Assembly: GCF_900046455.1 (NCBI RefSeq)
Contig: NZ_FCOT01000013.1
Coordinates: 992,001 to 1,056,000 of the forward strand
Direction of reading: 5' to 3'
DNA: 64,000 nucleotides
DNA from: Cellulomonas timonensis
GTDB lineage: Bacteria; Actinomycetota; Actinomycetes; Actinomycetales; Cellulomonadaceae
Numbering within the stretch: position 1 is the first letter of the stretch; every line of letters starts with the position of its first letter. Under the pieces are notes generated by a model. The model did not search any database. It was not told the origin of the DNA and saw only the letters and a program-made list of their open reading frames with translations. The translations under genes were made by a program, and so were the position numbers. Below are positions 1 to 64,000 of this stretch, in pieces.

Positions 1-2406
1 GACCGGCCCAGCGGCGGTGCCGTAGTCGGTCGCCCGGTACAGGTTGACGACGACGCCCACCGCGCCGACACCGGCCTGGGTGACCTTGCCGCGCACGCTC
101 GCGGGGCTGGCCAAGGTGGCGTCGAGCACCGCGGACTGGCCCGCGACCAGCGTCACGATGCTCGAGGTGGAGGCCGTCGACGACCGGGAGAACGTGACGG
201 TGTAGGTGCCGGGAGGCAACGCGTCCACCGCGTACCGGCCCCGCATGGCAGCGGGGGTCGAGGCGGTGGTGACCTGGTACTGCGCGCTCCCTGAGGACAG
301 CGTCACCGTGACGTTGGGCGCGGGCCCGGTCACCACGCCCTGCTCGTCGGTCTGCGAGGCCGTGCCGGTGAGCTGGGCGGTGGAGGCCCGCATCGTGGCG
401 TTCACCTGGTCCGCTCGCGGGGCTCCCGAGGCGACGCCCCCGTGGGCGTCGAGGCTCACCGAGACGACCTGCGACGCGAGGTCCGCGCGGGTGAACGTCA
501 CGGTGTACGAGCCGGGGATCGCGAGGCCGGAGACGGACCACGCGCCCACGTCGGCAGTCGACTGGCTCACCGTCTGCCAGGTGCGCGACCCGTCGCTAAC
601 GGTCACGCCCACCCCGCCGCCACGCAGGCTGGCCGGGGTGGCGCTGACGGTGCCGCCGAGCCGCCCCGAGTCGACCCCGAGGCTCGCCGAGACGCCGGTG
701 AGCGCCTGGCCGGCGGCCAGGTCGAGGCTGAGGGTGGCGGACGAGTGGCCCGCCGCCGCGACCACCACGGTGAACGTCGCCGGGGTCGGCAGGTTGCGCA
801 GGGTGAAGGAGCCGACGTCGCCGTCGGTGAGCGTCACGGTGCGCACCGTGACGTCCCCGGCCGTCGCGATCACCGTGGCATCGCCGATCGGCCCCTGGGA
901 CCCGACCACCGTCCCGGAGATCGTGCCGTCGCCCTCCAGCAGCCGGATCTCGATGCCGGAGCGCAACTCGCCGGCCGCGACGTCGACGCGCTGCACCTGG
1001 GTGCTGAAGCCTGCCTTCGAGACCACGATGTCGTAGACGTTGGGCGAGGGGACGTCCTCGAGCTGGAACGTGCCGTCCGCTCCGACGGGAGCCGTGCGGA
1101 CGATCGCGCCGGTGGTGGTCCCTGGCGCCGCGCCAGCCAGGTCCTCGGCCTCGATCGGCAGCTCGAGCTGCACAGTGGCGCCCGCCACGTCGGAGCCGAT
1201 CACCGTGCCGGAGAGCGTCGCGGGCACCCCGCCGAGCAGCACCACGAGGCCGCCCACCGACTCCCCGGCGCCGAGCTGGACGGCTGCGGCGTCCTCGGGC
1301 GACGGCGAGGACGGGTACCAGACCTCGCTGAACCCCGCGCCCCGGAACCTGAGCTTGTACTCCCCGGCGGGCAGCTTCGACACCTGGAACGAGCCGTCGT
1401 CCCCGGTCGCCGTCGTCGCGAGCGCCTGGGTGAGGTCCGCGGCGTCGAACGCCTCGACCGCGACGCCGGACACCACCCCCTCGGAGGACAGCAGCCGCAC
1501 CGCGCCCCCGATCGACGACGTCCCGACGGTGGCGCCCTGCTCGCGCGCCTGCGCCACCTGCAGCGCGAGGTCCCGGTCGGCCGCGGACCGGTTCACCACG
1601 CTGGTCAGCGCCACGGCGATGACCACGGCGAACACGCTGACCGCCACGAGCAGGCCGAGCAGGGACATGAGCCCGCGGTTGAATCGGGGACGCTGGACCA
1701 GCACCCCGATGGCCGCCGGCGGCGTGGCGTCGGACACCACGCCCGGCCCCTGCGCGCGGGCGTCCGCGCCGCCGTCAGGCGCGCCGCCGCGTCCACGACG
1801 GCCCGTGGCGACATCGCCGCGCGGATCCGTGACCCGCAGCTCGAACGGGCGCACCGCGGGGCTGCCGAACCAGGGCCGCCGGCCGCGGGCACGCAGCTCT
1901 GTGGTGACCTGCTCCCCCGGCGCCAGGGCGAAGGTGTCGGGGGTGAACGCGAATCTGACCTTGCCCTCGGCGTCGGCGCCGATCAGCGAGGACGTCTCCG
2001 TGGTGTTGCCGCTGTTCTCGACCACCACGCCGAAGACGCCGCCCCGCCCGCCGGTGACCGTGGCCGGCTCGAGCCGCACCTCCACGCGCGGCGCCCGCGG
2101 CACCTCGAGGGTGATGTCCTCGACGTGCGTGAGGCCGCCCTCGCCGAGGGCTGTGACCTGGACGGCCATCTGCCGCTCCCCGGCGGGCACGCCCTCGGGC
2201 AGCAGCACCCGCACCTCGGTCTGCTCGGTGGCTCCCGGGAACAGCCGCAGCGTGGGCGCCTCGACAGTCACCCAGCTCGCGTCGGCGCCCAGGAAGCGCA
2301 CCGTCGCGCCGGCGATCACCTCGGAGGTGTTCGTCACGGCGACCGTCAGGACGGTCTCCTGGCCGGGGTGCGCCACCGCCCTGCGCGGCTCCGTCACCAC
2401 ACGCAT
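1..2406 (-). CDS. Membrane protein with carboxypeptidase-regulatory-like repeats, eCIS-linked (3' end off window)
   Basis: An open frame of 802 codons starts with ATG at 2406, one base after the stop of the gene at 2408-4597, and runs off the left edge without a stop. No signal peptide is seen. Residues 1-240 are two beta-sandwich-like segments resembling the N-terminus of the upstream neighbour (M-R-V start; a second strand set near 'ENSGN'). One hydrophobic segment lies at about 245-270. After it come at least four repeats of carboxypeptidase-regulatory/Cna-B type, each with a 'GSFQVSKLPAGEYKL'-like core (D/G-x-Y or F, then LPxGxY). The predicted topology is N-terminus in the cytoplasm and repeats outside. 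It is probably translationally coupled to its neighbour, of which it is a paralogue. Proteins of this build are often annotated 'hydrolytic protein' in actinobacterial contractile injection loci; a role in anchoring or assembly is inference. Confidence 0.75.
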   Translation of the reverse strand, partial: MRVVTEPRRAVAHPGQETVLTVAVTNTSEVIAGATVRFLGADASWVTVEAPTLRLFPGATEQTEVRVLLPEGVPAGERQMAVQVTALGEGGLTHVEDITLEVPRAPRVEVRLEPATVTGGRGGVFGVVVENSGNTTETSSLIGADAEGKVRFAFTPDTFALAPGEQVTTELRARGRRPWFGSPAVRPFELRVTDPRGDVATGRRGRGGAPDGGADARAQGPGVVSDATPPAAIGVLVQRPRFNRGLMSLLGLLVAVSVFAVVIAVALTSVVNRSAADRDLALQVAQAREQGATVGTSSIGGAVRLLSSEGVVSGVAVEAFDAADLTQALATTATGDDGSFQVSKLPAGEYKLRFRGAGFSEVWYPSSPSPEDAAAVQLGAGESVGGLVVLLGGVPATLSGTVIGSDVAGATVQLELPIEAEDLAGAAPGTTTGAIVRTAPVGADGTFQLEDVPSPNVYDIVVSKAGFSTQVQRVDVAAGELRSGIEIRLLEGDGTISGTVVGSQGPIGDATVIATAGDVTVRTVTLTDGDVGSFTLRNLPTPATFTVVVAAAGHSSATLSLDLAAGQALTGVSASLGVDSGRLGGTVSATPASLRGGGVGVTVSDGSRTWQTVSQSTADVGAWSVSGLAIPGSYTVTFTRADLASQVVSVSLDAHGGVASGAPRADQVNATMRASTAQLTGTASQTDEQGVVTGPAPNVTVTLSSGSAQYQVTTASTPAAMRGRYAVDALPPGTYTVTFSRSSTASTSSIVTLVAGQSAVLDATLASPASVRGKVTQAGVGAVGVVVNLYRATDYGTAAGPV

Positions 2407-2407
2407 G

Positions 2408-4597
2408 TCAGCTCCCCGCCACGAGGTCGAGGTCTTGGGAGGCGACGCCGCCGGCGGTGACCGTGACCAGCGACGTGGCGACCACCTGCGCTCCCTGCAG
2501 CACGCGCACCGTGTAGCGGCGCGGCTCGAGCGAGCCCACGGTGTACACGCCGGTGCCGCTGGCCGACGTGGTGCGCCACGTCTGCCTCCCGTCGGTCACC
2601 TCGACGCTGGCGCCGCCCACTGCCGCGCCGCCGCTCAGCACGCGGCCGGAGACCGCGCCCACCGCCGACGTCAGGGTGACGCGCACCGGCGCCGATCCCC
2701 CATCGGCGCCCACCACGACCGGCGCCGTCACCGCGGCGTGCCCAGCGAGCTCGACGGTCACCGTGTAAGAGCCGGCGCCTGCCAGGCCGGTCAACTGGAA
2801 CGCGCCCACATCGCCCTGGGTGAGCGTCGTGACGACCGCCGCCGTCGCGGATCCGCCGAGTCGCACGGTGGCGCCGCCCAGCCCAGCCCCCGCCGCGTCG
2901 GTGACCTTGCCGGTGATCGTCCCCGCGCCCGCGCGCAGCACGACGTCCGCCCCGGTGCGCTGCTCCCCTGGGCCGAGGTCGACGACGAGGGTGCGGGAGG
3001 CGTGGCCGTCCTTCGCGAACGTGAGCACGTAGGTTCCGGGGGTGGGCAGCCCCGTCAAGACGTATGCGCCCACCGTGCCCGTGGTCGGGGTGCCCACCTC
3101 GAGCGTCTTGCCGTCGACGGTGGTGCTCACCGCGACGCCACCCAGCCCGCCGCGTCCGTCCGTGACCCGGCCGGCGATCTGCCCGGAGCCCGCCCCGAGC
3201 CGCACGTCCATCACGAACCGCTCCTGGCCGCCGAGCACGCGCTCGGCGAGCGTGGTCGGCGCGTATCCCTCGGCGCTGAACGTCACCTCGTAGGAGCCCG
3301 GCGCGGGCAGGCCCGCGAGCACGTAGGAGCCGTCGGCGCCTGCCGTGGCCTCCCACGGCGACAGCGCCTCGCCGCCCGCCCACGTGGGCCGGGCGGTCAC
3401 GGTGACGACCTCGTCGTCGTCCGCGAGGGTGACGGTGCCCCGCAGCACCGCCTCATGTCCCGCGATCACGGCGTCCACGCCCTCGGTCACCTCGCCCGCC
3501 CTGGCGCGCACTGCGTCGGAGCCCTCCAGCGCGGCGGCCTGCGGGTACCAGACGTCGTCATAGCCCTCGGCGCTGAACCGCAGGTGGTAGGAGCCGGGCA
3601 GCAGCCCCGCCACGCTGTAGCCGCCGTCCGCCTGCGTGGCGGCCGAGCTGACCACCACGGGCCCGTCCCGCCCTTGGCGGACCACCTCGACGGTGATCCG
3701 CCCGACGCCCGTGGGGTCGACAGCGCCCCGCACCTGCCCGCTCAGCACTCCCCCGACGCCCGCGGCCACGGCCCCGTCCTTCGGCACAGCGCCTGCCACG
3801 CCTCCCGCGGAGCCCTCGGCGGGGCCGGACGCGGCGAAGAACGACGCTGGCGCGACCCGGGTCAGCGGGTCCTGGCCGAGCACCGCCCGGATGCCCAGCA
3901 GTGACACCGCCGCCCACATGCCGACGATCGCGACGAGGGTGAGCGTCGTCAGCAGGCCCCGGCCGATCAACGGGCGCTGGCGCAGCACGAGCGGCACCGT
4001 CGCCTGCTGCTCGGCCGCCGTCGCCTCCAACCGCAACGCCCGGTCGCGGTCGGATCCCACCAGGTGGCGCGGCCCGCGCACCTCCACCGTGCAGCGGGCC
4101 CGCTCACCGGGCGCCACCGAGACGCTCGATGGCGTGACCTTCGCCCGCAGGCTGCGGTCCGCGTCGTCCGCCCGCAGCGCCACGTCGAGCAGGACGTTGC
4201 CCTTGTTGACCACGTCGACGGCGAACTCGGCCGTGCGCCACGCCCGCGCGACCGCGGGGTCGGCCTCCATCGCCAGAACCGGGCGGACCCCGACCACCAC
4301 GAGGACCTCATGGGCCCCCGCCACGACGGCCGCGTCGTTGCCGGTGACGAGCAGCGCGAGGGGGTGGGCGCCCGCCGGGAAGTCAGCGGGCACGTCCACC
4401 ACGGCGGTGACTGTCCCGGACGCGTCAGGGAAGAGCGCGACCCGCTCGGGGCGCGCGTGGGCGAACGCCTCCAGGGAGCCGCGCGCGCGAAGGCCGACGC
4501 CCTCGATCACCCGGCCGGTGTTGACCACGTCCAGCGGGATCTCGGCGCTCGACCCAGGCGCGACCTCGACCCGGTCGACAGCACACAGCACCCTCAT
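2408..4597 (-). CDS. Single-pass membrane protein with carboxypeptidase-regulatory-like repeats (eCIS operon)
   Basis: A 729-residue protein with the same plan as the downstream gene. Residues 1-210 form two beta-rich segments ('VDVVNKGNVLLDVAL' resembles the NEW3/CARDB type). One membrane helix lies at about 214-240, followed by about five carboxypeptidase-regulatory-like repeats recognisable by 'DGGYSVAGLLPGSYHLRF' and 'GAYVLTGLPTPGTYVLTF'. There is no signal peptide, so N-in/C-out is most likely. It starts 7 bp after the Pvc16-type gene and its stop lies 1 bp before the next ATG, so it sits in the middle of an operon. No catalytic motif is visible and the beta-sandwich repeats suggest a binding or spacer role. 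Function is unproven; the operon context suggests a part or anchor of a contractile injection system. Confidence 0.8.
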   Translation of the reverse strand: MRVLCAVDRVEVAPGSSAEIPLDVVNTGRVIEGVGLRARGSLEAFAHARPERVALFPDASGTVTAVVDVPADFPAGAHPLALLVTGNDAAVVAGAHEVLVVVGVRPVLAMEADPAVARAWRTAEFAVDVVNKGNVLLDVALRADDADRSLRAKVTPSSVSVAPGERARCTVEVRGPRHLVGSDRDRALRLEATAAEQQATVPLVLRQRPLIGRGLLTTLTLVAIVGMWAAVSLLGIRAVLGQDPLTRVAPASFFAASGPAEGSAGGVAGAVPKDGAVAAGVGGVLSGQVRGAVDPTGVGRITVEVVRQGRDGPVVVSSAATQADGGYSVAGLLPGSYHLRFSAEGYDDVWYPQAAALEGSDAVRARAGEVTEGVDAVIAGHEAVLRGTVTLADDDEVVTVTARPTWAGGEALSPWEATAGADGSYVLAGLPAPGSYEVTFSAEGYAPTTLAERVLGGQERFVMDVRLGAGSGQIAGRVTDGRGGLGGVAVSTTVDGKTLEVGTPTTGTVGAYVLTGLPTPGTYVLTFAKDGHASRTLVVDLGPGEQRTGADVVLRAGAGTITGKVTDAAGAGLGGATVRLGGSATAAVVTTLTQGDVGAFQLTGLAGAGSYTVTVELAGHAAVTAPVVVGADGGSAPVRVTLTSAVGAVSGRVLSGGAAVGGASVEVTDGRQTWRTTSASGTGVYTVGSLEPRRYTVRVLQGAQVVATSLVTVTAGGVASQDLDLVAGS

Positions 4598-4604
4598 CCG
4601 ACGG

Positions 4605-5270
4605 TCACGTGGTCCCGGTGCCGTCGGCGTCCCGCACCAGGCCGGAGCCCTCCCGGCGGATGCCGGAGCCCATGCGCGCGGCAGCGGCGGGCGCGGCGGG
4701 CGCGGCGGCCCCGCCCCGCGGGGTGGCGACCGCGGAGCCGGCCACCGACGTGACGGCCGGAGGCGCCGCCTCCCAGTCGAAGGCGTCGCCCGCGACGGTG
4801 ACCATCAGCAGGAAGCTCGCCCGCAGCTGCCCGCCGAGCGAGCCCCACAGGTCACGCGGCCGGTTGCCCTGGTCCTGCACGACGGCGAGCTGCACCCCCG
4901 AGGCCAACGGGGCTGGCAGGTACTGCGGCGGCAGCACCTGGTGGGCGAGCACCCGCGACATCACGTCGCCGAGCAACTGGTGCTCATCACGGACCACGCT
5001 CGCCCAGGCGCTCACCAAGTAGTCGAGCTGCACCATCGGCAGTGGGGCCCGCTGCTGCGCACCAGATCCGGTGGCCCGGGCGGCGGCGGGTCGCGGCGGT
5101 TGCGCGCTCCGGCTGATCCCGTAGAGGAACGCGTTGACGGTGATGCGGTTCACCTGCGACGACCAGCTCGACGCCGGCGTCTCGAAGGACACGTCGCCCA
5201 CCTCGCGCGGCAGCGGCAGCGTGGCGCGCCAGAACGCCTCCAAGCCGTCCTCGACCGTGGGGATCAGCAA
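4605..5270 (-). CDS. Pvc16/DUF4255 family protein (contractile injection system)
   Basis: A 221-residue protein read from TTG at 5270. The start was chosen because GGAGGAG lies 7 bases upstream and the protein then begins 'MLIPTVEDGLEAFWRATLP', as DUF4255 proteins do ('M-I-P-x-V-x-x-x-L-x-x-x-L'). An in-frame ATG at 5294 is the alternative. The fold-typical core 'VNAFLYGISR', then 'LDYLVSAWA…EHQLLGDVMSRVL' and 'LWGSLGGQLRASFLLMVTVAGD' are visible. The C-terminal 45 residues are low-complexity Ala/Gly/Arg. In the Photorhabdus virulence cassette and related eCIS, Pvc16 is a structural, tube-cap or baseplate-associated protein needed for particle assembly. The DUF4280 gene lies upstream and two repeat-bearing membrane proteins downstream, which supports an eCIS operon. 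Confidence 0.82.
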   Translation of the reverse strand: MLIPTVEDGLEAFWRATLPLPREVGDVSFETPASSWSSQVNRITVNAFLYGISRSAQPPRPAAARATGSGAQQRAPLPMVQLDYLVSAWASVVRDEHQLLGDVMSRVLAHQVLPPQYLPAPLASGVQLAVVQDQGNRPRDLWGSLGGQLRASFLLMVTVAGDAFDWEAAPPAVTSVAGSAVATPRGGAAAPAAPAAAARMGSGIRREGSGLVRDADGTGTT

Positions 5271-5361
5271 CAGACTTCTCCTCCATCGAGCCATGACCAG
5301 GTGGGCGCTCCTGCCCGCGGTGGCTGCGGGCACACGGGGGCGCACGGGCTTGCCGAGGCTA

Positions 5362-5380
5362 TGCGGCGGGTCCGCCGCCG
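5362..5380 (-). other. Intercistronic hairpin between PAAR-like and Pvc16 genes
   Basis: A GC-only inverted repeat (GCGGCGG, short loop, CCGCCGC) lies in the 158-base gap between the DUF4280 stop and the Pvc16 start, the only large gap in this operon. It could protect or attenuate the message and so set different amounts of spike and cap protein. There is no U-tract, so it is not an obvious full terminator. Confidence 0.4.
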
Positions 5381-5428
5381 CTCTTCGGTAATCGCTACGC
5401 AACTTGCCCGGGGCGCTGCCGGCGGCCC

Positions 5429-5815
5429 TCAGGTCGTGGTGCGGACCGATCCCGGCATCACGATCTGGATGCCCCCGCCGAACGCGCAGGCGCAGGTGGT
5501 CCCGGCCACGAGCGCAGGCGAGCCGCCGATCAGCACCGTCGGCGAGCCCCCGGCCCAGGGGGTGGTCACGGGCGTGCAGGGCATGGGGGTGAGCACGCCC
5601 AGCGCCGCGCTGGTGGCCGCGGCCACGGCGGGGTTGGCCAGGCTCATGCACATCGCGAACGGCGGGATGTTGACGAAGGGCGTCGCGTCGATGATCGTCG
5701 CCGCCGGCTTCCCCTCGACCATGACGCGCTTGACGGGCAGCACCTGCATCGTCGCGGGGGCCACGCCGAACGAGCACATGAGCATCGCTGTCGACGCCAC
5801 CTGGGGCCTGCCCAC
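5429..5815 (-). CDS. DUF4280 PAAR-like spike-tip protein
   Basis: A 128-residue protein with the full DUF4280 pattern: 'LMCSFGVAP', 'VMVEGKPAATIIDATPF', 'FAMCMSLANPAVAAAT', 'GVLTPMPCTPV', 'WAGGSPTVLIGGSPAL' and 'CACAFGGGIQIV'. The spaced cysteines (about residues 14, 55, 80, 108 and 110) resemble the metal-holding cone of PAAR proteins. Family members cap the spike of contractile injection systems and help load cargo. The ATG at 5815 follows the stop of the upstream lipoprotein gene by a few bases. The Pvc16-type gene follows, a combination expected for eCIS rather than for T6SS, although the particle genes themselves are not in the window. Confidence 0.85.
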   Translation of the reverse strand: MGRPQVASTAMLMCSFGVAPATMQVLPVKRVMVEGKPAATIIDATPFVNIPPFAMCMSLANPAVAAATSAALGVLTPMPCTPVTTPWAGGSPTVLIGGSPALVAGTTCACAFGGGIQIVMPGSVRTTT

Positions 5816-5821
5816 GGCGCG

Positions 5822-6310
5822 TCAGGCCTGCGTGCCGCGCACGGACGCGGTCAGCTGGGCGCCCGTGGTGGTCACCAGGCAGGTGATGTCGCGGTCCTCG
5901 CCCTGGGACCACCCGCGCGCGGAGGGCAGCAGGTAGGTGAAGAACAGGTCGGAGTCGCGATAGTCGACGCCGATGTACCCCTCGAACTCCGCGACGCAGG
6001 CGCCGTCCGCGTAGGCGGCCAGTTGCGCGTCGCCGGGGAAGTCGGCATCGGCCGGCTCGTAGCCGGCCACCGCGAACACCTCGAGGGTGTGCTCGCGCTC
6101 GCAGGACACCCGCTCGACCTCGGTCAGCTCGGCGGTGACCTCGGCGGGTGTGCGCAGGCAGTCGCCCACCGCCAGGTCGAACACCTCGACCATGTCGCCG
6201 GTGTCCTCGTCCCCGCCGAACCAGGCGCAGCCGCCGAGCAGTGGGAGCACGAGCGCTCCCGCGAGGGCGGCGACACCTCCCCGCCGACCTGCCCGCCTGT
6301 CGAGTCCCAC
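5822..6310 (-). CDS. Septum-formation-family lipoprotein
   Basis: A 162-residue protein from GTG at 6310, chosen because GAGGG lies 7 bases upstream and a proper lipoprotein signal follows: basic 'LDRRAGRR', hydrophobic stretch, lipobox 'LLGGC' (Cys about residue 29). The mature part has the Septum_form (PF13845-like) layout: 'FDLAVGDCL', 'VSCEREHTLEVFAV', a Cys in 'DGACVAEF' and 'DRDITCLV'. Four cysteines probably form two disulfides outside the membrane. It is the first gene of the operon that continues into the PAAR-like and Pvc16-type genes, with only 6 bases between stop and next start. A role at the cell surface linked to the injection system is inference. Confidence 0.75.
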   Translation of the reverse strand: MGLDRRAGRRGGVAALAGALVLPLLGGCAWFGGDEDTGDMVEVFDLAVGDCLRTPAEVTAELTEVERVSCEREHTLEVFAVAGYEPADADFPGDAQLAAYADGACVAEFEGYIGVDYRDSDLFFTYLLPSARGWSQGEDRDITCLVTTTGAQLTASVRGTQA

Positions 6311-6333
6311 GTCCACACCCTCGCTCTGATCCA

Positions 6334-6370
6334 CCACGAGCCCCCACGCTAGGCGCGTGGGGGCTCGTGG
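6334..6370 (-). terminator. Strong hairpin terminator after ctaF
   Basis: A perfect 16-bp inverted repeat (CCACGAGCCCCCACGC and its complement) with a 5-base loop. It lies between the end of the cytochrome oxidase operon and the start of the lipoprotein gene, so it separates ctaCDF transcription from the eCIS operon. It has no U-tract, which is common in actinobacteria. Confidence 0.85.
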
Positions 6371-6401
6371 GTCTTGCGTAGTCGTTGCTGAGATCGGCAG
6401 G

Positions 6402-6800
6402 TCAGTGGGCGTGCTGGCCGCGGGAGAACTCGAACACCCAGCCCACCAGTCCGATGACGGCGAACGCGGCGCCGATGTAGGCGATCCACCAACCGGCGGC
6501 CATGCCCAGGAAGACCAGCGCGGCGGCGCCGGCGATGACCAGCGGCCACCAGCTCCAGGGGCTGAACACGCCCTGGTCACCGGCGCCCTGCTCGATCTCG
6601 GCCTCGGGGTCGTCCTCGGGGCGGGGGTCAATGCGGCGCGACAGCAGCAGGAAGTAGCCGCCGATCATCCCGACGAGGGCCGCCACCAGCGGGATGCCGA
6701 GCGATCCGATGGGCTCCCAGCCGCTCCACAGCCCGTAGATCAGACCGACGGGAAGGAAGAACGCCACCCCGTAGAGGAAGAGCTTGTACTCGATCTTCAT
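6402..6800 (-). CDS. ctaF: Cytochrome c oxidase subunit IV, actinobacterial type
   Basis: A 132-residue membrane protein starting '[19 protein letters not shown]'. It has four hydrophobic segments (about 7-25, 33-54, 82-102 and 105-123) and an acidic loop '[12 protein letters not shown]' in the middle, the typical build of the small fourth subunit of the aa3 oxidase of Actinobacteria. Its ATG overlaps the ctaD stop by 4 bases (6797-6800). It has no redox ligands and is a structural subunit of the bcc-aa3 supercomplex in the cytoplasmic membrane. Confidence 0.92.
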
Positions 6801-8608
6801 CGCTGGTCCTCCGGCTCGTCGCCCTGGTCCTTCACCTGGGTCGCGGACTGCTCAGGCTCGCTCGCCCCGCGCGCCAGGCGCTCGTCGACGAGCTCGTTCT
6901 CCCCGCGCCGGTCGGCGTCGCCCAGGAGCTGGTCGAGAATCCCCGTGTCCGGCTGCGCGCGGTCGAGGGCGGCGATCTCGGGGTGGTGCAGGTCGAACGC
7001 GGGGCGCTCGGACCGGATGCGCGGCAACGACGTGAAGTTGTGGCGCGGCGGCGGGCAGCTGGTGGCCCACTCGAGCGAGGCCCCGTAGCCCCACGGGTCG
7101 TCCACGGTGACCTTGGGCGCCCGGCGCCAGGTGATGTACACGTTCCACAGGAACGGCAGCGTCGACGCGGCGAGCAGCACCGAGCCCACCGTGGAGAGCT
7201 GGTTCATCCAAGTGAACCCGTCCTGCGGGGAGTAGTCGGCATACCGGCGCGGCATGCCCGCCACCCCGAGCCAGTGCTGCACCAGGAACGTCGCGTGGAA
7301 GCCGATGAACAGCGTCCAGAAGTGGATCTTGCCGAGGCGCTCGTTGAGCATGCGCCCGGTGAACTTCGGCCACCAGAAGTACAGGCCGGCGAACATCATG
7401 AACACCACGGTGCCGAAGACCACATAGTGGAAGTGCGCCACCACGAAGTACGAGTCGGACAGGTGGAAGTCGAGCGCCGGGCTGGACAGGATGATGCCGG
7501 TCAGGCCGCCGAAGAGGAACGTCACCATGAACCCGAGGGTCCACAGCATCGGCGTCTCGAAGGTGATCTTCCCCCGCCACATCGTGCCGATCCAGTTGAA
7601 GAACTTCACCCCTGTCGGCACCGCGATCAACATGGTCATGAGCGCGAAGAACGGCAGCAGGACCGCGCCGGTGACGTACATGTGGTGCGCCCACACCGTC
7701 ATCGACAGCGCGGCGATCGCGATGATCGCGTAGACCAGGCCCTTGTAGCCGAACAGCGGCTTGCGGCTGAAGACCGGGATGATCTCCGACGCGATGCCGA
7801 AGAACGGCAGGGCGATGATGTAGACCTCGGGATGCCCGAAGAACCAGAACAGGTGCTGCCAGAGCAGCGCTCCCCCATTGTCCGGGTTGAAGACCTGCGC
7901 GCCGAGCCGGCGGTCAGCGCCGAGCGCGAACAGTGCCGAGGCCAGGGGCGGGAACGCCATGAGGATCATCAGCGCGGTGATGAGCGTGCCCCAGGTGAAC
8001 ACCGGCATCCGGAACATCGTCATGCCGGGCGCGCGCATCGTGACGATCGTGGTGATGAAGTTGACGGCGCCCAGGATGGTGCCGAAGCCGGTCAGCGCGA
8101 GCCCGAACACCCACAGGTCTCCACCGAGCCCTGGCGAGTAGACGGCGTTGGACAGCGGCGCGTAGGCGAACCAGCCGAAGGACGCGGCCCCCTGCGGGGT
8201 CACGAAGCCGGCGCACGCGATGACGCCGCCGAACAGGTACAGCCAGTACGCGAACATGTTCAGCCGCGGGAACGCGACGTCGGGCGCGCCGATCTGCAGC
8301 GGCATGATGACGTTCGCGAAGCCCGCGAACAGCGGCGTCGCGAACAGCAGCAGCATGATCGTGCCGTGCATCGTGAAGAGCTGGTTGTACTGCTCCTTCG
8401 ACTGCACGATCTGGATGCCCGGCTCGAAGAGCTCGGCCCGGATCAGCAGCGCGAGCACGCCGCCGAAGCAGAAGAAGAGGAACGACGTGATCAGGTACAG
8501 GTACCCGATCGTCTTGTGATCGGTGGAGGTGATCCACTTGACCACGGTCCGCCCGAGTGTCTGGCGGTTCGGGGCCAGGCCGGGGATCGCCTCGGTTGCG
8601 GTGGCCAT
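6797..8608 (-). CDS. ctaD: Cytochrome c oxidase subunit I
   Basis: A 603-residue heme-copper oxidase subunit I. Diagnostic motifs are '[11 protein letters not shown]' (heme a ligand His), '[15 protein letters not shown]' with the CuB His and cross-linked Tyr, 'WAHHMYVTG' with the CuB His pair, and '[11 protein letters not shown]' carrying the heme a3 and heme a ligands. Twelve membrane helices are expected. It reduces O2 to water and pumps protons. It is slightly longer than usual because of a hydrophilic C-terminal tail of about 70 residues rich in Asp/Glu/Arg. Its start overlaps the ctaC stop by one base (TGATG at 8606-8610). Confidence 0.96.
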
Positions 8609-9519
8609 CAGTTGTCAACCTCTTCCGTGGCGCGGGCGGTGTTCGCCACACCGTTCAGGTCCTGCAGGCGGCTGTACTCGAGCCCGAGAGCGCCCGTCTG
8701 GCCGGCCTCACGCAGCTCGGCCATGTGCGCGTCGTACTCGTCGCGCTCCACGACCTTGACGTTGAAGAGCATCGAGGAGTGCTCCTCGCCGCACAGCTCG
8801 GCGCACTTGCCGACGTACTCGCCGACGCGGGTCGGCACGATCTGGAACAGGTTGGTCCGCCCGGGGAACATGTCCTGCTTGTAGAGGAACGCGGGCACCC
8901 AGAAGGAGTGGATGACGTCGCGGGAGTTGAGGACGAACTGCACGCGCTCGTCGACGGGCAGCCACAGCGTCGGCTGCTCGGTGAGGACGCCGTCCAGGCC
9001 GATCTCCTGGGCGTGCTGCCCGGTGTCGTAGACGTCGTCGGTGAGGTAGTTGAAGTCCCAGCTCCACTGCTTGCCGACCACCTGCACGGTGAGATCGGAC
9101 TCCGCCTCGTTGGACTGGATCTCCGACTGGTCGCGCGCGGTGAAGTAGTAGAGGACGCCGACCATGATGATCGGCATGATCACGTACATGACCTCGAGCG
9201 GGACGTGGTAGCGCAGCTGCACAGGCAGCCGCTCGTCGTCCTTGCGCTTCCGGTACACGGTGACGCACCACAGGATCAGGCCCCAGGTGATCACCCCGAC
9301 GGCCAGCGCGGCGATCCACGAGCCGACCCACAGGTTGGTGATCCGCCCGGTCTGGTTCGTCACCTGCCCGTCGGTGTAGCCGGGCAGGAAGCCCCGCTGG
9401 GCCTCCGCGGAGCACCCCGCGAGGGCTAGGACGGCGACGGTCACCAGGGCTCCCCACTTCACAGCGGGGCGCCGGTTCCGGCTGGGGTTCTGCGAGCGCA
9501 CTGGGGACCTCTCACTCAC
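8608..9519 (-). CDS. ctaC: Cytochrome c oxidase subunit II (lipoprotein)
   Basis: A 303-residue subunit II read from GTG at 9519 ('[11 protein letters not shown]'); the longer frame to 9600 has no better start. It has a lipobox 'VLALAGCS', two membrane helices near residues 65-85 and 105-125, and a cupredoxin domain with the CuA site: '[11 protein letters not shown]' (His) and '[14 protein letters not shown]' (Cys, Cys, His, Met). It accepts electrons from cytochrome c and passes them to subunit I. It is first in the ctaC-ctaD-ctaF operon. Confidence 0.94.
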
Positions 9520-9756
9520 GTCCCGGCCTGGGCCACCACCTCTTCGGGCGGCCTCCACCTGGGACCTTCGTCCTCGACTTGTGCAGCCTAGCGGCAACAA
9601 TCGCGTTCAGCGTGACCACGGCGCGCTGAAGACGACAACCTGTCAGCACCCGTGGAGGCCCGTCGTCACCGCCTGACGAGGGCTGTGCGGCGCATGCCGA
9701 ACGGGCAGACCGCGCTACCGTGCCCACGTGACCCCCCACCGCGCGCTCCCCCCGCC

Positions 9757-9923
9757 CTCTTATACACATCTCCGAGCCCACGAGACAGGCACCAATTTCT
9801 CATGCCGATTCTTGCTTGAAAATTAAACTGTCTCTTATACCCCTCTCCTCCCCCCCGCTACTCGGCCTTCTCACCTCTTCCTTCGTCTCCTTTCCCCACC
9901 ACACCACCTCTACTCCCTTCTTC
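9757..9923. other. Illumina Nextera adapter read-through in the assembly (artefact)
   Basis: From 9757 the sequence is CTCTTATACACATCT followed by CCGAGCCCACGAGAC (to 9786): the Tn5 mosaic end plus Nextera read-2 adapter. Then come eight index-like bases (9787-9794) and a degraded copy of the P7 flow-cell end (…CTCATGCCG…CTTGCTTGAAAA). A second partial mosaic end (CTGTCTCTTATAC) lies at 9828-9840, followed by about 80 bases of pyrimidine-rich sequence like a low-quality read tail. This is also far more AT-rich than its surroundings. It marks a false join; real chromosome resumes close to 9924. Confidence 0.95.
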
Positions 9924-10988
9924 TGGGCGGATCCCCGGCGGCTGCATTCGGAGGGCCGCCGAGCGCGCCTGCTGCTCGAGGGCGCCCGGGAGGCCATCGC
10001 CGGAGCCGTCGGCGCGCGGACCGAGGAGGTGGACCTGTTCGGGTCGCCCACCCTGGCGCTGCACGCGGCGGTGCGCGGGGTGGCGCGCGGTCGGCGGCGG
10101 GCGGGCCGCGACGTCGTCGTCTCGGCGGTGGAGCGGGGGGCTGTGCTCGAGGCCGCGACGTTCGCCGCCGCCCAGCCGTGGGGCGCCCCGGGCCGTCGCG
10201 TGGACGTGCCGGTGGACCGGCTCGGCCGGGTCGACCTCGACGCGTGGGCCGCGGCGGTCACGGCGCCCGGGGCCGCGCCCGCGGCGCGGCAGCCCGCGAA
10301 CGGCGAGGTCGGCTCCACGCAGCCGACCGCCGCCGCGCATGAGCTCGCCCGCCGGGCCGGGGTCCCGTTGCTCGTGGACGCCGGCGCCAGCCTCGGCCAC
10401 CTGCCCGTCGGCGACGCGTGGGACGTGCTCGCGGCAGATCCCGGCGACTGGGGCGCGCCGGGCGGCCTCGGGGGGCTCGTCACCCGCGCGGGCGTGCGCC
10501 GGGCGCCCGACTGGCCCGAGGACGAGGACCGCTGGTCCCCCGGGGGCGTCTTCGTCCCCGCTGCCCTCGCCGCCGCGGTGGCGCTGCAGGACGCGCTGCG
10601 CACCCGAGCGGAGGCCGACGCGCGCCGCCGCGAGCTGGTGCGGCTCATCCGGGATCGAGTCGCCGCGCAGACGCCGGACGTCGAGGTGGTGGGAGACGCC
10701 GAGGACCGGCTCCCGCACGTCGTGACTTTCTCGTGCCTGTACGTGGACGGCGAGGCGCTGGTCGGCGAGCTCGACCGGCTGGGCTTCGCCGTCGGCTCCG
10801 GCTCGGCCTGCGCGTCGAGCGCCCTCGAGCCGAGCCACGTGCTGGCCGCGATGGGCGTGCTGACCCACGGGAACGTGCGCCTGGCGCTCCCCCGCGATGT
10901 GCGCGCGGACGAGGTGGAGCGGTTCTGCGATGTGCTCCCCGACGCGGTGGCGCGGGTCAGGGAGATGCTCGGGGTGCAGGGGCTGTGA
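9924..10988 (+). CDS. Cysteine desulfurase-like class V aminotransferase, 5' end lost to artefact
   Basis: The 354 visible residues begin 'WADPRRLHSEGRRARLL', normally about residue 30 of this family. The missing N-terminus is replaced by the adapter artefact; the true start is probably GTG at 9728 ('VTPHRALPPP'), left orphaned on the other side. Conserved fold-I elements remain: 'ANGEVGSTQP', the PLP-holding Asp in 'LLVDAGAS', and the mobile Cys loop 'GSGSACASSALEPSHVL'. The His of the usual E-H-x-A motif is Arg ('AVERGAVL'), and the Schiff-base Lys region reads 'DPGDWGAPGGLGGLV'. The visible protein contains no lysine at all. Its stop overlaps the start of tusA by 4 bases. Sulfur-transfer partnership is likely, but normal PLP catalysis is doubtful. 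Confidence 0.8.
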   Translation, partial: WADPRRLHSEGRRARLLLEGAREAIAGAVGARTEEVDLFGSPTLALHAAVRGVARGRRRAGRDVVVSAVERGAVLEAATFAAAQPWGAPGRRVDVPVDRLGRVDLDAWAAAVTAPGAAPAARQPANGEVGSTQPTAAAHELARRAGVPLLVDAGASLGHLPVGDAWDVLAADPGDWGAPGGLGGLVTRAGVRRAPDWPEDEDRWSPGGVFVPAALAAAVALQDALRTRAEADARRRELVRLIRDRVAAQTPDVEVVGDAEDRLPHVVTFSCLYVDGEALVGELDRLGFAVGSGSACASSALEPSHVLAAMGVLTHGNVRLALPRDVRADEVERFCDVLPDAVARVREMLGVQGL

Positions 10989-11230
10989 GCGAGCCGGTCA
11001 CGGTGGACGCGCGCGGACTGCGCTGCCCGCTGCCGGTCATCCGGCTGGCCCGGGTCGCCCGCGACCTGCCCGACGGCGCCACTGTCACCGTGCTGGCCAC
11101 GGATCCGGCGGCCCGCCACGACGTGCCCGCCTGGGCGCGGATGCGCGGGCACACGATCCTCGCCGTCGAGGACGCCGACGACGGGGTCACCGCCATCTCG
11201 GTGCGCCTCGGCGCCGCGCCGACGCCCTGA
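10985..11230 (+). CDS. tusA: TusA-family sulfur carrier
   Basis: An 81-residue protein from GTG at 10985, overlapping the stop of the desulfurase-like gene (GTGA). It has the family signature 'VDARGLRCPLPVIRLARV' with the single reactive Cys in the CPxP motif, then 'LATDPAARHDVPAWARMRGH'. TusA proteins accept a persulfide on this Cys and pass it to tRNA thiolation or cofactor routes. The tight overlap implies co-translation with its sulfur donor. It lies convergent to erpA. Confidence 0.88.
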   Translation: MSEPVTVDARGLRCPLPVIRLARVARDLPDGATVTVLATDPAARHDVPAWARMRGHTILAVEDADDGVTAISVRLGAAPTP

Positions 11231-11296
11231 CCGACGCAGAGCTGACCGACACAGCGCCGTGGCGGCCCGACCTTGCCCAACGTCCCGGGCGCACGG

Positions 11297-11327
11297 AGAG
11301 CCCGGCGCCGTGAGGGCGCCGGGCTCT
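11297..11327. terminator. Bidirectional terminator between tusA and erpA
   Basis: A 13-bp perfect stem (AGAGCCCGGCGCC and complement) with a 5-base loop between two convergent genes; it can serve both strands. A short T-containing run follows on the plus strand. Confidence 0.8.
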
Positions 11328-11382
11328 TCGTGGTTCGTGCAAGGCCCCCGCGTCGACAGTCTCGTCGGCGAGGGCGGTGGGC

Positions 11383-11733
11383 TCAGCCGAACGAGCCGCC
11401 GCAGGCGCAGGAGCTGCCGGCGTTCGGGTTGTCGATCGTGAAGCCCTGCTTCTCGATCGTGTCGGCGAAGTCGATCGTCGCGCCGTCCAGGTACGGGACG
11501 CTCATCCGGTCGACGACGACCTCGACGCCGTCGTAGTCGCGCAGCGCGTCCCCGTCGAGCACCCGCTCGTCGAAGTAGAGCTGGTAGATCAGGCCCGAGC
11601 AGCCGCCGGGCTGCACGGCCACGCGCAGGCGCAGGTCGTCACGGCCCTCCTGCTCGAGCAGGCTGCGGACCTTGTCCGCTGCGACGTCGGTGAGGTTGAC
11701 GCCGTGCGTCGCGGTCTCGGTGGTCTCGCTCAT
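11383..11733 (-). CDS. erpA: Iron-sulfur cluster insertion protein ErpA (A-type carrier)
   Basis: A 116-residue protein starting at ATG 11733 (GGAGAG just upstream; the longer frame to 11808 has no ribosome site). HesB/IscA fold with the three cluster-ligand cysteines: 'QPGGCSGLIYQL' and the C-terminal 'GSSCACGG'. It carries an Fe-S cluster to target apoproteins. It sits beside the desulfurase-tusA pair and within 1.5 kb of nadA, a [4Fe-4S] enzyme, so the area looks like a sulfur/Fe-S neighbourhood. Confidence 0.93.
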   Translation of the reverse strand: MSETTETATHGVNLTDVAADKVRSLLEQEGRDDLRLRVAVQPGGCSGLIYQLYFDERVLDGDALRDYDGVEVVVDRMSVPYLDGATIDFADTIEKQGFTIDNPNAGSSCACGGSFG

Positions 11734-11857
11734 GGTCTCTCCAGGCCTCGATGAAAGGGTCGAGTGGTCAGGCACTTCCGTCGTGTCGTCAACAGCGCCC
11801 TGCGGCAAGTTGTTCCCACCCTACGCCGCACGCCCTAGGACCTTCGTCGCCACGGCG

Positions 11858-13054
11858 TCACCGCGACCAGGTCTGCGCCACCCGCGCGGCCCGGCGACGG
11901 AGCATGCCCGCAGGGTCCGCGAGCGACTCGGCGACCTGGGCGGGGCTCTGCGCCACGGCGTAGGCGCCGGCGATGCCCGCGGCGCCCCACTCCCGGCGGG
12001 TGGCGTCCACCTGGCCGGCGATCACGATGGCGGGGACGGCTACCGCCAGGGCGCGCTCGGCGACGGCGGCGACCACCTTGCCGTGCAGCGACTGCCAGTC
12101 GAACCGGCCCTCTCCGGTCACCACCACGTCGACGTCGGCGATCTGCTGCGCGAGGCCCACCACGTCGGCGACAAGCGCCGATCCGGGGACCAGGCGCGCG
12201 CCGAGCAGCGACAGGCCGAAGCCGAGCCCGCCCGCCGCGCCGGCGCCGGGAGCCGCGGTGAGCCGCGCTGCCTGCGTCCCAGGCCGTGCGGCAGGCGTCC
12301 CAGGCCGTGCGAGCAGGTCGGGCCGCAGCGCGTCGCCCAGCTCCCCGACTGCCAGGTGCGCGAAGTGCCCCAGCGCGCGCTCGAGCTCCTGCGCCTGCAG
12401 GTCGGTGGCGCCCTTCTGCGCGGCGAATCCCGCGCTCGCGCCGTGCAGGCCCAGCAGGGGCACGTCCACATCGCAGGCGGCCAGGATCTCCACCTCGCGC
12501 AGCGCGGAGCGCACGTCCGCCAGGCCCGCAAGGTCCTCGGGGACGGCCTCGCCCAACGCGCCTCCGCCGCCGCCCAGCCGCGAGCCGGCGGGCCCGACGC
12601 CGAGCGCCGCGAGCATCCCGGCGCCCGCGTCGTTCGTCGCCGATCCGCCCAGCCCCACCACGACCCGCCGGGCGCCGGCCTCGACAGCCGCGCGGAGCAG
12701 CTCGCCGACCCCGGCGGAGGACGTGCGGGTGGGGTCCCGGCGCTCCGGCGGCACCAGGTGCAGGCCCGTGGCGTGCGCCGACTCGACGTAGGCGGTGCGG
12801 CCGCCGGGGCCGTCCACCACGAGGATGGCGGCGGGGACGGGCTCGCCCAGCGGGGATCCGACGGTCACCGACAGCAGCTCGCCGCCCAGGTGGGCGCGGA
12901 GCGTGTCGAGGAAGCCGGGGCCGCCGTCGGCGAGCGGGCAGCGGATGAGCGTGTCGCCCGGGGCGGCCTGCGCCCAGCCCTCGCTGATCGCGTCGACGGC
13001 CTGCTCCGCCGTCAGGGTGTCGCCGAAGCCGTCCGGGGCGATGAGCACGCGCAT
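11858..13054 (-). CDS. Glycerate kinase
   Basis: 398 residues from ATG 13054 ('MRVLIAPDGFGDTLTAEQA'), the N-terminus typical of the GlxK/GarK glycerate 2-kinase family, which phosphorylates D-glycerate. Other signatures: 'CPLADGGPGFLDTL', 'VVVGLGGSATNDAGAGM', 'VDVVVTGEGRFDWQSLHGK' and 'GAYAV'. An in-frame tandem duplication of about 21 bases (12267-12310) gives the repeat RPGTPAARPGTQAAR in a surface loop. A product of about 380 residues is usual, so length is normal. It is divergent from nadA with 76 bp between the starts. Confidence 0.92.
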   Translation of the reverse strand: MRVLIAPDGFGDTLTAEQAVDAISEGWAQAAPGDTLIRCPLADGGPGFLDTLRAHLGGELLSVTVGSPLGEPVPAAILVVDGPGGRTAYVESAHATGLHLVPPERRDPTRTSSAGVGELLRAAVEAGARRVVVGLGGSATNDAGAGMLAALGVGPAGSRLGGGGGALGEAVPEDLAGLADVRSALREVEILAACDVDVPLLGLHGASAGFAAQKGATDLQAQELERALGHFAHLAVGELGDALRPDLLARPGTPAARPGTQAARLTAAPGAGAAGGLGFGLSLLGARLVPGSALVADVVGLAQQIADVDVVVTGEGRFDWQSLHGKVVAAVAERALAVAVPAIVIAGQVDATRREWGAAGIAGAYAVAQSPAQVAESLADPAGMLRRRAARVAQTWSR

Positions 13055-13130
13055 CGGGCGATGATGGCACGCCGGGCCGCCCGAGCCCGCTCCCGGACCC
13101 GCCCTCCGGCCTTGTGGGAAGATCAGGCAC

Positions 13131-14336
13131 GTGAGCCTCATCGACTCCCCGCCGTCCACCTTCTCCGAGCCCGCGCCGTCGGCGTTGCTGCTGCTCGGAC
13201 GTGGCGCCGACCTGGCCTCCGAGCGGGGCGTCGAGTGCCCCGGGGACCTCCCGTCGGCCAGCGACCCCGACCTCGTCGAGCGCGCCCGCGCCGCCCGAGC
13301 CGCGCTCGGCGACCGGGCGTTCGTGCTGGGCCACCACTACCAGCGCGACGAGGTGATCGACTTCGCCGACGTCACGGGCGACTCGTTCAAGCTGGCGCGC
13401 GAGGCGGCCGCGCGGCCCGACGCGGAGTTCATCATCTTCTGCGGCGTGCACTTCATGGCCGAGTCCGCGGACATCCTCACGTCCGACGCGCAGCAGGTCG
13501 TGCTGCCCGACCTGGCGGCCGGCTGCTCGATGGCCGACATGGCCGCGATCCACCAGGTCGAGGACGCGTGGGACGTGCTCGCGGACGCCGGCGTCGTCGA
13601 GCAGACCGTGCCCGTCACGTACATGAACTCCTCCGCGGCGATCAAGGCCTTCACGGGCCGCCACGGCGGGACGGTGTGCACGTCGTCGAATGCGCACGTC
13701 GCGCTGCGGTGGGCCTTCGACAAGGTCGGCGGGGTGGACGGCACGGGCAAGGTGCTCTTCATGCCGGACCAGCACCTGGGCCGCAACACCGCGGTGCGCC
13801 TGCTCGGCCTCTCCCTGGACGACTGCGTGGTCTACGACCCGCGCAAGCCCGGCGGCGGGCTCACCGCCCAGGAGCTGCGCGACGCGCGGATGATCCTGTG
13901 GCGCGGGCACTGCTCGGTGCACGGGCGCTTCACCGAGCGGAACGTGGCCGAGGCCCGGGCGGCCGTCCCGGGGATCAACGTGATCGTGCACCCCGAGTGC
14001 CGCCACGAGGTGGTCGCCGCCGCCGATCAGGTCGGCTCCACCGAGCACATCATCAAGGCGCTGGACGCCGCCGAGCCCGGCTCCGCATGGGCGATCGGCA
14101 CCGAGTTGAACCTCGTCAGGCGCCTCGCGAAGGCCCACCCCGACAAGCAGGTGCACTACCTCGACTCGACGGTGTGCTTCTGCTCCACGATGAACCGCAT
14201 CGACCTGCCGCACCTGGTCTGGGCGATGGAGTCCCTCGTGGCCGGGCGCGTCGTCAACCGCATCGTCGTCGACGACGACGACGCCCGCTGGGCGCGCGCC
14301 GCCCTCGACCAGATGCTGGCGCTGCCCGGGATCTGA
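13131..14336 (+). CDS. nadA: Quinolinate synthase NadA
   Basis: 401 residues from GTG 13131, with a GGAAGATC-type ribosome site before it. The enzyme condenses iminoaspartate with dihydroxyacetone phosphate to quinolinate in de novo NAD synthesis. Visible: 'FVLGHHYQRDEVIDFADVTGDS' split over the substrate pocket, cluster cysteines in 'IIFCGVHFMAES', 'VHPECRHEV' and 'VCFCSTMNRIDLPHL', and 'HLGRNTA'. The usual nadB and nadC do not follow; the next gene is a DJ-1/PfpI protein. Confidence 0.96.
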   Translation: MSLIDSPPSTFSEPAPSALLLLGRGADLASERGVECPGDLPSASDPDLVERARAARAALGDRAFVLGHHYQRDEVIDFADVTGDSFKLAREAAARPDAEFIIFCGVHFMAESADILTSDAQQVVLPDLAAGCSMADMAAIHQVEDAWDVLADAGVVEQTVPVTYMNSSAAIKAFTGRHGGTVCTSSNAHVALRWAFDKVGGVDGTGKVLFMPDQHLGRNTAVRLLGLSLDDCVVYDPRKPGGGLTAQELRDARMILWRGHCSVHGRFTERNVAEARAAVPGINVIVHPECRHEVVAAADQVGSTEHIIKALDAAEPGSAWAIGTELNLVRRLAKAHPDKQVHYLDSTVCFCSTMNRIDLPHLVWAMESLVAGRVVNRIVVDDDDARWARAALDQMLALPGI

Positions 14337-14371
14337 CCTGCCTGCGAGCCCCCCACCGCGAGAGGACAGTC

Positions 14372-14971
14372 ATGCCGACCGGACGACAGCTGCGGGTGGG
14401 AATCCTCGTGTTCGACGATTGCGAGGAGCTCGACGTCGTCGGGCCGTACGAGGTGCTGGCGGCCTGGGCGCGCCGCTCCGCGCTCCGGCCCGAGGTCGTG
14501 ACCTTCTCGCCCGACGGCGGCGGCATACGGTGCGCGAAGGGGCTGCGGCTCGTCCCGGACCATTCCTCCGCCAGCGTCGGGCCGCTGCACGTCCTGGTGT
14601 ACCCCGGCGGGTCCGGGACCCGGGCGCTGGCCCGGGACCGCGCCCATCTCGACTGGCTGCGGCGGGTCCGCGCGACGACCCCGCTCCTCGCGAGCGTGTG
14701 CACCGGCGCCCTGGTGCTCGCCGCCGCCGGGCTGTTGTCCGGCCGCCCCGCGACGACCCACTGGCGGGCGTTCGACGAGCTCGCGGCGCTGGACCCGACG
14801 GTGCTGCGGGACACCGAGTCCCGGTTCGTCGACGACGGCGACGTGGTGACCTCCGCCGGGGTCTCGGCGGGCATCGACATGGCCCTGCACCTCGTCGCGC
14901 GCCTCGACTCCCCCGAGGAGGCCAGCCTGGTGCGCCTCGACCTCCAGTACGACCCCGCCCCCACTGTCTAG
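14372..14971 (+). CDS. DJ-1/PfpI family (glutamine amidotransferase-like) protein
   Basis: 199 residues from ATG 14372 with AGAGGA upstream. The fold shows in 'VGILVFDDCEELDVVGPYE' and the nucleophile elbow 'LLASVCTGALVLAAAGLL' with the reactive Cys; 'RPATTHW', 'VTSAGVSAGIDMALHL' follow. It matches the AraC-regulator-type/isonitrile-hydratase-like branch of the DJ-1 superfamily but has no DNA-binding domain. The substrate cannot be told. It starts 36 bp after nadA and may be co-transcribed with it. A longer frame reaching back to 11672 is only antisense to the glycerate kinase. Confidence 0.85.
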   Translation: MPTGRQLRVGILVFDDCEELDVVGPYEVLAAWARRSALRPEVVTFSPDGGGIRCAKGLRLVPDHSSASVGPLHVLVYPGGSGTRALARDRAHLDWLRRVRATTPLLASVCTGALVLAAAGLLSGRPATTHWRAFDELAALDPTVLRDTESRFVDDGDVVTSAGVSAGIDMALHLVARLDSPEEASLVRLDLQYDPAPTV

Positions 14972-15029
14972 GCGTCGAGCCCGCCCGGACGACTGCCCTG
15001 CCGGCCACCGCACCCACAAGGACGTGACC

Positions 15030-15095
15030 ATGCCGATGATCGACGCCTCCGGGCCGGAGCCCACGCCGTCCGCACCCGCCGGCGCCGCCGCATGA
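15030..15095 (+). CDS. Possible 21-codon leader peptide before thioesterase gene
   Basis: A short frame, ATG 15030 to TGA 15095, encodes MPMIDASGPEPTPSAPAGAAA. It is preceded by AAGGACGTG, a reasonable ribosome site, and its stop overlaps the thioesterase ATG as ATGA. That gene has no ribosome site of its own, so translation by coupling to this leader is plausible. It could also be a chance frame. Confidence 0.35.
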   Translation: MPMIDASGPEPTPSAPAGAAA

Positions 15096-15724
15096 ACCGC
15101 CTGGTGCGGCTCCTGCTCGTGTGGCTCGCGGCGCGGAGGGCGGTGCGCCGCACTCCCCCGCAGGACCGGCCCTCCGGCTTCGACGAGTACCGCACACCGA
15201 TGCGCGTCATGCCCAACGACCTCGACCTGCTGCGGCACATGAACAACGGCGTGTTCTTCACGCTGCTGGACATCGGGCGGGTGGACCTGCTGGTCCGCAG
15301 CGGCGCGCAGCGCGCCGTGAGCCAGGAGGGCTGGTACCCCGTGGTGGTCGGCGAGTCGATGAGGTTCCGGCGCTCGCTCGTGCTGTGGGAGCGGTTCGAG
15401 ATCGTCACGCGCGTGCTCGGCTGGGACGAGCGCGTGGTGTACCTGGAGCAGCGCTTCGAGCGGCGCGCCCGGGGCGGCGGATCCGAGGTGGTCGCCGAGG
15501 CGTGGATCGTCGCGCGCTTCCTGCGGCGTGCGGGGGGCCCCGTGCCCTCGACCGACGTGGCTGCCGCGTTCGGGCTCGACGGTCCGAGCCCTGCGGTCCC
15601 CGAGCCGGTGCTGGCCTGGTCGCGGGCGCTCGACCTCGCGCACCGCGAGGTCGAGCCCGACGGACCCGCGCTCGCCCCCTCCGCCGACGAGTCGAGCTCA
15701 GCCGTTCGCGAGCCGCTCCAGTAG
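15092..15724 (+). CDS. Acyl-CoA thioesterase-like hot-dog protein
   Basis: 210 residues. The hot-dog-fold signature is 'MPNDLDLLRHMNNGVFFTLLDIGR' in parts (Asp-x-x-x-x-x-H-M-N-N), the active-site loop of 4-hydroxybenzoyl-CoA thioesterase-like enzymes, followed by 'MRFRRSLVLWERFEIVTRVLGWDE'. The N-terminal 20 residues are basic and hydrophobic, as in THEM6-like members. The acyl substrate is unknown. The last 27 bases overlap the end of the convergent M20 peptidase gene. Confidence 0.85.
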   Translation: MNRLVRLLLVWLAARRAVRRTPPQDRPSGFDEYRTPMRVMPNDLDLLRHMNNGVFFTLLDIGRVDLLVRSGAQRAVSQEGWYPVVVGESMRFRRSLVLWERFEIVTRVLGWDERVVYLEQRFERRARGGGSEVVAEAWIVARFLRRAGGPVPSTDVAAAFGLDGPSPAVPEPVLAWSRALDLAHREVEPDGPALAPSADESSSAVREPLQ

Positions 15725-17080
15725 CAGCGCCTCGGCGAGGACCACGCGCTCGAGCTCGCCCAGGTGCTGCGACTCGTTCGCGCCGTGCGCGCGGCTGTCC
15801 GGGTCCTCGACGCCCGTCACCAGGATCGCGGCGTCGGGGAAGACCCCGAGCAGGTCGGCGATGAACGGGATGGAGCCCCCCAGCCCGATGTCGACCGACG
15901 GCGTCCCCCACGCCTCGGCGAACGCCCAGCGGGCCGTCCGCATCGCGTCGGAGTCCACCGGAGCCTGGAACGGCTGGCCCCGCTCGCCGTCCCGCACTGT
16001 CACGCGCGCCCCGAACGGCGCGTGGCCCTCCAGGTGGGCGCGCAGCGCGGCCTGCGCGGCGGCGGGGTCCTGGCCCGGGGGGATGCGCAGCGACAGCCGC
16101 GCCGTCGCGCTCGGCGCCAGGGTGTTCGAGGAGTGCGCGACGCTCGTGGCGTCGATGCCGATGACGGACAGCGCGGGCTTGGTCCACAGCCGCGAGGTGA
16201 TCGAGCCGGTGCCGACCAGCTCGGCGCCCGGCAGCACCGACGCGTCGGCGCGGAAGTCCGCCTCGTCGTAGTCGACCTCGGGCGGCGTGCCGGTGACCAG
16301 TCCCGCGACTGCCACATCGCCGTGCTCGTCATGCAACGTGGCGATGAGCCGCGCGAGCAGCGTCACGGCGTCCAGCACCGGGCCGCCGAACATGCCGGAG
16401 TGCACGGCGTGCTCGAGCACCGCCACCTCGACGTCCAGGTCGACCAGGCCGCGCAGCGACGTCGTGAGCCCGGGCGTGCCGACCTTCCAGTTCGAGGAGT
16501 CGGCCACGACGATCACGTCCGCCTCGAGCTCGTCGCGGTGTGCCGCGAGGAACTGGGCGAACGTCGGCGAGCCGATCTCCTCCTCGCCCTCGATGAACAG
16601 CGTGACGCCGACGCCGAGCTCGTCGCCGAGCACGCGCAGGGCTCCGACGTGGGCGATGATCCCGGCCTTGTCGTCGGAGGCGCCGCGGCCGTAGAGGCGG
16701 CCATCGCGCTCGACGGGCTCGAACGGCGGGGTGAGCCACGCGGCGGCGTCGCCGGGGGGCTGCACGTCATGGTGCGCGTAGAGCAGCACCGTCGGCGCGC
16801 CCTGCGGACCGGGCTTGCGGGCCACGACCGCCGGGCGCCCGGGGGCGCCGTCGGGGCCGTCCACCGACAGGATGCGCACGTCGTCCACACCCGCGCCGCG
16901 CAGCAGCTCCGCCACGGCCTCCGCGCTGGCCTGGACGTGCGCCTGGTCGAACGCGGGGCTCGACACGCTGGGGATCCGGACCAGCGCCTCGAGGTCGGAG
17001 CGCAGCCCGGCGAACGCCTCAGAGGTGCGTTCGCGCAGCACAGCGACACGGTCAGGGGAAGGAGCAGGTGGGATCGTCAC
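15698..17080 (-). CDS. M20-family metallo-dipeptidase
   Basis: 460 residues. Metal and catalytic motifs of the M20 di-zinc peptidases: 'LLYAHHDVQPPGD' (His ligand and Asp), 'GRGASDDKAGI' (bridging Asp), 'FIEGEEEIGSP' (catalytic Glu-Glu), 'VVADSSNW' (Asp ligand) and 'AHGANESQHL' (last His). The closest described type is the dipeptidase/CNDP-like branch, cytoplasmic and cleaving short peptides. It is divergent from the DUF3043 gene with 34 bp between the two starts, so promoters must overlap. Confidence 0.93.
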   Translation of the reverse strand: MTIPPAPSPDRVAVLRERTSEAFAGLRSDLEALVRIPSVSSPAFDQAHVQASAEAVAELLRGAGVDDVRILSVDGPDGAPGRPAVVARKPGPQGAPTVLLYAHHDVQPPGDAAAWLTPPFEPVERDGRLYGRGASDDKAGIIAHVGALRVLGDELGVGVTLFIEGEEEIGSPTFAQFLAAHRDELEADVIVVADSSNWKVGTPGLTTSLRGLVDLDVEVAVLEHAVHSGMFGGPVLDAVTLLARLIATLHDEHGDVAVAGLVTGTPPEVDYDEADFRADASVLPGAELVGTGSITSRLWTKPALSVIGIDATSVAHSSNTLAPSATARLSLRIPPGQDPAAAQAALRAHLEGHAPFGARVTVRDGERGQPFQAPVDSDAMRTARWAFAEAWGTPSVDIGLGGSIPFIADLLGVFPDAAILVTGVEDPDSRAHGANESQHLGELERVVLAEALLLERLANG

Positions 17081-17114
17081 AAGAGCCCACCGTACTCTCG
17101 ACTACTCTGGTGGG

Positions 17115-17720
17115 GTGTTCGGACGCAGCAAGGACGACCAGGCCCTGACCGGCGACATCACCCCTGAGCCCGTGAGCCCCGCCGCCTCGGTGGAGCCCGG
17201 CAAGGGGCGGCCCACGCCCAAGCGGAAGCAGGCTGAGGCCGCGAACAAGCGACCCCTGGTGCCGGCCGACCGCAAGGCCGCGGCGCGCAACGCCAAGGCG
17301 AAGGCGCGGGTGCAGCGCGAGCGCGAGTTCGCCGCGATGCAGTCCGGCGACGAGCGCTACATGCCGGCCAAGGACCGCGGCCCGGTCCGCCGCTACATCC
17401 GTGACTACGTGGACGCGCGGTGGAGCCTCGGCGAGTTCTTCCTGCCGGCGGCGCTGGGCCTGATCGTGCTGCAGATGGTCCTCGCGAGCGTCAGCGCCGA
17501 GGCGGCGGTCCTCGCCCTCGTGCTGCTCTACGTCTTCGTGCTCGCCATGATCGTGGACGGCTTCATCATGTGGCGCGGGCTCAAGAAGCGCCTCAAGGCC
17601 AAGTTCGGCGAGGAGGCGATCCCGAAGGGCGCCACCATGTACGCGGTGCTGCGCGTCTTCCAGCTCCGCCCATCGCGTCTGCCGAAGCCGCAGGTCAAGC
17701 ACGGTCAGCGCCCCTCCTGA
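17115..17720 (+). CDS. DUF3043 membrane protein
   Basis: 201 residues from GTG 17115. The N-terminal 95 residues are highly charged, rich in Lys/Arg ('GRPTPKRKQAEAANKRPL', 'RKAAARNAKAKARV'). 'YIRDYVDARWSLGEFFLP' leads into two membrane helices (about 108-128 and 131-150), then 'RGLKKRLKAKF'. This is the full DUF3043 pattern, found across Actinobacteria; the function is unknown. It is notably lysine-rich for this genome, which fits an anionic-lipid or nucleic-acid-facing tail. The aldo/keto reductase gene begins 20 bases after its stop, probably in one transcript. Confidence 0.88.
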   Translation: MFGRSKDDQALTGDITPEPVSPAASVEPGKGRPTPKRKQAEAANKRPLVPADRKAAARNAKAKARVQREREFAAMQSGDERYMPAKDRGPVRRYIRDYVDARWSLGEFFLPAALGLIVLQMVLASVSAEAAVLALVLLYVFVLAMIVDGFIMWRGLKKRLKAKFGEEAIPKGATMYAVLRVFQLRPSRLPKPQVKHGQRPS

Positions 17721-17740
17721 GCCGCCGATAAGGTGGCGGG

Positions 17741-18751
17741 ATGGTCAACTACCGCTACCTGGGCAACTCGGGCCTCAAGGTCACCGAGATCACTTACGGC
17801 AACTGGCTCACGCACGGCTCGCAGGTCGAGAACCACACCGCGAAGGCATGCGTCCAGGCTGCCCTCGACGTCGGCATCACCTCGTTCGACACCGCTGACG
17901 TCTACGCGAACACCAAGGCCGAGACGGTGCTGGGCGAGGCGCTGAAGGGCCAGCGCCGGCAGTCCCTGGAGATCTTCACGAAGGTCTACTGGCCGACGGG
18001 GCCGGGCGGGGCGAACGACAGCGGCCTCTCGCGCAAGCACATCATGGAGTCGATCCACGGCTCGCTGGAACGGCTGCAGACGGACTACGTCGACCTGTAC
18101 CAGGCGCACCGCTACGACCACGACACGCCGCTGGAAGAGACGATGCAGGCGTTCGCCGACATCGTCCGCCAGGGCAAGGCCCTGTACATCGGCGTCAGCG
18201 AGTGGACGGCGGACCAGATCCGCGCCGGGCACGCGCTGGCCCAGGACCTCGGCTTCCAGCTCATCTCCAACCAGCCGCAGTACTCGGCGCTGTGGCGGGT
18301 CATCGAGGAGGAGGTCGTTCCCACCTCGAAGGAGCTGGGCCTCTCGCAGATCGTCTGGTCCCCGGTGGCGCAGGGCGTGCTGACCGGCAAGTACAAGCCG
18401 GGCGCGCCTGCCCCCGCCGGGTCGCGGGCCACGGACGAGAAGGGCGGCGCGCGGATGATCTCGCGCTTCCTGGGCAACGACGAGCTGCTCGCGCGCGTGC
18501 AGAGGCTGCAGCCGATCGCCGACGAGCTCGGCCTGTCGATGGCGCAGCTCGCCGTCGCCTGGGTGCTGCAGAACGACAACGTCGCCGCGGCGCTGATCGG
18601 CGCCAGCCGGCCCGAGCAGGTCGCGGAGAACGTCAAGGCGTCGGGCGTCGTCATCCCGCCGGAGCTGCTCACGCAGATCGACGACGCGCTGGGCGACTCC
18701 GTCGTCCGCGACCCCGCCGAGACGGCGAAGAACTCGCCCGCCTCGCGCTAA
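17741..18751 (+). CDS. Aldo/keto reductase (Kv-beta-like)
   Basis: 336 residues. NADPH-dependent oxidoreductase of the AKR fold: 'FDTADVYANTKAETVLGEAL' region with catalytic Asp and Tyr, 'IFTKVYW' with the catalytic Lys, 'YQAHRYD' with the His, 'GVSEWTADQI', 'WSPVAQGVLTGKY' and 'ALIGASRPEQV' for the cofactor phosphate. The long loop 'GPGGANDSGLSRKHI' is typical of voltage-gated-channel beta-subunit-like and YghZ-like reductases. The carbonyl substrate is not evident. Confidence 0.92.
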   Translation: MVNYRYLGNSGLKVTEITYGNWLTHGSQVENHTAKACVQAALDVGITSFDTADVYANTKAETVLGEALKGQRRQSLEIFTKVYWPTGPGGANDSGLSRKHIMESIHGSLERLQTDYVDLYQAHRYDHDTPLEETMQAFADIVRQGKALYIGVSEWTADQIRAGHALAQDLGFQLISNQPQYSALWRVIEEEVVPTSKELGLSQIVWSPVAQGVLTGKYKPGAPAPAGSRATDEKGGARMISRFLGNDELLARVQRLQPIADELGLSMAQLAVAWVLQNDNVAAALIGASRPEQVAENVKASGVVIPPELLTQIDDALGDSVVRDPAETAKNSPASR

Positions 18752-18756
18752 GCCGC

Positions 18757-18822
18757 CCGGCCGGCCACTCGGCCGGCTAGATGCGAGAAGCAGCCGTCCT
18801 CCTCCGGGAGGGCGGCTGCTCG
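18757..18822. terminator. Double hairpin after the aldo/keto reductase gene
   Basis: Two adjacent inverted repeats lie between convergent genes: CCGGCCG…CGGCCGG at 18757-18775, and an imperfect stem of about 15 bp at 18783-18822 (GCGAGAAGCAGCCG…CGGCTGCTCGC). They probably terminate both the reductase and the YczE-like gene. Confidence 0.7.
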
Positions 18823-18826
18823 CGTC

Positions 18827-19477
18827 TCAGGCCTCGGAGGCCGTCCGCCGCTCGGGAACCGTCAGGCGTGGCAGCAGCACATGCACCAACGGCCCGATGG
18901 CCAGGGCGTAGGCGAGGGTCGCGAAGCCGACGGTGCCGCCGAGCGCCCAGCCGACGGCCACGACCAGCACCTCGATGCTGGTGCGGACCAGGTTGACCGG
19001 GCGCCCGGTGCGCCGCACCAAGCCGGTCATGAGCCCGTCGCGCGGCCCGGGGCCGAGGCGCGCGCCGATGTACAGGCCGCTGGCGACGGCGTTGAGCACG
19101 ATCCCGCCGACCACGAGCCCGATGGCGGCCGGCCAGTCGAGGTCGTCCGGCAGCAGGCCCAGCAGCAGGAGGAACGGGTCCACCAGGAGGCCGATCACCA
19201 ACACGTTGGCCACCGTGCCGGCTCCGGGCCGTTGCCGCAGCGGGAACCAGCACGCGAGCACGAGCACGCTGAGCATCAACGTGGCGGCGCCCAGCGTCCA
19301 GCCGAGCCGGAGTGCGACCCCTTGGCCGAGCACATCCCACGGCATGTTGCCGAGCCCCGAGCGCACGAGCATCGCAAGCGACGCCGCGAACAGGACCAGG
19401 CCGACCATCAGCCGGGCGTACCGCTGGGGCAGCCGAGCGTCGTCGCCCCACGCCGCGCCGGACGGCGGCTGCGTCAC
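18827..19477 (-). CDS. YczE/YitT-like integral membrane protein
   Basis: 216 residues from GTG 19477, which overlaps the stop of the small upstream gene by 4 bases. Five membrane helices are seen. Motifs are 'VRSGLGNMPWDVLGQGVA' after helix 1 and 'ASGLYIGARLGPGPRDGLMTGL', the pair that marks YczE-family proteins. Function is unknown; some relatives are linked to export or surfactin production. The longer frame to 19669 antisense-reads the small gene and is not used. Confidence 0.82.
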   Translation of the reverse strand: MTQPPSGAAWGDDARLPQRYARLMVGLVLFAASLAMLVRSGLGNMPWDVLGQGVALRLGWTLGAATLMLSVLVLACWFPLRQRPGAGTVANVLVIGLLVDPFLLLLGLLPDDLDWPAAIGLVVGGIVLNAVASGLYIGARLGPGPRDGLMTGLVRRTGRPVNLVRTSIEVLVVAVGWALGGTVGFATLAYALAIGPLVHVLLPRLTVPERRTASEA

Positions 19478-19680
19478 GGGATGCGCAGCACGAGCGTGGG
19501 GGTGACCTGGTGGCCGTCGTGCAGCAGGCGCGCGGAGTGGACGCCCTGCTCGGCGAGGGTGCGCCACTGCTCGCCGATCCACTGCTCGGCGTCGAACTGG
19601 GTGGTGAAGACCGGGCTGATCGGGCGGTCGAGCGCACGACCGTCCACGTCGTCGAGCTCCCACGCCCACCGCGGTCGCAT
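19474..19680 (-). CDS. Small conserved-looking hypothetical protein
   Basis: 68 residues from ATG 19680, chosen because the upstream in-frame ATG at 19710 overlaps pyrD. The sequence 'MRPRWAWELDDVDGRALD', then 'FTTQFDAEQWIGEQWRTLAEQGV' and 'VTPTLVLRI' resembles short actinobacterial proteins of unknown function with a Trp-rich start and a D-A-E-x-W-I-G-E-x-W helix. It lies between pyrD (11 bp gap) and the YczE-like gene (4-bp overlap), so it is part of that operon. Confidence 0.65.
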   Translation of the reverse strand: MRPRWAWELDDVDGRALDRPISPVFTTQFDAEQWIGEQWRTLAEQGVHSARLLHDGHQVTPTLVLRIP

Positions 19681-19690
19681 CACCACGGGG

Positions 19691-20776
19691 TCAGCGTCCC
19701 GCGCCGTCACGTGCGGTGGCGGGCGCTGGTGCGGCGCCGGTGGCCCGGGCCGCGTCGGCGGCCAGCGCCTTGCTGATGCCGGCGGCCCAGAACGGGCCCT
19801 CGTAGATGAAGCCGGTGTAGCCCTGCACCAGGGTGGCCCCCACGGCCAGGTACTCGCGGGCGTCGGCGGCTGTGGTGACGCCGCCCACGCCGATGATCAC
19901 GGCGTCCGGGCCGAGCCGCCCGCGCAAGCGGGCCACCACGTCCAACCCGCGCGGAAGCAGCGGCGGGCCGGAGAGGCCGCCCTCGCCGAGCTGATGCGCG
20001 ATGGTCGTGTTCACGGCGACCACCCCGTCGAGGCCCAGCTCGATGGCGAGCTCGGCGACGGCGTCGACATCCTCGTCGGACAGGTCGGGGGCGATCTTCA
20101 CCAGCAGCGGCACCCGCGGGCGGCCGACCGCCGCAGTGGCCTCGTCGGCGGCGGCGCGCGTCGCCTGAAGGATGGGCCGCAGCGACTCGACGGACTGCAG
20201 GTCCCGCAGCCCGGGGGTGTTCGGGGAGGACACGTTGACCACCAGGTAGTCCGCGTACGCGCCGAGCCGGCGGGCGCTGATCGCGTAGTCCTGCGCGGCG
20301 TCGCTCGCGGGGGTGACCTTCGTCTTGCCGATGTTCACGCCGATGACCAGGGCCCGCCCGGCGGCGGTGCTGCGCAGGCGGTGGAGCCGACGTGCGACCT
20401 CTGCCGACCCCTCGTTGTTGAAGCCCATCCGGTTGCGCAGCGCGCGCTGGTCGAGCACGCGCCACAGCCGCGGCGGCTCGTTGCCGGGCTGCGGGTGGGC
20501 CGTCACGGTGCCGATCTCCACGAAGCCGAAGCCGAGCATCCGCAGGCCCGCGACGCCCTGCGCGTTCTTGTCGAAGCCGGCGGCCACCCCGAACGGCGAG
20601 GGGAACGTGCGGCCCAGCGTGCGCACCGCCCCACTGGGCGGGGCCGCGCTCAGGCGGGCGATCGCGGAGCCGAGCACGGGGACCGCCGCCACGAAGCGGA
20701 TGAAGCGGAACGCGAGCTCATGCGCCCGCTCGGGGTCCATGCGGCGAAAGACCAGGTTGAAGAGGAGGCGGTACAC
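19691..20776 (-). CDS. pyrD: Dihydroorotate dehydrogenase (quinone), class 2
   Basis: 361 residues. Oxidises dihydroorotate to orotate with FMN and passes electrons to menaquinone in pyrimidine synthesis. The N-terminal amphipathic segment 'MYRLLFNLVFRRMDPERAHELAF' region is the membrane-binding extension of class 2 enzymes. Motifs: 'GVAAGFDKNA', 'NRMGFNNEG', 'VNVSSPNTPGLRDLQ' with the catalytic Ser, 'VKIAPDLSDED', 'AVNTTI' and 'VIIGVGGV'. It heads a small operon with the 68-residue protein and the YczE-like gene. Confidence 0.96.
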   Translation of the reverse strand: MYRLLFNLVFRRMDPERAHELAFRFIRFVAAVPVLGSAIARLSAAPPSGAVRTLGRTFPSPFGVAAGFDKNAQGVAGLRMLGFGFVEIGTVTAHPQPGNEPPRLWRVLDQRALRNRMGFNNEGSAEVARRLHRLRSTAAGRALVIGVNIGKTKVTPASDAAQDYAISARRLGAYADYLVVNVSSPNTPGLRDLQSVESLRPILQATRAAADEATAAVGRPRVPLLVKIAPDLSDEDVDAVAELAIELGLDGVVAVNTTIAHQLGEGGLSGPPLLPRGLDVVARLRGRLGPDAVIIGVGGVTTAADAREYLAVGATLVQGYTGFIYEGPFWAAGISKALAADAARATGAAPAPATARDGAGR

Positions 20777-20800
20777 AGGCCCAACTTACCGGCTGGGCGC

Positions 20801-21403
20801 TCACCGGCGTCGCTGCTGGTGGGCGGCCTGACCCTCGGCGGCCATCCGCGCGGTCTCCTCGACGCGCGCGCTGCGGGTCGGGGCTCGGCGCGCATCCGCG
20901 ACCCAGGCGAGGATCGAGCGGCGCACCGACGGGGTGAAGTCCTCCCAGCTCTCCCAGGCTCCCTGACGGGCGTCGAGGGCCCCGGCCAGGTCGCGGGGGA
21001 CGACGAGGTCCTCCACACCGTCCAGGCGCGTCCACGAGCCGTCCGCCTGGGCGGAGGCGACGCATGCGGCACCCGCCTCGGCCATCCGGCCCTGAGCCTC
21101 CAGGCGGGCGACGCGCTCCTTGTTCGAGCGCGACCAGCCGCTGCCGGGCCGGCGCCGCGTGAACCAGATCGCGGAGCGCTCGTCGTCGAGGCGGACAGCT
21201 GTGGAGTCGATCCAGCCGTAGGCGAGCGCCTCCTCGATCGCGGCCTCGTAGCCCACGACGGGGAGCCCGGTGGGGGTGCGCCAGGACACGAGCCACACCC
21301 CAGGCGGCTCGTCCGCATGGTGGCCGTCGAGCCAGGCGCGCCACTGCGCCGCAGTGGTGGGGTGCACGCGGGGGCCATCGCGTCGGCGGTCGTCGACAGG
21401 CAT
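20801..21403 (-). CDS. YdeI/OmpD-associated family protein
   Basis: 200 residues from ATG 21403, with GGGAGG five bases before it. It has the YdeI pattern: 'AQWRAWLDGHHADEPPGVWL', 'GYEAAIEEALAYGWIDSTAVRLDDERSAIWFT' in pieces, 'SRSNKERVARL', and the C-terminal 'WESWEDFTPSVRRSILAWV' with a basic tail. Relatives include YdeI of E. coli, linked to peptide resistance; the molecular role is unclear. It lies 24 bp upstream of pyrD on the same strand. Confidence 0.85.
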   Translation of the reverse strand: MPVDDRRRDGPRVHPTTAAQWRAWLDGHHADEPPGVWLVSWRTPTGLPVVGYEAAIEEALAYGWIDSTAVRLDDERSAIWFTRRRPGSGWSRSNKERVARLEAQGRMAEAGAACVASAQADGSWTRLDGVEDLVVPRDLAGALDARQGAWESWEDFTPSVRRSILAWVADARRAPTRSARVEETARMAAEGQAAHQQRRR

Positions 21404-21658
21404 GCCGGCCTCCCTGCTGGCGTCGGCGCGGCGCGGACGGTCCGCACGGCGTCCGGCGACGCGGGCGCACAGGGCCCGGGCCACCCTTGTCCAGGGTCGC
21501 CTCCCACGCGGGCCCGCGCAATCAGCCGGCCCTCCGCCAGCGGGCGTCGGGCGTCGAAATTCTCGGGGCGCGCCAGAGGGGCGCACCCGAGCGGAGGCAC
21601 CTCAGATCACCCCTCCGGCCCACACCGACACTCCATGCCAGATGTCCCGAAGTGCTAC

Positions 21659-21673
21659 GTTTCGGAGCGAAAC
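21659..21673. promoter_or_regulatory. Probable LacI-family operator upstream of the LacI gene
   Basis: GTTTCGGAGCGAAAC: 6-bp arms around a 3-base centre, 35 bp before the regulator's start. The GTTTCG/CGAAAC core is typical of LacI-family sites for sugar and xylan genes in actinobacteria, so autoregulation is likely. Confidence 0.6.
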
Positions 21674-21708
21674 TTGCGGAGCGCAGCAGAGATGGGACCG
21701 AAGCCCGG

Positions 21709-22746
21709 ATGAGCAGCATGGACGACGACGCGAGCGTCAGCCCGACCCCCACGATCGCGACTATCGCCGCCGAGGCGGGGGTCTCCGTCCCCACGGTGTC
21801 GAAGGTGCTCAACGGCCGCCCCGACGTCGCCGCCTCGACCCGAGCCCGGGTTGAGGCCGCCCTCGCGCACCACCGGTACCAACGCCGACGCAGCCGCACA
21901 CCGTCCGGGCCCCGGCTGCTCGACCTCGTGTTCCACGAGCTCGACTCGGCCTGGGCAGTCGAGATCATCAAGGGCGTCGAGCAGGTCGCCGGACCCGCCC
22001 GGGTCGGTGTGGTGCTCTCCGACCTGGGCGGCGCGCACCGCCCGCGCCAGGAGTGGCTCGACGACCTGCTCGCCCGACGCCCGCTCGGGGTGATCCTGGT
22101 CATGTCCGACCTCGAGCCCGCCCAGCGCCGCCAGCTCGAGTCCCGCGCCATCCCCTTCGTCGTGGTCGACACCGCCGGAGAGCCGCCCGCGGGCATCCCC
22201 ACCGTCGGCTCGCAGAACTGGAACGGCGGCCTCGCCGCGACCCGGCACCTGCTCGGCCTCGGCCACCGCCGCATCGCCGTCATCGCCGGGCCCAGCGACG
22301 TGCTCTGCAGCCGCGCCCGCATCGACGGCTACCGCACCGCGCTCGACGAGGTGGGGGCGCCCGTCGACCCCGAGCTCGTGCGCCACGGCGACTTCTTCGT
22401 CCAAGGCGGATACCAGCACGGCCTCGACCTGCTCAAGCGCCCGGACCGCCCCACCGCCATCTTCGCGGGCTCCGACCTGCAGGCGCTCGGCGTCATCCGC
22501 GCCGCCCGCGAGCTCGGCCTGCGGGTGCCCGAGGACTTGTCAGTGGTGGGCTACGACGACCTGCCCCTCACCGAGTGGATCGGGCCGCCGCTGACCACCA
22601 TCCGCCAGCCCCTCCGCGAGATGGCCGGCACCGCGACCCGCATGGTGCTGAGCCTCGCGCGCGGGGAGACGCCGACGAACCAGCGGATCGACCTGGCCAC
22701 CGAGCTCATCGTCCGGGAGAGCACGTCCCGGCTGCGCGACGCCTGA
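21709..22746 (+). CDS. LacI-family transcriptional regulator
   Basis: 345 residues from ATG 21709 (a second ATG at 21718 is possible). N-terminal helix-turn-helix 'TIATIAAEAGVSVPTVSKVLNG' in part, with the hinge 'RYQRRRSRT', then a periplasmic-binding-protein-like sensor: 'GVILVMSDL', 'GLAATRHLLGLGHRRIAVIAG', 'RIDGYRTAL', 'AIFAGSDLQALG' and 'LSVVGYDDLPLTEWIGPPLTTI'. The ligand is probably a plant-derived sugar, but which one cannot be read. No sugar transporter lies next to it; the nearest candidate target is the pectate lyase gene 1 kb downstream. Confidence 0.92.
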   Translation: MSSMDDDASVSPTPTIATIAAEAGVSVPTVSKVLNGRPDVAASTRARVEAALAHHRYQRRRSRTPSGPRLLDLVFHELDSAWAVEIIKGVEQVAGPARVGVVLSDLGGAHRPRQEWLDDLLARRPLGVILVMSDLEPAQRRQLESRAIPFVVVDTAGEPPAGIPTVGSQNWNGGLAATRHLLGLGHRRIAVIAGPSDVLCSRARIDGYRTALDEVGAPVDPELVRHGDFFVQGGYQHGLDLLKRPDRPTAIFAGSDLQALGVIRAARELGLRVPEDLSVVGYDDLPLTEWIGPPLTTIRQPLREMAGTATRMVLSLARGETPTNQRIDLATELIVRESTSRLRDA

Positions 22747-22891
22747 CGCGTCCACCCACGGCAATCCGGACGTCGCCATGCCGAACGCCCAGCGTGGGCC
22801 GTCCGCGCGGCGGGGGCATCGGAGCCCGCGGCAGCGGCACGCCGCCAGACCCCGGAAGCAGGCCCTCTCCGCCCTCGGCCATCCGGGGATA

Positions 22892-23095
22892 ATGCGGACG
22901 TCAGAGGGCGAGAACGCGACCGTCGAGATCGCGTCGGCAGGCGACTACGGCTGCCTCGACGCCGATGCGCCGAAGGGCTCCCCCGCGCTCGAGTACGCCG
23001 TGGCGCCCACCCAGCCGGGATGCGACCGCAGCGCTGTCTGCCCCGAGGTCGCGGACGCCTGCGCGACGACGACCCCGATCGGCGTCGAGCAGTAG
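22892..23095 (+). CDS. Hypothetical protein, doubtful
   Basis: An open frame from ATG 22892 gives 67 residues with four Cys ('DYGCLDAD', 'GCDRSAVCPEV', 'DACATTTP'). Codon positions look coding-like in its second half, but there is no clear ribosome site and the family is not recognised. It could be the remnant of a larger gene, or chance. Confidence 0.3.
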   Translation: MRTSEGENATVEIASAGDYGCLDADAPKGSPALEYAVAPTQPGCDRSAVCPEVADACATTTPIGVEQ

Positions 23096-23227
23096 CCACC
23101 CGACGCGCGGCGAGGACTCCGCTGTCGTCGACGTCCTCCGCGTGCGGCCCTCACCCGCCCGGGTCACGATGGCGGCTGGCCGAGCGGCCGCCCGGCCAGC
23201 CATGACCCGACACGAGGGATGCAGCCG

Positions 23228-23659
23228 ATGAGCGAGACCAACCCGCTGCGCGGGCTCACCACCATCAGCTTCTGGGCTCAGGACGTCTCGGCAGCCGCCG
23301 ACTGGTACAGCCAGCTGCTGGGCGTCGAGCCGTACTACGTCATGCCCGACCCTCCCGCTCCCCCGCGGTATATGGAGTTCCGCATCGGCGACTACCAGCA
23401 CGAGCTCGGCATCATCGACGCCTCCTTCGCGCCGCCCCGCTCCAGCGACGACCCGGGTGGCGCCATCGCCTACTGGCACGTCGACGACCCGCAGCAGGCC
23501 TACGAAGACCTGCTGGCACGGGGGGCCACACCCTTCGAGGAGCCGACGCCCCGGGGAGAGGGCTACGTCACCGCAGCGGTGGTGGACCCGTTCGGGAACG
23601 TGTTGGGCGTCATGTCGAACCCGCACTACCTGGAGGTGCTGGAGCGGCGCTCCGAGTGA
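23228..23659 (+). CDS. VOC (glyoxalase/bleomycin-resistance) family protein
   Basis: 143 residues from ATG 23228; GAGGG 8-9 bases upstream favours this over ATG 23219. A single pair of beta-alpha-beta-beta-beta modules: 'ISFWAQDVSAAADWYSQLLGVEP' in part, 'ELGIIDASF', 'YWHVDDPQQAYEDLLARGA' and 'DPFGNVLGVMSNPHYLEVL'. A possible metal site uses Glu in 'HELG', His in 'YWHV' and a third residue later. The substrate is unknown. Confidence 0.88.
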   Translation: MSETNPLRGLTTISFWAQDVSAAADWYSQLLGVEPYYVMPDPPAPPRYMEFRIGDYQHELGIIDASFAPPRSSDDPGGAIAYWHVDDPQQAYEDLLARGATPFEEPTPRGEGYVTAAVVDPFGNVLGVMSNPHYLEVLERRSE

Positions 23660-23667
23660 TCGCGCGT

Positions 23668-23701
23668 CGAAGGCCCCGGACCTTGTGCCCCGGGGCCTTC
23701 G
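23668..23701. terminator. Terminator between the VOC and pectate lyase genes
   Basis: A perfect 12-bp stem (CGAAGGCCCCGG and complement) with a 10-base loop, between convergent genes. Confidence 0.85.
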
Positions 23702-23770
23702 ATGTCGCTGCCTCACCGCGCGGACAGCCCCTCACGTCACCGCGAGACGGGTCCGGCGACGCGGCGAGTG

Positions 23771-25339
23771 CTACTTGTATGTCTCGAACTCCGCGATGCG
23801 CGGCGTGCCCGACGCGCTGGTGATCTCGAAGTTGATCTTCTTCAGCGAAGTCGCCGTGAAGGAGATCACCCCGGCGCCGTTGCCCGTGGCCAGCGTCGCG
23901 CCGGTGTCGTTGTTGACGACCTTCCACGCCCCGATGTTGCCGACGGCGCCGGACGCCTCACGGATGTTGATCTTGGACACCGAGGTGGCCGACCCCCACT
24001 TGATCGAGATCCGCCCGGTGGTTCCCGAGGGCGACCAGTAGGTGCTCGTCGAGCCGTCGTGGGCATTGCCGTAGCTCGTCCCGCTCGCCTTGCTCGATCC
24101 GTCAGAGCTGGCGCCGATGCTCAGGTTGGTCCCGCTCGGCGTCGGGTTGGAGGTCGGGCTCGTCGTCGGGTTCGACGTCGGGTTGGTGGTCGGGCTCGTC
24201 GTCGGGTTGGTCGTCGGGCTCGGCGTCTGCGGTGTGCACGAGCCATCCGACACGCGCAGCCCGGTGTTGGCTCCCGCCGTCTGGCGGACGACGTCGGGCA
24301 CGCAGCTCGCGCCGTCCAGGCGGTAGGAGTACGGGACGCTGACCGTCGTGTTGGAGGTCGGGTTGGGGCCGGCGGGCTGGTTGTCGCCGCTGCGGCTCGA
24401 CCACGTCACGTTGTCGAAGATGTTGCCGGCGACCTGCCAGTAGCCGGCCTGGTCCGTGTAGAAGGTGCCGAGGACGTCCTTGGAGTCCTCGAAGTAGTTG
24501 TTCTCCACCTTCGCCTTGGCGCCCGCCCGCGAGTTGATCCCCGACTCGTTGAGGCTCACGTAGTGGTTATTGAAGATGTGGGCGATGCCGCCTCGCAGCA
24601 AGGGCGCCCGGGAGTCGATGTTCTCGTAGCGGTTGTGGTGGAACGTGACGAAGCCGTTCGTGGTGTCGCTCTCGCTGGAGCCGATGAGCCCGCCACGGCC
24701 GGAGTTGCGCAGGATGCTGTAGGAGAGCGTCACGTACTGGGTGTTGTTCTTCATGTCGAACAGGCCGTCGAAGCCCTCCGACTCACCACCCGAGGCCTCC
24801 AGGGTGACGTGGTCCACCCACACGTTGCGGACGCCGTCCTCCATGCCGATGGCGTCGCCGCCGTTGGATGTGGGCGAGCCCGACTTCTTGACGTTCTTGA
24901 CCGTCACGTTCTGGATGATGATGTTGCGGGAGTCCCGGATGTGGATGCCGACCTGGTCGAAGGTGGCGCCGCTGCCGACGCCGACGATCGTGACGTTGCT
25001 GATCCCCTTGAGCTCGATCACACCGTCCGCGGTGCTGCAGGAGGAGCCCGACGCCTTGGACGTGTTGCCGTGGTTGATGGTCCCCACGACCTCGATGGTG
25101 ATCGGGGTGCTGGCGCTGGCCCGGCTGCACAGAGCCGTGTGGATCGCGGTGCCCGTGGTGGCGCGCACGGTCTGGCCGCCGGCGCCGCCGGTGGTCCCGC
25201 CGTTGCTGCTCGCGAAGCCGGTGGCGCTGCCGGTCGCCGCCTGGGCGGCGGGCATGGCCAGGGCGGTCAGGCCGATCGTGGCCGCCAGGGCTGTCGCGGC
25301 GCCTGCCGCGAGGGCGCGTCGTGCGACTGGTCGTCTCAT
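23771..25339 (-). CDS. Secreted pectate lyase (PL1) with C-terminal discoidin-like carbohydrate-binding domain
   Basis: 522 residues from ATG 25339. Signal peptide 1-34 ('MRRPVARRALAAG…AAQA'). Residues 35-345 form a right-handed beta-helix of the polysaccharide lyase 1 type: 'IEVVGTINHG', 'GVGSGATFDQVGIHIRDSRNIII' in part, 'DGLFDMKNNTQYVTLSYS', 'FVTFHHNRYENIDSRAPLLRGG' in part with the R-x-P-x-x-R catalytic motif, and 'HIFNNHYV'. A Thr/Pro/Ser/Asn linker (about 372-404) follows, coded by imperfect short tandem repeats near 24130-24232. The last 115 residues look like an F5/8-type (discoidin) sugar-binding domain. It cleaves polygalacturonate by beta-elimination outside the cell. Frame upstream of 25339 is open but is taken as leader. 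Confidence 0.93.
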   Translation of the reverse strand: MRRPVARRALAAGAATALAATIGLTALAMPAAQAATGSATGFASSNGGTTGGAGGQTVRATTGTAIHTALCSRASASTPITIEVVGTINHGNTSKASGSSCSTADGVIELKGISNVTIVGVGSGATFDQVGIHIRDSRNIIIQNVTVKNVKKSGSPTSNGGDAIGMEDGVRNVWVDHVTLEASGGESEGFDGLFDMKNNTQYVTLSYSILRNSGRGGLIGSSESDTTNGFVTFHHNRYENIDSRAPLLRGGIAHIFNNHYVSLNESGINSRAGAKAKVENNYFEDSKDVLGTFYTDQAGYWQVAGNIFDNVTWSSRSGDNQPAGPNPTSNTTVSVPYSYRLDGASCVPDVVRQTAGANTGLRVSDGSCTPQTPSPTTNPTTSPTTNPTSNPTTSPTSNPTPSGTNLSIGASSDGSSKASGTSYGNAHDGSTSTYWSPSGTTGRISIKWGSATSVSKINIREASGAVGNIGAWKVVNNDTGATLATGNGAGVISFTATSLKKINFEITSASGTPRIAEFETYK

Positions 25340-25596
25340 CGTTGCCTCACATTCGTCATTGAAACGGGGGCGTAGTCGTGCGCATGCGGCGCGCTTTGGC
25401 GCGCTGCCTGAGCCTCGGAGGCTGGCCGTCGGGTCGGTCGGGTGGTGGTGGGGCAGCGTCGACCGCGTCGCGCGGACGCCCCTCGAGAGCAGGTGCGCGC
25501 ACCTCTGGTCACCGGCGGCGCCGTCGGATGTGGCCGATGCCGTCGTCCCGGCACTCGAGGCGAGCAGCGCCCGGATCAGGCGCAGCACCGCGAGGA

Positions 25597-25638
25597 ACCG
25601 GTTTCCCGATCGTAGGAGACCGCTTTCCCGACGCACAA
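25597..25638 (-). promoter_or_regulatory. Putative pectate lyase promoter with two operator half-sites
   Basis: On the minus strand TTGTGC (25638-25633) and TACGAT (25614-25609) are 18 bp apart, like -35 and -10 boxes. Two direct repeats, ACCGGTTTCCCGA (25597-25609) and ACCGCTTTCCCGA (25619-25631), start 22 bp apart, two helical turns, one in the spacer and one over the start point. That is a good layout for repression by a LacI-type protein. The leader would be about 260 bases long; the rest of 25340-25760 holds no gene, only short CCAACGACCACG-like repeats at 25695-25745. Confidence 0.5.
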
Positions 25639-25760
25639 GTGCCTAAACCCTTAGCCTCGCGGCGCCCCTGGCGGTGTGGCTCCTGCCGCCGTCCAGCGAC
25701 CACCACCGGCCAACGACCACCGCGTGCCAACGACCACGAGCCGACGACCGGGCGGGCGCG

Positions 25761-26597
25761 TCAGGGACGACGACCGGACGTGTGCTCCAGGAGCCGGTCC
25801 ACGAGCACCGGCCAGGCCCGGCGGGGTGGGACGCCGTGGCCGGCATCCGGCACGACGAGCAGGCTGGCGCCCGGGATCTCGGCAGCCAGGGCGCGGGCGT
25901 GCGGGAGGGGGAACACCGGGTCGTCGGCGCCGTGGACGACGAGGGTCGGCACGTCGATCCCGCCGAGCCGATCCCGCCAGCCCGGGCCGCCGTCCACGAC
26001 GTAGTGGTTCGTGCGCGCCCGCAGGTCCGTCGACCGCGCGACAGCGCGCTCGGCGACGGCCCGCTGCACGTCGACCTCGAAGCCACCGCGCAGATAGGCC
26101 CGCTCGGATTCCACGAGGTACGCGACGGCCTCAGCTGGATCAGACCAGTCGGGCTCGGGGGGCGCGGACGAGAACGCCGCCTGATCTGGCCCCGGGAGGT
26201 CGCCGGCCTCGCGGCCCGGGGCGCCCGGCGTGCAGCTCATGAGCGTCAGCGTCAGCACCCGCTCGGGATGCCAGAGTGCGGCCAGTTGCGCCGCGGCACC
26301 GCCCATCGACAGCCCGACGAGGTGCGCGCTGGCCACACCCTCGGCGTCGAGGACGCCGAACAGGTCCGCGGCGAGATCAGGCAGGCCGTAGCCCGGCCGG
26401 CCCAACGGCCAGGTGGTGGACCGCCCGGTGTCCCGCCAGTCGAAGCGGATCACCCGCCGATCCTGCGCGAGCCAGTCGACCAGCTCATCCGGCCACGCGT
26501 CGAGCGAGCACGCGGCGCCGTGCGCGAGCAACAGGACGGGCGCGTCGGGCGGCCCCGAGGCATCGACGCACAACGACGCCCCGCTGACGTCGACCAT
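25761..26597 (-). CDS. Alpha/beta hydrolase
   Basis: 278 residues from ATG 26597. Oxyanion region 'LLLAHGAACSLDAW', nucleophile elbow 'LVGLSMGGAAAQLAAL' (Ser), acid 'VVHGADDPVFPL' (Asp) and 'VPDAGHGVPP' (His) form a complete triad. 'VIRFDWRDTGRSTTW' is common in the carboxylesterase/haloperoxidase-like group. The substrate is open. It lies 70 bp downstream of the GNAT gene on the same strand and may share its transcript. Confidence 0.9.
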   Translation of the reverse strand: MVDVSGASLCVDASGPPDAPVLLLAHGAACSLDAWPDELVDWLAQDRRVIRFDWRDTGRSTTWPLGRPGYGLPDLAADLFGVLDAEGVASAHLVGLSMGGAAAQLAALWHPERVLTLTLMSCTPGAPGREAGDLPGPDQAAFSSAPPEPDWSDPAEAVAYLVESERAYLRGGFEVDVQRAVAERAVARSTDLRARTNHYVVDGGPGWRDRLGGIDVPTLVVHGADDPVFPLPHARALAAEIPGASLLVVPDAGHGVPPRRAWPVLVDRLLEHTSGRRP

Positions 26598-26667
26598 CCG
26601 CTCGGCACGGCTCACTGCGCCAGGCTGGCGCCCGTCGACGTCACCCGCGAACGGGCTGCGCCGCGCG

Positions 26668-27090
26668 TCACGGCCGGAGCCGCACGAGCCCGGCGCTCGT
26701 CGGAGCGAACCCGCACGCGTCGAGGTAGAACTCCCGCAGCTCCTCGTCGAAGTCGACATGCAGCCACTCGCACCCCGCCGCTGCGGCGTGGTCGCGCGCC
26801 ACCTCGACCAACCCGGCGCCAATCCCCTGCCGTCGCGCGCGCAACGCCACCGAGGTGTCCACGACGAACGCGTGGGCCAGCCCGTCCCACAAGACGTTGA
26901 CGAAGCCCACGAGCCCCGCGTCGTCGCGGGCGGCGACCCAGCCCAGGCTCAGGCGCGCGACCCGGTCGTTCCAGTCGTCGTCGACGGGCTGGTGGCCGAA
27001 CGCCTCGGCGTGCAGGGCGTTGACCTCCTCGTTCGAGAAGGGCTCACGCCACCCGTAGGCGACCGGTGCTGCGACAGGCTGGCTGGTCAT
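26668..27090 (-). CDS. GNAT N-acetyltransferase
   Basis: 140 residues from ATG 27090. Acetyl-CoA loop 'ARRQGIGAGLVEVARDHA' (R/Q-x-x-G-x-G/A), preceded by 'LAHAFVVDTSVALRA' (beta-4) and followed by 'CEWLHVDFDEELREFYLDACGF', the GNAT C-terminal motif. The acceptor is unknown. An upstream extension to 27549 is antisense to the cupin gene and is rejected. Confidence 0.9.
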   Translation of the reverse strand: MTSQPVAAPVAYGWREPFSNEEVNALHAEAFGHQPVDDDWNDRVARLSLGWVAARDDAGLVGFVNVLWDGLAHAFVVDTSVALRARRQGIGAGLVEVARDHAAAAGCEWLHVDFDEELREFYLDACGFAPTSAGLVRLRP

Positions 27091-27264
27091 GGCGCCACTC
27101 TGCCGCGCACGACGACCCTGGTCGCGGGAATTGTCGACGGCAGCCCAGCGACCAGCCCCGAGGCGCCGCCTGATCGAGCCGGGCGCCGTCCAGGATGGCG
27201 CGGGGCTCCACGATGACGGGCAGCGGCGTAGCGTCGAATGATCACTCGATCGAGGAGGGTTCTG

Positions 27265-27633
27265 ATGGCTGGAGTGGAGTCGAAGAGCTTCGACGCGCCT
27301 GACGACGTTCGACCATTCACGGGCAATGGCCAGGCGCAGGTCGTGGAGCTGGCTGGCAACACGGTGGTCAAGGCGACGTTCGAACCCGGCTGGCGGTGGT
27401 CGGAGAACGTCCGCCCGATCGCGGGCACGGACAGCTGCCAGTCGCCGCACTTCTTCTACGTGATCTCTGGGCGGCTGAAGGTGGTGATGGACGACGGCGC
27501 CGAGGTGGAGGCCGCGCCCAACGACATCGTGCGCGTCGAGCCGGGTCACGACGCCTGGGTGGTCGGTGACGAGCCATGCGTCTCCGTCGACTTCGGGGCG
27601 TCTCCCGCCTACGCCCGCAGGAGCGACGCCTGA
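27265..27633 (+). CDS. Small cupin-domain protein
   Basis: 122 residues from ATG 27265, with GAGGAGG 6-8 bases upstream. One cupin barrel: 'TFEPGWRWSENVRP' and 'PHFFYVISGRLKVVMDDGAEVE' in part (motif 1), then 'NDIVRVEPGHDAWVVGDEPCV' in part (motif 2). One metal-binding His remains in each motif ('SPHFF', 'PGHDAW'). Likely a small-molecule binding or isomerase-type protein; the substrate is unknown. It is the last clearly core gene before the accessory island. Confidence 0.85.
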   Translation: MAGVESKSFDAPDDVRPFTGNGQAQVVELAGNTVVKATFEPGWRWSENVRPIAGTDSCQSPHFFYVISGRLKVVMDDGAEVEAAPNDIVRVEPGHDAWVVGDEPCVSVDFGASPAYARRSDA

Positions 27634-27900
27634 GCGCTGCCCCAGCTGTTGGGGGGAGCGGACGCTAGCCGCGTCGCACAGGTGAGCGTCCGCCGAATGG
27701 GACGCGAGTCACGACGCGGCAGTTCGCGGAGGCGCCAACGACGGCACCAAACGCGGCACAGGCTTGAGCAGTCGAGGCGTGCCAGGTGCTCCTGCCGGCG
27801 GATGCCACGGCCCGCCGTACGACTCCAAGGCGCAGGCGGTGCTCACCATCGGCGGCACACTGAAACTGCATCTCGCGATTCCCGATCGGCAACGCGCGGA
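27634..27900. other. Gene-free stretch with two hairpins at the island's left side
   Basis: No convincing gene. Directly after the cupin stop is CGCT-G-CCCC…GGGGGG-AGCG (27634-27660), a likely terminator, and then GCGGACGCT…AGCGTCCGC (27658-27666 and 27685-27693), a perfect 9-bp inverted repeat. No copy of the tRNA-Leu 3' end was found here, so this is not proven to be an attachment site. Confidence 0.45.
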
Positions 27901-28917
27901 TCACGCGCCCTGCGCCGGGACTAGGTCCGCCAGGCCCTCGGGCAGCATCAATGCCACTGACCCAACGACCGGCAGCGGCGACGAGTCTGCGAAGCCGACC
28001 CCAACCCGCAATTGCCTTCCGTCGGGCCCGCCGTCGACTCGCTCGAGCAGAGCATCGTTCAGCATCAGGCTCGCTACCTCGCGAGCGATGTACTGGCCGC
28101 CCTTGCGCCGGAACACGAGCGGCTCACCGATCACGAGCGGCCCTGCCTTCGCGTCAAGGCCAATATGCCCGGACCATCGCTGAGCAACCGTCCCGACTAC
28201 GATGGCAGCCCCCGAACGTTCGCACTCAGCAAGCAGGCGAGCGTTGGCCGCCTCTTCCACGATGCCGAGGTATGCCTCGACGACATTGACCAGCGCAACA
28301 ATTTGATCGACTGCCAGGATGTCATCCGGCACTGCGTAGGCATGCGCTAACTCGTTACGTCGCTCCACGAGGTCGAGGAGGGCAGACTCCATCGAGGATT
28401 TTCCAAGTACGTCAAGATCCGAACTTGCGATCGGAGTATCCGGACTATCAACCGAGACGTCCAGGCGAAGGAGCATTTCGTGAACCAGCGGATGCCGATA
28501 ATTGGCTTGGGACCGCGTGAATACTTGCGGCACCAGCTTGCGAAGCGCGGGCGCCGTCGAGGAGCTTAGCGAGTCAAGAACTGTCGCCTCATCGATCGGC
28601 ACCCGCAAACGGGCGCGATCGCCGTCGATAACCGCCTGGAGCGCGAGTCTCCGGAATTCGAGCCGGACCCTGTCCGGTAAATCATCATAGGATGCATGAA
28701 TTTGCCCGTAGGCTTCGGCGGTGCGCATGATAATGCGGTCGACCGATTGCTCAAGCAGTCCGTAGCACTGCACAACTCCTGAGACATACGCCGTTCTACG
28801 AATGCGGCTCAAAGCCGAACGGTCAGGCCCGCCATCGGAAATGTCGCCCTGGAGTCGCTTCATGTCTCCGCGTAGCGTCTCGGAATCTGACGATATGGAC
28901 GAAAGCAGTTCTCTCAT
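27901..28917 (-). CDS. MAE_28990/MAE_18760-like HEPN protein
   Basis: 338 residues. The HEPN catalytic motif R-N-x-x-x-H is clear at residues 187-192 ('ERRNELAHAYAV'). Before it is a long helical part with 'YVSGVVQCYGLLEQSVDRIIM' split over helix 1 and 'LEFRRLALQAVIDGD'; after it 'VDQIVALVNVVEAYLGIVEEA' supplies the second HEPN helix pair. The last 100 residues ('RWSGHIGLDAKAGPLVIGEPL…') form a beta-rich tail. HEPN domains with this motif are usually metal-independent ribonucleases used in defence and toxin systems. Its ATG overlaps the DUF262 stop by 4 bases. AT-rich relative to the chromosome, suggesting transfer. Confidence 0.8.
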   Translation of the reverse strand: MRELLSSISSDSETLRGDMKRLQGDISDGGPDRSALSRIRRTAYVSGVVQCYGLLEQSVDRIIMRTAEAYGQIHASYDDLPDRVRLEFRRLALQAVIDGDRARLRVPIDEATVLDSLSSSTAPALRKLVPQVFTRSQANYRHPLVHEMLLRLDVSVDSPDTPIASSDLDVLGKSSMESALLDLVERRNELAHAYAVPDDILAVDQIVALVNVVEAYLGIVEEAANARLLAECERSGAAIVVGTVAQRWSGHIGLDAKAGPLVIGEPLVFRRKGGQYIAREVASLMLNDALLERVDGGPDGRQLRVGVGFADSSPLPVVGSVALMLPEGLADLVPAQGA

Positions 28918-30131
28918 TTGGCGGACGTGGCAATTACGTCGTCAAGTAGTGACAGGATAAGTTCGTCGCGCCGCAGAAAGTCCTTGGGGTCAGTCTTTCG
29001 CCCGTCGAAGTCCGCCGCATGCTCGTCGTACAGATGTTCGAGCCTGTCTAGAACCATTTGCTTGCGATCGATCAGGGTCGCGGCGCCGTCCAGTCGCTGG
29101 CTGAAGGCGGACATAACAGAGTCGTAGGCCAACAGAGTAGGGCGGGGAACCCAGCCGCGGCTGCCCCCGCGTTCACGCCGGATGTAGAAAGCCCTCTCAT
29201 CCAGAACGGCGAAAACGAGCCTGATCGTCGCCGTGAACACTCGCCCGATTGCTTCAATGGTGCCGGCGGACAGCTGCTCATTTGCGGCTGACCAGTATTG
29301 ATCCAAAAATGCCTTCAGTCTCCGTGGCGCACCCTCAAGTCCTCGTTGCCGGTGGGCGAAGAACCGGAGAACCATTTCAACATCGTCCATGCTCTGGACC
29401 CGTGGATCACTGAGCACCTCGTCGCGGTCGAGGTCGTCCACTCCCTCGATCGGCTCCGGGATGCCCCATGCGCGGCAGAATTCGGGGGTGCGCGCAAGTC
29501 GCGGAAGCCCCGCATTCAGAGGGCCCGAGCTTAGAGCATTCCTCGATTCCTGCGCACTTAGGGAGACCCCGCCACTGTTGATGCGCTCGAAAACCAACTC
29601 TTTCAGGTGTTGGGCGACCGCGCTGTCGTTCGCCGTCTCGTATAACAGCACAATGCTCGAAATATGGCGCCGATCAATGGCTTGACGCAACTGTAACGGG
29701 AGCGTTGAGTAGCGCCGGCCGTTTAGTTCGGGCCAGAATTCTAGTTCGACGAGGTCGAACTTGTCCTGGTAGAAATCCCAGAGGGCGGTGAGTCGCTGAA
29801 GGCCGTCCATTACTTCGTACTTTGAGTACTCGTACTCGTAGACGAAGATCGGCGGGACCGGGACGTTCATGATAAAAGATTCGATCAGCCGTGACTTTTT
29901 GGCCACGTTCCAGCGATGTCGACGCTGGTACTCGGGTTGCAGTTTATATCGGCCGCTTGCGAGGACGAGTGGGAGCTCGGCGAGTTGTGTTCGGGCCTGG
30001 TCCGTGACGATCCGAACCTCGCCGCGCACATAGCGATCGACGATTTGAGACTCCGACATCTGCTGCTGCGACGCGTCCGTCGGTTGATTGAGCGTAATCG
30101 CTTCTTCGGGAAGCAGGTCAGACACCGGCAC
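28914..30131 (-). CDS. DUF262 (GmrSD N-terminal/ParB-like) protein
   Basis: 405 residues from GTG 30131 (AGGTGG five bases upstream; GTG 30182 is the alternative). It has the DUF262 signatures 'LQPEYQRRHRWNVAKKSRLIES' in part, 'FIMNVPVPPIFVYE' and 'YEVMDGLQRLTALWDFY' (D-G-x-Q-R-L-T), a ParB/Srx-type nucleotide-using fold found in GmrSD type IV restriction enzymes. 'LVFERINSGGVSLSAQESRNAL' in part follows, then a helical C-terminus without the HNH (DUF1524) nuclease domain. The HEPN gene overlapping its end may therefore supply the nuclease activity. Inference: an NTP-dependent sensor plus RNase pair acting against phage. Confidence 0.83.
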   Translation of the reverse strand: MPVSDLLPEEAITLNQPTDASQQQMSESQIVDRYVRGEVRIVTDQARTQLAELPLVLASGRYKLQPEYQRRHRWNVAKKSRLIESFIMNVPVPPIFVYEYEYSKYEVMDGLQRLTALWDFYQDKFDLVELEFWPELNGRRYSTLPLQLRQAIDRRHISSIVLLYETANDSAVAQHLKELVFERINSGGVSLSAQESRNALSSGPLNAGLPRLARTPEFCRAWGIPEPIEGVDDLDRDEVLSDPRVQSMDDVEMVLRFFAHRQRGLEGAPRRLKAFLDQYWSAANEQLSAGTIEAIGRVFTATIRLVFAVLDERAFYIRRERGGSRGWVPRPTLLAYDSVMSAFSQRLDGAATLIDRKQMVLDRLEHLYDEHAADFDGRKTDPKDFLRRDELILSLLDDVIATSAK

Positions 30132-30496
30132 GGCTACCACCTTTGGCTGGCTACGGCACTCGTGCACCGCCAGGAGGTGCACGCCTACACCGTATCGGTC
30201 GCGTATCGCCTCCCGAGGGGACCGACACCGATCGACGAGTCAGCTGGCGCGGATACGGTGCGTGGCGACGGCCAGCACGCCCGGCGGGGACCTGCAGTGG
30301 GCCTCAGGGAGCCTCTTGCGACAGGGCATGCATCGAAGATTGCGGCCTCGGACAAGGCGAAGCAGCGCATGGCCCCACCCCACGTGCAGGGTGCAGTGTG
30401 CTTCACGCGGAGTCCGGGGCGGTAGTTTCTAGCGCATGGCCGATCTGATTACCCGCCGAGCTTCCTTCGCGTCGTCTCGGTTCGGCGCGTGAGTCG
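30132..30496. promoter_or_regulatory. Divergent control region between the DUF262 operon and the nuclease-LRV gene
   Basis: 365 bases without a believable gene; the open frames here have no conserved look or ribosome site. Both divergent units must be started from here. No strong -10/-35 pair or inverted repeat could be picked with confidence. Confidence 0.4.
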
Positions 30497-33400
30497 ATGA
30501 GCCTCACCGACCACCTGAGCGACTCGCATTCCCCGGTTCGCGCGTTCGTCGATGGGCTCTCACCGATCTTCACCGGCGTGCCAGGCACCTCGAAGGCGAC
30601 GCAGGCGATGGTGCGGGCGCTCGGCCTCCAGACGCTCGTGCTGAGCAGGTCAGTAGTTCCTCCGCCGCCTGGAGCCGTGGCGGCACTCGTCGGCACCGCC
30701 ATCGACTTTCGCACCCGCATCGCTCTTAGTGACTTCAGTCCTCATCACTCCGTCGCGGCTTTGGGCGTTGCCCGAGTTGCCGGTCATGAAAGCCAGATCA
30801 AGAACGGCACGCACCGGGTGCGGGTACTGACCGAAGCGTTCGAAGTCGCGAACGGGATAATTGAGAGCGCTTCGGAAGAGATCGAGCTTGACCGTGCTGC
30901 GCTTCTGCTGGCCTACTGCGAACAGGCCTACCGAGGCGGTCACGCGGCGCTGGGCGGCTCACTCGGAGACGACCTGGACCGCGTCGATGACGGGCACGCA
31001 TTCGCGCTGCGGGTGGGCGCGCGCTCGCTCGGCGACCTCCGCTCGCTCATGGAAGCCAACGAGACCCAGATCAACCAGTGGCGCGGGCAGATCGCTCAGG
31101 GCGAGAGGTTCGAACCTAATCCGGTCTTCGCTGGTTCTGCGCTTGTCGGAGGCGCTGACGGCGACTGGATGGTTGGTAGAACTCTGTTCGACTCCAAGGC
31201 GTACGGGAAGCTCTCCTACCCAGCACTGCGTGGCTTCCTTCGCCAGCTGCTCGGCTACGTGATGCTCGACCTCGATGACGCGCTCGGAATCCGCAGCGTG
31301 GCTGTCTGGCTTCCCCGGCAAGGTATGACGAAGTCGTGGCCACTTCACCTTCTCCTCGGTGGCGACCCCGAAGAGTTGTTGCCGATGCTGCGCGTTGAGT
31401 TCCAGATTGCCGCAGATGGAAGGCGGTTGGCCGTTAGGGAGCCGGTGACCCAGCGCCGAAAGCACCAGCTCCTCGCCGACAACGCGAACACCCCGCGAGA
31501 GATGCTCTCGGCCCTGGCACTGTGCGAGGACATCGACCTCCGATTCCGTGTCGCGCGCAACGCTGCGACTCCGGAGCTGACCGTGAGAGACCTCGCGCGT
31601 GACCGTTATGCCAGAGTCCGGGAGGGGGCGGCACGGAACCCGCAGGCACCGCCAGACCTGCTCGAGGTGCTATCACGCGACACCAGCCTCATGGTGCGGA
31701 GGGCAGCTCACGCGAACCCGCGCACACCGAGAACCAGCCCGAGAGCGCTGGAATCCGGTCGGCGCCCGCGGTCGGCGCCCGACGCGCCAGCGATCGAGCA
31801 GGCTCGTATGGCCCCCGGCGGCGTGCGCCCCGGCGCATCGCTGGCTGGACACGGCCGCGACGACTTGTCGGTGGACGCCGCATGGTTCACTGCGTTTCTC
31901 GCTGCCACTCGCGGCGGCACACCAACCGGTCCGGGACCGTGGCTCCCCCTGCCTGCCGCTAGCCATCGCTGGGCGGCGATAACCGGGCGGGAGCTCGACA
32001 TCCCTTGTTGGCTGAAGTCTGGTCTACCGCACGAGGTCAAAGAGGACCTCCTGCGCCAGGGGCGCCCCGCATGGATGCGACGCGCCGTGGCCGCCGACCT
32101 GTCTGTCGCGGACGCCGGGGTGCGCAATCGGTTGCTGTCCGATCTCGACCCCGAGATCCGTTGGTCAGCGCTACGCCGCACCGCGGACGCACCGGACGAC
32201 AGCCTCGGCGATCTGCTCGCGAGACTCGCGTCTGACCGGGCAGAGCGCACCCACTTCCGGAAGGCCGGCGACGATCAGCCACGAGGAGCGGGCCTCCGCA
32301 GCCCCGGTGAGCTCGACACGGAGATGCTGGAACTCGTGGCCGCGCACCCGTCCACGCCGGTCACGGCACTCCGCGAGCTCATGGGCACCAAAGTGCCGCG
32401 TGTTCTGGTCGCCCTGGCCGGGAACCCCTCGCTCCCGGCTGCCAACCTCGATGCGCTCCTGCCTCGGTTGCGCTCGATGCGATCCACCGAGAGTCGCGTG
32501 CAACTCGCGGCTTCGACACTAATCCCCGCAGCCGTCGCGGGGGCGCTCATCGAAGACCGCGATGTCGGGGTGCGCGCCTCGCTATCACGGAACCCCGAGG
32601 TTCCCACGCAGGTCCTGGCACGCCTGGCACTGGATGCCGAGATGTCCGTCCGCCTTGGTGTGCTCGCGAACCCGAGCACACCGCCCGATCTCGCCAGCCG
32701 CATCGCACGACCGCTGCTGCTGTCGACGACCGATGAGACGCTTCTCGGTGTCCTCGCTGCGACTCGCCAGCGCAACGACCTCGCGCAGCCCGAGGGCCTG
32801 GTCGAGCAGGCGCTCGACAAGCTCGCCAGCAACCGTCTAGCCCACCCGAACCTGCGCCAGATCGCCGCTGGCGATAGCCGCACCGCGCCCCGAACGCTGG
32901 TGCGCCTCGCCCGAAGCGTCGACGCGTCCGTCCGCCGGGAGGTCGCCGAGAACCCCCGCACGCCGCCCGGAACGCTTGCAGCCCTCGCGGGAGACCCTGA
33001 GCCACAGGTCCGCGCGGCAGCGGGCAGAAGCCGGACCCTTGACCTCGATCGGCTCCAGACTCTGAGCCGCGATGAGGAGGCGGACGTTCGCGAGAGTGCC
33101 GCGGGCAACCCGGGACTTGACGGTGCCCGGCTCGCTGAGATGCTCCTCGACCAGCATGGGGCCGTGAGGTCTGCCGCATTCAAGAACCTTGTCACGAGCG
33201 CCGAGGACAGGGCCCGCGCCAAGACCGAGTGGGACAAGCGCTGGCGGGACGCTGCTCCCAGCAGAGCAGACCTGGAGGAGAGAGCCGCGAACGCGCTCGC
33301 GCAGGTGCGGGTACAGGTGGCGCGCGACCCACGGACCCCGCCCGACATACTCGTCTTCCTAGCCGGCGAACGCCGCAGTGCCTTGGTCCGTCGAGCCGTC

Positions 33401-33703
33401 GCCGCGAACTCGAACACGCCACCGGAGGCTCTCGCATCTCTCTCTCAGGACGCCGACATCGAGGTGCGACGAGCAGTCGCGTTCAACAGCGCGACCTCGC
33501 CGGCGACCCTCATCGAGCTCGCTGACCGCAGCGTCGATCTTGCTGTTCTCGTCACGCTCAACCCGGACGCCCCGCCCGCGATCATCGAAGCGCTCGTCAA
33601 CGACAGCGATCAGCTCGTGCACTTCATCGCAGACCAGGTCCGCGCCCACCGCTCGCTGCCGCGGGGAAGTTCGAGCGCCACCACTCCAGAACTCGACGTC
33701 TAG
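30497..33703 (+). CDS. PD-(D/E)XK nuclease-like domain fused to long LRV-type repeats
   Basis: 1068 residues from ATG 30497. Residues 1-300 end in a segment that fits a PD-(D/E)XK core: 'DGDWMVGRTLFDSKAYGKL' (D223; D232-S-K234), then 'LRQLLGYVMLDLDDALGI' with the Gln/Tyr helix, 'SVAVWLPRQG' as the last strand and 'KSWPLHLLL'. From about 320 to 1050 come many repeats of leucine-rich-variant type, about 24 residues each, with the pattern V-R-x-x-V/A-A-x-N-P-x-T-P-P-x-x-L-x-x-L-A-x-D, for instance 'VRREVAENPRTPPGTLAALA'. A non-repeat insert (about 410-530) breaks the array. Such solenoids bind protein or nucleic acid. Neither membrane segment nor signal is seen. Function is undescribed as far as can be told; a sensor-nuclease defence role is inferred from neighbours. 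Confidence 0.75.
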   Translation: MSLTDHLSDSHSPVRAFVDGLSPIFTGVPGTSKATQAMVRALGLQTLVLSRSVVPPPPGAVAALVGTAIDFRTRIALSDFSPHHSVAALGVARVAGHESQIKNGTHRVRVLTEAFEVANGIIESASEEIELDRAALLLAYCEQAYRGGHAALGGSLGDDLDRVDDGHAFALRVGARSLGDLRSLMEANETQINQWRGQIAQGERFEPNPVFAGSALVGGADGDWMVGRTLFDSKAYGKLSYPALRGFLRQLLGYVMLDLDDALGIRSVAVWLPRQGMTKSWPLHLLLGGDPEELLPMLRVEFQIAADGRRLAVREPVTQRRKHQLLADNANTPREMLSALALCEDIDLRFRVARNAATPELTVRDLARDRYARVREGAARNPQAPPDLLEVLSRDTSLMVRRAAHANPRTPRTSPRALESGRRPRSAPDAPAIEQARMAPGGVRPGASLAGHGRDDLSVDAAWFTAFLAATRGGTPTGPGPWLPLPAASHRWAAITGRELDIPCWLKSGLPHEVKEDLLRQGRPAWMRRAVAADLSVADAGVRNRLLSDLDPEIRWSALRRTADAPDDSLGDLLARLASDRAERTHFRKAGDDQPRGAGLRSPGELDTEMLELVAAHPSTPVTALRELMGTKVPRVLVALAGNPSLPAANLDALLPRLRSMRSTESRVQLAASTLIPAAVAGALIEDRDVGVRASLSRNPEVPTQVLARLALDAEMSVRLGVLANPSTPPDLASRIARPLLLSTTDETLLGVLAATRQRNDLAQPEGLVEQALDKLASNRLAHPNLRQIAAGDSRTAPRTLVRLARSVDASVRREVAENPRTPPGTLAALAGDPEPQVRAAAGRSRTLDLDRLQTLSRDEEADVRESAAGNPGLDGARLAEMLLDQHGAVRSAAFKNLVTSAEDRARAKTEWDKRWRDAAPSRADLEERAANALAQVRVQVARDPRTPPDILVFLAGERRSALVRRAVAANSNTPPEALASLSQDADIEVRRAVAFNSATSPATLIELADRSVDLAVLVTLNPDAPPAIIEALVNDSDQLVHFIADQVRAHRSLPRGSSSATTPELDV

Positions 33704-34037
33704 ATCAGGCTTCTGCCCTGCTCGCTCTGACGTGACCAGTTCCGCGAGTGCGCGTTGACGTCCGGTTCCGCGCCGATCCGCGTCTGGTTACCACTAGCAC
33801 TTCTCCGGCCAGAGCCTCGCGGATGGGGCGTGCGCGGCGCGGCGCACACACACGCCCTGCAGCAGCGCGCGCCCATCGGGCGTATCGCGAGCGGTGGCCG
33901 CACGGCTGCCGTGGGGACCCGCGCGGGCGGAAGCGCACGGGTTCGCGGCGCTCGCGGGCAGGGCGCCGTGGCGGTGCGGCGCGGAGGGTGGTAGGTCAAT
34001 CCACCCTGCCAGCGATTACTCGCCCTACCGTGAGGTC
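33704..34037. other. Gene-free stretch
   Basis: No gene supported. The GC-rich 33820-33990 part has open frames on both strands but no ribosome sites or known motifs. AGGGTGG…CCACCCT (about 33984-34007) is a possible hairpin just before the DUF5677 gene. Confidence 0.4.
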
Positions 34038-34883
34038 ATGGCGGACATCGAGCTTCAGAGCGCTCTGCGGTCACTCATCGCTGACTGGAACTCGGCGACG
34101 ACGACGGGCTCCATCGGGATGGGCCGACGCGATCACATGCTCATCGGGTTGACGGTCTATGGGCTGACCGCGCAGGTGTACCACCTCGCTGAGGCCGCAC
34201 TCGTTCTCGACGAACATGGCCTGGACCAGGCTGCGATCCCCCTAGTGCGCCAGGCCATCGAGTGTGCGATCACAGCGGTCTGGCTCGAACGCAGCGGCTA
34301 CCCAGAGGTGCTCTCCCTGATTCGGGAACAGACCCGGCAGCAGCGGAACGCGATCGAGGAGTTCGTCAAGGTTGGCGCGAAGTTCGATGACCCGACGGCG
34401 CAGCAACGGGTGGCCGCGGAACTCGACGGTCTGTTGCGCACTCAGACACCAGCCGGTGAGAAGTTCGCTGCCCGATGCGATGAGCTCGCCGGTGCCAATG
34501 CCTACTACGCGCTCTACCGCGTCGCCTCGAGTACCAGCCACGCCAGCACAGCAGTAGTCGATCGGTACCTCGAGGGCGCTCACCTCGACGAGGACGCACC
34601 GGCGGGGATCGCGTTGCTGGGTCGGCCTGAAGTGGCCGAGGACGAGACTCTCGGGGGGGTGAGCAACATGCTCGACATGGGGGTCTTGGCTACGAGCGCG
34701 TGGAGCCGTATAGACAAGCGGCACACTGCGCGGACCGCGATGAAGCACCTATGCCGAGTGTTGGAGATCCCGTACCGGATGGAACTCACCGCCCACGGCC
34801 TCGCCCAGCAGCGCGAACGGGAGATCGAGTACAAGGTGTGGTCCCAAGAGCAGCGTTCCAAGGCCGCAGGGGCGGCAGACTGA
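34038..34883 (+). CDS. DUF5677-like protein
   Basis: 281 residues from ATG 34038. All-helical: 'GRRDHMLIGLTVYGLTAQVYHLAEAALVL' split over helix 1, 'AAIPLVRQAIECAITAVWLERSG', and the recognisable 'ANAYYALYRVASSTSHASTAVV', which matches the conserved Y-x-x-Y-R-x-x-S-x-x-x-H helix of DUF5677. These proteins often sit beside defence or restriction genes; their activity is unknown. It may be a third component of the island or an independent cargo gene. The coding start upstream (33894) is not supported. Confidence 0.65.
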   Translation: MADIELQSALRSLIADWNSATTTGSIGMGRRDHMLIGLTVYGLTAQVYHLAEAALVLDEHGLDQAAIPLVRQAIECAITAVWLERSGYPEVLSLIREQTRQQRNAIEEFVKVGAKFDDPTAQQRVAAELDGLLRTQTPAGEKFAARCDELAGANAYYALYRVASSTSHASTAVVDRYLEGAHLDEDAPAGIALLGRPEVAEDETLGGVSNMLDMGVLATSAWSRIDKRHTARTAMKHLCRVLEIPYRMELTAHGLAQQREREIEYKVWSQEQRSKAAGAAD

Positions 34884-35549
34884 CGGCACCGCTGCAGAAC
34901 CCTCCAAATGGGTGACTCTGACCTGCACATTCGCGTTTGGCGCCCGCGTTGCCCCGATTTCTGACGTAGTTATGCGCGCACAACTGTCCGATTCTTCCCC
35001 CGCCGTTGTGACATGTCACACCGTGGCACCGATCCCCACGAGCGAACAGCCGCTCTTGCTCGAGCAGGATCGCTCCCCCGATCGCGTCGTAGACTGTTCC
35101 TGTTCGCGGGGTCTGCTGATCCCGCTTAAGACTGTTGAGACAGCAGGTACGGCGCCTCCGGTATGGACCCGGGGGCGTTCGTGCGTCCAGAACCGCGTGC
35201 GCCCGCCCTGACCACGCCGTGCACGTTGGATCACCCCGCTTCACCCGCGCTTGACGTCGATCTACCGGGTTTGCGCTATCTGACCGTGAACTCGTACGAC
35301 CACCCCGACGTGTTCGCTGCGGCCTCGGACGAGGCGACGCAAGGGCCTCACGTGACCTACATGTTCGACACGCTCTGGGACAACGCCATGGGCTCGAGCG
35401 GGTGGCAGCCCACGGCCTCACAGCCAGACCCGTCAGCACCTATCCAGATGAGATCACCGGCACTTGGGACGTTGGCTTCGGCCATGCGGTGGACGCCGAG
35501 CAGAGCCGGCCGGTTGTGACGCGTGTTGTGACATGGGCAAAGAAGAGGA
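34884..35549. other. Long gene-free stretch beside tRNA-Leu
   Basis: About 670 bases. The best frame is a plus-strand one at 35163-35519 (118 residues, 'LDVDLPGLRYLTVNSYDHP…YMFDTLWDN'), with no ribosome site and no family recognised; it may be a decayed gene. No integrase remnant and no duplicate of the tRNA end was seen. Confidence 0.4.
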
Positions 35550-35582
35550 CCCCCTGACCCGGTGTTTTCCCAGGTCAGGGGG
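35550..35582 (-). terminator. Terminator of the tRNA-Leu gene
   Basis: A 10-bp stem (CCCCCTGACC and complement) with a 13-base loop, 11 bases after the mature tRNA 3' end. On the minus strand it is followed by TCCTCTTCTTTG, an intrinsic-terminator-like tail. Confidence 0.8.
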
Positions 35583-35593
35583 CCACAATGTTG

Positions 35594-35676
35594 TGTCCGG
35601 AGGGGGACTTGAACCCCCACGCCCTTTCGGGCACTAGCACCTCAAGCTAGCGCGTCTGCCATTCCGCCACCCGGAC
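35594..35676 (-). tRNA. tRNA-Leu (anticodon GAG)
   Basis: An 83-base class II tRNA. Acceptor GTCCGGG pairs with CTCCGGAC (one G-U); anticodon stem CTAGC/GCTAG carries the loop TTGAGGT with anticodon GAG; variable arm GTGCCCGAAAGGGCGT is long as in tRNA-Leu; T arm GGGGG-TTCAAGT-CCCCC. The discriminator is A and no CCA is encoded. It reads CUC/CUU codons. The accessory island lies on its 3' side. Confidence 0.95.
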
Positions 35677-35854
35677 AGGTGGACCGTCAGAACCCCTCGC
35701 GGGCTCCCTCAGGTGCGGCAGAAACATAGCATGGCGAGCCGGTCGAGCATGAATCGCGGCTGCGGGGCAGACTGTCCTGGGACAGCATCACCGCAGCGTA
35801 CGGGGCTAGATCACCCGATCTCGGAGTGATCCCCGCCACATCGGAGGAGGGCTG

Positions 35855-37084
35855 ATGGCGGATCAGGGCGCATCGGGCGAACGGGCCTCGGCCTCGCCCC
35901 GGCACCCTGTGGGCGTGACGTCCTCGACGCGGCGCCTCGCGGGCTCCCGCCGCGCCTCCCCCGTCGCCATCCCGGAGCCCACGGCCCCGCGCTGGCTGAT
36001 GAACCTGGCCGGGGTCTCCTGGCGCCTCCTGGTGGTGACGGCGGCCATCGCCCTGGTCTTCTACGCCACGTCCCGCGTGCAGCTGCTGTTCATCTCCCTG
36101 TTCCTGGCCCTGGTGTTCACGGCGGTGCTGCGACCGGCGGTGGAGCTGTTCGCCCGGGTGATGCCGCGTCCGCTGGCCACGGCCCTCGCACTGCTGGGCG
36201 GGGTGCTGATCCTGCTGGGAATGCTCACGTACGTGGGGGTGTCGGTCGCGGGCCAGTGGTCCAAGCTGTCCGACCAATTCGCCAGCGGCATCCAGGACAT
36301 CATCGACTTCCTCGAGGACGGCTCGCCGTTCCGGATCACCACCGACCAGATCAACCAGTGGATCGAGAACGGCCGCACGTGGGTGGAGGAGCACGCCAGC
36401 GAGCTCGCCTCCGAGGCCGCAGCGGGCGCGGGCAGCGTGGTGGAGGTCCTGACGGCGCTCGCGCTGGCGACGTTCTGCGCGGTGTTCTTCCTCACCAGCG
36501 GGCGGTCGATGTGGGAGTGGTTCCTGGCGCAGCTCCCCCTGAGCGCGCGGAGGTCGTGGAGCATCGCGGGCGCCGCCGGGTGGTACACGTTCTCCGGCTA
36601 CACGCGCGGCATCCTGATCATCGCGTTCTCCGACGGCCTGCTGGCGTTCATCCTGCTGTCGATCATCGGGGTGCCACTTGCGGCGCCCCTGGCGGTGCTG
36701 GTGCTGATCGGCGCGTTCATCCCGCTCGTGGGCGCCCCCGCGGCGATGGTCATCGCGATGATCGTGGCGCTGGCGGCGAACGGGCCGGTGCAGGCGGCGA
36801 TCGTCGGCATCGGGATCGCGCTGATCGGCCAGTTCGAGGGGCATGTGCTGCAGCCGCTGGTGATGGGCAAGCAAGTCGCGCTGCACCCCGTCGTCATCGC
36901 CGTGGTGGTGCTGGGCGGCACGTTGACGGCCGGCATCCTGGGCGCGGTCATCGCGGTGCCGCTGGTGGCGGTCGCGTGGACGGTGTTCTCCCGGCTACGG
37001 GAGCCCGAGCCGGAGCTGGAGCCCGGGGACGTGCGCGAGCCGTATGAGGCCTACGAGGGCACTGAAGTTGACGAAGAGCGCTGA
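35855..37084 (+). CDS. AI-2E family transporter
   Basis: 409 residues from ATG 35855, with GGAGGAGG four bases upstream. A 45-residue hydrophilic start, then seven to eight membrane helices: 'LLFISLFLALVFTAVLRP', 'ALALLGGVLILLGM', the soluble loop with 'DQFASGIQDIIDFLEDG', 'VVEVLTALALATFCAVFF', 'YTRGILIIAFSDGLLAFIL', 'AVLVLIGAFIPLVGAPAAM' and 'GQFEGHVLQPLVMGK', the last being diagnostic of the YdiK/PerM/TqsA (UPF0118) family. The cargo is unknown. The stop region carries a tandem duplication of about 18 bp (TTGACGAAGAGCGCTGAG twice, about 37068-37105) that duplicates the stop codon context. Confidence 0.92.
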   Translation: MADQGASGERASASPRHPVGVTSSTRRLAGSRRASPVAIPEPTAPRWLMNLAGVSWRLLVVTAAIALVFYATSRVQLLFISLFLALVFTAVLRPAVELFARVMPRPLATALALLGGVLILLGMLTYVGVSVAGQWSKLSDQFASGIQDIIDFLEDGSPFRITTDQINQWIENGRTWVEEHASELASEAAAGAGSVVEVLTALALATFCAVFFLTSGRSMWEWFLAQLPLSARRSWSIAGAAGWYTFSGYTRGILIIAFSDGLLAFILLSIIGVPLAAPLAVLVLIGAFIPLVGAPAAMVIAMIVALAANGPVQAAIVGIGIALIGQFEGHVLQPLVMGKQVALHPVVIAVVVLGGTLTAGILGAVIAVPLVAVAWTVFSRLREPEPELEPGDVREPYEAYEGTEVDEER

Positions 37085-37132
37085 GCTTGACGAAGAGCGC
37101 TGAGGCAGACGAGGCGTAGGGCCTCTCGACCG

Positions 37133-38026
37133 CTAGGCGGGGTCGTGGAGGCCCGCGAGCGCCCGGTCGATCTCTCGGAGCACGCCCGGCCCGGGTCGCC
37201 GCAGCGGGGCCGGCAGCGGGCCCACCGCCACGCCGAGCGCCTCTCCCACGGCGTGCACGACGCGCGCGCCGCCGGTCGCGGCAAGGTCGGCGAGCGGCTG
37301 GAGCCCAGCCATCAGGGCGAGGGCGCGCTCGGCGTGTCCGGCGGCGGCCATGTCGGCGACCTCGGCGTAGCGGGCCGGCAGCACGCCCGCGAGCCCGGAG
37401 TGCCAGGTGCGGGCGCCGCCGAGCAGGCCGTGCACGCCCAGGCCGTCGCCGCTGAAGCCGATCTCGACGTCGGCGGGGAGCTTGTGATGCAGCTCCCGGG
37501 CCCGGCCGCGCACCGCATCCGGGCTGGTCCCGCGGTCCTTGACGCCCTGGACGCCGGGCAGCCGGGTCACGCGCCGCAGCTGCTCGACGCTGAAGTCGTA
37601 CCGGGTGGCGACGGGGTTGTGGTACGCCCACACCGGGATGCCGACCACCTGGGTCACACACCGGTACAGCTCATGCACCTCGTCGTCGGTGAGCGGCAGG
37701 TACGCCATCGTCGGCACGAGCAGCGCGTCGGCCCCCGCCTGCTCGGCGTCGCGCGCAAGGTCGAGGACGTCGCGGGTGGTCAGGGCGCCGACGCCGACCA
37801 GCACCGGGACGCGCCCGGCCGCGGCCTCCACGGCCGCCTCGCACACCCGCCGCCGCTGGGCCCGGTCCAGGTACGCGAAGCCGCCCGTGCTGCCGAGCAC
37901 CGCGACACCGCTGGCGCCGCCGGCCACAGCCCGGTCGACGAGCTGGGCGAGCACACCCTCGGCGACCTCCTCCGTGACGGTGCGCGGGGTGGGGAGGTAC
38001 GCGACCAGCGAGCCGAAGAGGGGCAT
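37133..38026 (-). CDS. DapA-family aldolase (dihydrodipicolinate synthase/N-acetylneuraminate lyase type)
   Basis: 297 residues. TIM-barrel class I aldolase: 'VAVLGSTGGFAYLDRAQRR' (G-S-T-G-G instead of G-T-T-G-E), 'VPVLVGVGALTTRDVLDLARDAEQAGADALL' in part, the Tyr in 'VWAYHNPVATRY' and Schiff-base Lys in 'VQGVKDRGTSPDAV'. The altered phosphate/keto loop argues against a true DapA in lysine synthesis and for another 2-keto acid aldolase or hydratase. Convergent with the transporter gene. Confidence 0.85.
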   Translation of the reverse strand: MPLFGSLVAYLPTPRTVTEEVAEGVLAQLVDRAVAGGASGVAVLGSTGGFAYLDRAQRRRVCEAAVEAAAGRVPVLVGVGALTTRDVLDLARDAEQAGADALLVPTMAYLPLTDDEVHELYRCVTQVVGIPVWAYHNPVATRYDFSVEQLRRVTRLPGVQGVKDRGTSPDAVRGRARELHHKLPADVEIGFSGDGLGVHGLLGGARTWHSGLAGVLPARYAEVADMAAAGHAERALALMAGLQPLADLAATGGARVVHAVGEALGVAVGPLPAPLRRPGPGVLREIDRALAGLHDPA

Positions 38027-38070
38027 CTAGGCAGCGTAGCCACCGGGTCCGGCTCGGGTGTGGCTGCCTG

Positions 38071-41000
38071 TCAACGGAAGTCGCGCGACGTGGTCCGCAC
38101 CCGCAGCGACAGCGGGGCCAGGTGCTCGGCGATGAGGTTCGTGGCGCCGTCGGCCCGTTCCAGCCGGCCGCGCACCACCAGCGCGGCCGACGTGCGGGCC
38201 GCCTTACGGAACTTCTGCCAGAGCCCCGGCGAGCAGACCACGTTGAGCAGGCCCGTCTCGTCCTCGAGCGACAGGAACGTGACCCCGCCGGCTGTCCCCG
38301 GACGCTGCCGGTGCGTCACGACCCCCGCCACCGCGACGCGCCTGCCGGCCTCGTGGCGGTAGGCCTGCTCGACGCGCAGCACACCCGCGGCGTCGAGGCC
38401 CTCGCGCACATGCTGCGTGGGGTAGGAGTCCACCGAGACGCCGGTGGCCCACACGTCGGCCACCGCCAGCTCGACGTCCGTCATGCCGGGCAGCGTCGGG
38501 GCGCTGACGCCCACCGCGACGCCGGGCAGCGTGTCGGGCCCCTCCAGGGCGAGGGCTCCAGCCGCCCACAGCGCCTCCCGTCGGGTGGCCCCCAACGCGC
38601 CCAGGGCGCCGCCGGTGGCGAGCGCCTCGAGCTGCGCGGTGGTCAGGCTCACCCGGCGGGCCAGATCGCGCAGGTCCGCGTACGGCCCATGCGCGGCGCG
38701 CTCGGCGACCACGCGCTCGGCGACGTCCTCCCCCACGCCCCGCACCGAGGCGAGCCCCATCCGCACCGCGAGCGCCCGGCCGTTCTCGGCTGTCGCGTGC
38801 TCGTCCACCGGGGCCGTCCCCGAGGGCGTCGGCACGAGGCGCGGCTCACCGCCCGGTGGCGTCGGGCCCAGCCGCTCCACCTGTGCCTGCACGCCCGAGG
38901 CCTGCACGCACGGGCGCAGCACCTGCAGGCCGTGACGACGGGCGTCGGCGACAAGGGACTGCGGGGAGTAGAAGCCCATCGGCTGCGCGGCCAGCAGCCC
39001 GGCGTAGAACGCGGCCGGGTGGTGCACCTTGAGCCAGGCGCTGGCGTACACGAGGAACGCGAACGAGTACGCGTGGGACTCGGGGAACCCGAAGTCGGCG
39101 AAGGCCTTGAGCTTGTCGAAGATCTGCTCGCCGGTCTCCCGGTCGATGCCGTTCGCGGCCATCCCGGCGAGCAGGCGGGCGTGCAGGGCCTCCATCCGCT
39201 CGGTGGACCGCTTGGAGCCCATCGCCCGGCGCAGCTGGTCGGCCTCGGCGGGGGTGAAGTCCGCGACGTCGATGGCCATCTGCATGAGCTGCTCCTGGAA
39301 GAGCGGCACCCCGAGGGTCTTCGCGAGCGACTTCTCGAGCTTGGGGTGCAGGTAGGTGACCTTCTCCCGGCCGTGGTACCGGTTGATGTACGGGTGCACC
39401 GAGCCGCCCTGGATGGGCCCGGGGCGGATGAGCGCGACCTCCACGACGATGTCGTAGAACCGGCGCGGCTGCAGGCGCGGCAACGTGCCCATCTGGGCGC
39501 GCGACTCCACCTGGAACACGCCCACCGTGTCGGCGGCGCTGAGCAGGTCGTACACGAGCGGGTCCTCGTACGGCAGGGCGTGCAGGTCGAGCTCGACGCC
39601 CTCGTGCTCGCGCACCAGGTCGAACGCGATCCGCAGGGCGGTGAGCATGCCCAGGCCCAGCAGGTCGAACTTCACCAGCCCCGCGTCGGCGCAGTCCTCC
39701 TTGTCCCACTGCAGCACGGTGCGCCCCGGCATCCGGGCCCACTCCACCGGGCAGACTTCGATGACGGGCCTGTCGCACATCACCATGCCGCCCGAGTGGA
39801 TGCCCAGGTGGCGGGGCAGGCGCAGGAACCGCTCCGCCAGGTCGATCACCTGCTCGGGGATCTCGTCGAGCTCGGACGCCGCCGGGGGGCGGGTGCGCGG
39901 GACCACGTCGTGCCGGTCGGCGGAGGGCTCGAACGTCGTCCCCCACACCGCGTCATGCGGGTCGCGGCCCCGACCGGTCCGGGCGGGCGGCGCGTCACGC
40001 GCGGGCGCGGCGTCGCGGCCGTCGGGCGTCACCGGGTCGGCGCCGCGCAGGCTGCCCCAGCGCTCAATGGACTTGCTCCACGCGTCCTGCTGCCCGGCGT
40101 CGTAGCCGAGCGCGCGCGCCGCGTCGCGCACCGCCGAGCGCGGCCGGTAGGTGATGACGTTCGCGACCTGCGCGGCGTGCGTGCGCCCATGCGTGGCGTA
40201 GACGTACTGGATGACCTCCTCGCGGCGGCCCGACTCGATGTCCACGTCGATGTCCGGCGGGCCGTCCCGCTCGGGCGCCAGGAAGCGCTCGAACAGCAGC
40301 CCGTGGGCCACCGCGTCCACCGCCGTGACCCGCAGCACGTAGCAGACCGCGGAGTTGGCGGCCGAGCCGCGGCCCTGCGCCATGATGCCGTTGCGGCGGC
40401 AGAAGTCGACCAGGTCGTAGACGACCAGGAAGTACCCCGGGAAGCCCAGGTCCTCGATGACGCGCAGCTCGTGCTCGAGCTGCGCGTACGCCCCGGGCAC
40501 CCGCTCGGCCTCCGGCGGCCCGTACAGCTCCAGGGCGCCGCGGCGCACCAGCTCGCGCAGCCAGCTCGCCTCCGTGTGGCCGGGCGGCACGGGGTAGGGC
40601 GGCAGTTGAGGGGCGACCAGCGCGAGGTCAAACGCGCACTCGGCGGCCAGGCGCGCGGCGGTGGCCACGGCCTGCGGGGGGCGCCGGTGCAGGGCCAGCA
40701 TCTCCGCCGCCGAGCGCAGGTGGGCGGTGGGAGCGCCGGGCAGCCACCCGTCGAGGTCGTCGAGCGAGGATCGGGCGCGCACGGCCGCGAGCGCCGCCGC
40801 GAGGTCGGCGTCCCGAGGTGTGGCGTAGTGGACGTTGCCGGTGGCGACGAGCGGCAGGCCGGCGGCGGCCGCGAGCGCCGCGAGGGCGTCGTTGCGCTCG
40901 GCGTCGCTGTGGTCGCCGTGGTCGGTGACCTCGACGGCGACGTTCTCGTGGCCGAACAGCCCGACGAGCCGGTCGAGCTCGGCGCGGGCGGCGAGGAACC

Positions 41001-41544
41001 CCTCCGGCGTCACCTCGCCCGCCGCGCCGCCGCCTCCGCTGGCGAGCGCCTGGCGCACGGAGCCCTTGCGGCAACCGGTGAGGATGAGCCACTGCCCGGC
41101 GGCCTGCTCGGCGAGCCCCTCCCAGGTGTGCTGCGCGGCGCCCTTGGCCCCGGCGGCCAGGTGTCCCGTGGCGATGGCCCTCGACAGCGCGCGGTAGCCG
41201 TCAGGCCCGCGGGCCAGCACGAGCAGGTGGGTGGCGCGGGGGTCGGGGACGCCGGTGGGCGCGTCGAGCACGTCGGGGCCGCTGACGCGCTGCGCGCCCC
41301 ATCCACCGCCGGAGACGGGCAGGTGCAGCTCGGAGCCGAACACGGTGGGCAGCCCGACGGCGCGCGCGGCCTGGGCGAAGCGCACCACGCCGTAGAGGCC
41401 GTCGTGGTCGGTGAGCGCGAGGGCGTCCAGGCCGAGCCGCACAGCCTCGGCGGCGAGCTCCTCAGGCTGGCTCGCCCCGTCGAGGAAGCTGAACGCCGAG
41501 TGGGCGTGCAGCTCGGCGTACCGGCCGTCCGTCGTCCGCGGCAC
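38071..41544 (-). CDS. dnaE2: Error-prone DNA polymerase DnaE2
   Basis: 1157 residues from GTG 41544, chosen because GGGAGG lies six bases upstream; ATG 41592 overlaps the LexA box and is less likely. Starts with the PHP domain ('YAELHAHSAFSFLDGAS', 'ALTDHDGLYG'), then the C-family polymerase core with 'GRGSAANSAVCYVL', the catalytic acid pair in 'GPPDIDVDIES', 'FPGYFLVVYDLV', 'HPYINRYHGRE', and a C-terminal OB part ('RVAVAGVVTHRQRPGTAGGVTFLSLED' region). There is an insert of about 45 residues rich in Arg/Asp/Pro near 500-545. It does translesion synthesis as part of the ImuA'-ImuB-DnaE2 mutasome and is SOS-induced. Confidence 0.95.
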   Translation of the reverse strand: MPRTTDGRYAELHAHSAFSFLDGASQPEELAAEAVRLGLDALALTDHDGLYGVVRFAQAARAVGLPTVFGSELHLPVSGGGWGAQRVSGPDVLDAPTGVPDPRATHLLVLARGPDGYRALSRAIATGHLAAGAKGAAQHTWEGLAEQAAGQWLILTGCRKGSVRQALASGGGGAAGEVTPEGFLAARAELDRLVGLFGHENVAVEVTDHGDHSDAERNDALAALAAAAGLPLVATGNVHYATPRDADLAAALAAVRARSSLDDLDGWLPGAPTAHLRSAAEMLALHRRPPQAVATAARLAAECAFDLALVAPQLPPYPVPPGHTEASWLRELVRRGALELYGPPEAERVPGAYAQLEHELRVIEDLGFPGYFLVVYDLVDFCRRNGIMAQGRGSAANSAVCYVLRVTAVDAVAHGLLFERFLAPERDGPPDIDVDIESGRREEVIQYVYATHGRTHAAQVANVITYRPRSAVRDAARALGYDAGQQDAWSKSIERWGSLRGADPVTPDGRDAAPARDAPPARTGRGRDPHDAVWGTTFEPSADRHDVVPRTRPPAASELDEIPEQVIDLAERFLRLPRHLGIHSGGMVMCDRPVIEVCPVEWARMPGRTVLQWDKEDCADAGLVKFDLLGLGMLTALRIAFDLVREHEGVELDLHALPYEDPLVYDLLSAADTVGVFQVESRAQMGTLPRLQPRRFYDIVVEVALIRPGPIQGGSVHPYINRYHGREKVTYLHPKLEKSLAKTLGVPLFQEQLMQMAIDVADFTPAEADQLRRAMGSKRSTERMEALHARLLAGMAANGIDRETGEQIFDKLKAFADFGFPESHAYSFAFLVYASAWLKVHHPAAFYAGLLAAQPMGFYSPQSLVADARRHGLQVLRPCVQASGVQAQVERLGPTPPGGEPRLVPTPSGTAPVDEHATAENGRALAVRMGLASVRGVGEDVAERVVAERAAHGPYADLRDLARRVSLTTAQLEALATGGALGALGATRREALWAAGALALEGPDTLPGVAVGVSAPTLPGMTDVELAVADVWATGVSVDSYPTQHVREGLDAAGVLRVEQAYRHEAGRRVAVAGVVTHRQRPGTAGGVTFLSLEDETGLLNVVCSPGLWQKFRKAARTSAALVVRGRLERADGATNLIAEHLAPLSLRVRTTSRDFR

Positions 41545-41591
41545 GACGAGCCTCCCGTCCACTGGCTGCTCGGCGCGCCCGAGGCGCGCCA

Positions 41592-41607
41592 TCGAACACC
41601 TGTTCGA
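41592..41607 (-). promoter_or_regulatory. LexA box of dnaE2
   Basis: TCGAACACCTGTTCGA, close to the actinobacterial SOS consensus TCGAACrnnnGTTCGA, 48 bp before the chosen dnaE2 start. The flank TGATCGAACA…, preceded by CAGCGTGTACTGG, is shared almost base for base with the imuA' promoter. Confidence 0.9.
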
Positions 41608-41734
41608 TCACACCAGTACACGCTGCCGGATGCCGGGACGTCAAACCCCCAGGCGACGCCCGCCGAGCGTTCGCCTCAGCCCTGCGCGCGCCCGCGCGCC
41701 CGACCCTGCCCCCGACCCTGCGGCGACCCGCGGG

Positions 41735-43015
41735 TCAGCCCAGCCGGACCTCCGCGTCAGCGACCCCCGCCCGGTCGAGAGTGACCGTCGCACTGCCCTG
41801 GCCTGCGGTGATGCTGTAGTCGCCGAGGAATCCCCGCACACTCACACGTCCATGGGCATCGGTGGCCAGAGTGCGCGGCTCATGCCACCACTCCCCCTTC
41901 ACGAGCCCGTGCAGGGCGTCATACGCCGGCTTCGGCGTGCCGTCGGCCCGCACCAGGCCGCCGGGCGCCCCCAGCCACATCCCCGCGTCGCTCAGCCCCC
42001 AGTAGGTGGCAGCCTCCACCGACGGGTGCGACAGCAGCGTCCGGTAGTAGCTCGCCACCTCGCGCGCCTGGCGCTCCTCGCCCTCCGGAGTGGACGGCCA
42101 CTCGTCGACCTGGTGGTCGTTGAGGTCCTCGAGGTGGGCGGGCATGAGCTCGCCGGACAGGAGGGTCGTCTCGGTCAGGTGCAGCGGCAGGCCGTAGCGG
42201 GAGAACCTGTCGAGCACCTCCAGGGTGCGGTCCTCGCCCCAGGCCCCCTGGTGCATGTGGCTCTGCAGCCCGATGGCGTCGATCTCGATGCCCGCCTCGA
42301 GGCAGCCCTCGATGAGGCACTCGAAGGCCGTGGACATGTCGAAGTCGTTGAGCAGCAGGGTCGCCGCGGGGTTCGTCTGGCGGGCGGCGTCGACGGCGAG
42401 CCGGATGGTCGGGATGCGCCCGCGCTCGCGGCACAGCCGGGTCAGCGCGTTGGGGACCTTGTCGAACACCGGCATGATGACGACTTCGTTGATCGCGTCC
42501 CAGGTGTCGACCACCCCGGCGAAGTCGGCGACGTCGCGCCGGATGCGGGCGTCCAACACGTCCGCGACCTCGGCGGAAGGCAGGTCGAGCAGCCAGTCGG
42601 CGCATTCGGAGTGCCAGGCCAGCGGGTGGCCCTTGACGACACATCCCCGATCGGCGAACCAGCGGGCCGCGCGGAGCAGCCGTGCGGTGTCGGGTCGGCC
42701 CCGCACGGGCTCGAACTGCCCCCAGTAGAACGGCAGCGTGGCGGCGTTGAAGAGCCCGAGCCACTGGTCGGCCAACCGCAGGTCCGCCTCGGATCCCTCG
42801 CCGTCGCTGTTCGCGAGGTCGATCAGGTCGAACCCGATGCAGCCGAACAGGAAGCGGTGCGCGGCCTGGGCGACCACCACCGGCGCGTCCGCCAGCGGCT
42901 GCCCCTGGGCGTCGCGCACCGTCACGGTGACGTCGGCGATCCGATGCGACATGGCCGGGTCCGGCCGGGGGCTCGTTCCCAGGGCGTTTCCCTGGTCGGT
43001 CAGGTGGGGCAGCAC
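41735..43015 (-). CDS. GH10 endo-1,4-beta-xylanase without signal peptide
   Basis: 426 residues from GTG 43015 (GAGGAGG eight bases upstream). GH10 barrel: 'RFLFGCIGFDLIDLA', 'TLPFYWGQFEPVRGRPD', 'VKGHPLAWHSECADWLLDL' with the substrate His, acid/base Glu177 in 'DTWDAINEVVI', 'DAIGLQSHMHQGAWG' and nucleophile Glu282 in 'PLHLTETTLL'. Residues 1-50 look like an N-terminal beta module ('VTVTVRDAQGQPLADAPVVV') and a short beta domain ends the protein. With no signal peptide it is probably intracellular and acts on imported xylo-oligosaccharides. It lies between the two SOS units; there is no LexA box before it. Confidence 0.93.
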   Translation of the reverse strand: MLPHLTDQGNALGTSPRPDPAMSHRIADVTVTVRDAQGQPLADAPVVVAQAAHRFLFGCIGFDLIDLANSDGEGSEADLRLADQWLGLFNAATLPFYWGQFEPVRGRPDTARLLRAARWFADRGCVVKGHPLAWHSECADWLLDLPSAEVADVLDARIRRDVADFAGVVDTWDAINEVVIMPVFDKVPNALTRLCRERGRIPTIRLAVDAARQTNPAATLLLNDFDMSTAFECLIEGCLEAGIEIDAIGLQSHMHQGAWGEDRTLEVLDRFSRYGLPLHLTETTLLSGELMPAHLEDLNDHQVDEWPSTPEGEERQAREVASYYRTLLSHPSVEAATYWGLSDAGMWLGAPGGLVRADGTPKPAYDALHGLVKGEWWHEPRTLATDAHGRVSVRGFLGDYSITAGQGSATVTLDRAGVADAEVRLG

Positions 43016-43090
43016 AGCGATGACCTCCTCGTCACGTCACTCGATGCCCACACTGCCAGGCCACGGGCAGGATGAGGCGCTCGCCACGGC

Positions 43091-44695
43091 TCAGTCGTAG
43101 GCGCCCTCGCACATCCAGCTCCCCTGCCAGGAGAGCAGCAGCGCGCCGCCGTCGGCGAGGCTGACCTGCAGGTGGGCCCGGCGCCGGGCCCCCGGCGCCC
43201 ACCACCGCTCGACCAGGGGCCACGGGCCAGCCCAGCCCACGACGGCCCGCCCCCTCCCACCGCCCCGGGCATCCCGAACGGTCGCGGGGGCGCCGCTCAT
43301 CGCGAACCGGTCGTCGAGGCGCACCGGCTCCCCGGCGGCGGTGCGCACCTCCACCGGCTCAGGCTCGACCAGCACCGTGGCGGGAGCCGGCTCGGGGAGC
43401 CGCCCGGGCCACGGCCGGTCGGCGGGCCTCGGCGGCGCCGTCTGGTCACCCCAGGGCCGCACGCTCACCTGGTCGCGCACGTCCCGCCCACCCTGCAGCG
43501 CCGCGGTGAGCACCCCGTCGCCGCCGATGAGCCCCTGCACCCGGTCGAGGGCCCGATGGGCCCGCAGGTCGCCGCCGGAGGCCCCGCCCCACAGCCGGCC
43601 CTGCTCGGCGCCCGCCGGGGCGACGTCTTGCGCGGTGAGGGCCAGCCGCACCAGGGACACCGGGTGGGAGTCCTCGGGATCCTCGGGAGCCCGGGTCAGC
43701 GCGCCCGCGGTGAGCCACCCCTCGAGCTGCCAGCGGATCCGGTCGGTGATGCGCGCGGCGGTGAGGCCGCCGAGCCCGCCCGTGTCGGTGCGCCACACCC
43801 GGACCAGGTCCTCGCCCTCGTCGGTGCGGGCGGCGACCTGGAGGCGCCCGCAGGTGACCGAGTGCTCCATGAGCAGCGCGTGGAGCTCCTCGGCGAGCCG
43901 CCTGCCCATGAAGGTGGCGATGTCGACCCGGTGGGCCGGCGGGTCGAGCTCGCAGGACACCTCGAGGTCCGTCTCCGGGCGGCGGCGGGCCGGGGGCCGG
44001 GCGTCGTGGCCGCGCGCGAGCAGCTGCGCCCAGGCGCCGAGCCTCCCGAACCGGGCCTGCACGTCCCCGTCGGGCAGGCCGGCGAGGTCGCCGAGGACGC
44101 GCAGCCCCAGCCGGCCGAGCAGGTCCACGAGCTCGCCCACCCGGGCGTCGAGGCCGTCCTGGACGGCGGCGTGGGCCAGCTCGCTCATGCCCCGCGGGGC
44201 CAGGTAGTCGCGCGAGGCGCCGGGTGGCACCGTCGCGTCCTCGCGGGCGGCGAGGATCGCGGCGAGCAGCCCATCGGCCGTCCCGACGTGGGCCTCGTGT
44301 CCGGTGCGCTGGGCGACGGCCGTCACGATCCGCTCCGCGAGCGCCTCCTCCGAGCCGTGGTAGCGACTCGCTCCCCCGGCCGGCAGCAGCAGCAGGCCGG
44401 CGCGGGCCACCTCGATGCCCGCGACGACTGTCTCGACCGCGGTGGCGACGGGCTCGAAGAGCCGCACGTCACGCCCCTCGTCGGCGGCGAGCAGCACGAG
44501 CTCGGGGCAGCAGCCCTGCGCCTGCCGTCGGCGCATCCCCCGGCGCACGCCCTGGGCGCGCGCGAGGGTGGAGACGGCGACGAGGCGCCGCCCGTCGTGG
44601 ACGGCCGCGGGCAGATGCGGGGCCACCTCGTCGCCGCGCACGGCGGCCACGACCGGCCAGTCCGGCACCCACACGACCGTGGTGCGCGTGCTCAT
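43091..44695 (-). CDS. imuB: ImuB, Y-family polymerase-like mutasome protein
   Basis: 534 residues. Begins 'TTVVWVPDWPVVAAV' and follows the Y-family plan ('LVAVSTLARAQGVRRGMRRRQAQ', 'LFEPVATAVETVVAGIEVARAG' with the catalytic D-E pair replaced, 'HVGTADGLLAAILAA', helix-hairpin-helix 'LVDLLGRLGLRVLGDLAGLP', little finger 'LAEELHALLMEHSVTCGRL'). Loss of the catalytic acids is a known hallmark of ImuB, which acts as the hub joining the beta clamp, ImuA' and DnaE2. A long basic C-terminal part is present. Its ATG overlaps the imuA' stop by 4 bases. Confidence 0.93.
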   Translation of the reverse strand: MSTRTTVVWVPDWPVVAAVRGDEVAPHLPAAVHDGRRLVAVSTLARAQGVRRGMRRRQAQGCCPELVLLAADEGRDVRLFEPVATAVETVVAGIEVARAGLLLLPAGGASRYHGSEEALAERIVTAVAQRTGHEAHVGTADGLLAAILAAREDATVPPGASRDYLAPRGMSELAHAAVQDGLDARVGELVDLLGRLGLRVLGDLAGLPDGDVQARFGRLGAWAQLLARGHDARPPARRRPETDLEVSCELDPPAHRVDIATFMGRRLAEELHALLMEHSVTCGRLQVAARTDEGEDLVRVWRTDTGGLGGLTAARITDRIRWQLEGWLTAGALTRAPEDPEDSHPVSLVRLALTAQDVAPAGAEQGRLWGGASGGDLRAHRALDRVQGLIGGDGVLTAALQGGRDVRDQVSVRPWGDQTAPPRPADRPWPGRLPEPAPATVLVEPEPVEVRTAAGEPVRLDDRFAMSGAPATVRDARGGGRGRAVVGWAGPWPLVERWWAPGARRRAHLQVSLADGGALLLSWQGSWMCEGAYD

Positions 44696-45576
44696 CCGAC
44701 CAACCGCAGCGGCGCGGGCGTGCTCACACGTCCCCGGCCAGAGTCCGAGACCGGCGGGGCGCCGCCCGTCGACCTGCCGAGCGGAAGCGTCAGGCCGACG
44801 CTCCGCGGGACGCCGGCGCCTCCGCGTCCGCTGCGGGTGACCCGCAGCTCATGCGCGCGCAGCCTCCCGGCGCCGTCCTCGGCGCCGCTCCACCGCTCGC
44901 TGGCGGCGGTCAGGACGGTGTTCGCCCCCGGCCACGCCACACTCGAGAGCAGCACGGCCCCCCGGTCGCGGGCGCGGGCCGCGAGTCGTCGCCGGTCGCC
45001 GTCGGTGAGCACCGCGCCGGGCCCGACGAGCACGACGTCGAGCCCGTCGACCAGGGCCGCCACCACGCTCGGCGCGTCGAGGCCGGGACGGGGCACCAGG
45101 GCGAGCCGCTCCAGGGCCACCCCTGCCTGGGCCGCGGCGAGCAGGCCCACGCCCGGCTGCCCGACGACGGCCGCCCAGGCGCCCTCGGCGCACGCGTGGG
45201 CGAGCAGGGTGAGCAGCAGCGAGGTGGAGCCGGTGACGGCCATGGCGCTGCCCCGGCGTAGCCCGTCGGGCAGCAGGGGCGCGAGCTCGTCGGGGACGGG
45301 CAACGAGGGCCGCTCGCTCAGGAGCAGCGAGGGCTGGGGCGCCTCGACCGGGGCCCCGGGGAGGTCGAGGGCCTCCCCGACCTCCGCCATGCCGGAGGGC
45401 TCGGCGGGCATGGCGTCCGCCGCGATCACGCCACTCGGGGCGGGCCCCGCGGGGGGCGGCGCGGCGCCCCCGCCGGGCAGCACGAGGGGACGCGCCCCGG
45501 TCCGCCGCTCGGCGTGGGCCAGCGCCGCGCGGGCACGTGCCGCACGCTCCTCCCGGGTCAGCACCGCCGTCTCCAC
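44692..45576 (-). CDS. imuA': ImuA', RecA-like mutasome protein
   Basis: 294 residues from GTG 45576 (AGGGAGG upstream). The longer frame to 45639 starts inside the promoter upstream of the LexA box, so it is rejected. A weak RecA-like fold: 'RRGSAMAVTGSTSLLLTLLAHACAEGAWAAVVG' in part where Walker A would be but without the G-K-T/S, 'LDVVLVGPGAVLTDGDRRRLAARARDRGAVLLSSV' in part as Walker B region. It works with ImuB and DnaE2 in SOS mutagenesis. First gene of the imuA'-imuB operon. Confidence 0.88.
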   Translation of the reverse strand: METAVLTREERAARARAALAHAERRTGARPLVLPGGGAAPPPAGPAPSGVIAADAMPAEPSGMAEVGEALDLPGAPVEAPQPSLLLSERPSLPVPDELAPLLPDGLRRGSAMAVTGSTSLLLTLLAHACAEGAWAAVVGQPGVGLLAAAQAGVALERLALVPRPGLDAPSVVAALVDGLDVVLVGPGAVLTDGDRRRLAARARDRGAVLLSSVAWPGANTVLTAASERWSGAEDGAGRLRAHELRVTRSGRGGAGVPRSVGLTLPLGRSTGGAPPVSDSGRGRVSTPAPLRLVG

Positions 45577-45609
45577 GACCCGTCCCTCCCTGTCGACCTC
45601 GACCGCATC

Positions 45610-45625
45610 TCGAACACTTGTTCGA
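45610..45625 (-). promoter_or_regulatory. LexA box of imuA'-imuB
   Basis: TCGAACACTTGTTCGA, a near-perfect SOS box 34 bp before the imuA' start. The 13 bp further upstream (CAGCGTGTACTGG on the minus strand) also match the dnaE2 promoter. Confidence 0.92.
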
Positions 45626-45693
45626 TCATGCCAGTACACGCTGACACCCGACGCCTGTCAATCGAGCGACCACGGACGGCGTACGATCACTCA

Positions 45694-45711
45694 ATGGATT
45701 GATGAATCCAT
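45694..45711. promoter_or_regulatory. Operator of the ArsR-SulP operon
   Basis: ATGGATTGATGAATCCAT: perfect 7-bp arms with a 4-base centre, typical of ArsR/SmtB sites (wider match TCAATGGATTGATGAATCCATCAA). It lies 23 bp before the chosen arsR-type start and covers an in-frame ATG at 45702, an argument against that start. Confidence 0.75.
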
Positions 45712-45734
45712 CAAGTCGTGTTGATCGGAGAGTT

Positions 45735-46094
45735 GTGCCGCTTCCCCCGCCGGGCGCCGACCGGCCCGTCCACGAGTTCAAGGCCGAGCTGTTCAAGGCC
45801 CTCGCCCACCCGGTGCGCATCCGCACGCTGGAGCTGCTCGCCGAGCGCCCCCGGCCGGTCAGCGAGCTGCTCGCCGAGATCGGGATCGAGGCCTCCCACC
45901 TGTCCCAGCACCTGGCCGTCCTACGCCGCGCCGGGGTGGCCACCGCCCGCCGCGAGGGCAACGCCGTGCACTACACGCTCGCCCACCCCGCGGTGGCCCA
46001 GATGCTCGCCGCCGCCCGCACCGTGCTGCTCGACACACTCGCCGACGCGCGGACCGCCCTCGCCGGCCTCGAGCGCGACGAGGACCGCTCGTGA
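45735..46094 (+). CDS. ArsR/SmtB-family repressor
   Basis: 119 residues from GTG 45735 (GGAG four bases upstream; ATG 45702 is inside the operator). Winged helix: 'FKALAHPVRIRTLELLAERP', recognition helix 'VSELLAEIGIEASHLSQHLAVLRRAGV' in part, wing 'ARREGNAVHYTLAHP'. The alpha3 motif C-x-C of metal sensors is missing (E-A-S instead), so it probably senses something other than thiophilic metals. It overlaps the SulP gene by 4 bases. Confidence 0.9.
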   Translation: MPLPPPGADRPVHEFKAELFKALAHPVRIRTLELLAERPRPVSELLAEIGIEASHLSQHLAVLRRAGVATARREGNAVHYTLAHPAVAQMLAAARTVLLDTLADARTALAGLERDEDRS

Positions 46095-47836
46095 GCGTCC
46101 CGGGCCTCCTGGAGCGGGTCGACTGGCGCGCCACCGCGTCCCTGCTCGCACGCCGCACCCTGCCCCGCCGCGCCGACTACGCCGGACTGCGCGGCTCCTG
46201 GCGCGCGGACGCCGTCGCCGGCCTCACCGTCGCCATCGTCGCGCTGCCGCTCGCCCTCGGATTCGGGGTCACCTCCGGCCTGGGCGCCACCGCCGGCCTC
46301 GTCACCGCCGTCGTCGCCGGGGCCGTCGCGGCCATCTTCGGCGGCTCCCAGCTCCAGGTCTCCGGGCCCACCGGCGCGATGACCGTCGTGCTCATCCCCA
46401 TCGTGGCCCGCTACGGCCCCGAGTCCGTCGCGGTGGTCTCGATCATGGCCGGCGGGCTGGTCATCCTGGGCGGCCTGGTGGGCCTCGGGCGGCTCGTGGC
46501 CTATATCCCCTGGCCGGTGGTCGAGGGGTTCACGCTCGGCATCGGGGTGGTGATCGCCCTGCAGCAGGTCCCGCTCGCCCTGGACACCCCCAAGGCCGGC
46601 GGGGAGAACGCCGCCCTCGTCGCGCTGCGCACCCTGGGGCACGTCGACTGGCTCGCTGCGCTGCCCGCCCTCGGCATCGTGGCGCTCGTCATCGCGATCA
46701 TGACCCTGCTGCCCCGCGTCAACCGGGCACTGCCCGCCTCCCTCGTGGCAGTGGTCGCCGCGACACTGCTGGTCGAGCTCACGGGCCTCGGCGTGGACCG
46801 CATCGGCGCCCTCCCCTCCTCCCTGCCCGCCCCCTCCGTGCCGATGGCAAGCGTCGAGACCACCTCCGCGCTGTTCTCAGCCGCACTGGCCGTCGCCGCG
46901 CTCGCCGCCCTCGAGTCGCTCCTGTCCGCACGGGTGGCCGACGGGATGGCCGACGACATCCCCCGCACCCAGCCCAACCGCGAGCTCGTGGGCCAGGGCC
47001 TGGCGAACGTCGCCTCCGGCCTCTTCGGCGGCATGCCCGCCACGGGCGCCATCGCCCGCACCGCGGTCAATGTGCGCGCCGGCGCCCGCACCCGGATGTC
47101 CGCGCTGCTGCACGCCGCAGTGCTCGCGGCGATCGTCTACGCGGCCGCCCCGTGGGTCGCGCGGATCCCGCTGTCGGCGCTCGCGGGCGTCCTGCTGGTC
47201 ACGGCGGCCCGGATGATCGACCTGCCGACGGCCCGCTCCATCTGCCGCTCGGGCCGCTCGGGCGCCCTGGTCTTCCTGCTCACCCTCGGCGCGACGGTCG
47301 TCTTCGACCTGGTGATGGCCGTGGAGATCGGGATCGCCGTCGCCGCGGTGCTCGCCCTGCGCGCGGTGGCCCGGGCCAGCGGCCTGCACCGCGAGGAGAT
47401 CCCCGCCTCCGACGTCGAGGCCGTGGGCGTGGCCGACGAGCACGCGCTGCTGAACGAGCACATCGCGCTGTACCGCATCGACGGCGCGCTGTTCTTCGCC
47501 GACGTGCGCAGGTTCCTCGACGAGCTGGCGCAGGTGGCCGACGTGCGTGTCGTCGTGCTGCGGCTCTCCTCGATCAACGTCCTGGACACGAGCGGGGCGA
47601 ACGCCCTCGCCGAGGTGGTCGCCGACCTGCAACGCCGGGGCATCGTGGTGCTGCTCAAGGGCCTGCGCCCCGAGCACCGGCGCGTCGTGGAGTCCGTCGG
47701 GGTGCTCGCCGAGCTGCAGCACCACCACCACCTGTTCACCGACCTGGACGACGCGATCGAGCACGCTCGCTCGCATGTGCGCCGCGGCCAGGGCGACCGG
47801 CTCCCCACAGGCGCCGGGCCACACCCCCGCGCATGA
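46091..47836 (+). CDS. SulP-family anion transporter with STAS domain
   Basis: 581 residues from GTG 46091. The transmembrane part (about 35-430) has 'AGLTVAIVALPLALGFGVTSG', 'FGGSQLQVSGPTGAMTVVL', 'WPVVEGFTLGIGVVIALQQVP' and 'GGMPATGAIARTAVNVRAGA', all SulP landmarks. A C-terminal STAS domain (about 455-565) ends with 'LRLSSINVLDTSGANALAEVV'. The anion may be sulfate, bicarbonate or another. Control by the overlapping ArsR-type gene is a recurrent actinobacterial arrangement. Confidence 0.93.
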   Translation: MSVPGLLERVDWRATASLLARRTLPRRADYAGLRGSWRADAVAGLTVAIVALPLALGFGVTSGLGATAGLVTAVVAGAVAAIFGGSQLQVSGPTGAMTVVLIPIVARYGPESVAVVSIMAGGLVILGGLVGLGRLVAYIPWPVVEGFTLGIGVVIALQQVPLALDTPKAGGENAALVALRTLGHVDWLAALPALGIVALVIAIMTLLPRVNRALPASLVAVVAATLLVELTGLGVDRIGALPSSLPAPSVPMASVETTSALFSAALAVAALAALESLLSARVADGMADDIPRTQPNRELVGQGLANVASGLFGGMPATGAIARTAVNVRAGARTRMSALLHAAVLAAIVYAAAPWVARIPLSALAGVLLVTAARMIDLPTARSICRSGRSGALVFLLTLGATVVFDLVMAVEIGIAVAAVLALRAVARASGLHREEIPASDVEAVGVADEHALLNEHIALYRIDGALFFADVRRFLDELAQVADVRVVVLRLSSINVLDTSGANALAEVVADLQRRGIVVLLKGLRPEHRRVVESVGVLAELQHHHHLFTDLDDAIEHARSHVRRGQGDRLPTGAGPHPRA

Positions 47837-47888
47837 TGGAGGGGTCGGCCGGGGAGCCGAGCCGACCCCGACCCGCGCGGAGGTCTTC

Positions 47889-48428
47889 ATGGCCGTCTCA
47901 CTGACCCGCCCGTTGGCCCCTGAGCCGTATGCGATGCTCCCGCACGTCGCGTCATTCGAGGTGACGAGCGAGGACGTCCGCCACGGGGAGCCGCTGCCGG
48001 ACGCGGTGCAGGCGCCTCCGGGCGGCGACGCCTCACCGCAGCTCGCCTGGTCCGGCTTCCCCGCCCAGACCCGCTCGTTCCTGGTCAACGTCTTCGACCC
48101 CGACGCCCCGGGCGCCTCCGGATTCTGGCACTGGGTGCTGGTCGACGTGCCCGTCACCGTGACGTCGCTGTCGCGCGGCGCCGGGGCTCCCGACGGCAGC
48201 AGGCTGCCGCCCGGGGCCTTCCATGTGCGCGGCGACCACGGGCTCGCGGGGTACGACGGCCCCGCCCCGCCACATGGCGACCGCCCGCACCGGTACTACT
48301 ACGCGGTGCACGCGCTGGACGTCGAGCGCCTCGGGGTGACGGTGGGCGCGATGCCGGGCGCCGTGTCCATTGCGGCGGTGCGGCACACCCTGGCCCGCGG
48401 GGTCCTGATGGGCACCGCGCAGCGCTGA
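47889..48428 (+). CDS. YbhB/YbcL (PEBP/RKIP-like) family protein
   Basis: 179 residues from ATG 47889. PEBP fold: 'SPQLAWSGFPAQTRSFLVNVFDPDAP' in part with the D-P-D-x-P ligand site, 'FWHWVLVDVP' and 'GYDGPAPPHGDRPHRYYYAVHALD' in part with the G-P-x-P-P-x-G-x-x-H-R-Y motif. Binds anionic ligands; the bacterial role is uncertain. Begins 52 bp after the SulP gene. Confidence 0.92.
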   Translation: MAVSLTRPLAPEPYAMLPHVASFEVTSEDVRHGEPLPDAVQAPPGGDASPQLAWSGFPAQTRSFLVNVFDPDAPGASGFWHWVLVDVPVTVTSLSRGAGAPDGSRLPPGAFHVRGDHGLAGYDGPAPPHGDRPHRYYYAVHALDVERLGVTVGAMPGAVSIAAVRHTLARGVLMGTAQR

Positions 48429-48509
48429 GCACCGTGCGGCGTTGAGCGCGCGGTGACGCGGGCCGGACGCCCTCGTCAGCCTGCCGGGCCCCTCGCTAGC
48501 CTCGCCCTC

Positions 48510-49082
48510 ATGACCGTGACGACCCTCGGGACCCTGACCTGGCTGCGCGCCCTCGACCACCCCGAACTGCTGGCCGAGACCACGTTCGCCGCGCTCAGCG
48601 GCTGGTCGGCCGTGGCGCCGTCCGTCGCCGAGTCCGTGGTCGTCGCCGAGATCGACCCCGATCTCGCCGACACCGCCGCGATGACCGAGGCGTACGGCCT
48701 GCCGCTCTCCGCGTCCGTCAACTGCGTGCTCGTGGCCGGCCGGCGCGAGGGCGAGGAGCGGATCGCCGCAGCCGTCGTGCGCGCCACGACCCGGGCCGAC
48801 GTGAACAACGCGGTGAAGCGGTTGCTCGACGTCCGCAAGGCGTCCTTCCTGCCGATGGACCGCGCCACCGAGGAGTCCGGCATGGAGTACGGCGGCATCA
48901 CGCCGATCGGCCTGCCCGACGGGTACAGGGTGCTCGTGGACGCCCGGGTCGCAGCCCCGGACCCCGCTGGCGACCTGGTGATCATCGGCAGCGGCCTGCG
49001 CCGCTCGAAGCTGGCCCTGCCCGGCGCCCTGCTCGCCGCCGCGCCGGGCGCCGAGCTCGTGGACGGCCTCGCGCTGGCCTGA
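48510..49082 (+). CDS. YbaK/EbsC-family aminoacyl-tRNA deacylase-like protein
   Basis: 190 residues from ATG 48510. YbaK domain: 'ESVVVAEIDPDLADTAAM', 'SVNCVLVAGRREGEERIAAAVV' in part, 'ADVNNAVKRLLDVRKASFLPMDRAT' in part with the K-A-S-F segment, 'GMEYGGITPIGLPDGYRVLVDA' and 'VIIGSGLRRSKLALPG', the G-S-G-x-R-x-x-K motif. Probably removes mischarged amino acids from tRNA (ProXp/YbaK type). Confidence 0.9.
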   Translation: MTVTTLGTLTWLRALDHPELLAETTFAALSGWSAVAPSVAESVVVAEIDPDLADTAAMTEAYGLPLSASVNCVLVAGRREGEERIAAAVVRATTRADVNNAVKRLLDVRKASFLPMDRATEESGMEYGGITPIGLPDGYRVLVDARVAAPDPAGDLVIIGSGLRRSKLALPGALLAAAPGAELVDGLALA

Positions 49083-49111
49083 GCTCGCCTGTGGGCTTCA
49101 CGCGCGAGGCG

Positions 49112-50308
49112 TCACGGCGCCAGCCGGTAGAACCGGAAGGTGTCGTGGTCCACGTCGAGCACCTCGGTGCCGCTGAAGCCCGCGGCGCGCGCGTACCCCG
49201 CCAGCACGTCGGGCCGCATCACGGTCCCGGTGCCCGCGCTGGGCTCCTCGGCGAGCGCGTCGGGCAGGCACACCGTGAGCGAGTACCCGTAGAACAGCCG
49301 TTCCGCGGCACTGGCGGGTGCACTGAACTCCGGCTCGGTGCGCTCGTCGACGACGAGCACGTACCCCTCCGCGCCCGCGAGCGCCCGCATGCCGCGCAGC
49401 ACGCCCACCGGGTCGCGCAGGTCGTGCACGCACTCGAAGGCGGTCACGACGTCATAGGCGCCCGCGCGGCCGGGGCCACCGTCGGCGTACACCGCGGCGT
49501 CGGCCTCGACGAACCGCACCCTGTCCCCCACGCCCGCCTCGCGCGCATGGCCGTGGGCCGCCTCGATGGACGGCTGGTCCAGATCGATGCCGTCCACCCG
49601 CACGCCCGGGAACCCGAGCGCGAACGCGATCGACGACCAGCCCTCGCCGCACCCGATATCGGCCACGCGGGCGCCGTCGGCGAGCAGCGCCGCGAGCGCG
49701 GGGACCTGCGGCACGACCACCTGGGCGAGCTGGCGCAGGAAGAACGGGCGGTTGAGCGCTGCCTGCGCCTCGCGCGCGTCGGACCCCAGCCGGGCCCAGC
49801 TGACGCCCGCGCCCGTGCGGTAGGCCTCGACGGTCTCGTCGATGACCCGCCAGGAGGCCGCCGCCAGCCGTCCGAATGGCGCCAGGTAGGCCAGGGAGGC
49901 CACGTCCGTGAGCACCTCCCGGGCCCCCGGCGTCAGGGCGAAATGGCGCGCGGAGGCGTCGTCGGAATCGGCATCGGACGCGGTGACGACGGCCAGGTAG
50001 CCGACCGCGGCCTGGTGCTCGAGCCACTCGCGGGCGTACCGGGGGTCTGTGCCCGTGCGCTCCGCGAGCTGCTGGGCGGTGGACGGGCCGTGCTCGGCGA
50101 GCGACCGGTACCAGCCGAGGCGATCGCCCGCGTACAGCGCATGCAGCTCCTGGGAGCCGAGCAGCGCGGCGAGCACCCGATCGGCCACGTCGCCCGTTCC
50201 CGCGCCCAGGCTCGCGAGCAGGTCGCCGGGCAGGGCCGCCGGCAGGTCGCCGGGCAGTACCGCGGCGTCGGGGTCAGAAGGGTCGGGCGGATGAGCGTCA
50301 TGGGGCAT
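49112..50308 (-). CDS. SAM-dependent methyltransferase with N-terminal winged helix
   Basis: 398 residues from ATG 50308 (GGAGG five bases upstream). Residues 45-115 form a helix-turn-helix-like lid ('LAEHGPSTAQQLAERTGTDPRYAREWL' in part). The methyltransferase core has motif I 'ARVADIGCGEGWSSIAFALGFP' in part, 'VDGIDLDQPSIEAA', 'VRFVEADAAV' and 'YDVVTAFECVHDL'. This build is common in actinobacterial methyltransferases of unknown acceptor. The N-terminus contains a short internal repeat LPGDLPAALPGDLLAS. Confidence 0.88.
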   Translation of the reverse strand: MPHDAHPPDPSDPDAAVLPGDLPAALPGDLLASLGAGTGDVADRVLAALLGSQELHALYAGDRLGWYRSLAEHGPSTAQQLAERTGTDPRYAREWLEHQAAVGYLAVVTASDADSDDASARHFALTPGAREVLTDVASLAYLAPFGRLAAASWRVIDETVEAYRTGAGVSWARLGSDAREAQAALNRPFFLRQLAQVVVPQVPALAALLADGARVADIGCGEGWSSIAFALGFPGVRVDGIDLDQPSIEAAHGHAREAGVGDRVRFVEADAAVYADGGPGRAGAYDVVTAFECVHDLRDPVGVLRGMRALAGAEGYVLVVDERTEPEFSAPASAAERLFYGYSLTVCLPDALAEEPSAGTGTVMRPDVLAGYARAAGFSGTEVLDVDHDTFRFYRLAP

Positions 50309-50555
50309 GTGGGCCTCCGTCGCCGGGCCGGTCGGCGTCCGGGTTCAGGGACGCCACACCTCGACCTTGCGCTGGCTCCCGCGACGCCGCAACCGACCCA
50401 TGCCAGTCGCATCCCACTTGCATCTCACGTGCTCTCAAGCCTGATCATGCGGATCTCCACCGGTCCGGGAGCGCCCCGCGCGCGGGTCCGTGCCACGATG
50501 CAAGGGCGACGGCGCGACGCGTCGGACGCGGCATCGCCGACGATCGGAGGCAGCC

Positions 50556-51587
50556 ATGACCGCTCTGCTCCTGGTGCACGGGCGTGGTCAGCAGATGCCC
50601 CTGGGCATGGGCCGCTCGCCGGAGGACGTCGAGAAGCACGTCGCCACGCTGACTCGCCTGTGGCTGGCCGGGCTCGCGAAGGGCGCCGTCCTCGCGGGCG
50701 AGGACCCGCCACCGGTGGACGCCGTCCACTTCCCGTTCTACGGGAACGACCTCGCAGCGCGCGTGGCCGATCTCGACGCGGCGGGCGGCCCTCCGCCGGA
50801 CCTGGCGAGCGGCCTGGACGTGGACGCGCTGATCCAGCACATGCTGATCGACGCCGCCGAGGGCGCCGGGTACCGCGCCGAGGACCGGCTGCCGCAGACC
50901 GGCGCGGACGGTGTCGCGGCGGTGGCCGAGATCCAGGAGATCCGCCGCACGGAGCAGCTCGTCCACCCGGAGGTCGAGTGGTCCGACTTCCTGCGGCTGC
51001 AGGTCGCCCGCTCGGCTCTCCAGTTCCTCGCCGTGAAGACCGGGCTGGCCGCATGGGTCATCGAGCAGTTCTACCGGGATGTGGCCTACTACCTGACCGA
51101 TCCCGGCATCCGCACCTTGGTGCAAGGCGTGGTCCACAGGTCGGTGGAGGCCGCGGCGCACGACGGCCACACCGACCTTGTCGTGATCGGCCACAGCCTG
51201 GGCAGCGTGGTCGCCTACGACGCCTGCCAGAGCCTCCCGCCGGGCGTGGTGGTCCGGCTGTTCGCCTCCACGGGATCACCGCTGGGCCTGCGTGTGGTGC
51301 GCCGCCATCTGAGCGGGCCGGGCGCCGGCACCGAGCACCGCCCCGTGCCCGAGGTGATCCAGCCCTGGGAGCCGACCGCGCCGGCCTGGGTCAACGCCTA
51401 CGACGTGCGCGACGTCATCGCCCTGGTCCACCCGCTCGGCCCCCTGTTCACCGGTGGGGACGAGGCCATCCGCGACGAGCGGACCAACAACCCGTCCTCC
51501 CCACACGCCGTCGAGGACTATGTGGCCGACCCTGACGTCGCGGGCCCCATCGTCCGCGCGCTCACCGGCGCCAGCCGCCATCCGTGA
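50556..51587 (+). CDS. Alpha/beta-hydrolase-like (lipase/PGAP1-type) protein
   Basis: 343 residues from ATG 50556 (ATCGGAGG upstream). It starts 'TALLLVHGRGQQMPLGM' (oxyanion H-G) and has the nucleophile elbow 'LVVIGHSLGSVVAYDAC' (Ser). The Asp may be in 'VNAYDVRDVIAL', and the His in 'SSPHAVEDY', which is a family-like end of the triad. Between them lies an unusual helical insert of about 130 residues ('DVDALIQHMLIDAAEGAGYRAEDRLPQ' in part). Cytoplasmic; the substrate is unknown. Confidence 0.8.
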   Translation: MTALLLVHGRGQQMPLGMGRSPEDVEKHVATLTRLWLAGLAKGAVLAGEDPPPVDAVHFPFYGNDLAARVADLDAAGGPPPDLASGLDVDALIQHMLIDAAEGAGYRAEDRLPQTGADGVAAVAEIQEIRRTEQLVHPEVEWSDFLRLQVARSALQFLAVKTGLAAWVIEQFYRDVAYYLTDPGIRTLVQGVVHRSVEAAAHDGHTDLVVIGHSLGSVVAYDACQSLPPGVVVRLFASTGSPLGLRVVRRHLSGPGAGTEHRPVPEVIQPWEPTAPAWVNAYDVRDVIALVHPLGPLFTGGDEAIRDERTNNPSSPHAVEDYVADPDVAGPIVRALTGASRHP

Positions 51588-51599
51588 GGCGAAGCCGCC

Positions 51600-52817
51600 C
51601 TATCCGTTCGACCGACGGCCAGCCCGCCGCGCGAAGGCGTCCATCGCGTCCGTGACCGCGGTGATCTGCCAGATGCGGTCCCGCTTCGCGGTGCTCGCCA
51701 GCGTCACGACGCCCGCCCCTGCCAAGAGGTCCAGGGCGTTGCGGGCGGTGCGTGTGGTGACGCCGAGCTCGCGGGCCACGCGTTCGGCGTTGACCACCGG
51801 TTGGCGCATCAGCAGGTCGATCAGCGGCCAGGCGGCGGAGTCGGCGCGGGCCACGAGGCTCGCGCGGGCCGTCTCACGGATCACGGCCATCTCGGACGCG
51901 AGCTGCCGCCCGTTCGACACGGCGGCGAACGCCGCGCGCGCCGTCTCCGTGACGATCGCGTCGGGGTGGCCCTCCCGGTAGGCGGTGAGCGCCTGGAAAT
52001 ACCGTGCCGTGTCACGCAGCAGCCCTGAGGAGACCGGCACGGTGGAGTGCCGAGTCAAACCACGCCCGCGCAGCAGGGTGTGCATGATCGCGCGGCCGGT
52101 GCGGCCGTTGCCGTCGAGGAACGGGTGGATGGTCTCGAACTGCGCATGGACGAGCGCCGCGTGGGCGAGCACCGGGATGTCGTCCCGCGCGGCGAAGCCG
52201 ACGAGATCGTCGATGAGCGCCGGCACCCGATCAGCGTGCGGTGGGACGAACTCGGCGCCATGCGGGCTCGCGTCCGAGCCCCCCACCCACACCTGCTCGC
52301 TCCGCAGCCCGCCGACGATCCCGGGGTCGGAATGCTCGAGCAGCCTCTGGTGCGTCTCGATGATCGACTGCCGCGTGATGCCGGTCCCCACCTCCAGGGC
52401 ACGCTGCATCGCGCGGACATTGGCGACGACGAGCTCGGCGTTCTGCCGCGACCCCAAGTCGAGCTCGGCGATGGCCAGGTTGCGGGCGTTGGACGTCAGC
52501 CGCTCGATCTGGGAGCTGGACGCCGACTCGCTGCGCAGCAGGATGGCGGGCATGGCGACGGGCATGGCCACCATCTCGGCGTCGAACCGCACCACCTCGG
52601 CGCTCGCCGACGCCACGATCGCGGCCGTCTCGGGCTCCAGCCGCACCTCGAGGGGCGCGATGAACCCCGGAACGCTCGCCTCGTAGGGCCGCGCGATCCG
52701 GATGCGCTCCCAGACGTCGAGTCGCCCGGGGTCGATACGCGAGGTCCACTCGCGACGCTCGACTCCGAGTGGCGGCCACCCAGGGGTGACGAGCTCTCGA
52801 CTCATAGGCTTCCCCAT
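51600..52817 (-). CDS. Fic-domain AMP-transferase-like protein
   Basis: 405 residues from ATG 52817 (ATG 52805 also possible). Complete Fic motif 'TIHPFLDGNGRTGRAIMHTLL' in part (H-P-F-x-D-G-N-G-R-x-x-R). An N-terminal helix at about 95-107 with 'SASSSQIERL' resembles the inhibitory motif (S/T)-x-x-x-E of class II Fic proteins. After the Fic domain a winged helix ('RVARELGVTTRTARNALDLLAGAGVV' in part) may bind DNA. It transfers AMP (or another nucleotide) to target proteins and may control its own gene through the inverted repeat at 52826-52859. Confidence 0.92.
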   Translation of the reverse strand: MGKPMSRELVTPGWPPLGVERREWTSRIDPGRLDVWERIRIARPYEASVPGFIAPLEVRLEPETAAIVASASAEVVRFDAEMVAMPVAMPAILLRSESASSSQIERLTSNARNLAIAELDLGSRQNAELVVANVRAMQRALEVGTGITRQSIIETHQRLLEHSDPGIVGGLRSEQVWVGGSDASPHGAEFVPPHADRVPALIDDLVGFAARDDIPVLAHAALVHAQFETIHPFLDGNGRTGRAIMHTLLRGRGLTRHSTVPVSSGLLRDTARYFQALTAYREGHPDAIVTETARAAFAAVSNGRQLASEMAVIRETARASLVARADSAAWPLIDLLMRQPVVNAERVARELGVTTRTARNALDLLAGAGVVTLASTAKRDRIWQITAVTDAMDAFARRAGRRSNG

Positions 52818-52825
52818 CTCGCGCT

Positions 52826-52859
52826 CTTACGGAAGGCTAGCACCGCATCCTTCCGTAAG
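52826..52859. promoter_or_regulatory. Inverted-repeat operator upstream of fic
   Basis: CTTACGGAAG…CTTCCGTAAG: perfect 10-bp arms, 14-base spacer, just before the Fic start. Each arm is itself near-symmetric (CTTnCGnAAG). A -10-like TAGCCT on the minus strand lies between the arms, so a bound protein would block transcription. Confidence 0.65.
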
Positions 52860-52932
52860 GGCATCGCCGACGGAACGATATGGGCGCGTTGAGAGGAGCC
52901 ATCCGGCAAGGGCTTCACCCGGAGGCGAGCTC

Positions 52933-53244
52933 CTAGCCATCCGACCGCCGACCAGCCAGCCGCGCGAAGGGGCCAGCACCGACCGGCTCGGCGCCCGGCA
53001 CGGGCTGGTTGATCTCAGCCCACACCGCGTCGAGGGACAGCCCGAGCACCTGGGCGAGCGCTGCGACGGTCGGGAAGGCGGGCGTCGCCACGCGGCCCGA
53101 CTCGATCTTCCGCAGGGTCTCCGGCGACACCCGCGCGTCGAGCGCGACCTCGAGCATCGAGCGCTCGCCCCGGGCGCGACGCAGCAGGGCTCCGAGGCGC
53201 TGTCCGCGCTCGACCTCGGCCGGAGTGAGGGGCAGTCTGACCAT
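52933..53244 (-). CDS. XRE-family helix-turn-helix regulator
   Basis: 103 residues. 'GQRLGALLRRARGERSMLEVALDARVSPETLRKIESGRVATPAFPTVAALAQVLG' in pieces: a five-helix XRE domain with recognition helix 'SPETLRKIESGR'. The remainder is a short Pro/Gly-rich tail. It is divergent from the methionine aminopeptidase gene; the shared operator at 53252-53284 suggests control of both. Confidence 0.9.
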   Translation of the reverse strand: MVRLPLTPAEVERGQRLGALLRRARGERSMLEVALDARVSPETLRKIESGRVATPAFPTVAALAQVLGLSLDAVWAEINQPVPGAEPVGAGPFARLAGRRSDG

Positions 53245-53251
53245 GGGGCCG

Positions 53252-53284
53252 ATACTAATCCCGGGATAGTATGGCCGGTATAGT
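53252..53284. promoter_or_regulatory. Shared operator/promoter between the XRE gene and map
   Basis: ATACTA…TAGTAT (53252-53257, 53267-53272) around the palindrome TCCCGGGA. On the minus strand ACTATACCGG and ACTATCCCGG repeat 14 bp apart. TATAGT at 53279 can be the -10 of map and TAGTAT at 53257 the -10 of the regulator, so the repeats cover both promoters. Confidence 0.65.
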
Positions 53285-53310
53285 TATTGGCTCGTTGCGA
53301 GAGGCGCCCC

Positions 53311-54081
53311 ATGATCGAGATCCTGAACTCCACCGAGCTGGGCCGAGCGAAGCGGACGGGCGCCCTCGTCGGCGGCATCCTGCAGGCGCTCCGGAGCCGC
53401 GCCACAGTCGGCACGAACCTGCTCGACCTCGACCGCTGGGCCCAGCGCATGATCCTCGACGCCGGCGCGCAGTCCTGCTACGTCGACTACGAGCCGTCCT
53501 TCGGTCGCGGGCCCTTCGGCCACTACATCTGCACGTCCGTCAACGACGCCGTGCTCCACGGGCTGCCCCACGACTACACGCTCGCCGACGGCGACCTGCT
53601 GACCCTCGACCTGGCGGTCTCCCTCGACGGGATCGCCGCCGACTCCGCCATCAGCTTCGTCGTGGGCCCGTCACAACCCCCGGAGAGCATCGCGATGATC
53701 CGCGCCACTGAGCGCGCGCTGGCCGCCGGGATCGCCGCCGCCCGGCCAGGCGCCCGCGTCGGCGACATCTCCCACGCCATCGGCACGGTGCTCAGCGAGG
53801 CCGGCTACCCGGTCAACACCGAGTTCGGCGGGCACGGCATCGGATCCACGATGCACCAGGATCCGCACGTCACGAACACCGGACGCCCCGGCCGCGGGTA
53901 CACGCTGCGCCCCGGCCTGCTGCTCGCCCTCGAGCCCTGGGTCATGGCGGACACCGCAGAGCTCGTCACCGACGCCGACGGATGGACGCTCCGCAGCGCC
54001 ACCGGCTGCCGCACCGCGCACAGCGAGCACACCATCGCCATCACCGATGACGGCGCCCAGATCCTCACCCTGCCCGCGTAG
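53311..54081 (+). CDS. map: Type I methionine aminopeptidase
   Basis: 256 residues from ATG 53311. Pita-bread fold with the di-metal ligands: Asp in 'LTLDLAVSLDGIAADSAISF' in part (two Asp), His in 'GGHGIGSTMHQDPHV', Glu in 'LLALEPWV' and Glu in 'AHSEHTIAI'. 'HYICTSVNDAVLHGLP' is the substrate loop. Likely an extra copy, since it is away from the ribosomal-protein/adk cluster where actinobacteria keep the main map and has its own XRE regulator. Confidence 0.93.
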   Translation: MIEILNSTELGRAKRTGALVGGILQALRSRATVGTNLLDLDRWAQRMILDAGAQSCYVDYEPSFGRGPFGHYICTSVNDAVLHGLPHDYTLADGDLLTLDLAVSLDGIAADSAISFVVGPSQPPESIAMIRATERALAAGIAAARPGARVGDISHAIGTVLSEAGYPVNTEFGGHGIGSTMHQDPHVTNTGRPGRGYTLRPGLLLALEPWVMADTAELVTDADGWTLRSATGCRTAHSEHTIAITDDGAQILTLPA

Positions 54082-54142
54082 GCGCCGGCGTGAGGCGAGG
54101 GCCGTGTCCAAGGGCGGGCTGCGATCACGGGCTGGGCGTCGG

Positions 54143-56704
54143 TCACGCGCTGGCGTCGAGCAGGCCTCGCAGGTAGTTCCCGGTGACGCTGCGCGGATCG
54201 GCCGCGACCTGCTCGGGGGTCCCGGTGGCGACGATGCGCCCACCCGCGTCCCCGCCGCCAGGACCGAGGTCGACCACGTGGTCGGCGCTCGCGATCACGT
54301 CGAGGTCGTGCTCGATGACCACGACCGTCGCGCCGGTCTCGACGAGGCGCTGCAGCACCTCGAGGAGGACCCGGACGTCCAGCGGGTGCAGGCCGATGGT
54401 CGGCTCGTCGAGCACGAAGACCGCGTCACCCTGGTCGCGGTCGAGGTCGGAGCCGAGCTTCAGCCGCTGCGCCTCACCGCCGGACAGGTTCGGCGTCGCC
54501 TCGCCCAGCGTGAGGTAGCCGAGCCCCAGGTCGACAAGCGTCTGGAGCCGGGCGCGGATCTTCCGCAGGCCGCCGACCTGGCCGAGGGCCTCGACCACGG
54601 TGAGGCCGAGGAGCTCGGGCAGCGTCAGTCCCCCGTCGGGCTCCATCGCGTCCACGGCCCGGCGCACCTGATCGGCCGCGGGGGCGTACCGGCTGCCGCC
54701 ACATGCCGTGCAGACGATGTCGACGTCCGGCAGGAACTGGACGTCGAGGGAGATCTGCCCGGTCCCCTCGCACGTGGGGCACCGCAGGGAGCCGGTGTTG
54801 TAGGAGAAGTCGCCGGCCTTCAGGCCCAGGCGCTGGGCGGCGGGGGCGGCGGCGTACGCGCGACGCAGGTCGTCGAGGATCCCGCTGTAGGTGGCCACCG
54901 TGGATCGGACGTTCACGCCGATCGGCGTGGCGTCGACGAGGTTGACGCGGACGATGCCCGCGGGATCCACCGCGCGGACGTGGGCGGGCAGCGGCGCCCC
55001 GCTGGCAGCGGCCCGCAACGCGGGAACCAGGCTCTCCAAGACGAGGGTCGTCTTGCCCGAGCCGGACACACCCGTGACGACGGACAGGCGCCCCCGCGGG
55101 AGGTCGAGCGCGAGAGGGCGGACCGTGTGGATCGGCCCGGTCTCGAGGTGGATCCGCCCCAAGTCGAAGACTGCGCCGGCCGCCGCGCGAGGGCGGCCTC
55201 CGACCCGCTCGCGACCGGAGAGGAACGGCCCGATCCGCGACGCGGGACTCTCGGCGACGGCGTCCACGGTTCCGGCGGCCAGGATCGCGCCGCCCTCCCT
55301 CCCCGAGCCGGGCCCCAGCTCGATGAGGTGATCGGCTTGGCGCAGCAGCTGCACGTCATGGTCGACGAGCACCACGGAGTTGCCGTTGTCGAGCAGGCTG
55401 CGCATCACGCCGAGGAGGCCGTCCACGTTGGAGGGGTGCAGGCCGACCGACGGCTCGTCGAGCACGTACAGCACACCGGTGGTCTGGTTGCGGACCGCCC
55501 GGGAGAGCTGCACCCGCTGACGCTCACCAGTGGACAGGGTTGAGCTCGCGCGGTCGAGGGCGAGGTAGCCGAGGCCCAGCTCGACGAGCCGCTCGGTGGT
55601 CTCGAGCATCTGGCTGACGATCGCGTCGGCCATCGGGGCCAGCGCCCTGGGCGCCGTCTCCACGAGGCGCGGAGCCCAGGCGACGAGCTCGTCGAGCGTC
55701 TTCGAGGTCGCCTCGGCGAGGTCGATCCCGTCGACCAGCGTCGAGCGGGCGCGCGCGCTCAGCCGGGACCCGTGGCAGTCGGGGCACACCTGGACGCTCA
55801 GGAACTGCTCGACGCGATCGAGGCCCTTCTGGGTGGTGGCTCCCTTGAGGGCCTCCTGGACGGCTTGGCGCGCGTTGCGGAACTCGGCGTTGAGCTTGAA
55901 CACCTTGCCGTTCTTGGACGGGTACATGACCTCGCGCCTGACGGGAGGCCCGTCGAAGACGATCTGCCTCTCGGCCTCCGTGAGGTCGGCGAAGGGCACG
56001 TCGGTGCGCACCCCCAGCTCGCCCGCGACCTGCGGGACGAGGGTCAGCCCGAACAGCCGCCACGGCGCCACCGCCCCGTCGGCGATGCTGCGCGCGGGGT
56101 CGGGCACCAGGGCGCCCAGGTCCACCTCACGCACGACGCCCGTGCCCGAGCAGCGAGGGCATGCGCCGTCGCTGTTGAACGAGAAGGACTCCGCGCTCGG
56201 CGGGCCGAAGACGGCCTGGCACACGGGGCAGGTCAACGGCCGATCCAGCGCGACGTCGGCCGTCGGCTCGAGCCGGTGCCCGTTCGGGCACTGGTGCGAC
56301 CCGAGCCGCGAGTAGGCCAGACGGAGGCTGTTGAGCAGCTCGGTCGACGTTCCGAAAGTGCTCCGCACCCCGGGGACGGCAGGTCGCTGCCGGAGCGCCA
56401 GCGCGGCGGGGACGTGCGCCACGCTGTCCACGTCAGCCCTGCCCGCCTGGCTGAGCCGTCGCCGGGTGTAGGTCGACAACGCCTCCAGGTAGCGCCGGGA
56501 GCCCTCGGCGTAGAGCACCCCCAGCGCCAGGGACGACTTGCCCGACCCGGAGACCCCCGCCATGGCCACCATCTGGTGGAGCGGGACCGACACGTCGATG
56601 TCGCGGAGGTTGTGCACCCGCGCGCCGGTCACGTCGATCGTGGCGCTCGCCCGGTACGCGGGGACGACCCGGCCGCCGTCGCCGGCGTGCCCTTGCTCGG
56701 TCAC
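54143..56704 (-). CDS. UvrA-like ABC ATPase (short, drug-resistance/UvrA2 type)
   Basis: 853 residues from GTG 56704 (GAGGAG six bases upstream; ATG 56731 is the alternative). Two ABC units: Walker A 'GVSGSGKSSLA' and 'GVSGSGKTTLV', signatures 'LSTGERQRVQLSRA' and 'NLSGGEAQRLKL', Walker B 'VLDEPSVGLHPS' and 'VLDEPTIGLHPL'. Zinc modules 'CPNGH…CPVC', 'CPRCSGTG', 'CPDCHGSR' and 'CPTCEGTG…CTACGGS'. About 100 residues shorter than housekeeping UvrA, lacking most of the UvrB-binding region, as in UvrA2/DrrC-type proteins tied to DNA-damaging drug tolerance. Confidence 0.9.
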   Translation of the reverse strand: MTEQGHAGDGGRVVPAYRASATIDVTGARVHNLRDIDVSVPLHQMVAMAGVSGSGKSSLALGVLYAEGSRRYLEALSTYTRRRLSQAGRADVDSVAHVPAALALRQRPAVPGVRSTFGTSTELLNSLRLAYSRLGSHQCPNGHRLEPTADVALDRPLTCPVCQAVFGPPSAESFSFNSDGACPRCSGTGVVREVDLGALVPDPARSIADGAVAPWRLFGLTLVPQVAGELGVRTDVPFADLTEAERQIVFDGPPVRREVMYPSKNGKVFKLNAEFRNARQAVQEALKGATTQKGLDRVEQFLSVQVCPDCHGSRLSARARSTLVDGIDLAEATSKTLDELVAWAPRLVETAPRALAPMADAIVSQMLETTERLVELGLGYLALDRASSTLSTGERQRVQLSRAVRNQTTGVLYVLDEPSVGLHPSNVDGLLGVMRSLLDNGNSVVLVDHDVQLLRQADHLIELGPGSGREGGAILAAGTVDAVAESPASRIGPFLSGRERVGGRPRAAAGAVFDLGRIHLETGPIHTVRPLALDLPRGRLSVVTGVSGSGKTTLVLESLVPALRAAASGAPLPAHVRAVDPAGIVRVNLVDATPIGVNVRSTVATYSGILDDLRRAYAAAPAAQRLGLKAGDFSYNTGSLRCPTCEGTGQISLDVQFLPDVDIVCTACGGSRYAPAADQVRRAVDAMEPDGGLTLPELLGLTVVEALGQVGGLRKIRARLQTLVDLGLGYLTLGEATPNLSGGEAQRLKLGSDLDRDQGDAVFVLDEPTIGLHPLDVRVLLEVLQRLVETGATVVVIEHDLDVIASADHVVDLGPGGGDAGGRIVATGTPEQVAADPRSVTGNYLRGLLDASA

Positions 56705-56816
56705 TGGTATCTCCTCACTCGGCGACGCCACCCGGCGATGCCGTCCCTGCCATCGTGCCGTCGCTCAGGAGTCGGAGCACACGTTCGAGCCAGCGTGCTC
56801 CGCCTCCGCGCACAGC

Positions 56817-57038
56817 TCATCCACGAGCGTCGCCGGCTCCGCACGCCCTGGAATCAACGAGAGCCCCTTCGGGCCGGCGCGATAGCGGCTGTGATCGCTT
56901 GCGCGTCGCTGTCACGCAGCGACTTCTCGCGTTCGTGAGTCTCGACCTTGAAGGGTTCCCCCAGGCCATGCTGGCTTCCGCCCGGTGCTCCACGATGGCG
57001 CAGAAGACGCACTCCGTGGCCGCCAGTTCCTCGGTCAT
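56817..57038 (-). pseudogene. HIT-protein N-terminal remnant
   Basis: 'TECVFCAIVEHRAEASMAW' is the start of a HIT-family protein (C-x-F-C-x-I-V), but the expected continuation to the H-x-H-x-H active site is gone after about 27 residues; what follows is a different frame or unrelated sequence ('EPFKVETHEREKSLRDSDAQ' in another frame). Its ATG overlaps the stop of the truncated GNAT as ATGA. Confidence 0.6.
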
Positions 57039-57268
57039 GTGCGCACGCCACGGGTGAGGTTCGGCAGGACCACGCAGTCGGCGCTGCCCGCCAGTGCGTC
57101 GCCGACGGCAGCCACCAGGATCGTCCGGCCCGGTTGGCTGCGGATCGCCGCCCAGACCTCCTGCGCACGGGCCTCGGGCAAGGCCGAGTCGTCAGGGTTC
57201 AGCTCGCCATAGAGCCCCAGCAAGCCCTGCAGGTCCGCATCTTCAGCGGGCCGGATGATGGCCGTCAC
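57035..57268 (-). pseudogene. Truncated GNAT acetyltransferase
   Basis: 77 residues: 'TAIIRPAEDADLQGLLGLYGELNP' in part to 'VVLPNLTRGVR', the first half of a GNAT of about 150 residues. In intact relatives N-L-T-R-G is followed by the E-N-V-V-T-H strand and the acetyl-CoA loop; here it stops at once. It is probably non-functional. A deletion that joined it to a HIT gene is the simplest reading; an assembly error cannot be ruled out. Confidence 0.65.
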
Positions 57269-57302
57269 GTCCGCGAGCCTAGGCCGCTCAAGGTCCGCCG
57301 TG

Positions 57303-58160
57303 TCAGGTCGTGGCGCGGGTGGCCCAGAAGGCGACGGCCGCCGCTGCGGCCACGTTGAGCGAGTCGACGCCCCCGGCCATCGGGATGCGCACGGTCAGGT
57401 CGGCCGCCGCGACTGTCGTCGCCTTCAACCCGTGGCCCTCGGCGCCGAGGATCAGCGCGAGGCGCTCCGGCAGGTCGCGCTCGAGCGCATCGAGGCTGAT
57501 CGAGTCGTCGGAGAGCGCGAGGGCCGCAGTGACGAACCCCGCGTCGCGCAGGGTCGCCATCCCGGCGGGCCACTCGTCGATGCGGGTCCACGGCACCTGG
57601 AACACGGTGCCCATCGACACGCGCACCGAGCGCCGGTAAAGCGGGTCGGCGCAGCGCGGGGTGACCAGCACCGCGTCGACGCCCAGGGCTGCGGCTGAGC
57701 GGAACGCGGCGCCCACGTTGGTGTGGTCGACGATGTCCTCGAGCACGGCCACCCGCCGAGCCCCGCTGCCACCGCGCGCCCCGCGCAGCACGTCCTCCAC
57801 GGACGGCAACACCGGCCGGTGCATCGCGGCCAGCGCCCCGCGGTGCACATGGAAGCCGGTGATGGCCTCGAGCACGTCGGGCTCGGCGACGTAGACGGGC
57901 ACCCGCGTGCCGTCGTCGGGCAGGCCCGCGAGCATCTCCTCCAGGTCGGGCAGCCAGCGCGGGGAGACCAGCACCGAGCGTGGCCGGTGACCGGCGTCGA
58001 TCGCGCGGCGCAGCACGGTGGAGCTCTCCGCGATGTACAGGCCCTTGGCGGGCTCGTGCTTGGAGCGCAGCGCGACGTCGGTCAGCGAGACGTAGTCGGC
58101 GAGGCGCTCGTCGGCGGGGTCGGTGAGGGGGATGATCTCGGGCGCTGGCACGTCGACCAT
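57303..58160 (-). CDS. TrmH/SpoU-family RNA methyltransferase
   Basis: 285 residues from ATG 58160 (or the adjacent ATG 58163). SPOUT fold: N-terminal substrate-binding domain 'YIAESSTVLRRAIDAGHRPRSVLVSPR' in part, then motif 1 'VLEDIVDHTNVGAAFRSAAALG' in part, motif 2 'ALILGAEGHGL' and motif 3 'VRIPMAGGVDSLNVAAAAAV' in part (trefoil knot with SAM). Probably 2'-O-methylates rRNA or tRNA; the position is unknown. Confidence 0.92.
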   Translation of the reverse strand: MVDVPAPEIIPLTDPADERLADYVSLTDVALRSKHEPAKGLYIAESSTVLRRAIDAGHRPRSVLVSPRWLPDLEEMLAGLPDDGTRVPVYVAEPDVLEAITGFHVHRGALAAMHRPVLPSVEDVLRGARGGSGARRVAVLEDIVDHTNVGAAFRSAAALGVDAVLVTPRCADPLYRRSVRVSMGTVFQVPWTRIDEWPAGMATLRDAGFVTAALALSDDSISLDALERDLPERLALILGAEGHGLKATTVAAADLTVRIPMAGGVDSLNVAAAAAVAFWATRATT

Positions 58161-58173
58161 CATCCCGCGATTG

Positions 58174-58209
58174 GCGCCCCGGCCCGGACCACCGTCCGGG
58201 CCGGGGCGC
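58174..58209 (-). terminator. Terminator of the ABC exporter operon
   Basis: A perfect 16-bp stem (GCGCCCCGGCCCGGAC and complement) with a 4-base loop, between the exporter operon and the methyltransferase gene. Confidence 0.85.
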
Positions 58210-58230
58210 GTCGGACGCCAGTCGAGCGCC

Positions 58231-60231
58231 CTAGTCGAGCGCCGTGGCCGCCTCCGCGAACTGCGAGGCGTACAGCCGCGCATAGGCGCCGTCGGCCGCG
58301 AGCAGCTCGTCATGGGTGCCCTGCTCGACGATCGACCCGTGCTCCATGACGAGGATGACGTCCGCGTCGCGGATCGTGGACAGCCGGTGCGCGATGACGA
58401 AGGACGTCCGCCCGGCGCGCAGCGCGTTCATCGCCTGCTGCACGAGCACCTCGGTGCGGGTGTCCACCGAGGACGTCGCCTCGTCGAGCACCAGGATCGC
58501 GGGGTCGGCGACGAACGCGCGGGCGATGGTGAGCAGCTGCTTCTCCCCCGCGCTGACATTCGACCCCTCGTCGTCGATCACCGTGTCGTAGCCCTCGGCG
58601 AGGGTCCGCACGAAGTGGTCGACGTGCGTGGTCCGCGCCGCCTCGATGAGGTGCTCGCGGGTGATCTCGTCGGCGGCGTAGGCGATGTTCTCGGCGATGG
58701 AGCCGCTGATCAGCCACGTGTCCTGCAGCACCATGCCGATCTGCGAGCGCAGGTCGTCCCTGGTCATGGCGGCGGTGTCCACCCCGTCGAGGGTGATGCG
58801 CCCGGAGTCGACCTCGTAGAACCGCATGAGCAGGTTCACCAGCGTGGTCTTGCCGGCGCCGGTGGGGCCGACGATGGCGACGGTCTGCCCGGGCTCGGCC
58901 ACGAAGGACAGGTGCTCGATGAGCGGGTTCTCCCGGTCGTAGCTGAACGAGACGTCCTCGAAGGCCACGCGGCCCAGCACCGGGGTGGGCACGGGCGCCG
59001 CGGGGTCCGGGTCGGGGCTCTGCTCCTCGGCGTCCAGCAGGTCGAAGACGCGCTCGGCGGACGCGACGCCGGACTGGAGGAGGTTCATCATCGACGCGAT
59101 CTGCGTGAGCGGCTGCGTGAACTGCCGGGAGTACTGGATGAACGCCTGCACGTCGCCCAGCGACATGGTCCCCGACGCGACCCGCAGGCCGCCGATGACC
59201 GCGATGATCACGTAGTTGAGGTTCGACAGGAAGCCCAGCGCCGGCTGGATGATCCCCGAGATGAACTGCGCGCGGAACGAGGCCTCGTACAGCTTGCCGT
59301 TCTCGTCGTGGAACGTGGAGATCGCCTCGCGCTGGTGGCCGAACACCTTGACCAGCGCGTGGCCCGTGTACATCTCCTCGATGTGCGCGTTGAGCGTGCC
59401 GGTGCGCTGCCACTGCGCGACGAACTGCGGCTGGGACCGCTTGGCGATGGCGGCGGTCACCACCACGGAGAGCGGCACGGTCACCAGGGCCACGAGGGCC
59501 AGCAGCGGCGAGATCCAGAACATCATCGCGAGCACGCCGATCACGGTGAGCACGGAGGTGATCACCTGGGACAGGGTCTGCTGCAGGGTCTGGGCGATGT
59601 TGTCGATGTCGTTGGTGACGCGGCTGAGCACCTCGCCGCGGGGCTGCTTGTCGAAGTACGACAGTGGCAGCCGCTGGAGCTTGCGCTCGACGGACTCGCG
59701 CATCCGGAAGACGGTGCGCTGCACAATGCCCGCGGTGAGCCGGCCCTGCAGCCACCCGAACACGAACGACCCCACGTAGATAGCCAGGACGAGCAACAGC
59801 ACGTCGCGCAGGCGCGTGAAGTCGACGCCTTGCCCGGGCACCACGTCCGCGCCCGACAGCAGGTCCGCGAAGCTGTCCTCGCCCCTGGCGCGCAGCCCGG
59901 CGATGGCCTCGCTCTTGCTGATCCCCTCGGGCAGCTGGCGGCCGATGACGCCCTCGAAAATGATGTTCGTCGCCTGGCCGAGGATCTTCGGCCCGGTGAC
60001 GACGAGCGCCACCGACACAACCGCGAGCGCGACGGTCAACGCCATCTTCAGTCGCTCGGGCCGCAGGTAGCCGAGCAGCCGGCCGCCGGAGCCGCGGAAG
60101 TCCATCGACTTCTCGGTGGGCATGCCGAGCCCGCCCATCGGGCCGTGGCCGCCTCCGTGCGGAGGACGGCGCCCACCCGTCGCGGGCTTCTCCCCGACCG
60201 GCGCTGCGCCGGGTCGCTGGTTCGCGCTCAC
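58231..60231 (-). CDS. ABC exporter, second half (ATP-binding/permease)
   Basis: 666 residues from GTG 60231, overlapping the stop of its partner by 4 bases. A Gly/Pro/His-rich tail of about 45 residues ('RRPPHGGGHGPMGGLG') precedes six helices ('LPLSYFDKQPRGEVLSRVTNDIDNI' in part is the coupling region). ATPase: Walker A 'VGPTGAGKTTL', signature 'NVSAGEKQLL' (altered from L-S-G-G-Q), Walker B 'AILVLDEATSSVDT'. A long insert 'SKSEAIAGLRARGEDSFADLL' lies between helices 1 and 2. A type IV heterodimeric exporter half, probably for drugs or lipids. Confidence 0.93.
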   Translation of the reverse strand: MSANQRPGAAPVGEKPATGGRRPPHGGGHGPMGGLGMPTEKSMDFRGSGGRLLGYLRPERLKMALTVALAVVSVALVVTGPKILGQATNIIFEGVIGRQLPEGISKSEAIAGLRARGEDSFADLLSGADVVPGQGVDFTRLRDVLLLVLAIYVGSFVFGWLQGRLTAGIVQRTVFRMRESVERKLQRLPLSYFDKQPRGEVLSRVTNDIDNIAQTLQQTLSQVITSVLTVIGVLAMMFWISPLLALVALVTVPLSVVVTAAIAKRSQPQFVAQWQRTGTLNAHIEEMYTGHALVKVFGHQREAISTFHDENGKLYEASFRAQFISGIIQPALGFLSNLNYVIIAVIGGLRVASGTMSLGDVQAFIQYSRQFTQPLTQIASMMNLLQSGVASAERVFDLLDAEEQSPDPDPAAPVPTPVLGRVAFEDVSFSYDRENPLIEHLSFVAEPGQTVAIVGPTGAGKTTLVNLLMRFYEVDSGRITLDGVDTAAMTRDDLRSQIGMVLQDTWLISGSIAENIAYAADEITREHLIEAARTTHVDHFVRTLAEGYDTVIDDEGSNVSAGEKQLLTIARAFVADPAILVLDEATSSVDTRTEVLVQQAMNALRAGRTSFVIAHRLSTIRDADVILVMEHGSIVEQGTHDELLAADGAYARLYASQFAEAATALD

Positions 60232-61967
60232 GCGGCGGCCTCCTCTTCGCTGATCTGCGAGAAGACGATCTCGCGGTAGGTCTCGGACGTCTCGAGCAGG
60301 CTCTCGTGGGTGCCGCGGGCCACGATGGCCCCGCCCTCGAGGACGACGATCTCGTCGGCGTGCCGGATGGTCGCGACGCGTTGGGCCACGATCAGCACGG
60401 TGGACCCGCGGGTCTCGGGGACCAGCGCGGCGCGCAGCGCGGCGTCGGTGGCGAAGTCGAGCGCGGAGAACGAGTCGTCGAACAGGTAGATCTGCGGGCG
60501 CCGCACGATCGCTCGGGCGATCGCCAGGCGCTGGCGCTGGCCCCCGGAGAAGTTGGAGCCGCCCTGCGCGACGGGCGCGTCGAGCCCGCCGGGCGTCGCC
60601 TCGACGAAGTCGCGGGCCTGCGCGACCTCGAGCGCATGCCACACCTCCTCGTCGGTGGCGTCCGGCTTGCCGTAGCGCACGTTCGTGGCGATGGTCCCGG
60701 TGAACAGGTAGGGCTTCTGCGGCACCAGCCCGATGGCCGACCACAGGTCGTCCGGGTCGAGCTCGCGCACGTCCACGCCGCCCACCAGCACGGAGCCGCC
60801 GGTGGCGTCGAACAGGCGGGGCACCAGGCCCAGCAGCGTCGTCTTCCCGGCGCCGGTGGAGCCGATGATGGCGGTGGTCTGGCCGGGCTGGGCGTCGAGG
60901 TCGATGCCGTGCAGCACGGGGTGCTCGGCGCCCGGGTAACGGAACTCCACGTCGCGCATCTGCAGGCGTCCGCGATCTGCGGGGTCCAGGGGCATGGGAC
61001 GGGCGGGCGGCTGCACGGAGGTGTGCGCCTTCATCACCTCGCCGACGCGCTCCGCGGAGACCACGGCCCGCGGGACCATGATGAACATCATCGTGGACAT
61101 CATCACGGACATGAGGATGTAGGCGATGTAGCTGAGGTAGGCGACGAGCGACCCGACCTGCATCTGCCCGGAGTCGATGCGGCCGGCGCCGAACCACAGC
61201 ACCGCCACGCTCGTCGCGTTCATGATCAGCATGACGAGCGGGAACATCAGCGCCATGATCTTGCCGACTCGCAGCGAGGTGTCGAACAGCGCGGTGTTGG
61301 CGCCGGCGAACCGGCGGGACTCCTGGCGCTCGCGCACGAAAGCGCGGATGACGCGGATGCCGGTGATCTGCTCGCGCATCACGCGGTTGATGGTGTCGAT
61401 GCGCTTCTGCATGACGCGGAACTGCGGCACCATCCGGGCCACGACGAAGCCGATCACGACGCCCAGCACGGGCACCGCGACGAGCAGCACGGCGGACAGC
61501 CCGACGTCCTCCTGCAGGGCCATGATCACGCCGCCGACCAGCATGATCGGCGCCATCACCATCACGGTGAACGTCAGCAGCACCACCATCTGGATCTGCT
61601 GCACGTCATTCGTGGTGCGGGTGATGAGCGTGGGGGCGCCGAACTGGCCGACCTCGCGCGCGGAGAACGTCTGCACATGCGTGAACAGGCCCTCGCGGAC
61701 GTCGCGGCCGAACGCCATGGCGGTGCGGGCGCCGAAGTACACGGCGGCGATGGCGCACACGACCTGGAGCAGGCTGACGGCGAGCATGATGCCGCCCTCG
61801 CGCAGGATGTAGCCGGTGTCGCCGCGCGCGATGCCGTCGTCGATGATGTGCGCGTTGAGGCTGGGCAGGTACAGCGTCGCGATGGTCTGGACGAGCTGCA
61901 AGGCCATCGCGGCGGCGACCGACCGGCGGTACGGCCTGAGGTACTCCTTCAGGAGTTGCGTGAGCAT
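60228..61967 (-). CDS. ABC exporter, first half (ATP-binding/permease)
   Basis: 579 residues. Six membrane helices, then an ATPase with Walker A 'IGSTGAGKTTL', signature 'NFSGGQRQRLAIARA' and 'IYLFDDSFSALDFATD', where the Walker B Glu is Asp or Ser. In heterodimeric exporters such as TM287/288 this is the degenerate-site half, and the partner here has an altered signature too. 'TRTTNDVQQIQ' and 'FVRERQESRRFAGAN' are typical for MdlA/TM288-like subunits. The TetR gene lies directly upstream and overlaps by one base. Confidence 0.93.
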   Translation of the reverse strand: MLTQLLKEYLRPYRRSVAAAMALQLVQTIATLYLPSLNAHIIDDGIARGDTGYILREGGIMLAVSLLQVVCAIAAVYFGARTAMAFGRDVREGLFTHVQTFSAREVGQFGAPTLITRTTNDVQQIQMVVLLTFTVMVMAPIMLVGGVIMALQEDVGLSAVLLVAVPVLGVVIGFVVARMVPQFRVMQKRIDTINRVMREQITGIRVIRAFVRERQESRRFAGANTALFDTSLRVGKIMALMFPLVMLIMNATSVAVLWFGAGRIDSGQMQVGSLVAYLSYIAYILMSVMMSTMMFIMVPRAVVSAERVGEVMKAHTSVQPPARPMPLDPADRGRLQMRDVEFRYPGAEHPVLHGIDLDAQPGQTTAIIGSTGAGKTTLLGLVPRLFDATGGSVLVGGVDVRELDPDDLWSAIGLVPQKPYLFTGTIATNVRYGKPDATDEEVWHALEVAQARDFVEATPGGLDAPVAQGGSNFSGGQRQRLAIARAIVRRPQIYLFDDSFSALDFATDAALRAALVPETRGSTVLIVAQRVATIRHADEIVVLEGGAIVARGTHESLLETSETYREIVFSQISEEEAAA

Positions 61968-62707
61968 CAGCCCTCCTCCCCGTGGTTGGCGGATGTGTGG
62001 GCGTCGGACGCGTGGTGGGCGAGGCCGTCCAGGGCGACGGCGACGAGATCCTCGGCGGACAGGTTCAGCCCGCTCCCCCAGGCGCCGGGGCGCCGCGTCG
62101 ACAGCACGAGCCCCATGAGGATGCGCGCGCTGTCCAGCGGCGGCAGGCGCAGCTCGGCGGCATGCGCGGCGAGGAGCTCCGCGACCGCGTCGACCACGGG
62201 CTCCACGGACGCGTGGTGGCGGCGGGCGCGATGCCCATGCGGTGGAGCGCCATGTCCGACGCCGGGGCGGTGCTCGCCGCCAGGACGGTGCTCGCCGCCA
62301 GGAGAGTGCTCGCTGCCGGGACGGTGCTCGCCGTCGGGCGCGTGGTGGGCCACGAAGAGCAGGTCGACGACTTGGCCGGCGCGGTCCTGCATGAGCCGCA
62401 CCGCCTCGGTGAGTGCGGGCCGCAGGGCCTGCGAGGCGGGGATCGCCTCGATCTGGGCGACCAGGTCCACCGGGTCCAAGGCCCGCTCGACGGCGGCGCG
62501 CACAAGGGTCTCCTTGTCGGGGAAGACCCGGAACAGCGTCCCCTCGGCGACGCCGGCGGCGGCGGCGAGCTCGCGGGTGGTCACTGCGCCACCGCGTTCG
62601 CGCAGCAGCGGCACAACTGCCTCGAGGATCGCGGTGCGCCTGTCGTCAGGCGCCATCGCGGGGGCGCGGCGCGGCCGCGGCTGGGCGTTGAAGGGCATGA
62701 GCCCCAT
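61967..62707 (-). CDS. TetR-family repressor with His/Pro/Gly-rich repeat insert
   Basis: 246 residues from ATG 62707 (ATG 62698 and 62656 also fit; GTG 62728 lies in the operator). DNA-binding domain 'RRTAILEAVVPLLRERGGAVTTRELAAAAGVAEGTLFRVFPDKETLV' in pieces. The ligand domain is interrupted by a tandem insert of His-Arg/Ser-Pro-Gly units (from 'HHAPDGEHRPGSEHSPGG' to 'GVGHGAPPHGH') coded by the 18-bp repeats at 62269-62340. Its stop overlaps the ATG of the first exporter half (TGATG). Expected to repress itself and the exporter until a ligand binds. Confidence 0.88.
   Translation of the reverse strand: MGLMPFNAQPRPRRAPAMAPDDRRTAILEAVVPLLRERGGAVTTRELAAAAGVAEGTLFRVFPDKETLVRAAVERALDPVDLVAQIEAIPASQALRPALTEAVRLMQDRAGQVVDLLFVAHHAPDGEHRPGSEHSPGGEHRPGGEHRPGVGHGAPPHGHRARRHHASVEPVVDAVAELLAAHAAELRLPPLDSARILMGLVLSTRRPGAWGSGLNLSAEDLVAVALDGLAHHASDAHTSANHGEEG
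62269..62340. repeat. 18-bp minisatellite inside the tetR-type gene
   Basis: Four tandem copies of an 18-bp unit (GGTGCTCGCCGCCAGGAC and variants), in frame, each coding six residues such as G-E-H-R-P-G on the minus strand. The unit length being a multiple of three lets copy number change without breaking the gene. Confidence 0.85.
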
Positions 62708-62712
62708 GGTAA

Positions 62713-62732
62713 GTGAGTGAGAACTCACTCAC
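62713..62732. promoter_or_regulatory. TetR operator
   Basis: GTGAGTGAGAACTCACTCAC: perfect 9-bp arms with a 2-base centre, five bases before the chosen TetR start. A classic TetR-type palindrome (TGAGTGA…TCACTCA). Confidence 0.85.
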
Positions 62733-62757
62733 AAGTTCATTTCCGCCGCCGGCCCGC

Positions 62758-64000
62758 TCACTGCTCCGGGGCCGGGCCCGAGTCGGGTCGGGCGTCACGC
62801 TCGGACGGCGGCACGATGGGGTCGACGTCCTCCGGCGGCTCGGTCGGCGCGATCGGCTCCCGACGCGCCGGCGGAGGCGCGGCGACGTCCTCGCGCTGCG
62901 GGACCGCTGGGCGCTGCCCCAACTCCGCGCCGGGGTCGAACGGCAGCCCACTGAGCGTGCCCGCGCTCGTCGCGTCCTCGGTGGCGGCCTGCGAGTCCCG
63001 CCGGGCCTCCGCGAGCGCCTCGGCGGGATCCTTGAGCGCCACCGACGGCAGCCCGGACCCGAGCGGCGAGGGCTCGGGCTGGCGGGGCGCCCCCCCCGGC
63101 GGCGGGGCGCCCAGCCCGGCGAACCCCTGCACGAACTGCCCGAGCGCGCCCGTCAGCTCCGAGGGGATCACCCACACCTTGTTCGCCGGGCTCGCGGCCA
63201 CCTTCGGCAGGGTCTGCAGGTACTGGTAGGCCAGCAGCTTCGGGTCGGCGTCGCCGCGGTGCACCGCGTCGAAGACCTGGAGGATCGCCCGCGCCTCGCC
63301 CTCGGCGTTGAGGATCGCGGCCTGCGCCGAGCCCTCCGCCCGCAGGATCGCCGCCTGCTTCTCGCCCTCGGCCGTGAGGATCTGGCTCTGCTTGACGCCC
63401 TCGGCCGTGAGGATGGCGGCGCGCCGGTCACGCTCGGCGCGCATCTGCTGCTCCATCGACCCCTGCACCGAGGCGGGCGGGTCGATGGCCTTGAGCTCGA
63501 CCCGGTTGACGCGGATGCCCCAGCGCCCCGTGGCCTCGTCCAGCACCCCGCGCAGCTGGCCGTTGATCTGGTCGCGGCTCGTGAGGGTCTGCTCGAGGTC
63601 CATCGACCCGATCACGTTGCGGAGCGTGGTGACGGTGAGCTGCTCGATGCCGGTGATGTAGTTGGCGATCTCGTACACCGCGGACTTCGGGTCGGTGACC
63701 TGGAAGTAGATGACCGTGTCGATGCTCACCACGAGGTTGTCCGAGGTGATCACCGGCTGCGGCGGGAAGGAGACGACTTGCTCGCGCAGGTCGACGGCGG
63801 CCCGCACCCGGTCCACGAACGGGATCAGCAGATGCAGCCCCGCGTCGAGGGTGCGCGAGTACCGGCCCAGCCGCTCGACCACCACCGCGACGGCCTGCGG
63901 CACGATCCGCACCGCCCGCGCGAGGGCCACCACCACGAAGATGACGACCAATGCCAGCACGATCAGCCCGAGGACCTGCCCCGGATCGAGGTTCTCGTCG
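62758..64000 (-). CDS. SPFH/band 7 (stomatin/QmcA-like) membrane protein, 5' end off window
   Basis: The frame is open from 62758 to the right edge; the codons before 63960 ('DENLDPGQVLGLI') belong to the usual N-terminus, so the start lies beyond 64000 and GTG 63960 is not it. One membrane helix ('IVLALVVIFVVVALARAV'), then the SPFH domain ('VERLGRYSRTLDAGLHLLIPFVDRV' in part, 'VDLREQVVSFPPQPVITSDN', 'ELKAIDPPASVQGSMEQQM'), a coiled-coil of E-G-x-K-Q-x-x-I repeats and a long Pro-rich acidic tail of about 130 residues. Forms membrane microdomain scaffolds; an NfeD partner is expected just outside the window. Confidence 0.92.
   Translation of the reverse strand, partial: DENLDPGQVLGLIVLALVVIFVVVALARAVRIVPQAVAVVVERLGRYSRTLDAGLHLLIPFVDRVRAAVDLREQVVSFPPQPVITSDNLVVSIDTVIYFQVTDPKSAVYEIANYITGIEQLTVTTLRNVIGSMDLEQTLTSRDQINGQLRGVLDEATGRWGIRVNRVELKAIDPPASVQGSMEQQMRAERDRRAAILTAEGVKQSQILTAEGEKQAAILRAEGSAQAAILNAEGEARAILQVFDAVHRGDADPKLLAYQYLQTLPKVAASPANKVWVIPSELTGALGQFVQGFAGLGAPPPGGAPRQPEPSPLGSGLPSVALKDPAEALAEARRDSQAATEDATSAGTLSGLPFDPGAELGQRPAVPQREDVAAPPPARREPIAPTEPPEDVDPIVPPSERDARPDSGPAPEQ

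Follow-up and report, generated by a model that had tools for sequence, protein, structure and literature searches.

The protein described here is encoded in a 64,000-nucleotide stretch of the Cellulomonas timonensis genome (referred to below as the window), within a genomic island of approximately 7.96 kb (27636–35592) that has a lower G+C content and is inserted beside the gene of tRNA-Leu(gag) (35593–35676, minus strand), the 3' end of which makes the right border of the island. The nearest relative from the same genus, G006, is free of this insertion: window segments 35593–38847 and 25776–27635 align with its genome, leaving 86 bp between them. In genome G005, too, little distance separates the aligned flanks, of which the left one is alignable only in part. 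Neither attachment-site repeats nor an integrase were recognised for the island of the window. Divergently from the gene under study lies a gene for a DUF262/GmrSD_N protein (28914–30182, minus strand), which is separate from the fusion and is matched by PADLOC models NsnA (4.8e-56) and PD-T4-2_A (4.4e-28). It is paired with a gene of a HEPN-like protein (27901–28917, minus strand), whose similarity to RiboL-PSP-HEPN falls just under the Pfam cut-off, while a DUF5677 protein is encoded downstream (33894–34883, plus strand). No reverse transcriptase and no methyltransferase were found among the scanned island proteins, that is the DUF262, HEPN and DUF5677 proteins and the product of a 217-aa ORF without matches. 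Thus, the island context and the DUF262–HEPN pair, both proposed in an earlier note made from the sequence alone, turned out to be real, as judged by profile matches and by the absence of the insertion from G006.

The gene itself (30497–33703, plus strand) is a single uninterrupted ORF of 1068 codons, beginning with ATG and containing zero internal stops. Its start codon is backed by the N-terminal pattern MSLTxxL...S(P)VR, which is kept as far as Haloarcula, and full-length relatives of the 1068-aa product exist. The ORF is real, intact and beyond what chance would give. Profiles of NCBIfam gave no match to the protein, and Pfam gave none to its first 320 residues. Its overall layout is a fusion of an N-terminal nuclease domain with a C-terminal solenoid built of LRV repeats.

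The N-terminal domain (residues 1–310; 30497–31426, plus strand) is composed of a helical cap (residues 1–200) and an alpha-beta core (201–306). The AF2 model, obtained with pLDDT 91.8 and pTM 0.89, arranges the core in the order helix-strands-helix-strands (H175–200, E224–226, E229–233, H241–257, E267–272, E277–282). Comparison of this model with known structures by VIA-align placed MGME1 (Z 8.4), AddAB (8.3), Dna2 (7.4) and the Cas4-like ACE1 (7.2) at the top, with AdnAB, RecE and Cas4 also among the best rows; single Z-scores are modest (not above 8.4), and nearly all top rows belong to one superfamily, PD-(D/E)XK. In BFVD, large helicases and nucleases of the RecB, Cas4 or Exo8 kind account for most of the named viral matches. 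Foldseek against PDB returned nothing significant (E > 0.1), which is not decisive alone, the sequence search of PDB gave no match (the best E-value, 0.21, fell on an unrelated ribosomal protein), and no Pfam family could be assigned to the domain. Alignment with PDDEXK_1 by hhalign was weak (p 0.039, a result equalled in 3 of 60 column shuffles), with D232-x-K234 and Q250-xxx-Y254 placed on the matching motifs (QLGAY) at the same spacing, and PADLOC model Cas4a2 weakly matched three members of the family. By predicted fold and motifs, the N-terminus belongs to the PD-(D/E)XK superfamily, so that the nuclease fold expected in the earlier note was indeed obtained by AF2, VIA-align and BFVD.

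The residues singled out there (D223, D232-S-K234 and the RQLLGY helix with Q250 and Y254) were found at their positions, and their conservation was assessed in an alignment of 46 N-domains, including those from Actinomycetota, Planctomycetota, Chloroflexota, Acidobacteriota, Pseudomonadota, Bacteroidota, Elusimicrobiota and Bacillota. Ten positions are invariant in 46 of 46 sequences: D180, P209, A220, D221, D223, L230, K234, Q250, Y254 and R274 (codon 31316–31318, plus strand). Position 232 is occupied by D in 38 and by E in the other 8, so the conservation anticipated for the D and K residues held in all relatives. D221, an additional first aspartate that had not been noticed before, is likewise invariant. 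The predicted active site thus comprises D221, D223, D232-x-K234 and Q250-xxx-Y254 (31157–31258, plus strand). Upstream of it lies a motif I-like element G66-T-A-x-D70-x-R72-x-R74 (30692–30718, plus strand), also highly conserved in the same alignment (G66 in 45/46, D70 in 40/46 with E in three more, R72 in 43/46 and R74 in 45/46). The combination GxxD...(D/E)xK...QxxxY is a signature of RecB/Cas4-type nucleases. In this family motif I usually carries H, in place of which the fusion has D. Membership in PD-(D/E)XK, as suggested initially, is therefore supported, while the type needs correction: G66xxxD70, GxxD221, D232xK234 and Q250xxxY254 indicate a RecB/Cas4-like exonuclease rather than a generic restriction enzyme. 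The domain is presumably catalytic, with DNA as its likely substrate.

The rest of the protein is dominated by repeats. Pfam recognises LRV (PF01816, E 2.3e-24; 84.5 bits against a curated cut-off of 21.6, in six stretches), LRV_2 (PF25591, E 9.1e-21) and HEAT (3.9e-6). Motifs N-P/A/S-x-T/V/A-P occur 10 times, compared with a mean of 0.28 and a maximum of 4 in 2000 shuffles, and follow each other at exact 26-residue steps (329, 355, 381, 407; 699, 725; 971, 997); in line with this, self-identity of the protein peaks at lag 26 only (0.172 versus 0.091 expected). A proximal LRV block (residues 318–410; 31448–31726, plus strand), marked by motifs and 26-residue repeats and forming helix pairs over residues 318–407 in the full-length model, is followed by a linker (411–455; 31727–31861, plus strand), which is modelled with low confidence at 414–452 and is predicted to be disordered, and then by the main LRV/HEAT-like alpha-solenoid (456–1052; 31862–33652, plus strand) with pLDDT of about 90 over most of its length. 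About twenty helical repeats are present in total, and Foldseek relates the solenoid to PP2A PR65-type and other HEAT solenoids (E 4e-8). A tandem array at the DNA level was not found in the repeat region, and the repeats are therefore old. Net charge of the solenoid is negative in 14 of 15 full-length proteins of the family; that of the window protein is slightly basic (+5). The large C-terminal LRV solenoid of the earlier note is therefore borne out by Pfam, the full-length model and the 26-residue period. Its estimate of about 700 repeat residues proved correct as to the repeats, but not as to their continuity, since the span of approximately 730 residues is broken by the disordered linker 414–452 and also by less canonical helical repeats at 456–600.

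Search for relatives with the same fusion revealed it in at least 17 genomes of Micrococcales. Fifteen full-length proteins of 1040–1090 aa, 41–54% identical to that of the window, align with it end to end, while two copies are broken, one by a change of reading frame close to residue 499 (L020) and another by truncation (L027). A match in genome G470 was rejected as false, as it belongs to a TPR/BTAD regulator. All 17 LRV-fused domains make one clade in the tree of N-domains (SH-aLRT 100), by which phylogeny the fusion is shown to have arisen once. The adjoining branch is formed by solo nucleases of Microbacteriaceae (L033 and L037), whose tails are without LRV, while UvrD fusions occupy a separate part of the tree. 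Beyond the LRV form, a genome-wide scan for N-domain relatives registered 80 loci. On plasmids tblastn found distant relatives as solo proteins or as C-terminal parts of UvrD helicases, in phage genomes it gave no match, and one Latescibacteria protein couples the same nuclease domain to TPR repeats. Judging by these sequences, the domain is joined to at least three different modules (LRV, TPR and UvrD), apparently recruited separately. The LRV form occurs rarely and in a patchy manner: it was present in 2 of 396 sampled genomes of the order, with non-LRV relatives in three others.

Whole-gene dN/dS of 0.18–0.29 in all six pairs testifies to purifying selection, and no sign of positive selection was seen in the solenoid, the middle of which shows values of 0.16–0.34. 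Mean pairwise identity is distributed unevenly along the protein, being 67% in the nuclease core, 59% in the proximal solenoid, 57% at the distal end, 40–42% in the middle and 25% in the linker, which is the fastest-diverging part. If recognition took place in the middle of the solenoid, this part would be expected to diverge while the nuclease core and the solenoid ends stay conserved; relaxed constraint can explain its faster divergence instead. A mosaic was registered in the pair L029 and L031, where nearly identical solenoids (dS of about 0.11) are combined with dissimilar nuclease domains (dS 1.3), a pattern indicative of intragenic recombination between genera.

At other LRV loci, 217 PADLOC models were matched at a threshold of 1e-10 in 93 flanking proteins versus 8 in 93 control proteins, the count being inflated by redundant models and the controls, taken from regions of related genomes of other species, giving mostly generic matches. 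Checked neighbours include GajB of Gabija (L019), NsnA/DUF262 (L022), a type II methyltransferase (L023), the type IV enzyme mREase_IV (L024), a type III methyltransferase (L029) and PDC-S06 (L031), and NaeI was recognised by Pfam. LRV loci are thus associated with defence islands, and defence genes are much more abundant among the neighbours of relatives, which the earlier note had suggested to inspect, than in the control set. Comparison of 15 other LRV loci showed no conserved partner gene, which is consistent with a one-gene system. Two candidates for this role were considered and rejected. An upstream ORF overlapping the start of the gene in M. suaedae was not found at the other LRV loci. 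The DUF262–HEPN pair is not an obligate partner either, as a DUF262 gene (36% identity) lies near one of 16 other LRV loci, where no clear HEPN homologue was found beside it and the second gene is unrelated.

Comparison with known systems clarifies what is novel in this protein. PADLOC model RTasPDDEXK (PDLC03797, DRT-associated PD-(D/E)XK) matches all 46 relatives (best E 9.8e-19) and, weakly, the window protein (E 0.012), being the only PADLOC match to its N-domain. It represents the same nuclease domain family, but its 226 positions do not include an LRV solenoid, and a motif scan for a reverse transcriptase beside solo relatives yielded unrelated or out-of-frame ORFs only. PDC-S61, a single-gene phage defence candidate, matches 23 of the 46 relatives (best E 5.7e-11) and not the window protein (up to E 1). 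Proteins of this group were reported in S. thermophilus as candidates and were not among the genes cloned and tested there (PMC11514479). Like the fusion, they are encoded by single genes in defence islands (PMC11514479); unlike it, the one gene that could be located in the literature spans 753 bp only. With the RecB, Cas4, MGME1 and AddAB exonucleases the fusion shares the core strand order, a motif I of the G-x3-D/H type, GxxD, D/ExK and QxxxY, but it has no cysteines for an Fe-S cluster, possesses its own helical cap and belongs to no Pfam family. UvrD-nuclease fusions of Streptomyces plasmids contain the same domain (27–46% identity), though C-terminally to an SF1 helicase and without LRV. 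The Azotobacter LRV protein (Pfam LRV PF01816) has the same 26-residue repeats; its N-terminus, however, is a 4Fe-4S module, whereas that of the fusion is a nuclease without Fe-S matches in Pfam. The Avs-like logic proposed earlier holds in part: an N-terminal nuclease followed by a large C-terminal alpha-solenoid is indeed the plan of Avs, but membership in Avs is not supported, since Avs proteins have a STAND/NACHT NTPase and a TPR-like solenoid, while here the solenoid is LRV and searches of Pfam, NCBIfam and PADLOC up to E 1 revealed no NTPase family. In the literature searched, most subscription journals being outside it, neither an LRV fusion nor any link of LRV repeats with phage defence or a nuclease was encountered. 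The protein is therefore not wholly undescribed, as it was initially called: PADLOC already lists its nuclease family among candidates (RTasPDDEXK and PDC-S61 match the relatives), while the LRV fusion design is probably new.

Based on these data one can assume, with reasonable though not high confidence, that the fusion acts against phages on its own, as the product of one gene in a small tRNA-borne defence island, with the nuclease serving as an effector and the solenoid being responsible for regulation or recognition. The defence role is suggested by the genomic context, and the sensor role of the solenoid, autoinhibition, the class of the ligand and the outcome for the cell we infer as follows. 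The RecB/Cas4-like PD-(D/E)XK nuclease (residues 1–310) would be the effector, and the LRV/HEAT-like solenoid of about 730 residues (318–1052) the regulatory and recognition part, keeping the nuclease inactive or unassembled at rest. Upon infection the solenoid may bind a specific ligand, a protein more likely than DNA because the solenoids of most homologues are acidic; given the negative charge in 14 of 15, general DNA binding appears less likely. The altered shape or assembly of the solenoid would then release or oligomerise the nuclease, and the latter could degrade DNA of the phage and possibly of the host, using Mg2+ held by D221/D223/D232/K234. A more specific version of this scheme, a one-protein pattern-recognition immune receptor in which direct binding of a conserved phage protein changes the conformation of the LRV solenoid and thereby activates the RecB-like exonuclease, with neither an NTPase nor a second messenger, is put forward only tentatively, as we consider it rather doubtful as a whole.

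Among the alternatives the main rival, which seems unlikely to us, sees in the solenoid an adaptor that brings the exonuclease to DNA ends or to a DNA-processing machine of the host for constitutive trimming of invading or broken DNA; UvrD-fused relatives would then be a helicase-nuclease version of the same job. Actinobacteria, Streptomyces among them, have the same domain fused to a UvrD helicase, which agrees with such a role, as does the fact that the top structural neighbours AddAB, AdnAB and Dna2 are helicase-associated nucleases. However, helicase genes are not conserved in the neighbourhood of the LRV form, the nearest relatives of its clade are solo proteins with UvrD fusions elsewhere in the tree, and the acidic solenoid speaks against general binding to DNA. 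The same acidity of most solenoids weakens the assumption that the nuclease restricts modified or unmodified invading DNA with specificity provided by the solenoid. Restriction-modification genes do adjoin LRV loci L023, L024 and L029, and on a Pseudonocardia plasmid two C5-methyltransferase ORFs precede the gene of a solo relative, but methyltransferases are neither conserved in the vicinity of the LRV form nor recognised in the island of the window, which makes restriction quite improbable. Resolvase genes near three LRV loci and the plasmid location of several relatives might indicate a cargo or maintenance gene of a mobile island, engaged in competition between plasmids or islands and not in anti-phage defence. 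We regard this as the least probable reading, since LRV neighbours are mainly anti-phage systems rather than genes of replication or transfer, and no integrase was recognised in the island of the window.

To our knowledge, immune proteins combining a nuclease with a solenoid have so far mostly coupled sensing to killing via an NTPase. A conserved single-chain version without NTPase, if the favoured anti-phage reading is true, would represent a less complicated means of keeping a toxic nuclease under control, and LRV repeats would gain a testable function in immunity. As the same nuclease domain exists solo and in combination with UvrD, TPR and LRV, its activation modules become directly comparable, and the PADLOC candidates PDC-S61 and RTasPDDEXK gain an architecture and a predicted active site.

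The 3' end of tRNA-Leu(gag) borders an insertion of about 8 kb (window 27636-35592) that is missing in G006, the nearest relative of the same genus; neither an integrase nor an attachment repeat was recognised in this island. Besides the nuclease-LRV gene it carries a DUF262 gene (GmrSD_N; PADLOC NsnA/PD-T4-2_A) and a HEPN-like gene; these two genes (27901-30182) overlap by 4 bases and are likely to be a separate two-gene defence pair. A DUF5677 protein, also of the island, is encoded immediately downstream of the nuclease-LRV gene and in the same orientation (33894-34883).

In Microbacterium suaedae (L014:7017-7913) a 298-aa ORF, the C-terminus of which is nuclease-like in appearance (VWAYKA...LLRLLVHYLMG...GIFNPR), overlaps by its 3' end the start of the nuclease-LRV gene; no counterpart of it was found at other LRV loci. 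In Microbacterium (L031:13302-14960) a nuclease-LRV gene has PDC-S06 in its vicinity, and S. thermophilus strain ST55 has PDC-S06 close to PDC-S61 (ORFs 0741 and 0744; PMC11514479, Table 3), so that this pairing may be recurrent.

The same nuclease domain is followed by TPR repeats in a Latescibacteria protein (L064:6557-7549), which is a second nuclease-solenoid fusion, separate from the LRV one. On two Streptomyces plasmids (L002:3283-6570 and L007:2153-5627) a ‘DCL family protein’ precedes a UvrD-nuclease fusion, and both genes may compose a two-gene system. A Pseudonocardia plasmid (L003:1883-6633) contains a pair of cytosine-methyltransferase ORFs with an IS1380 transposase between them, and then a solo relative of the nuclease; this is possibly a restriction-modification locus.

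Some LRV genes are broken: a frame change near residue 499 leaves the Cryobacterium gene (L020:582-3820) as two overlapping ORFs, and the L027 copy is truncated. LRV parts of L029 and L031 are near-identical across Leucobacter and Microbacterium (dS about 0.11), while their nuclease domains are widely diverged (dS about 1.3); the gene is mosaic, and this disproportion suggests intragenic recombination.
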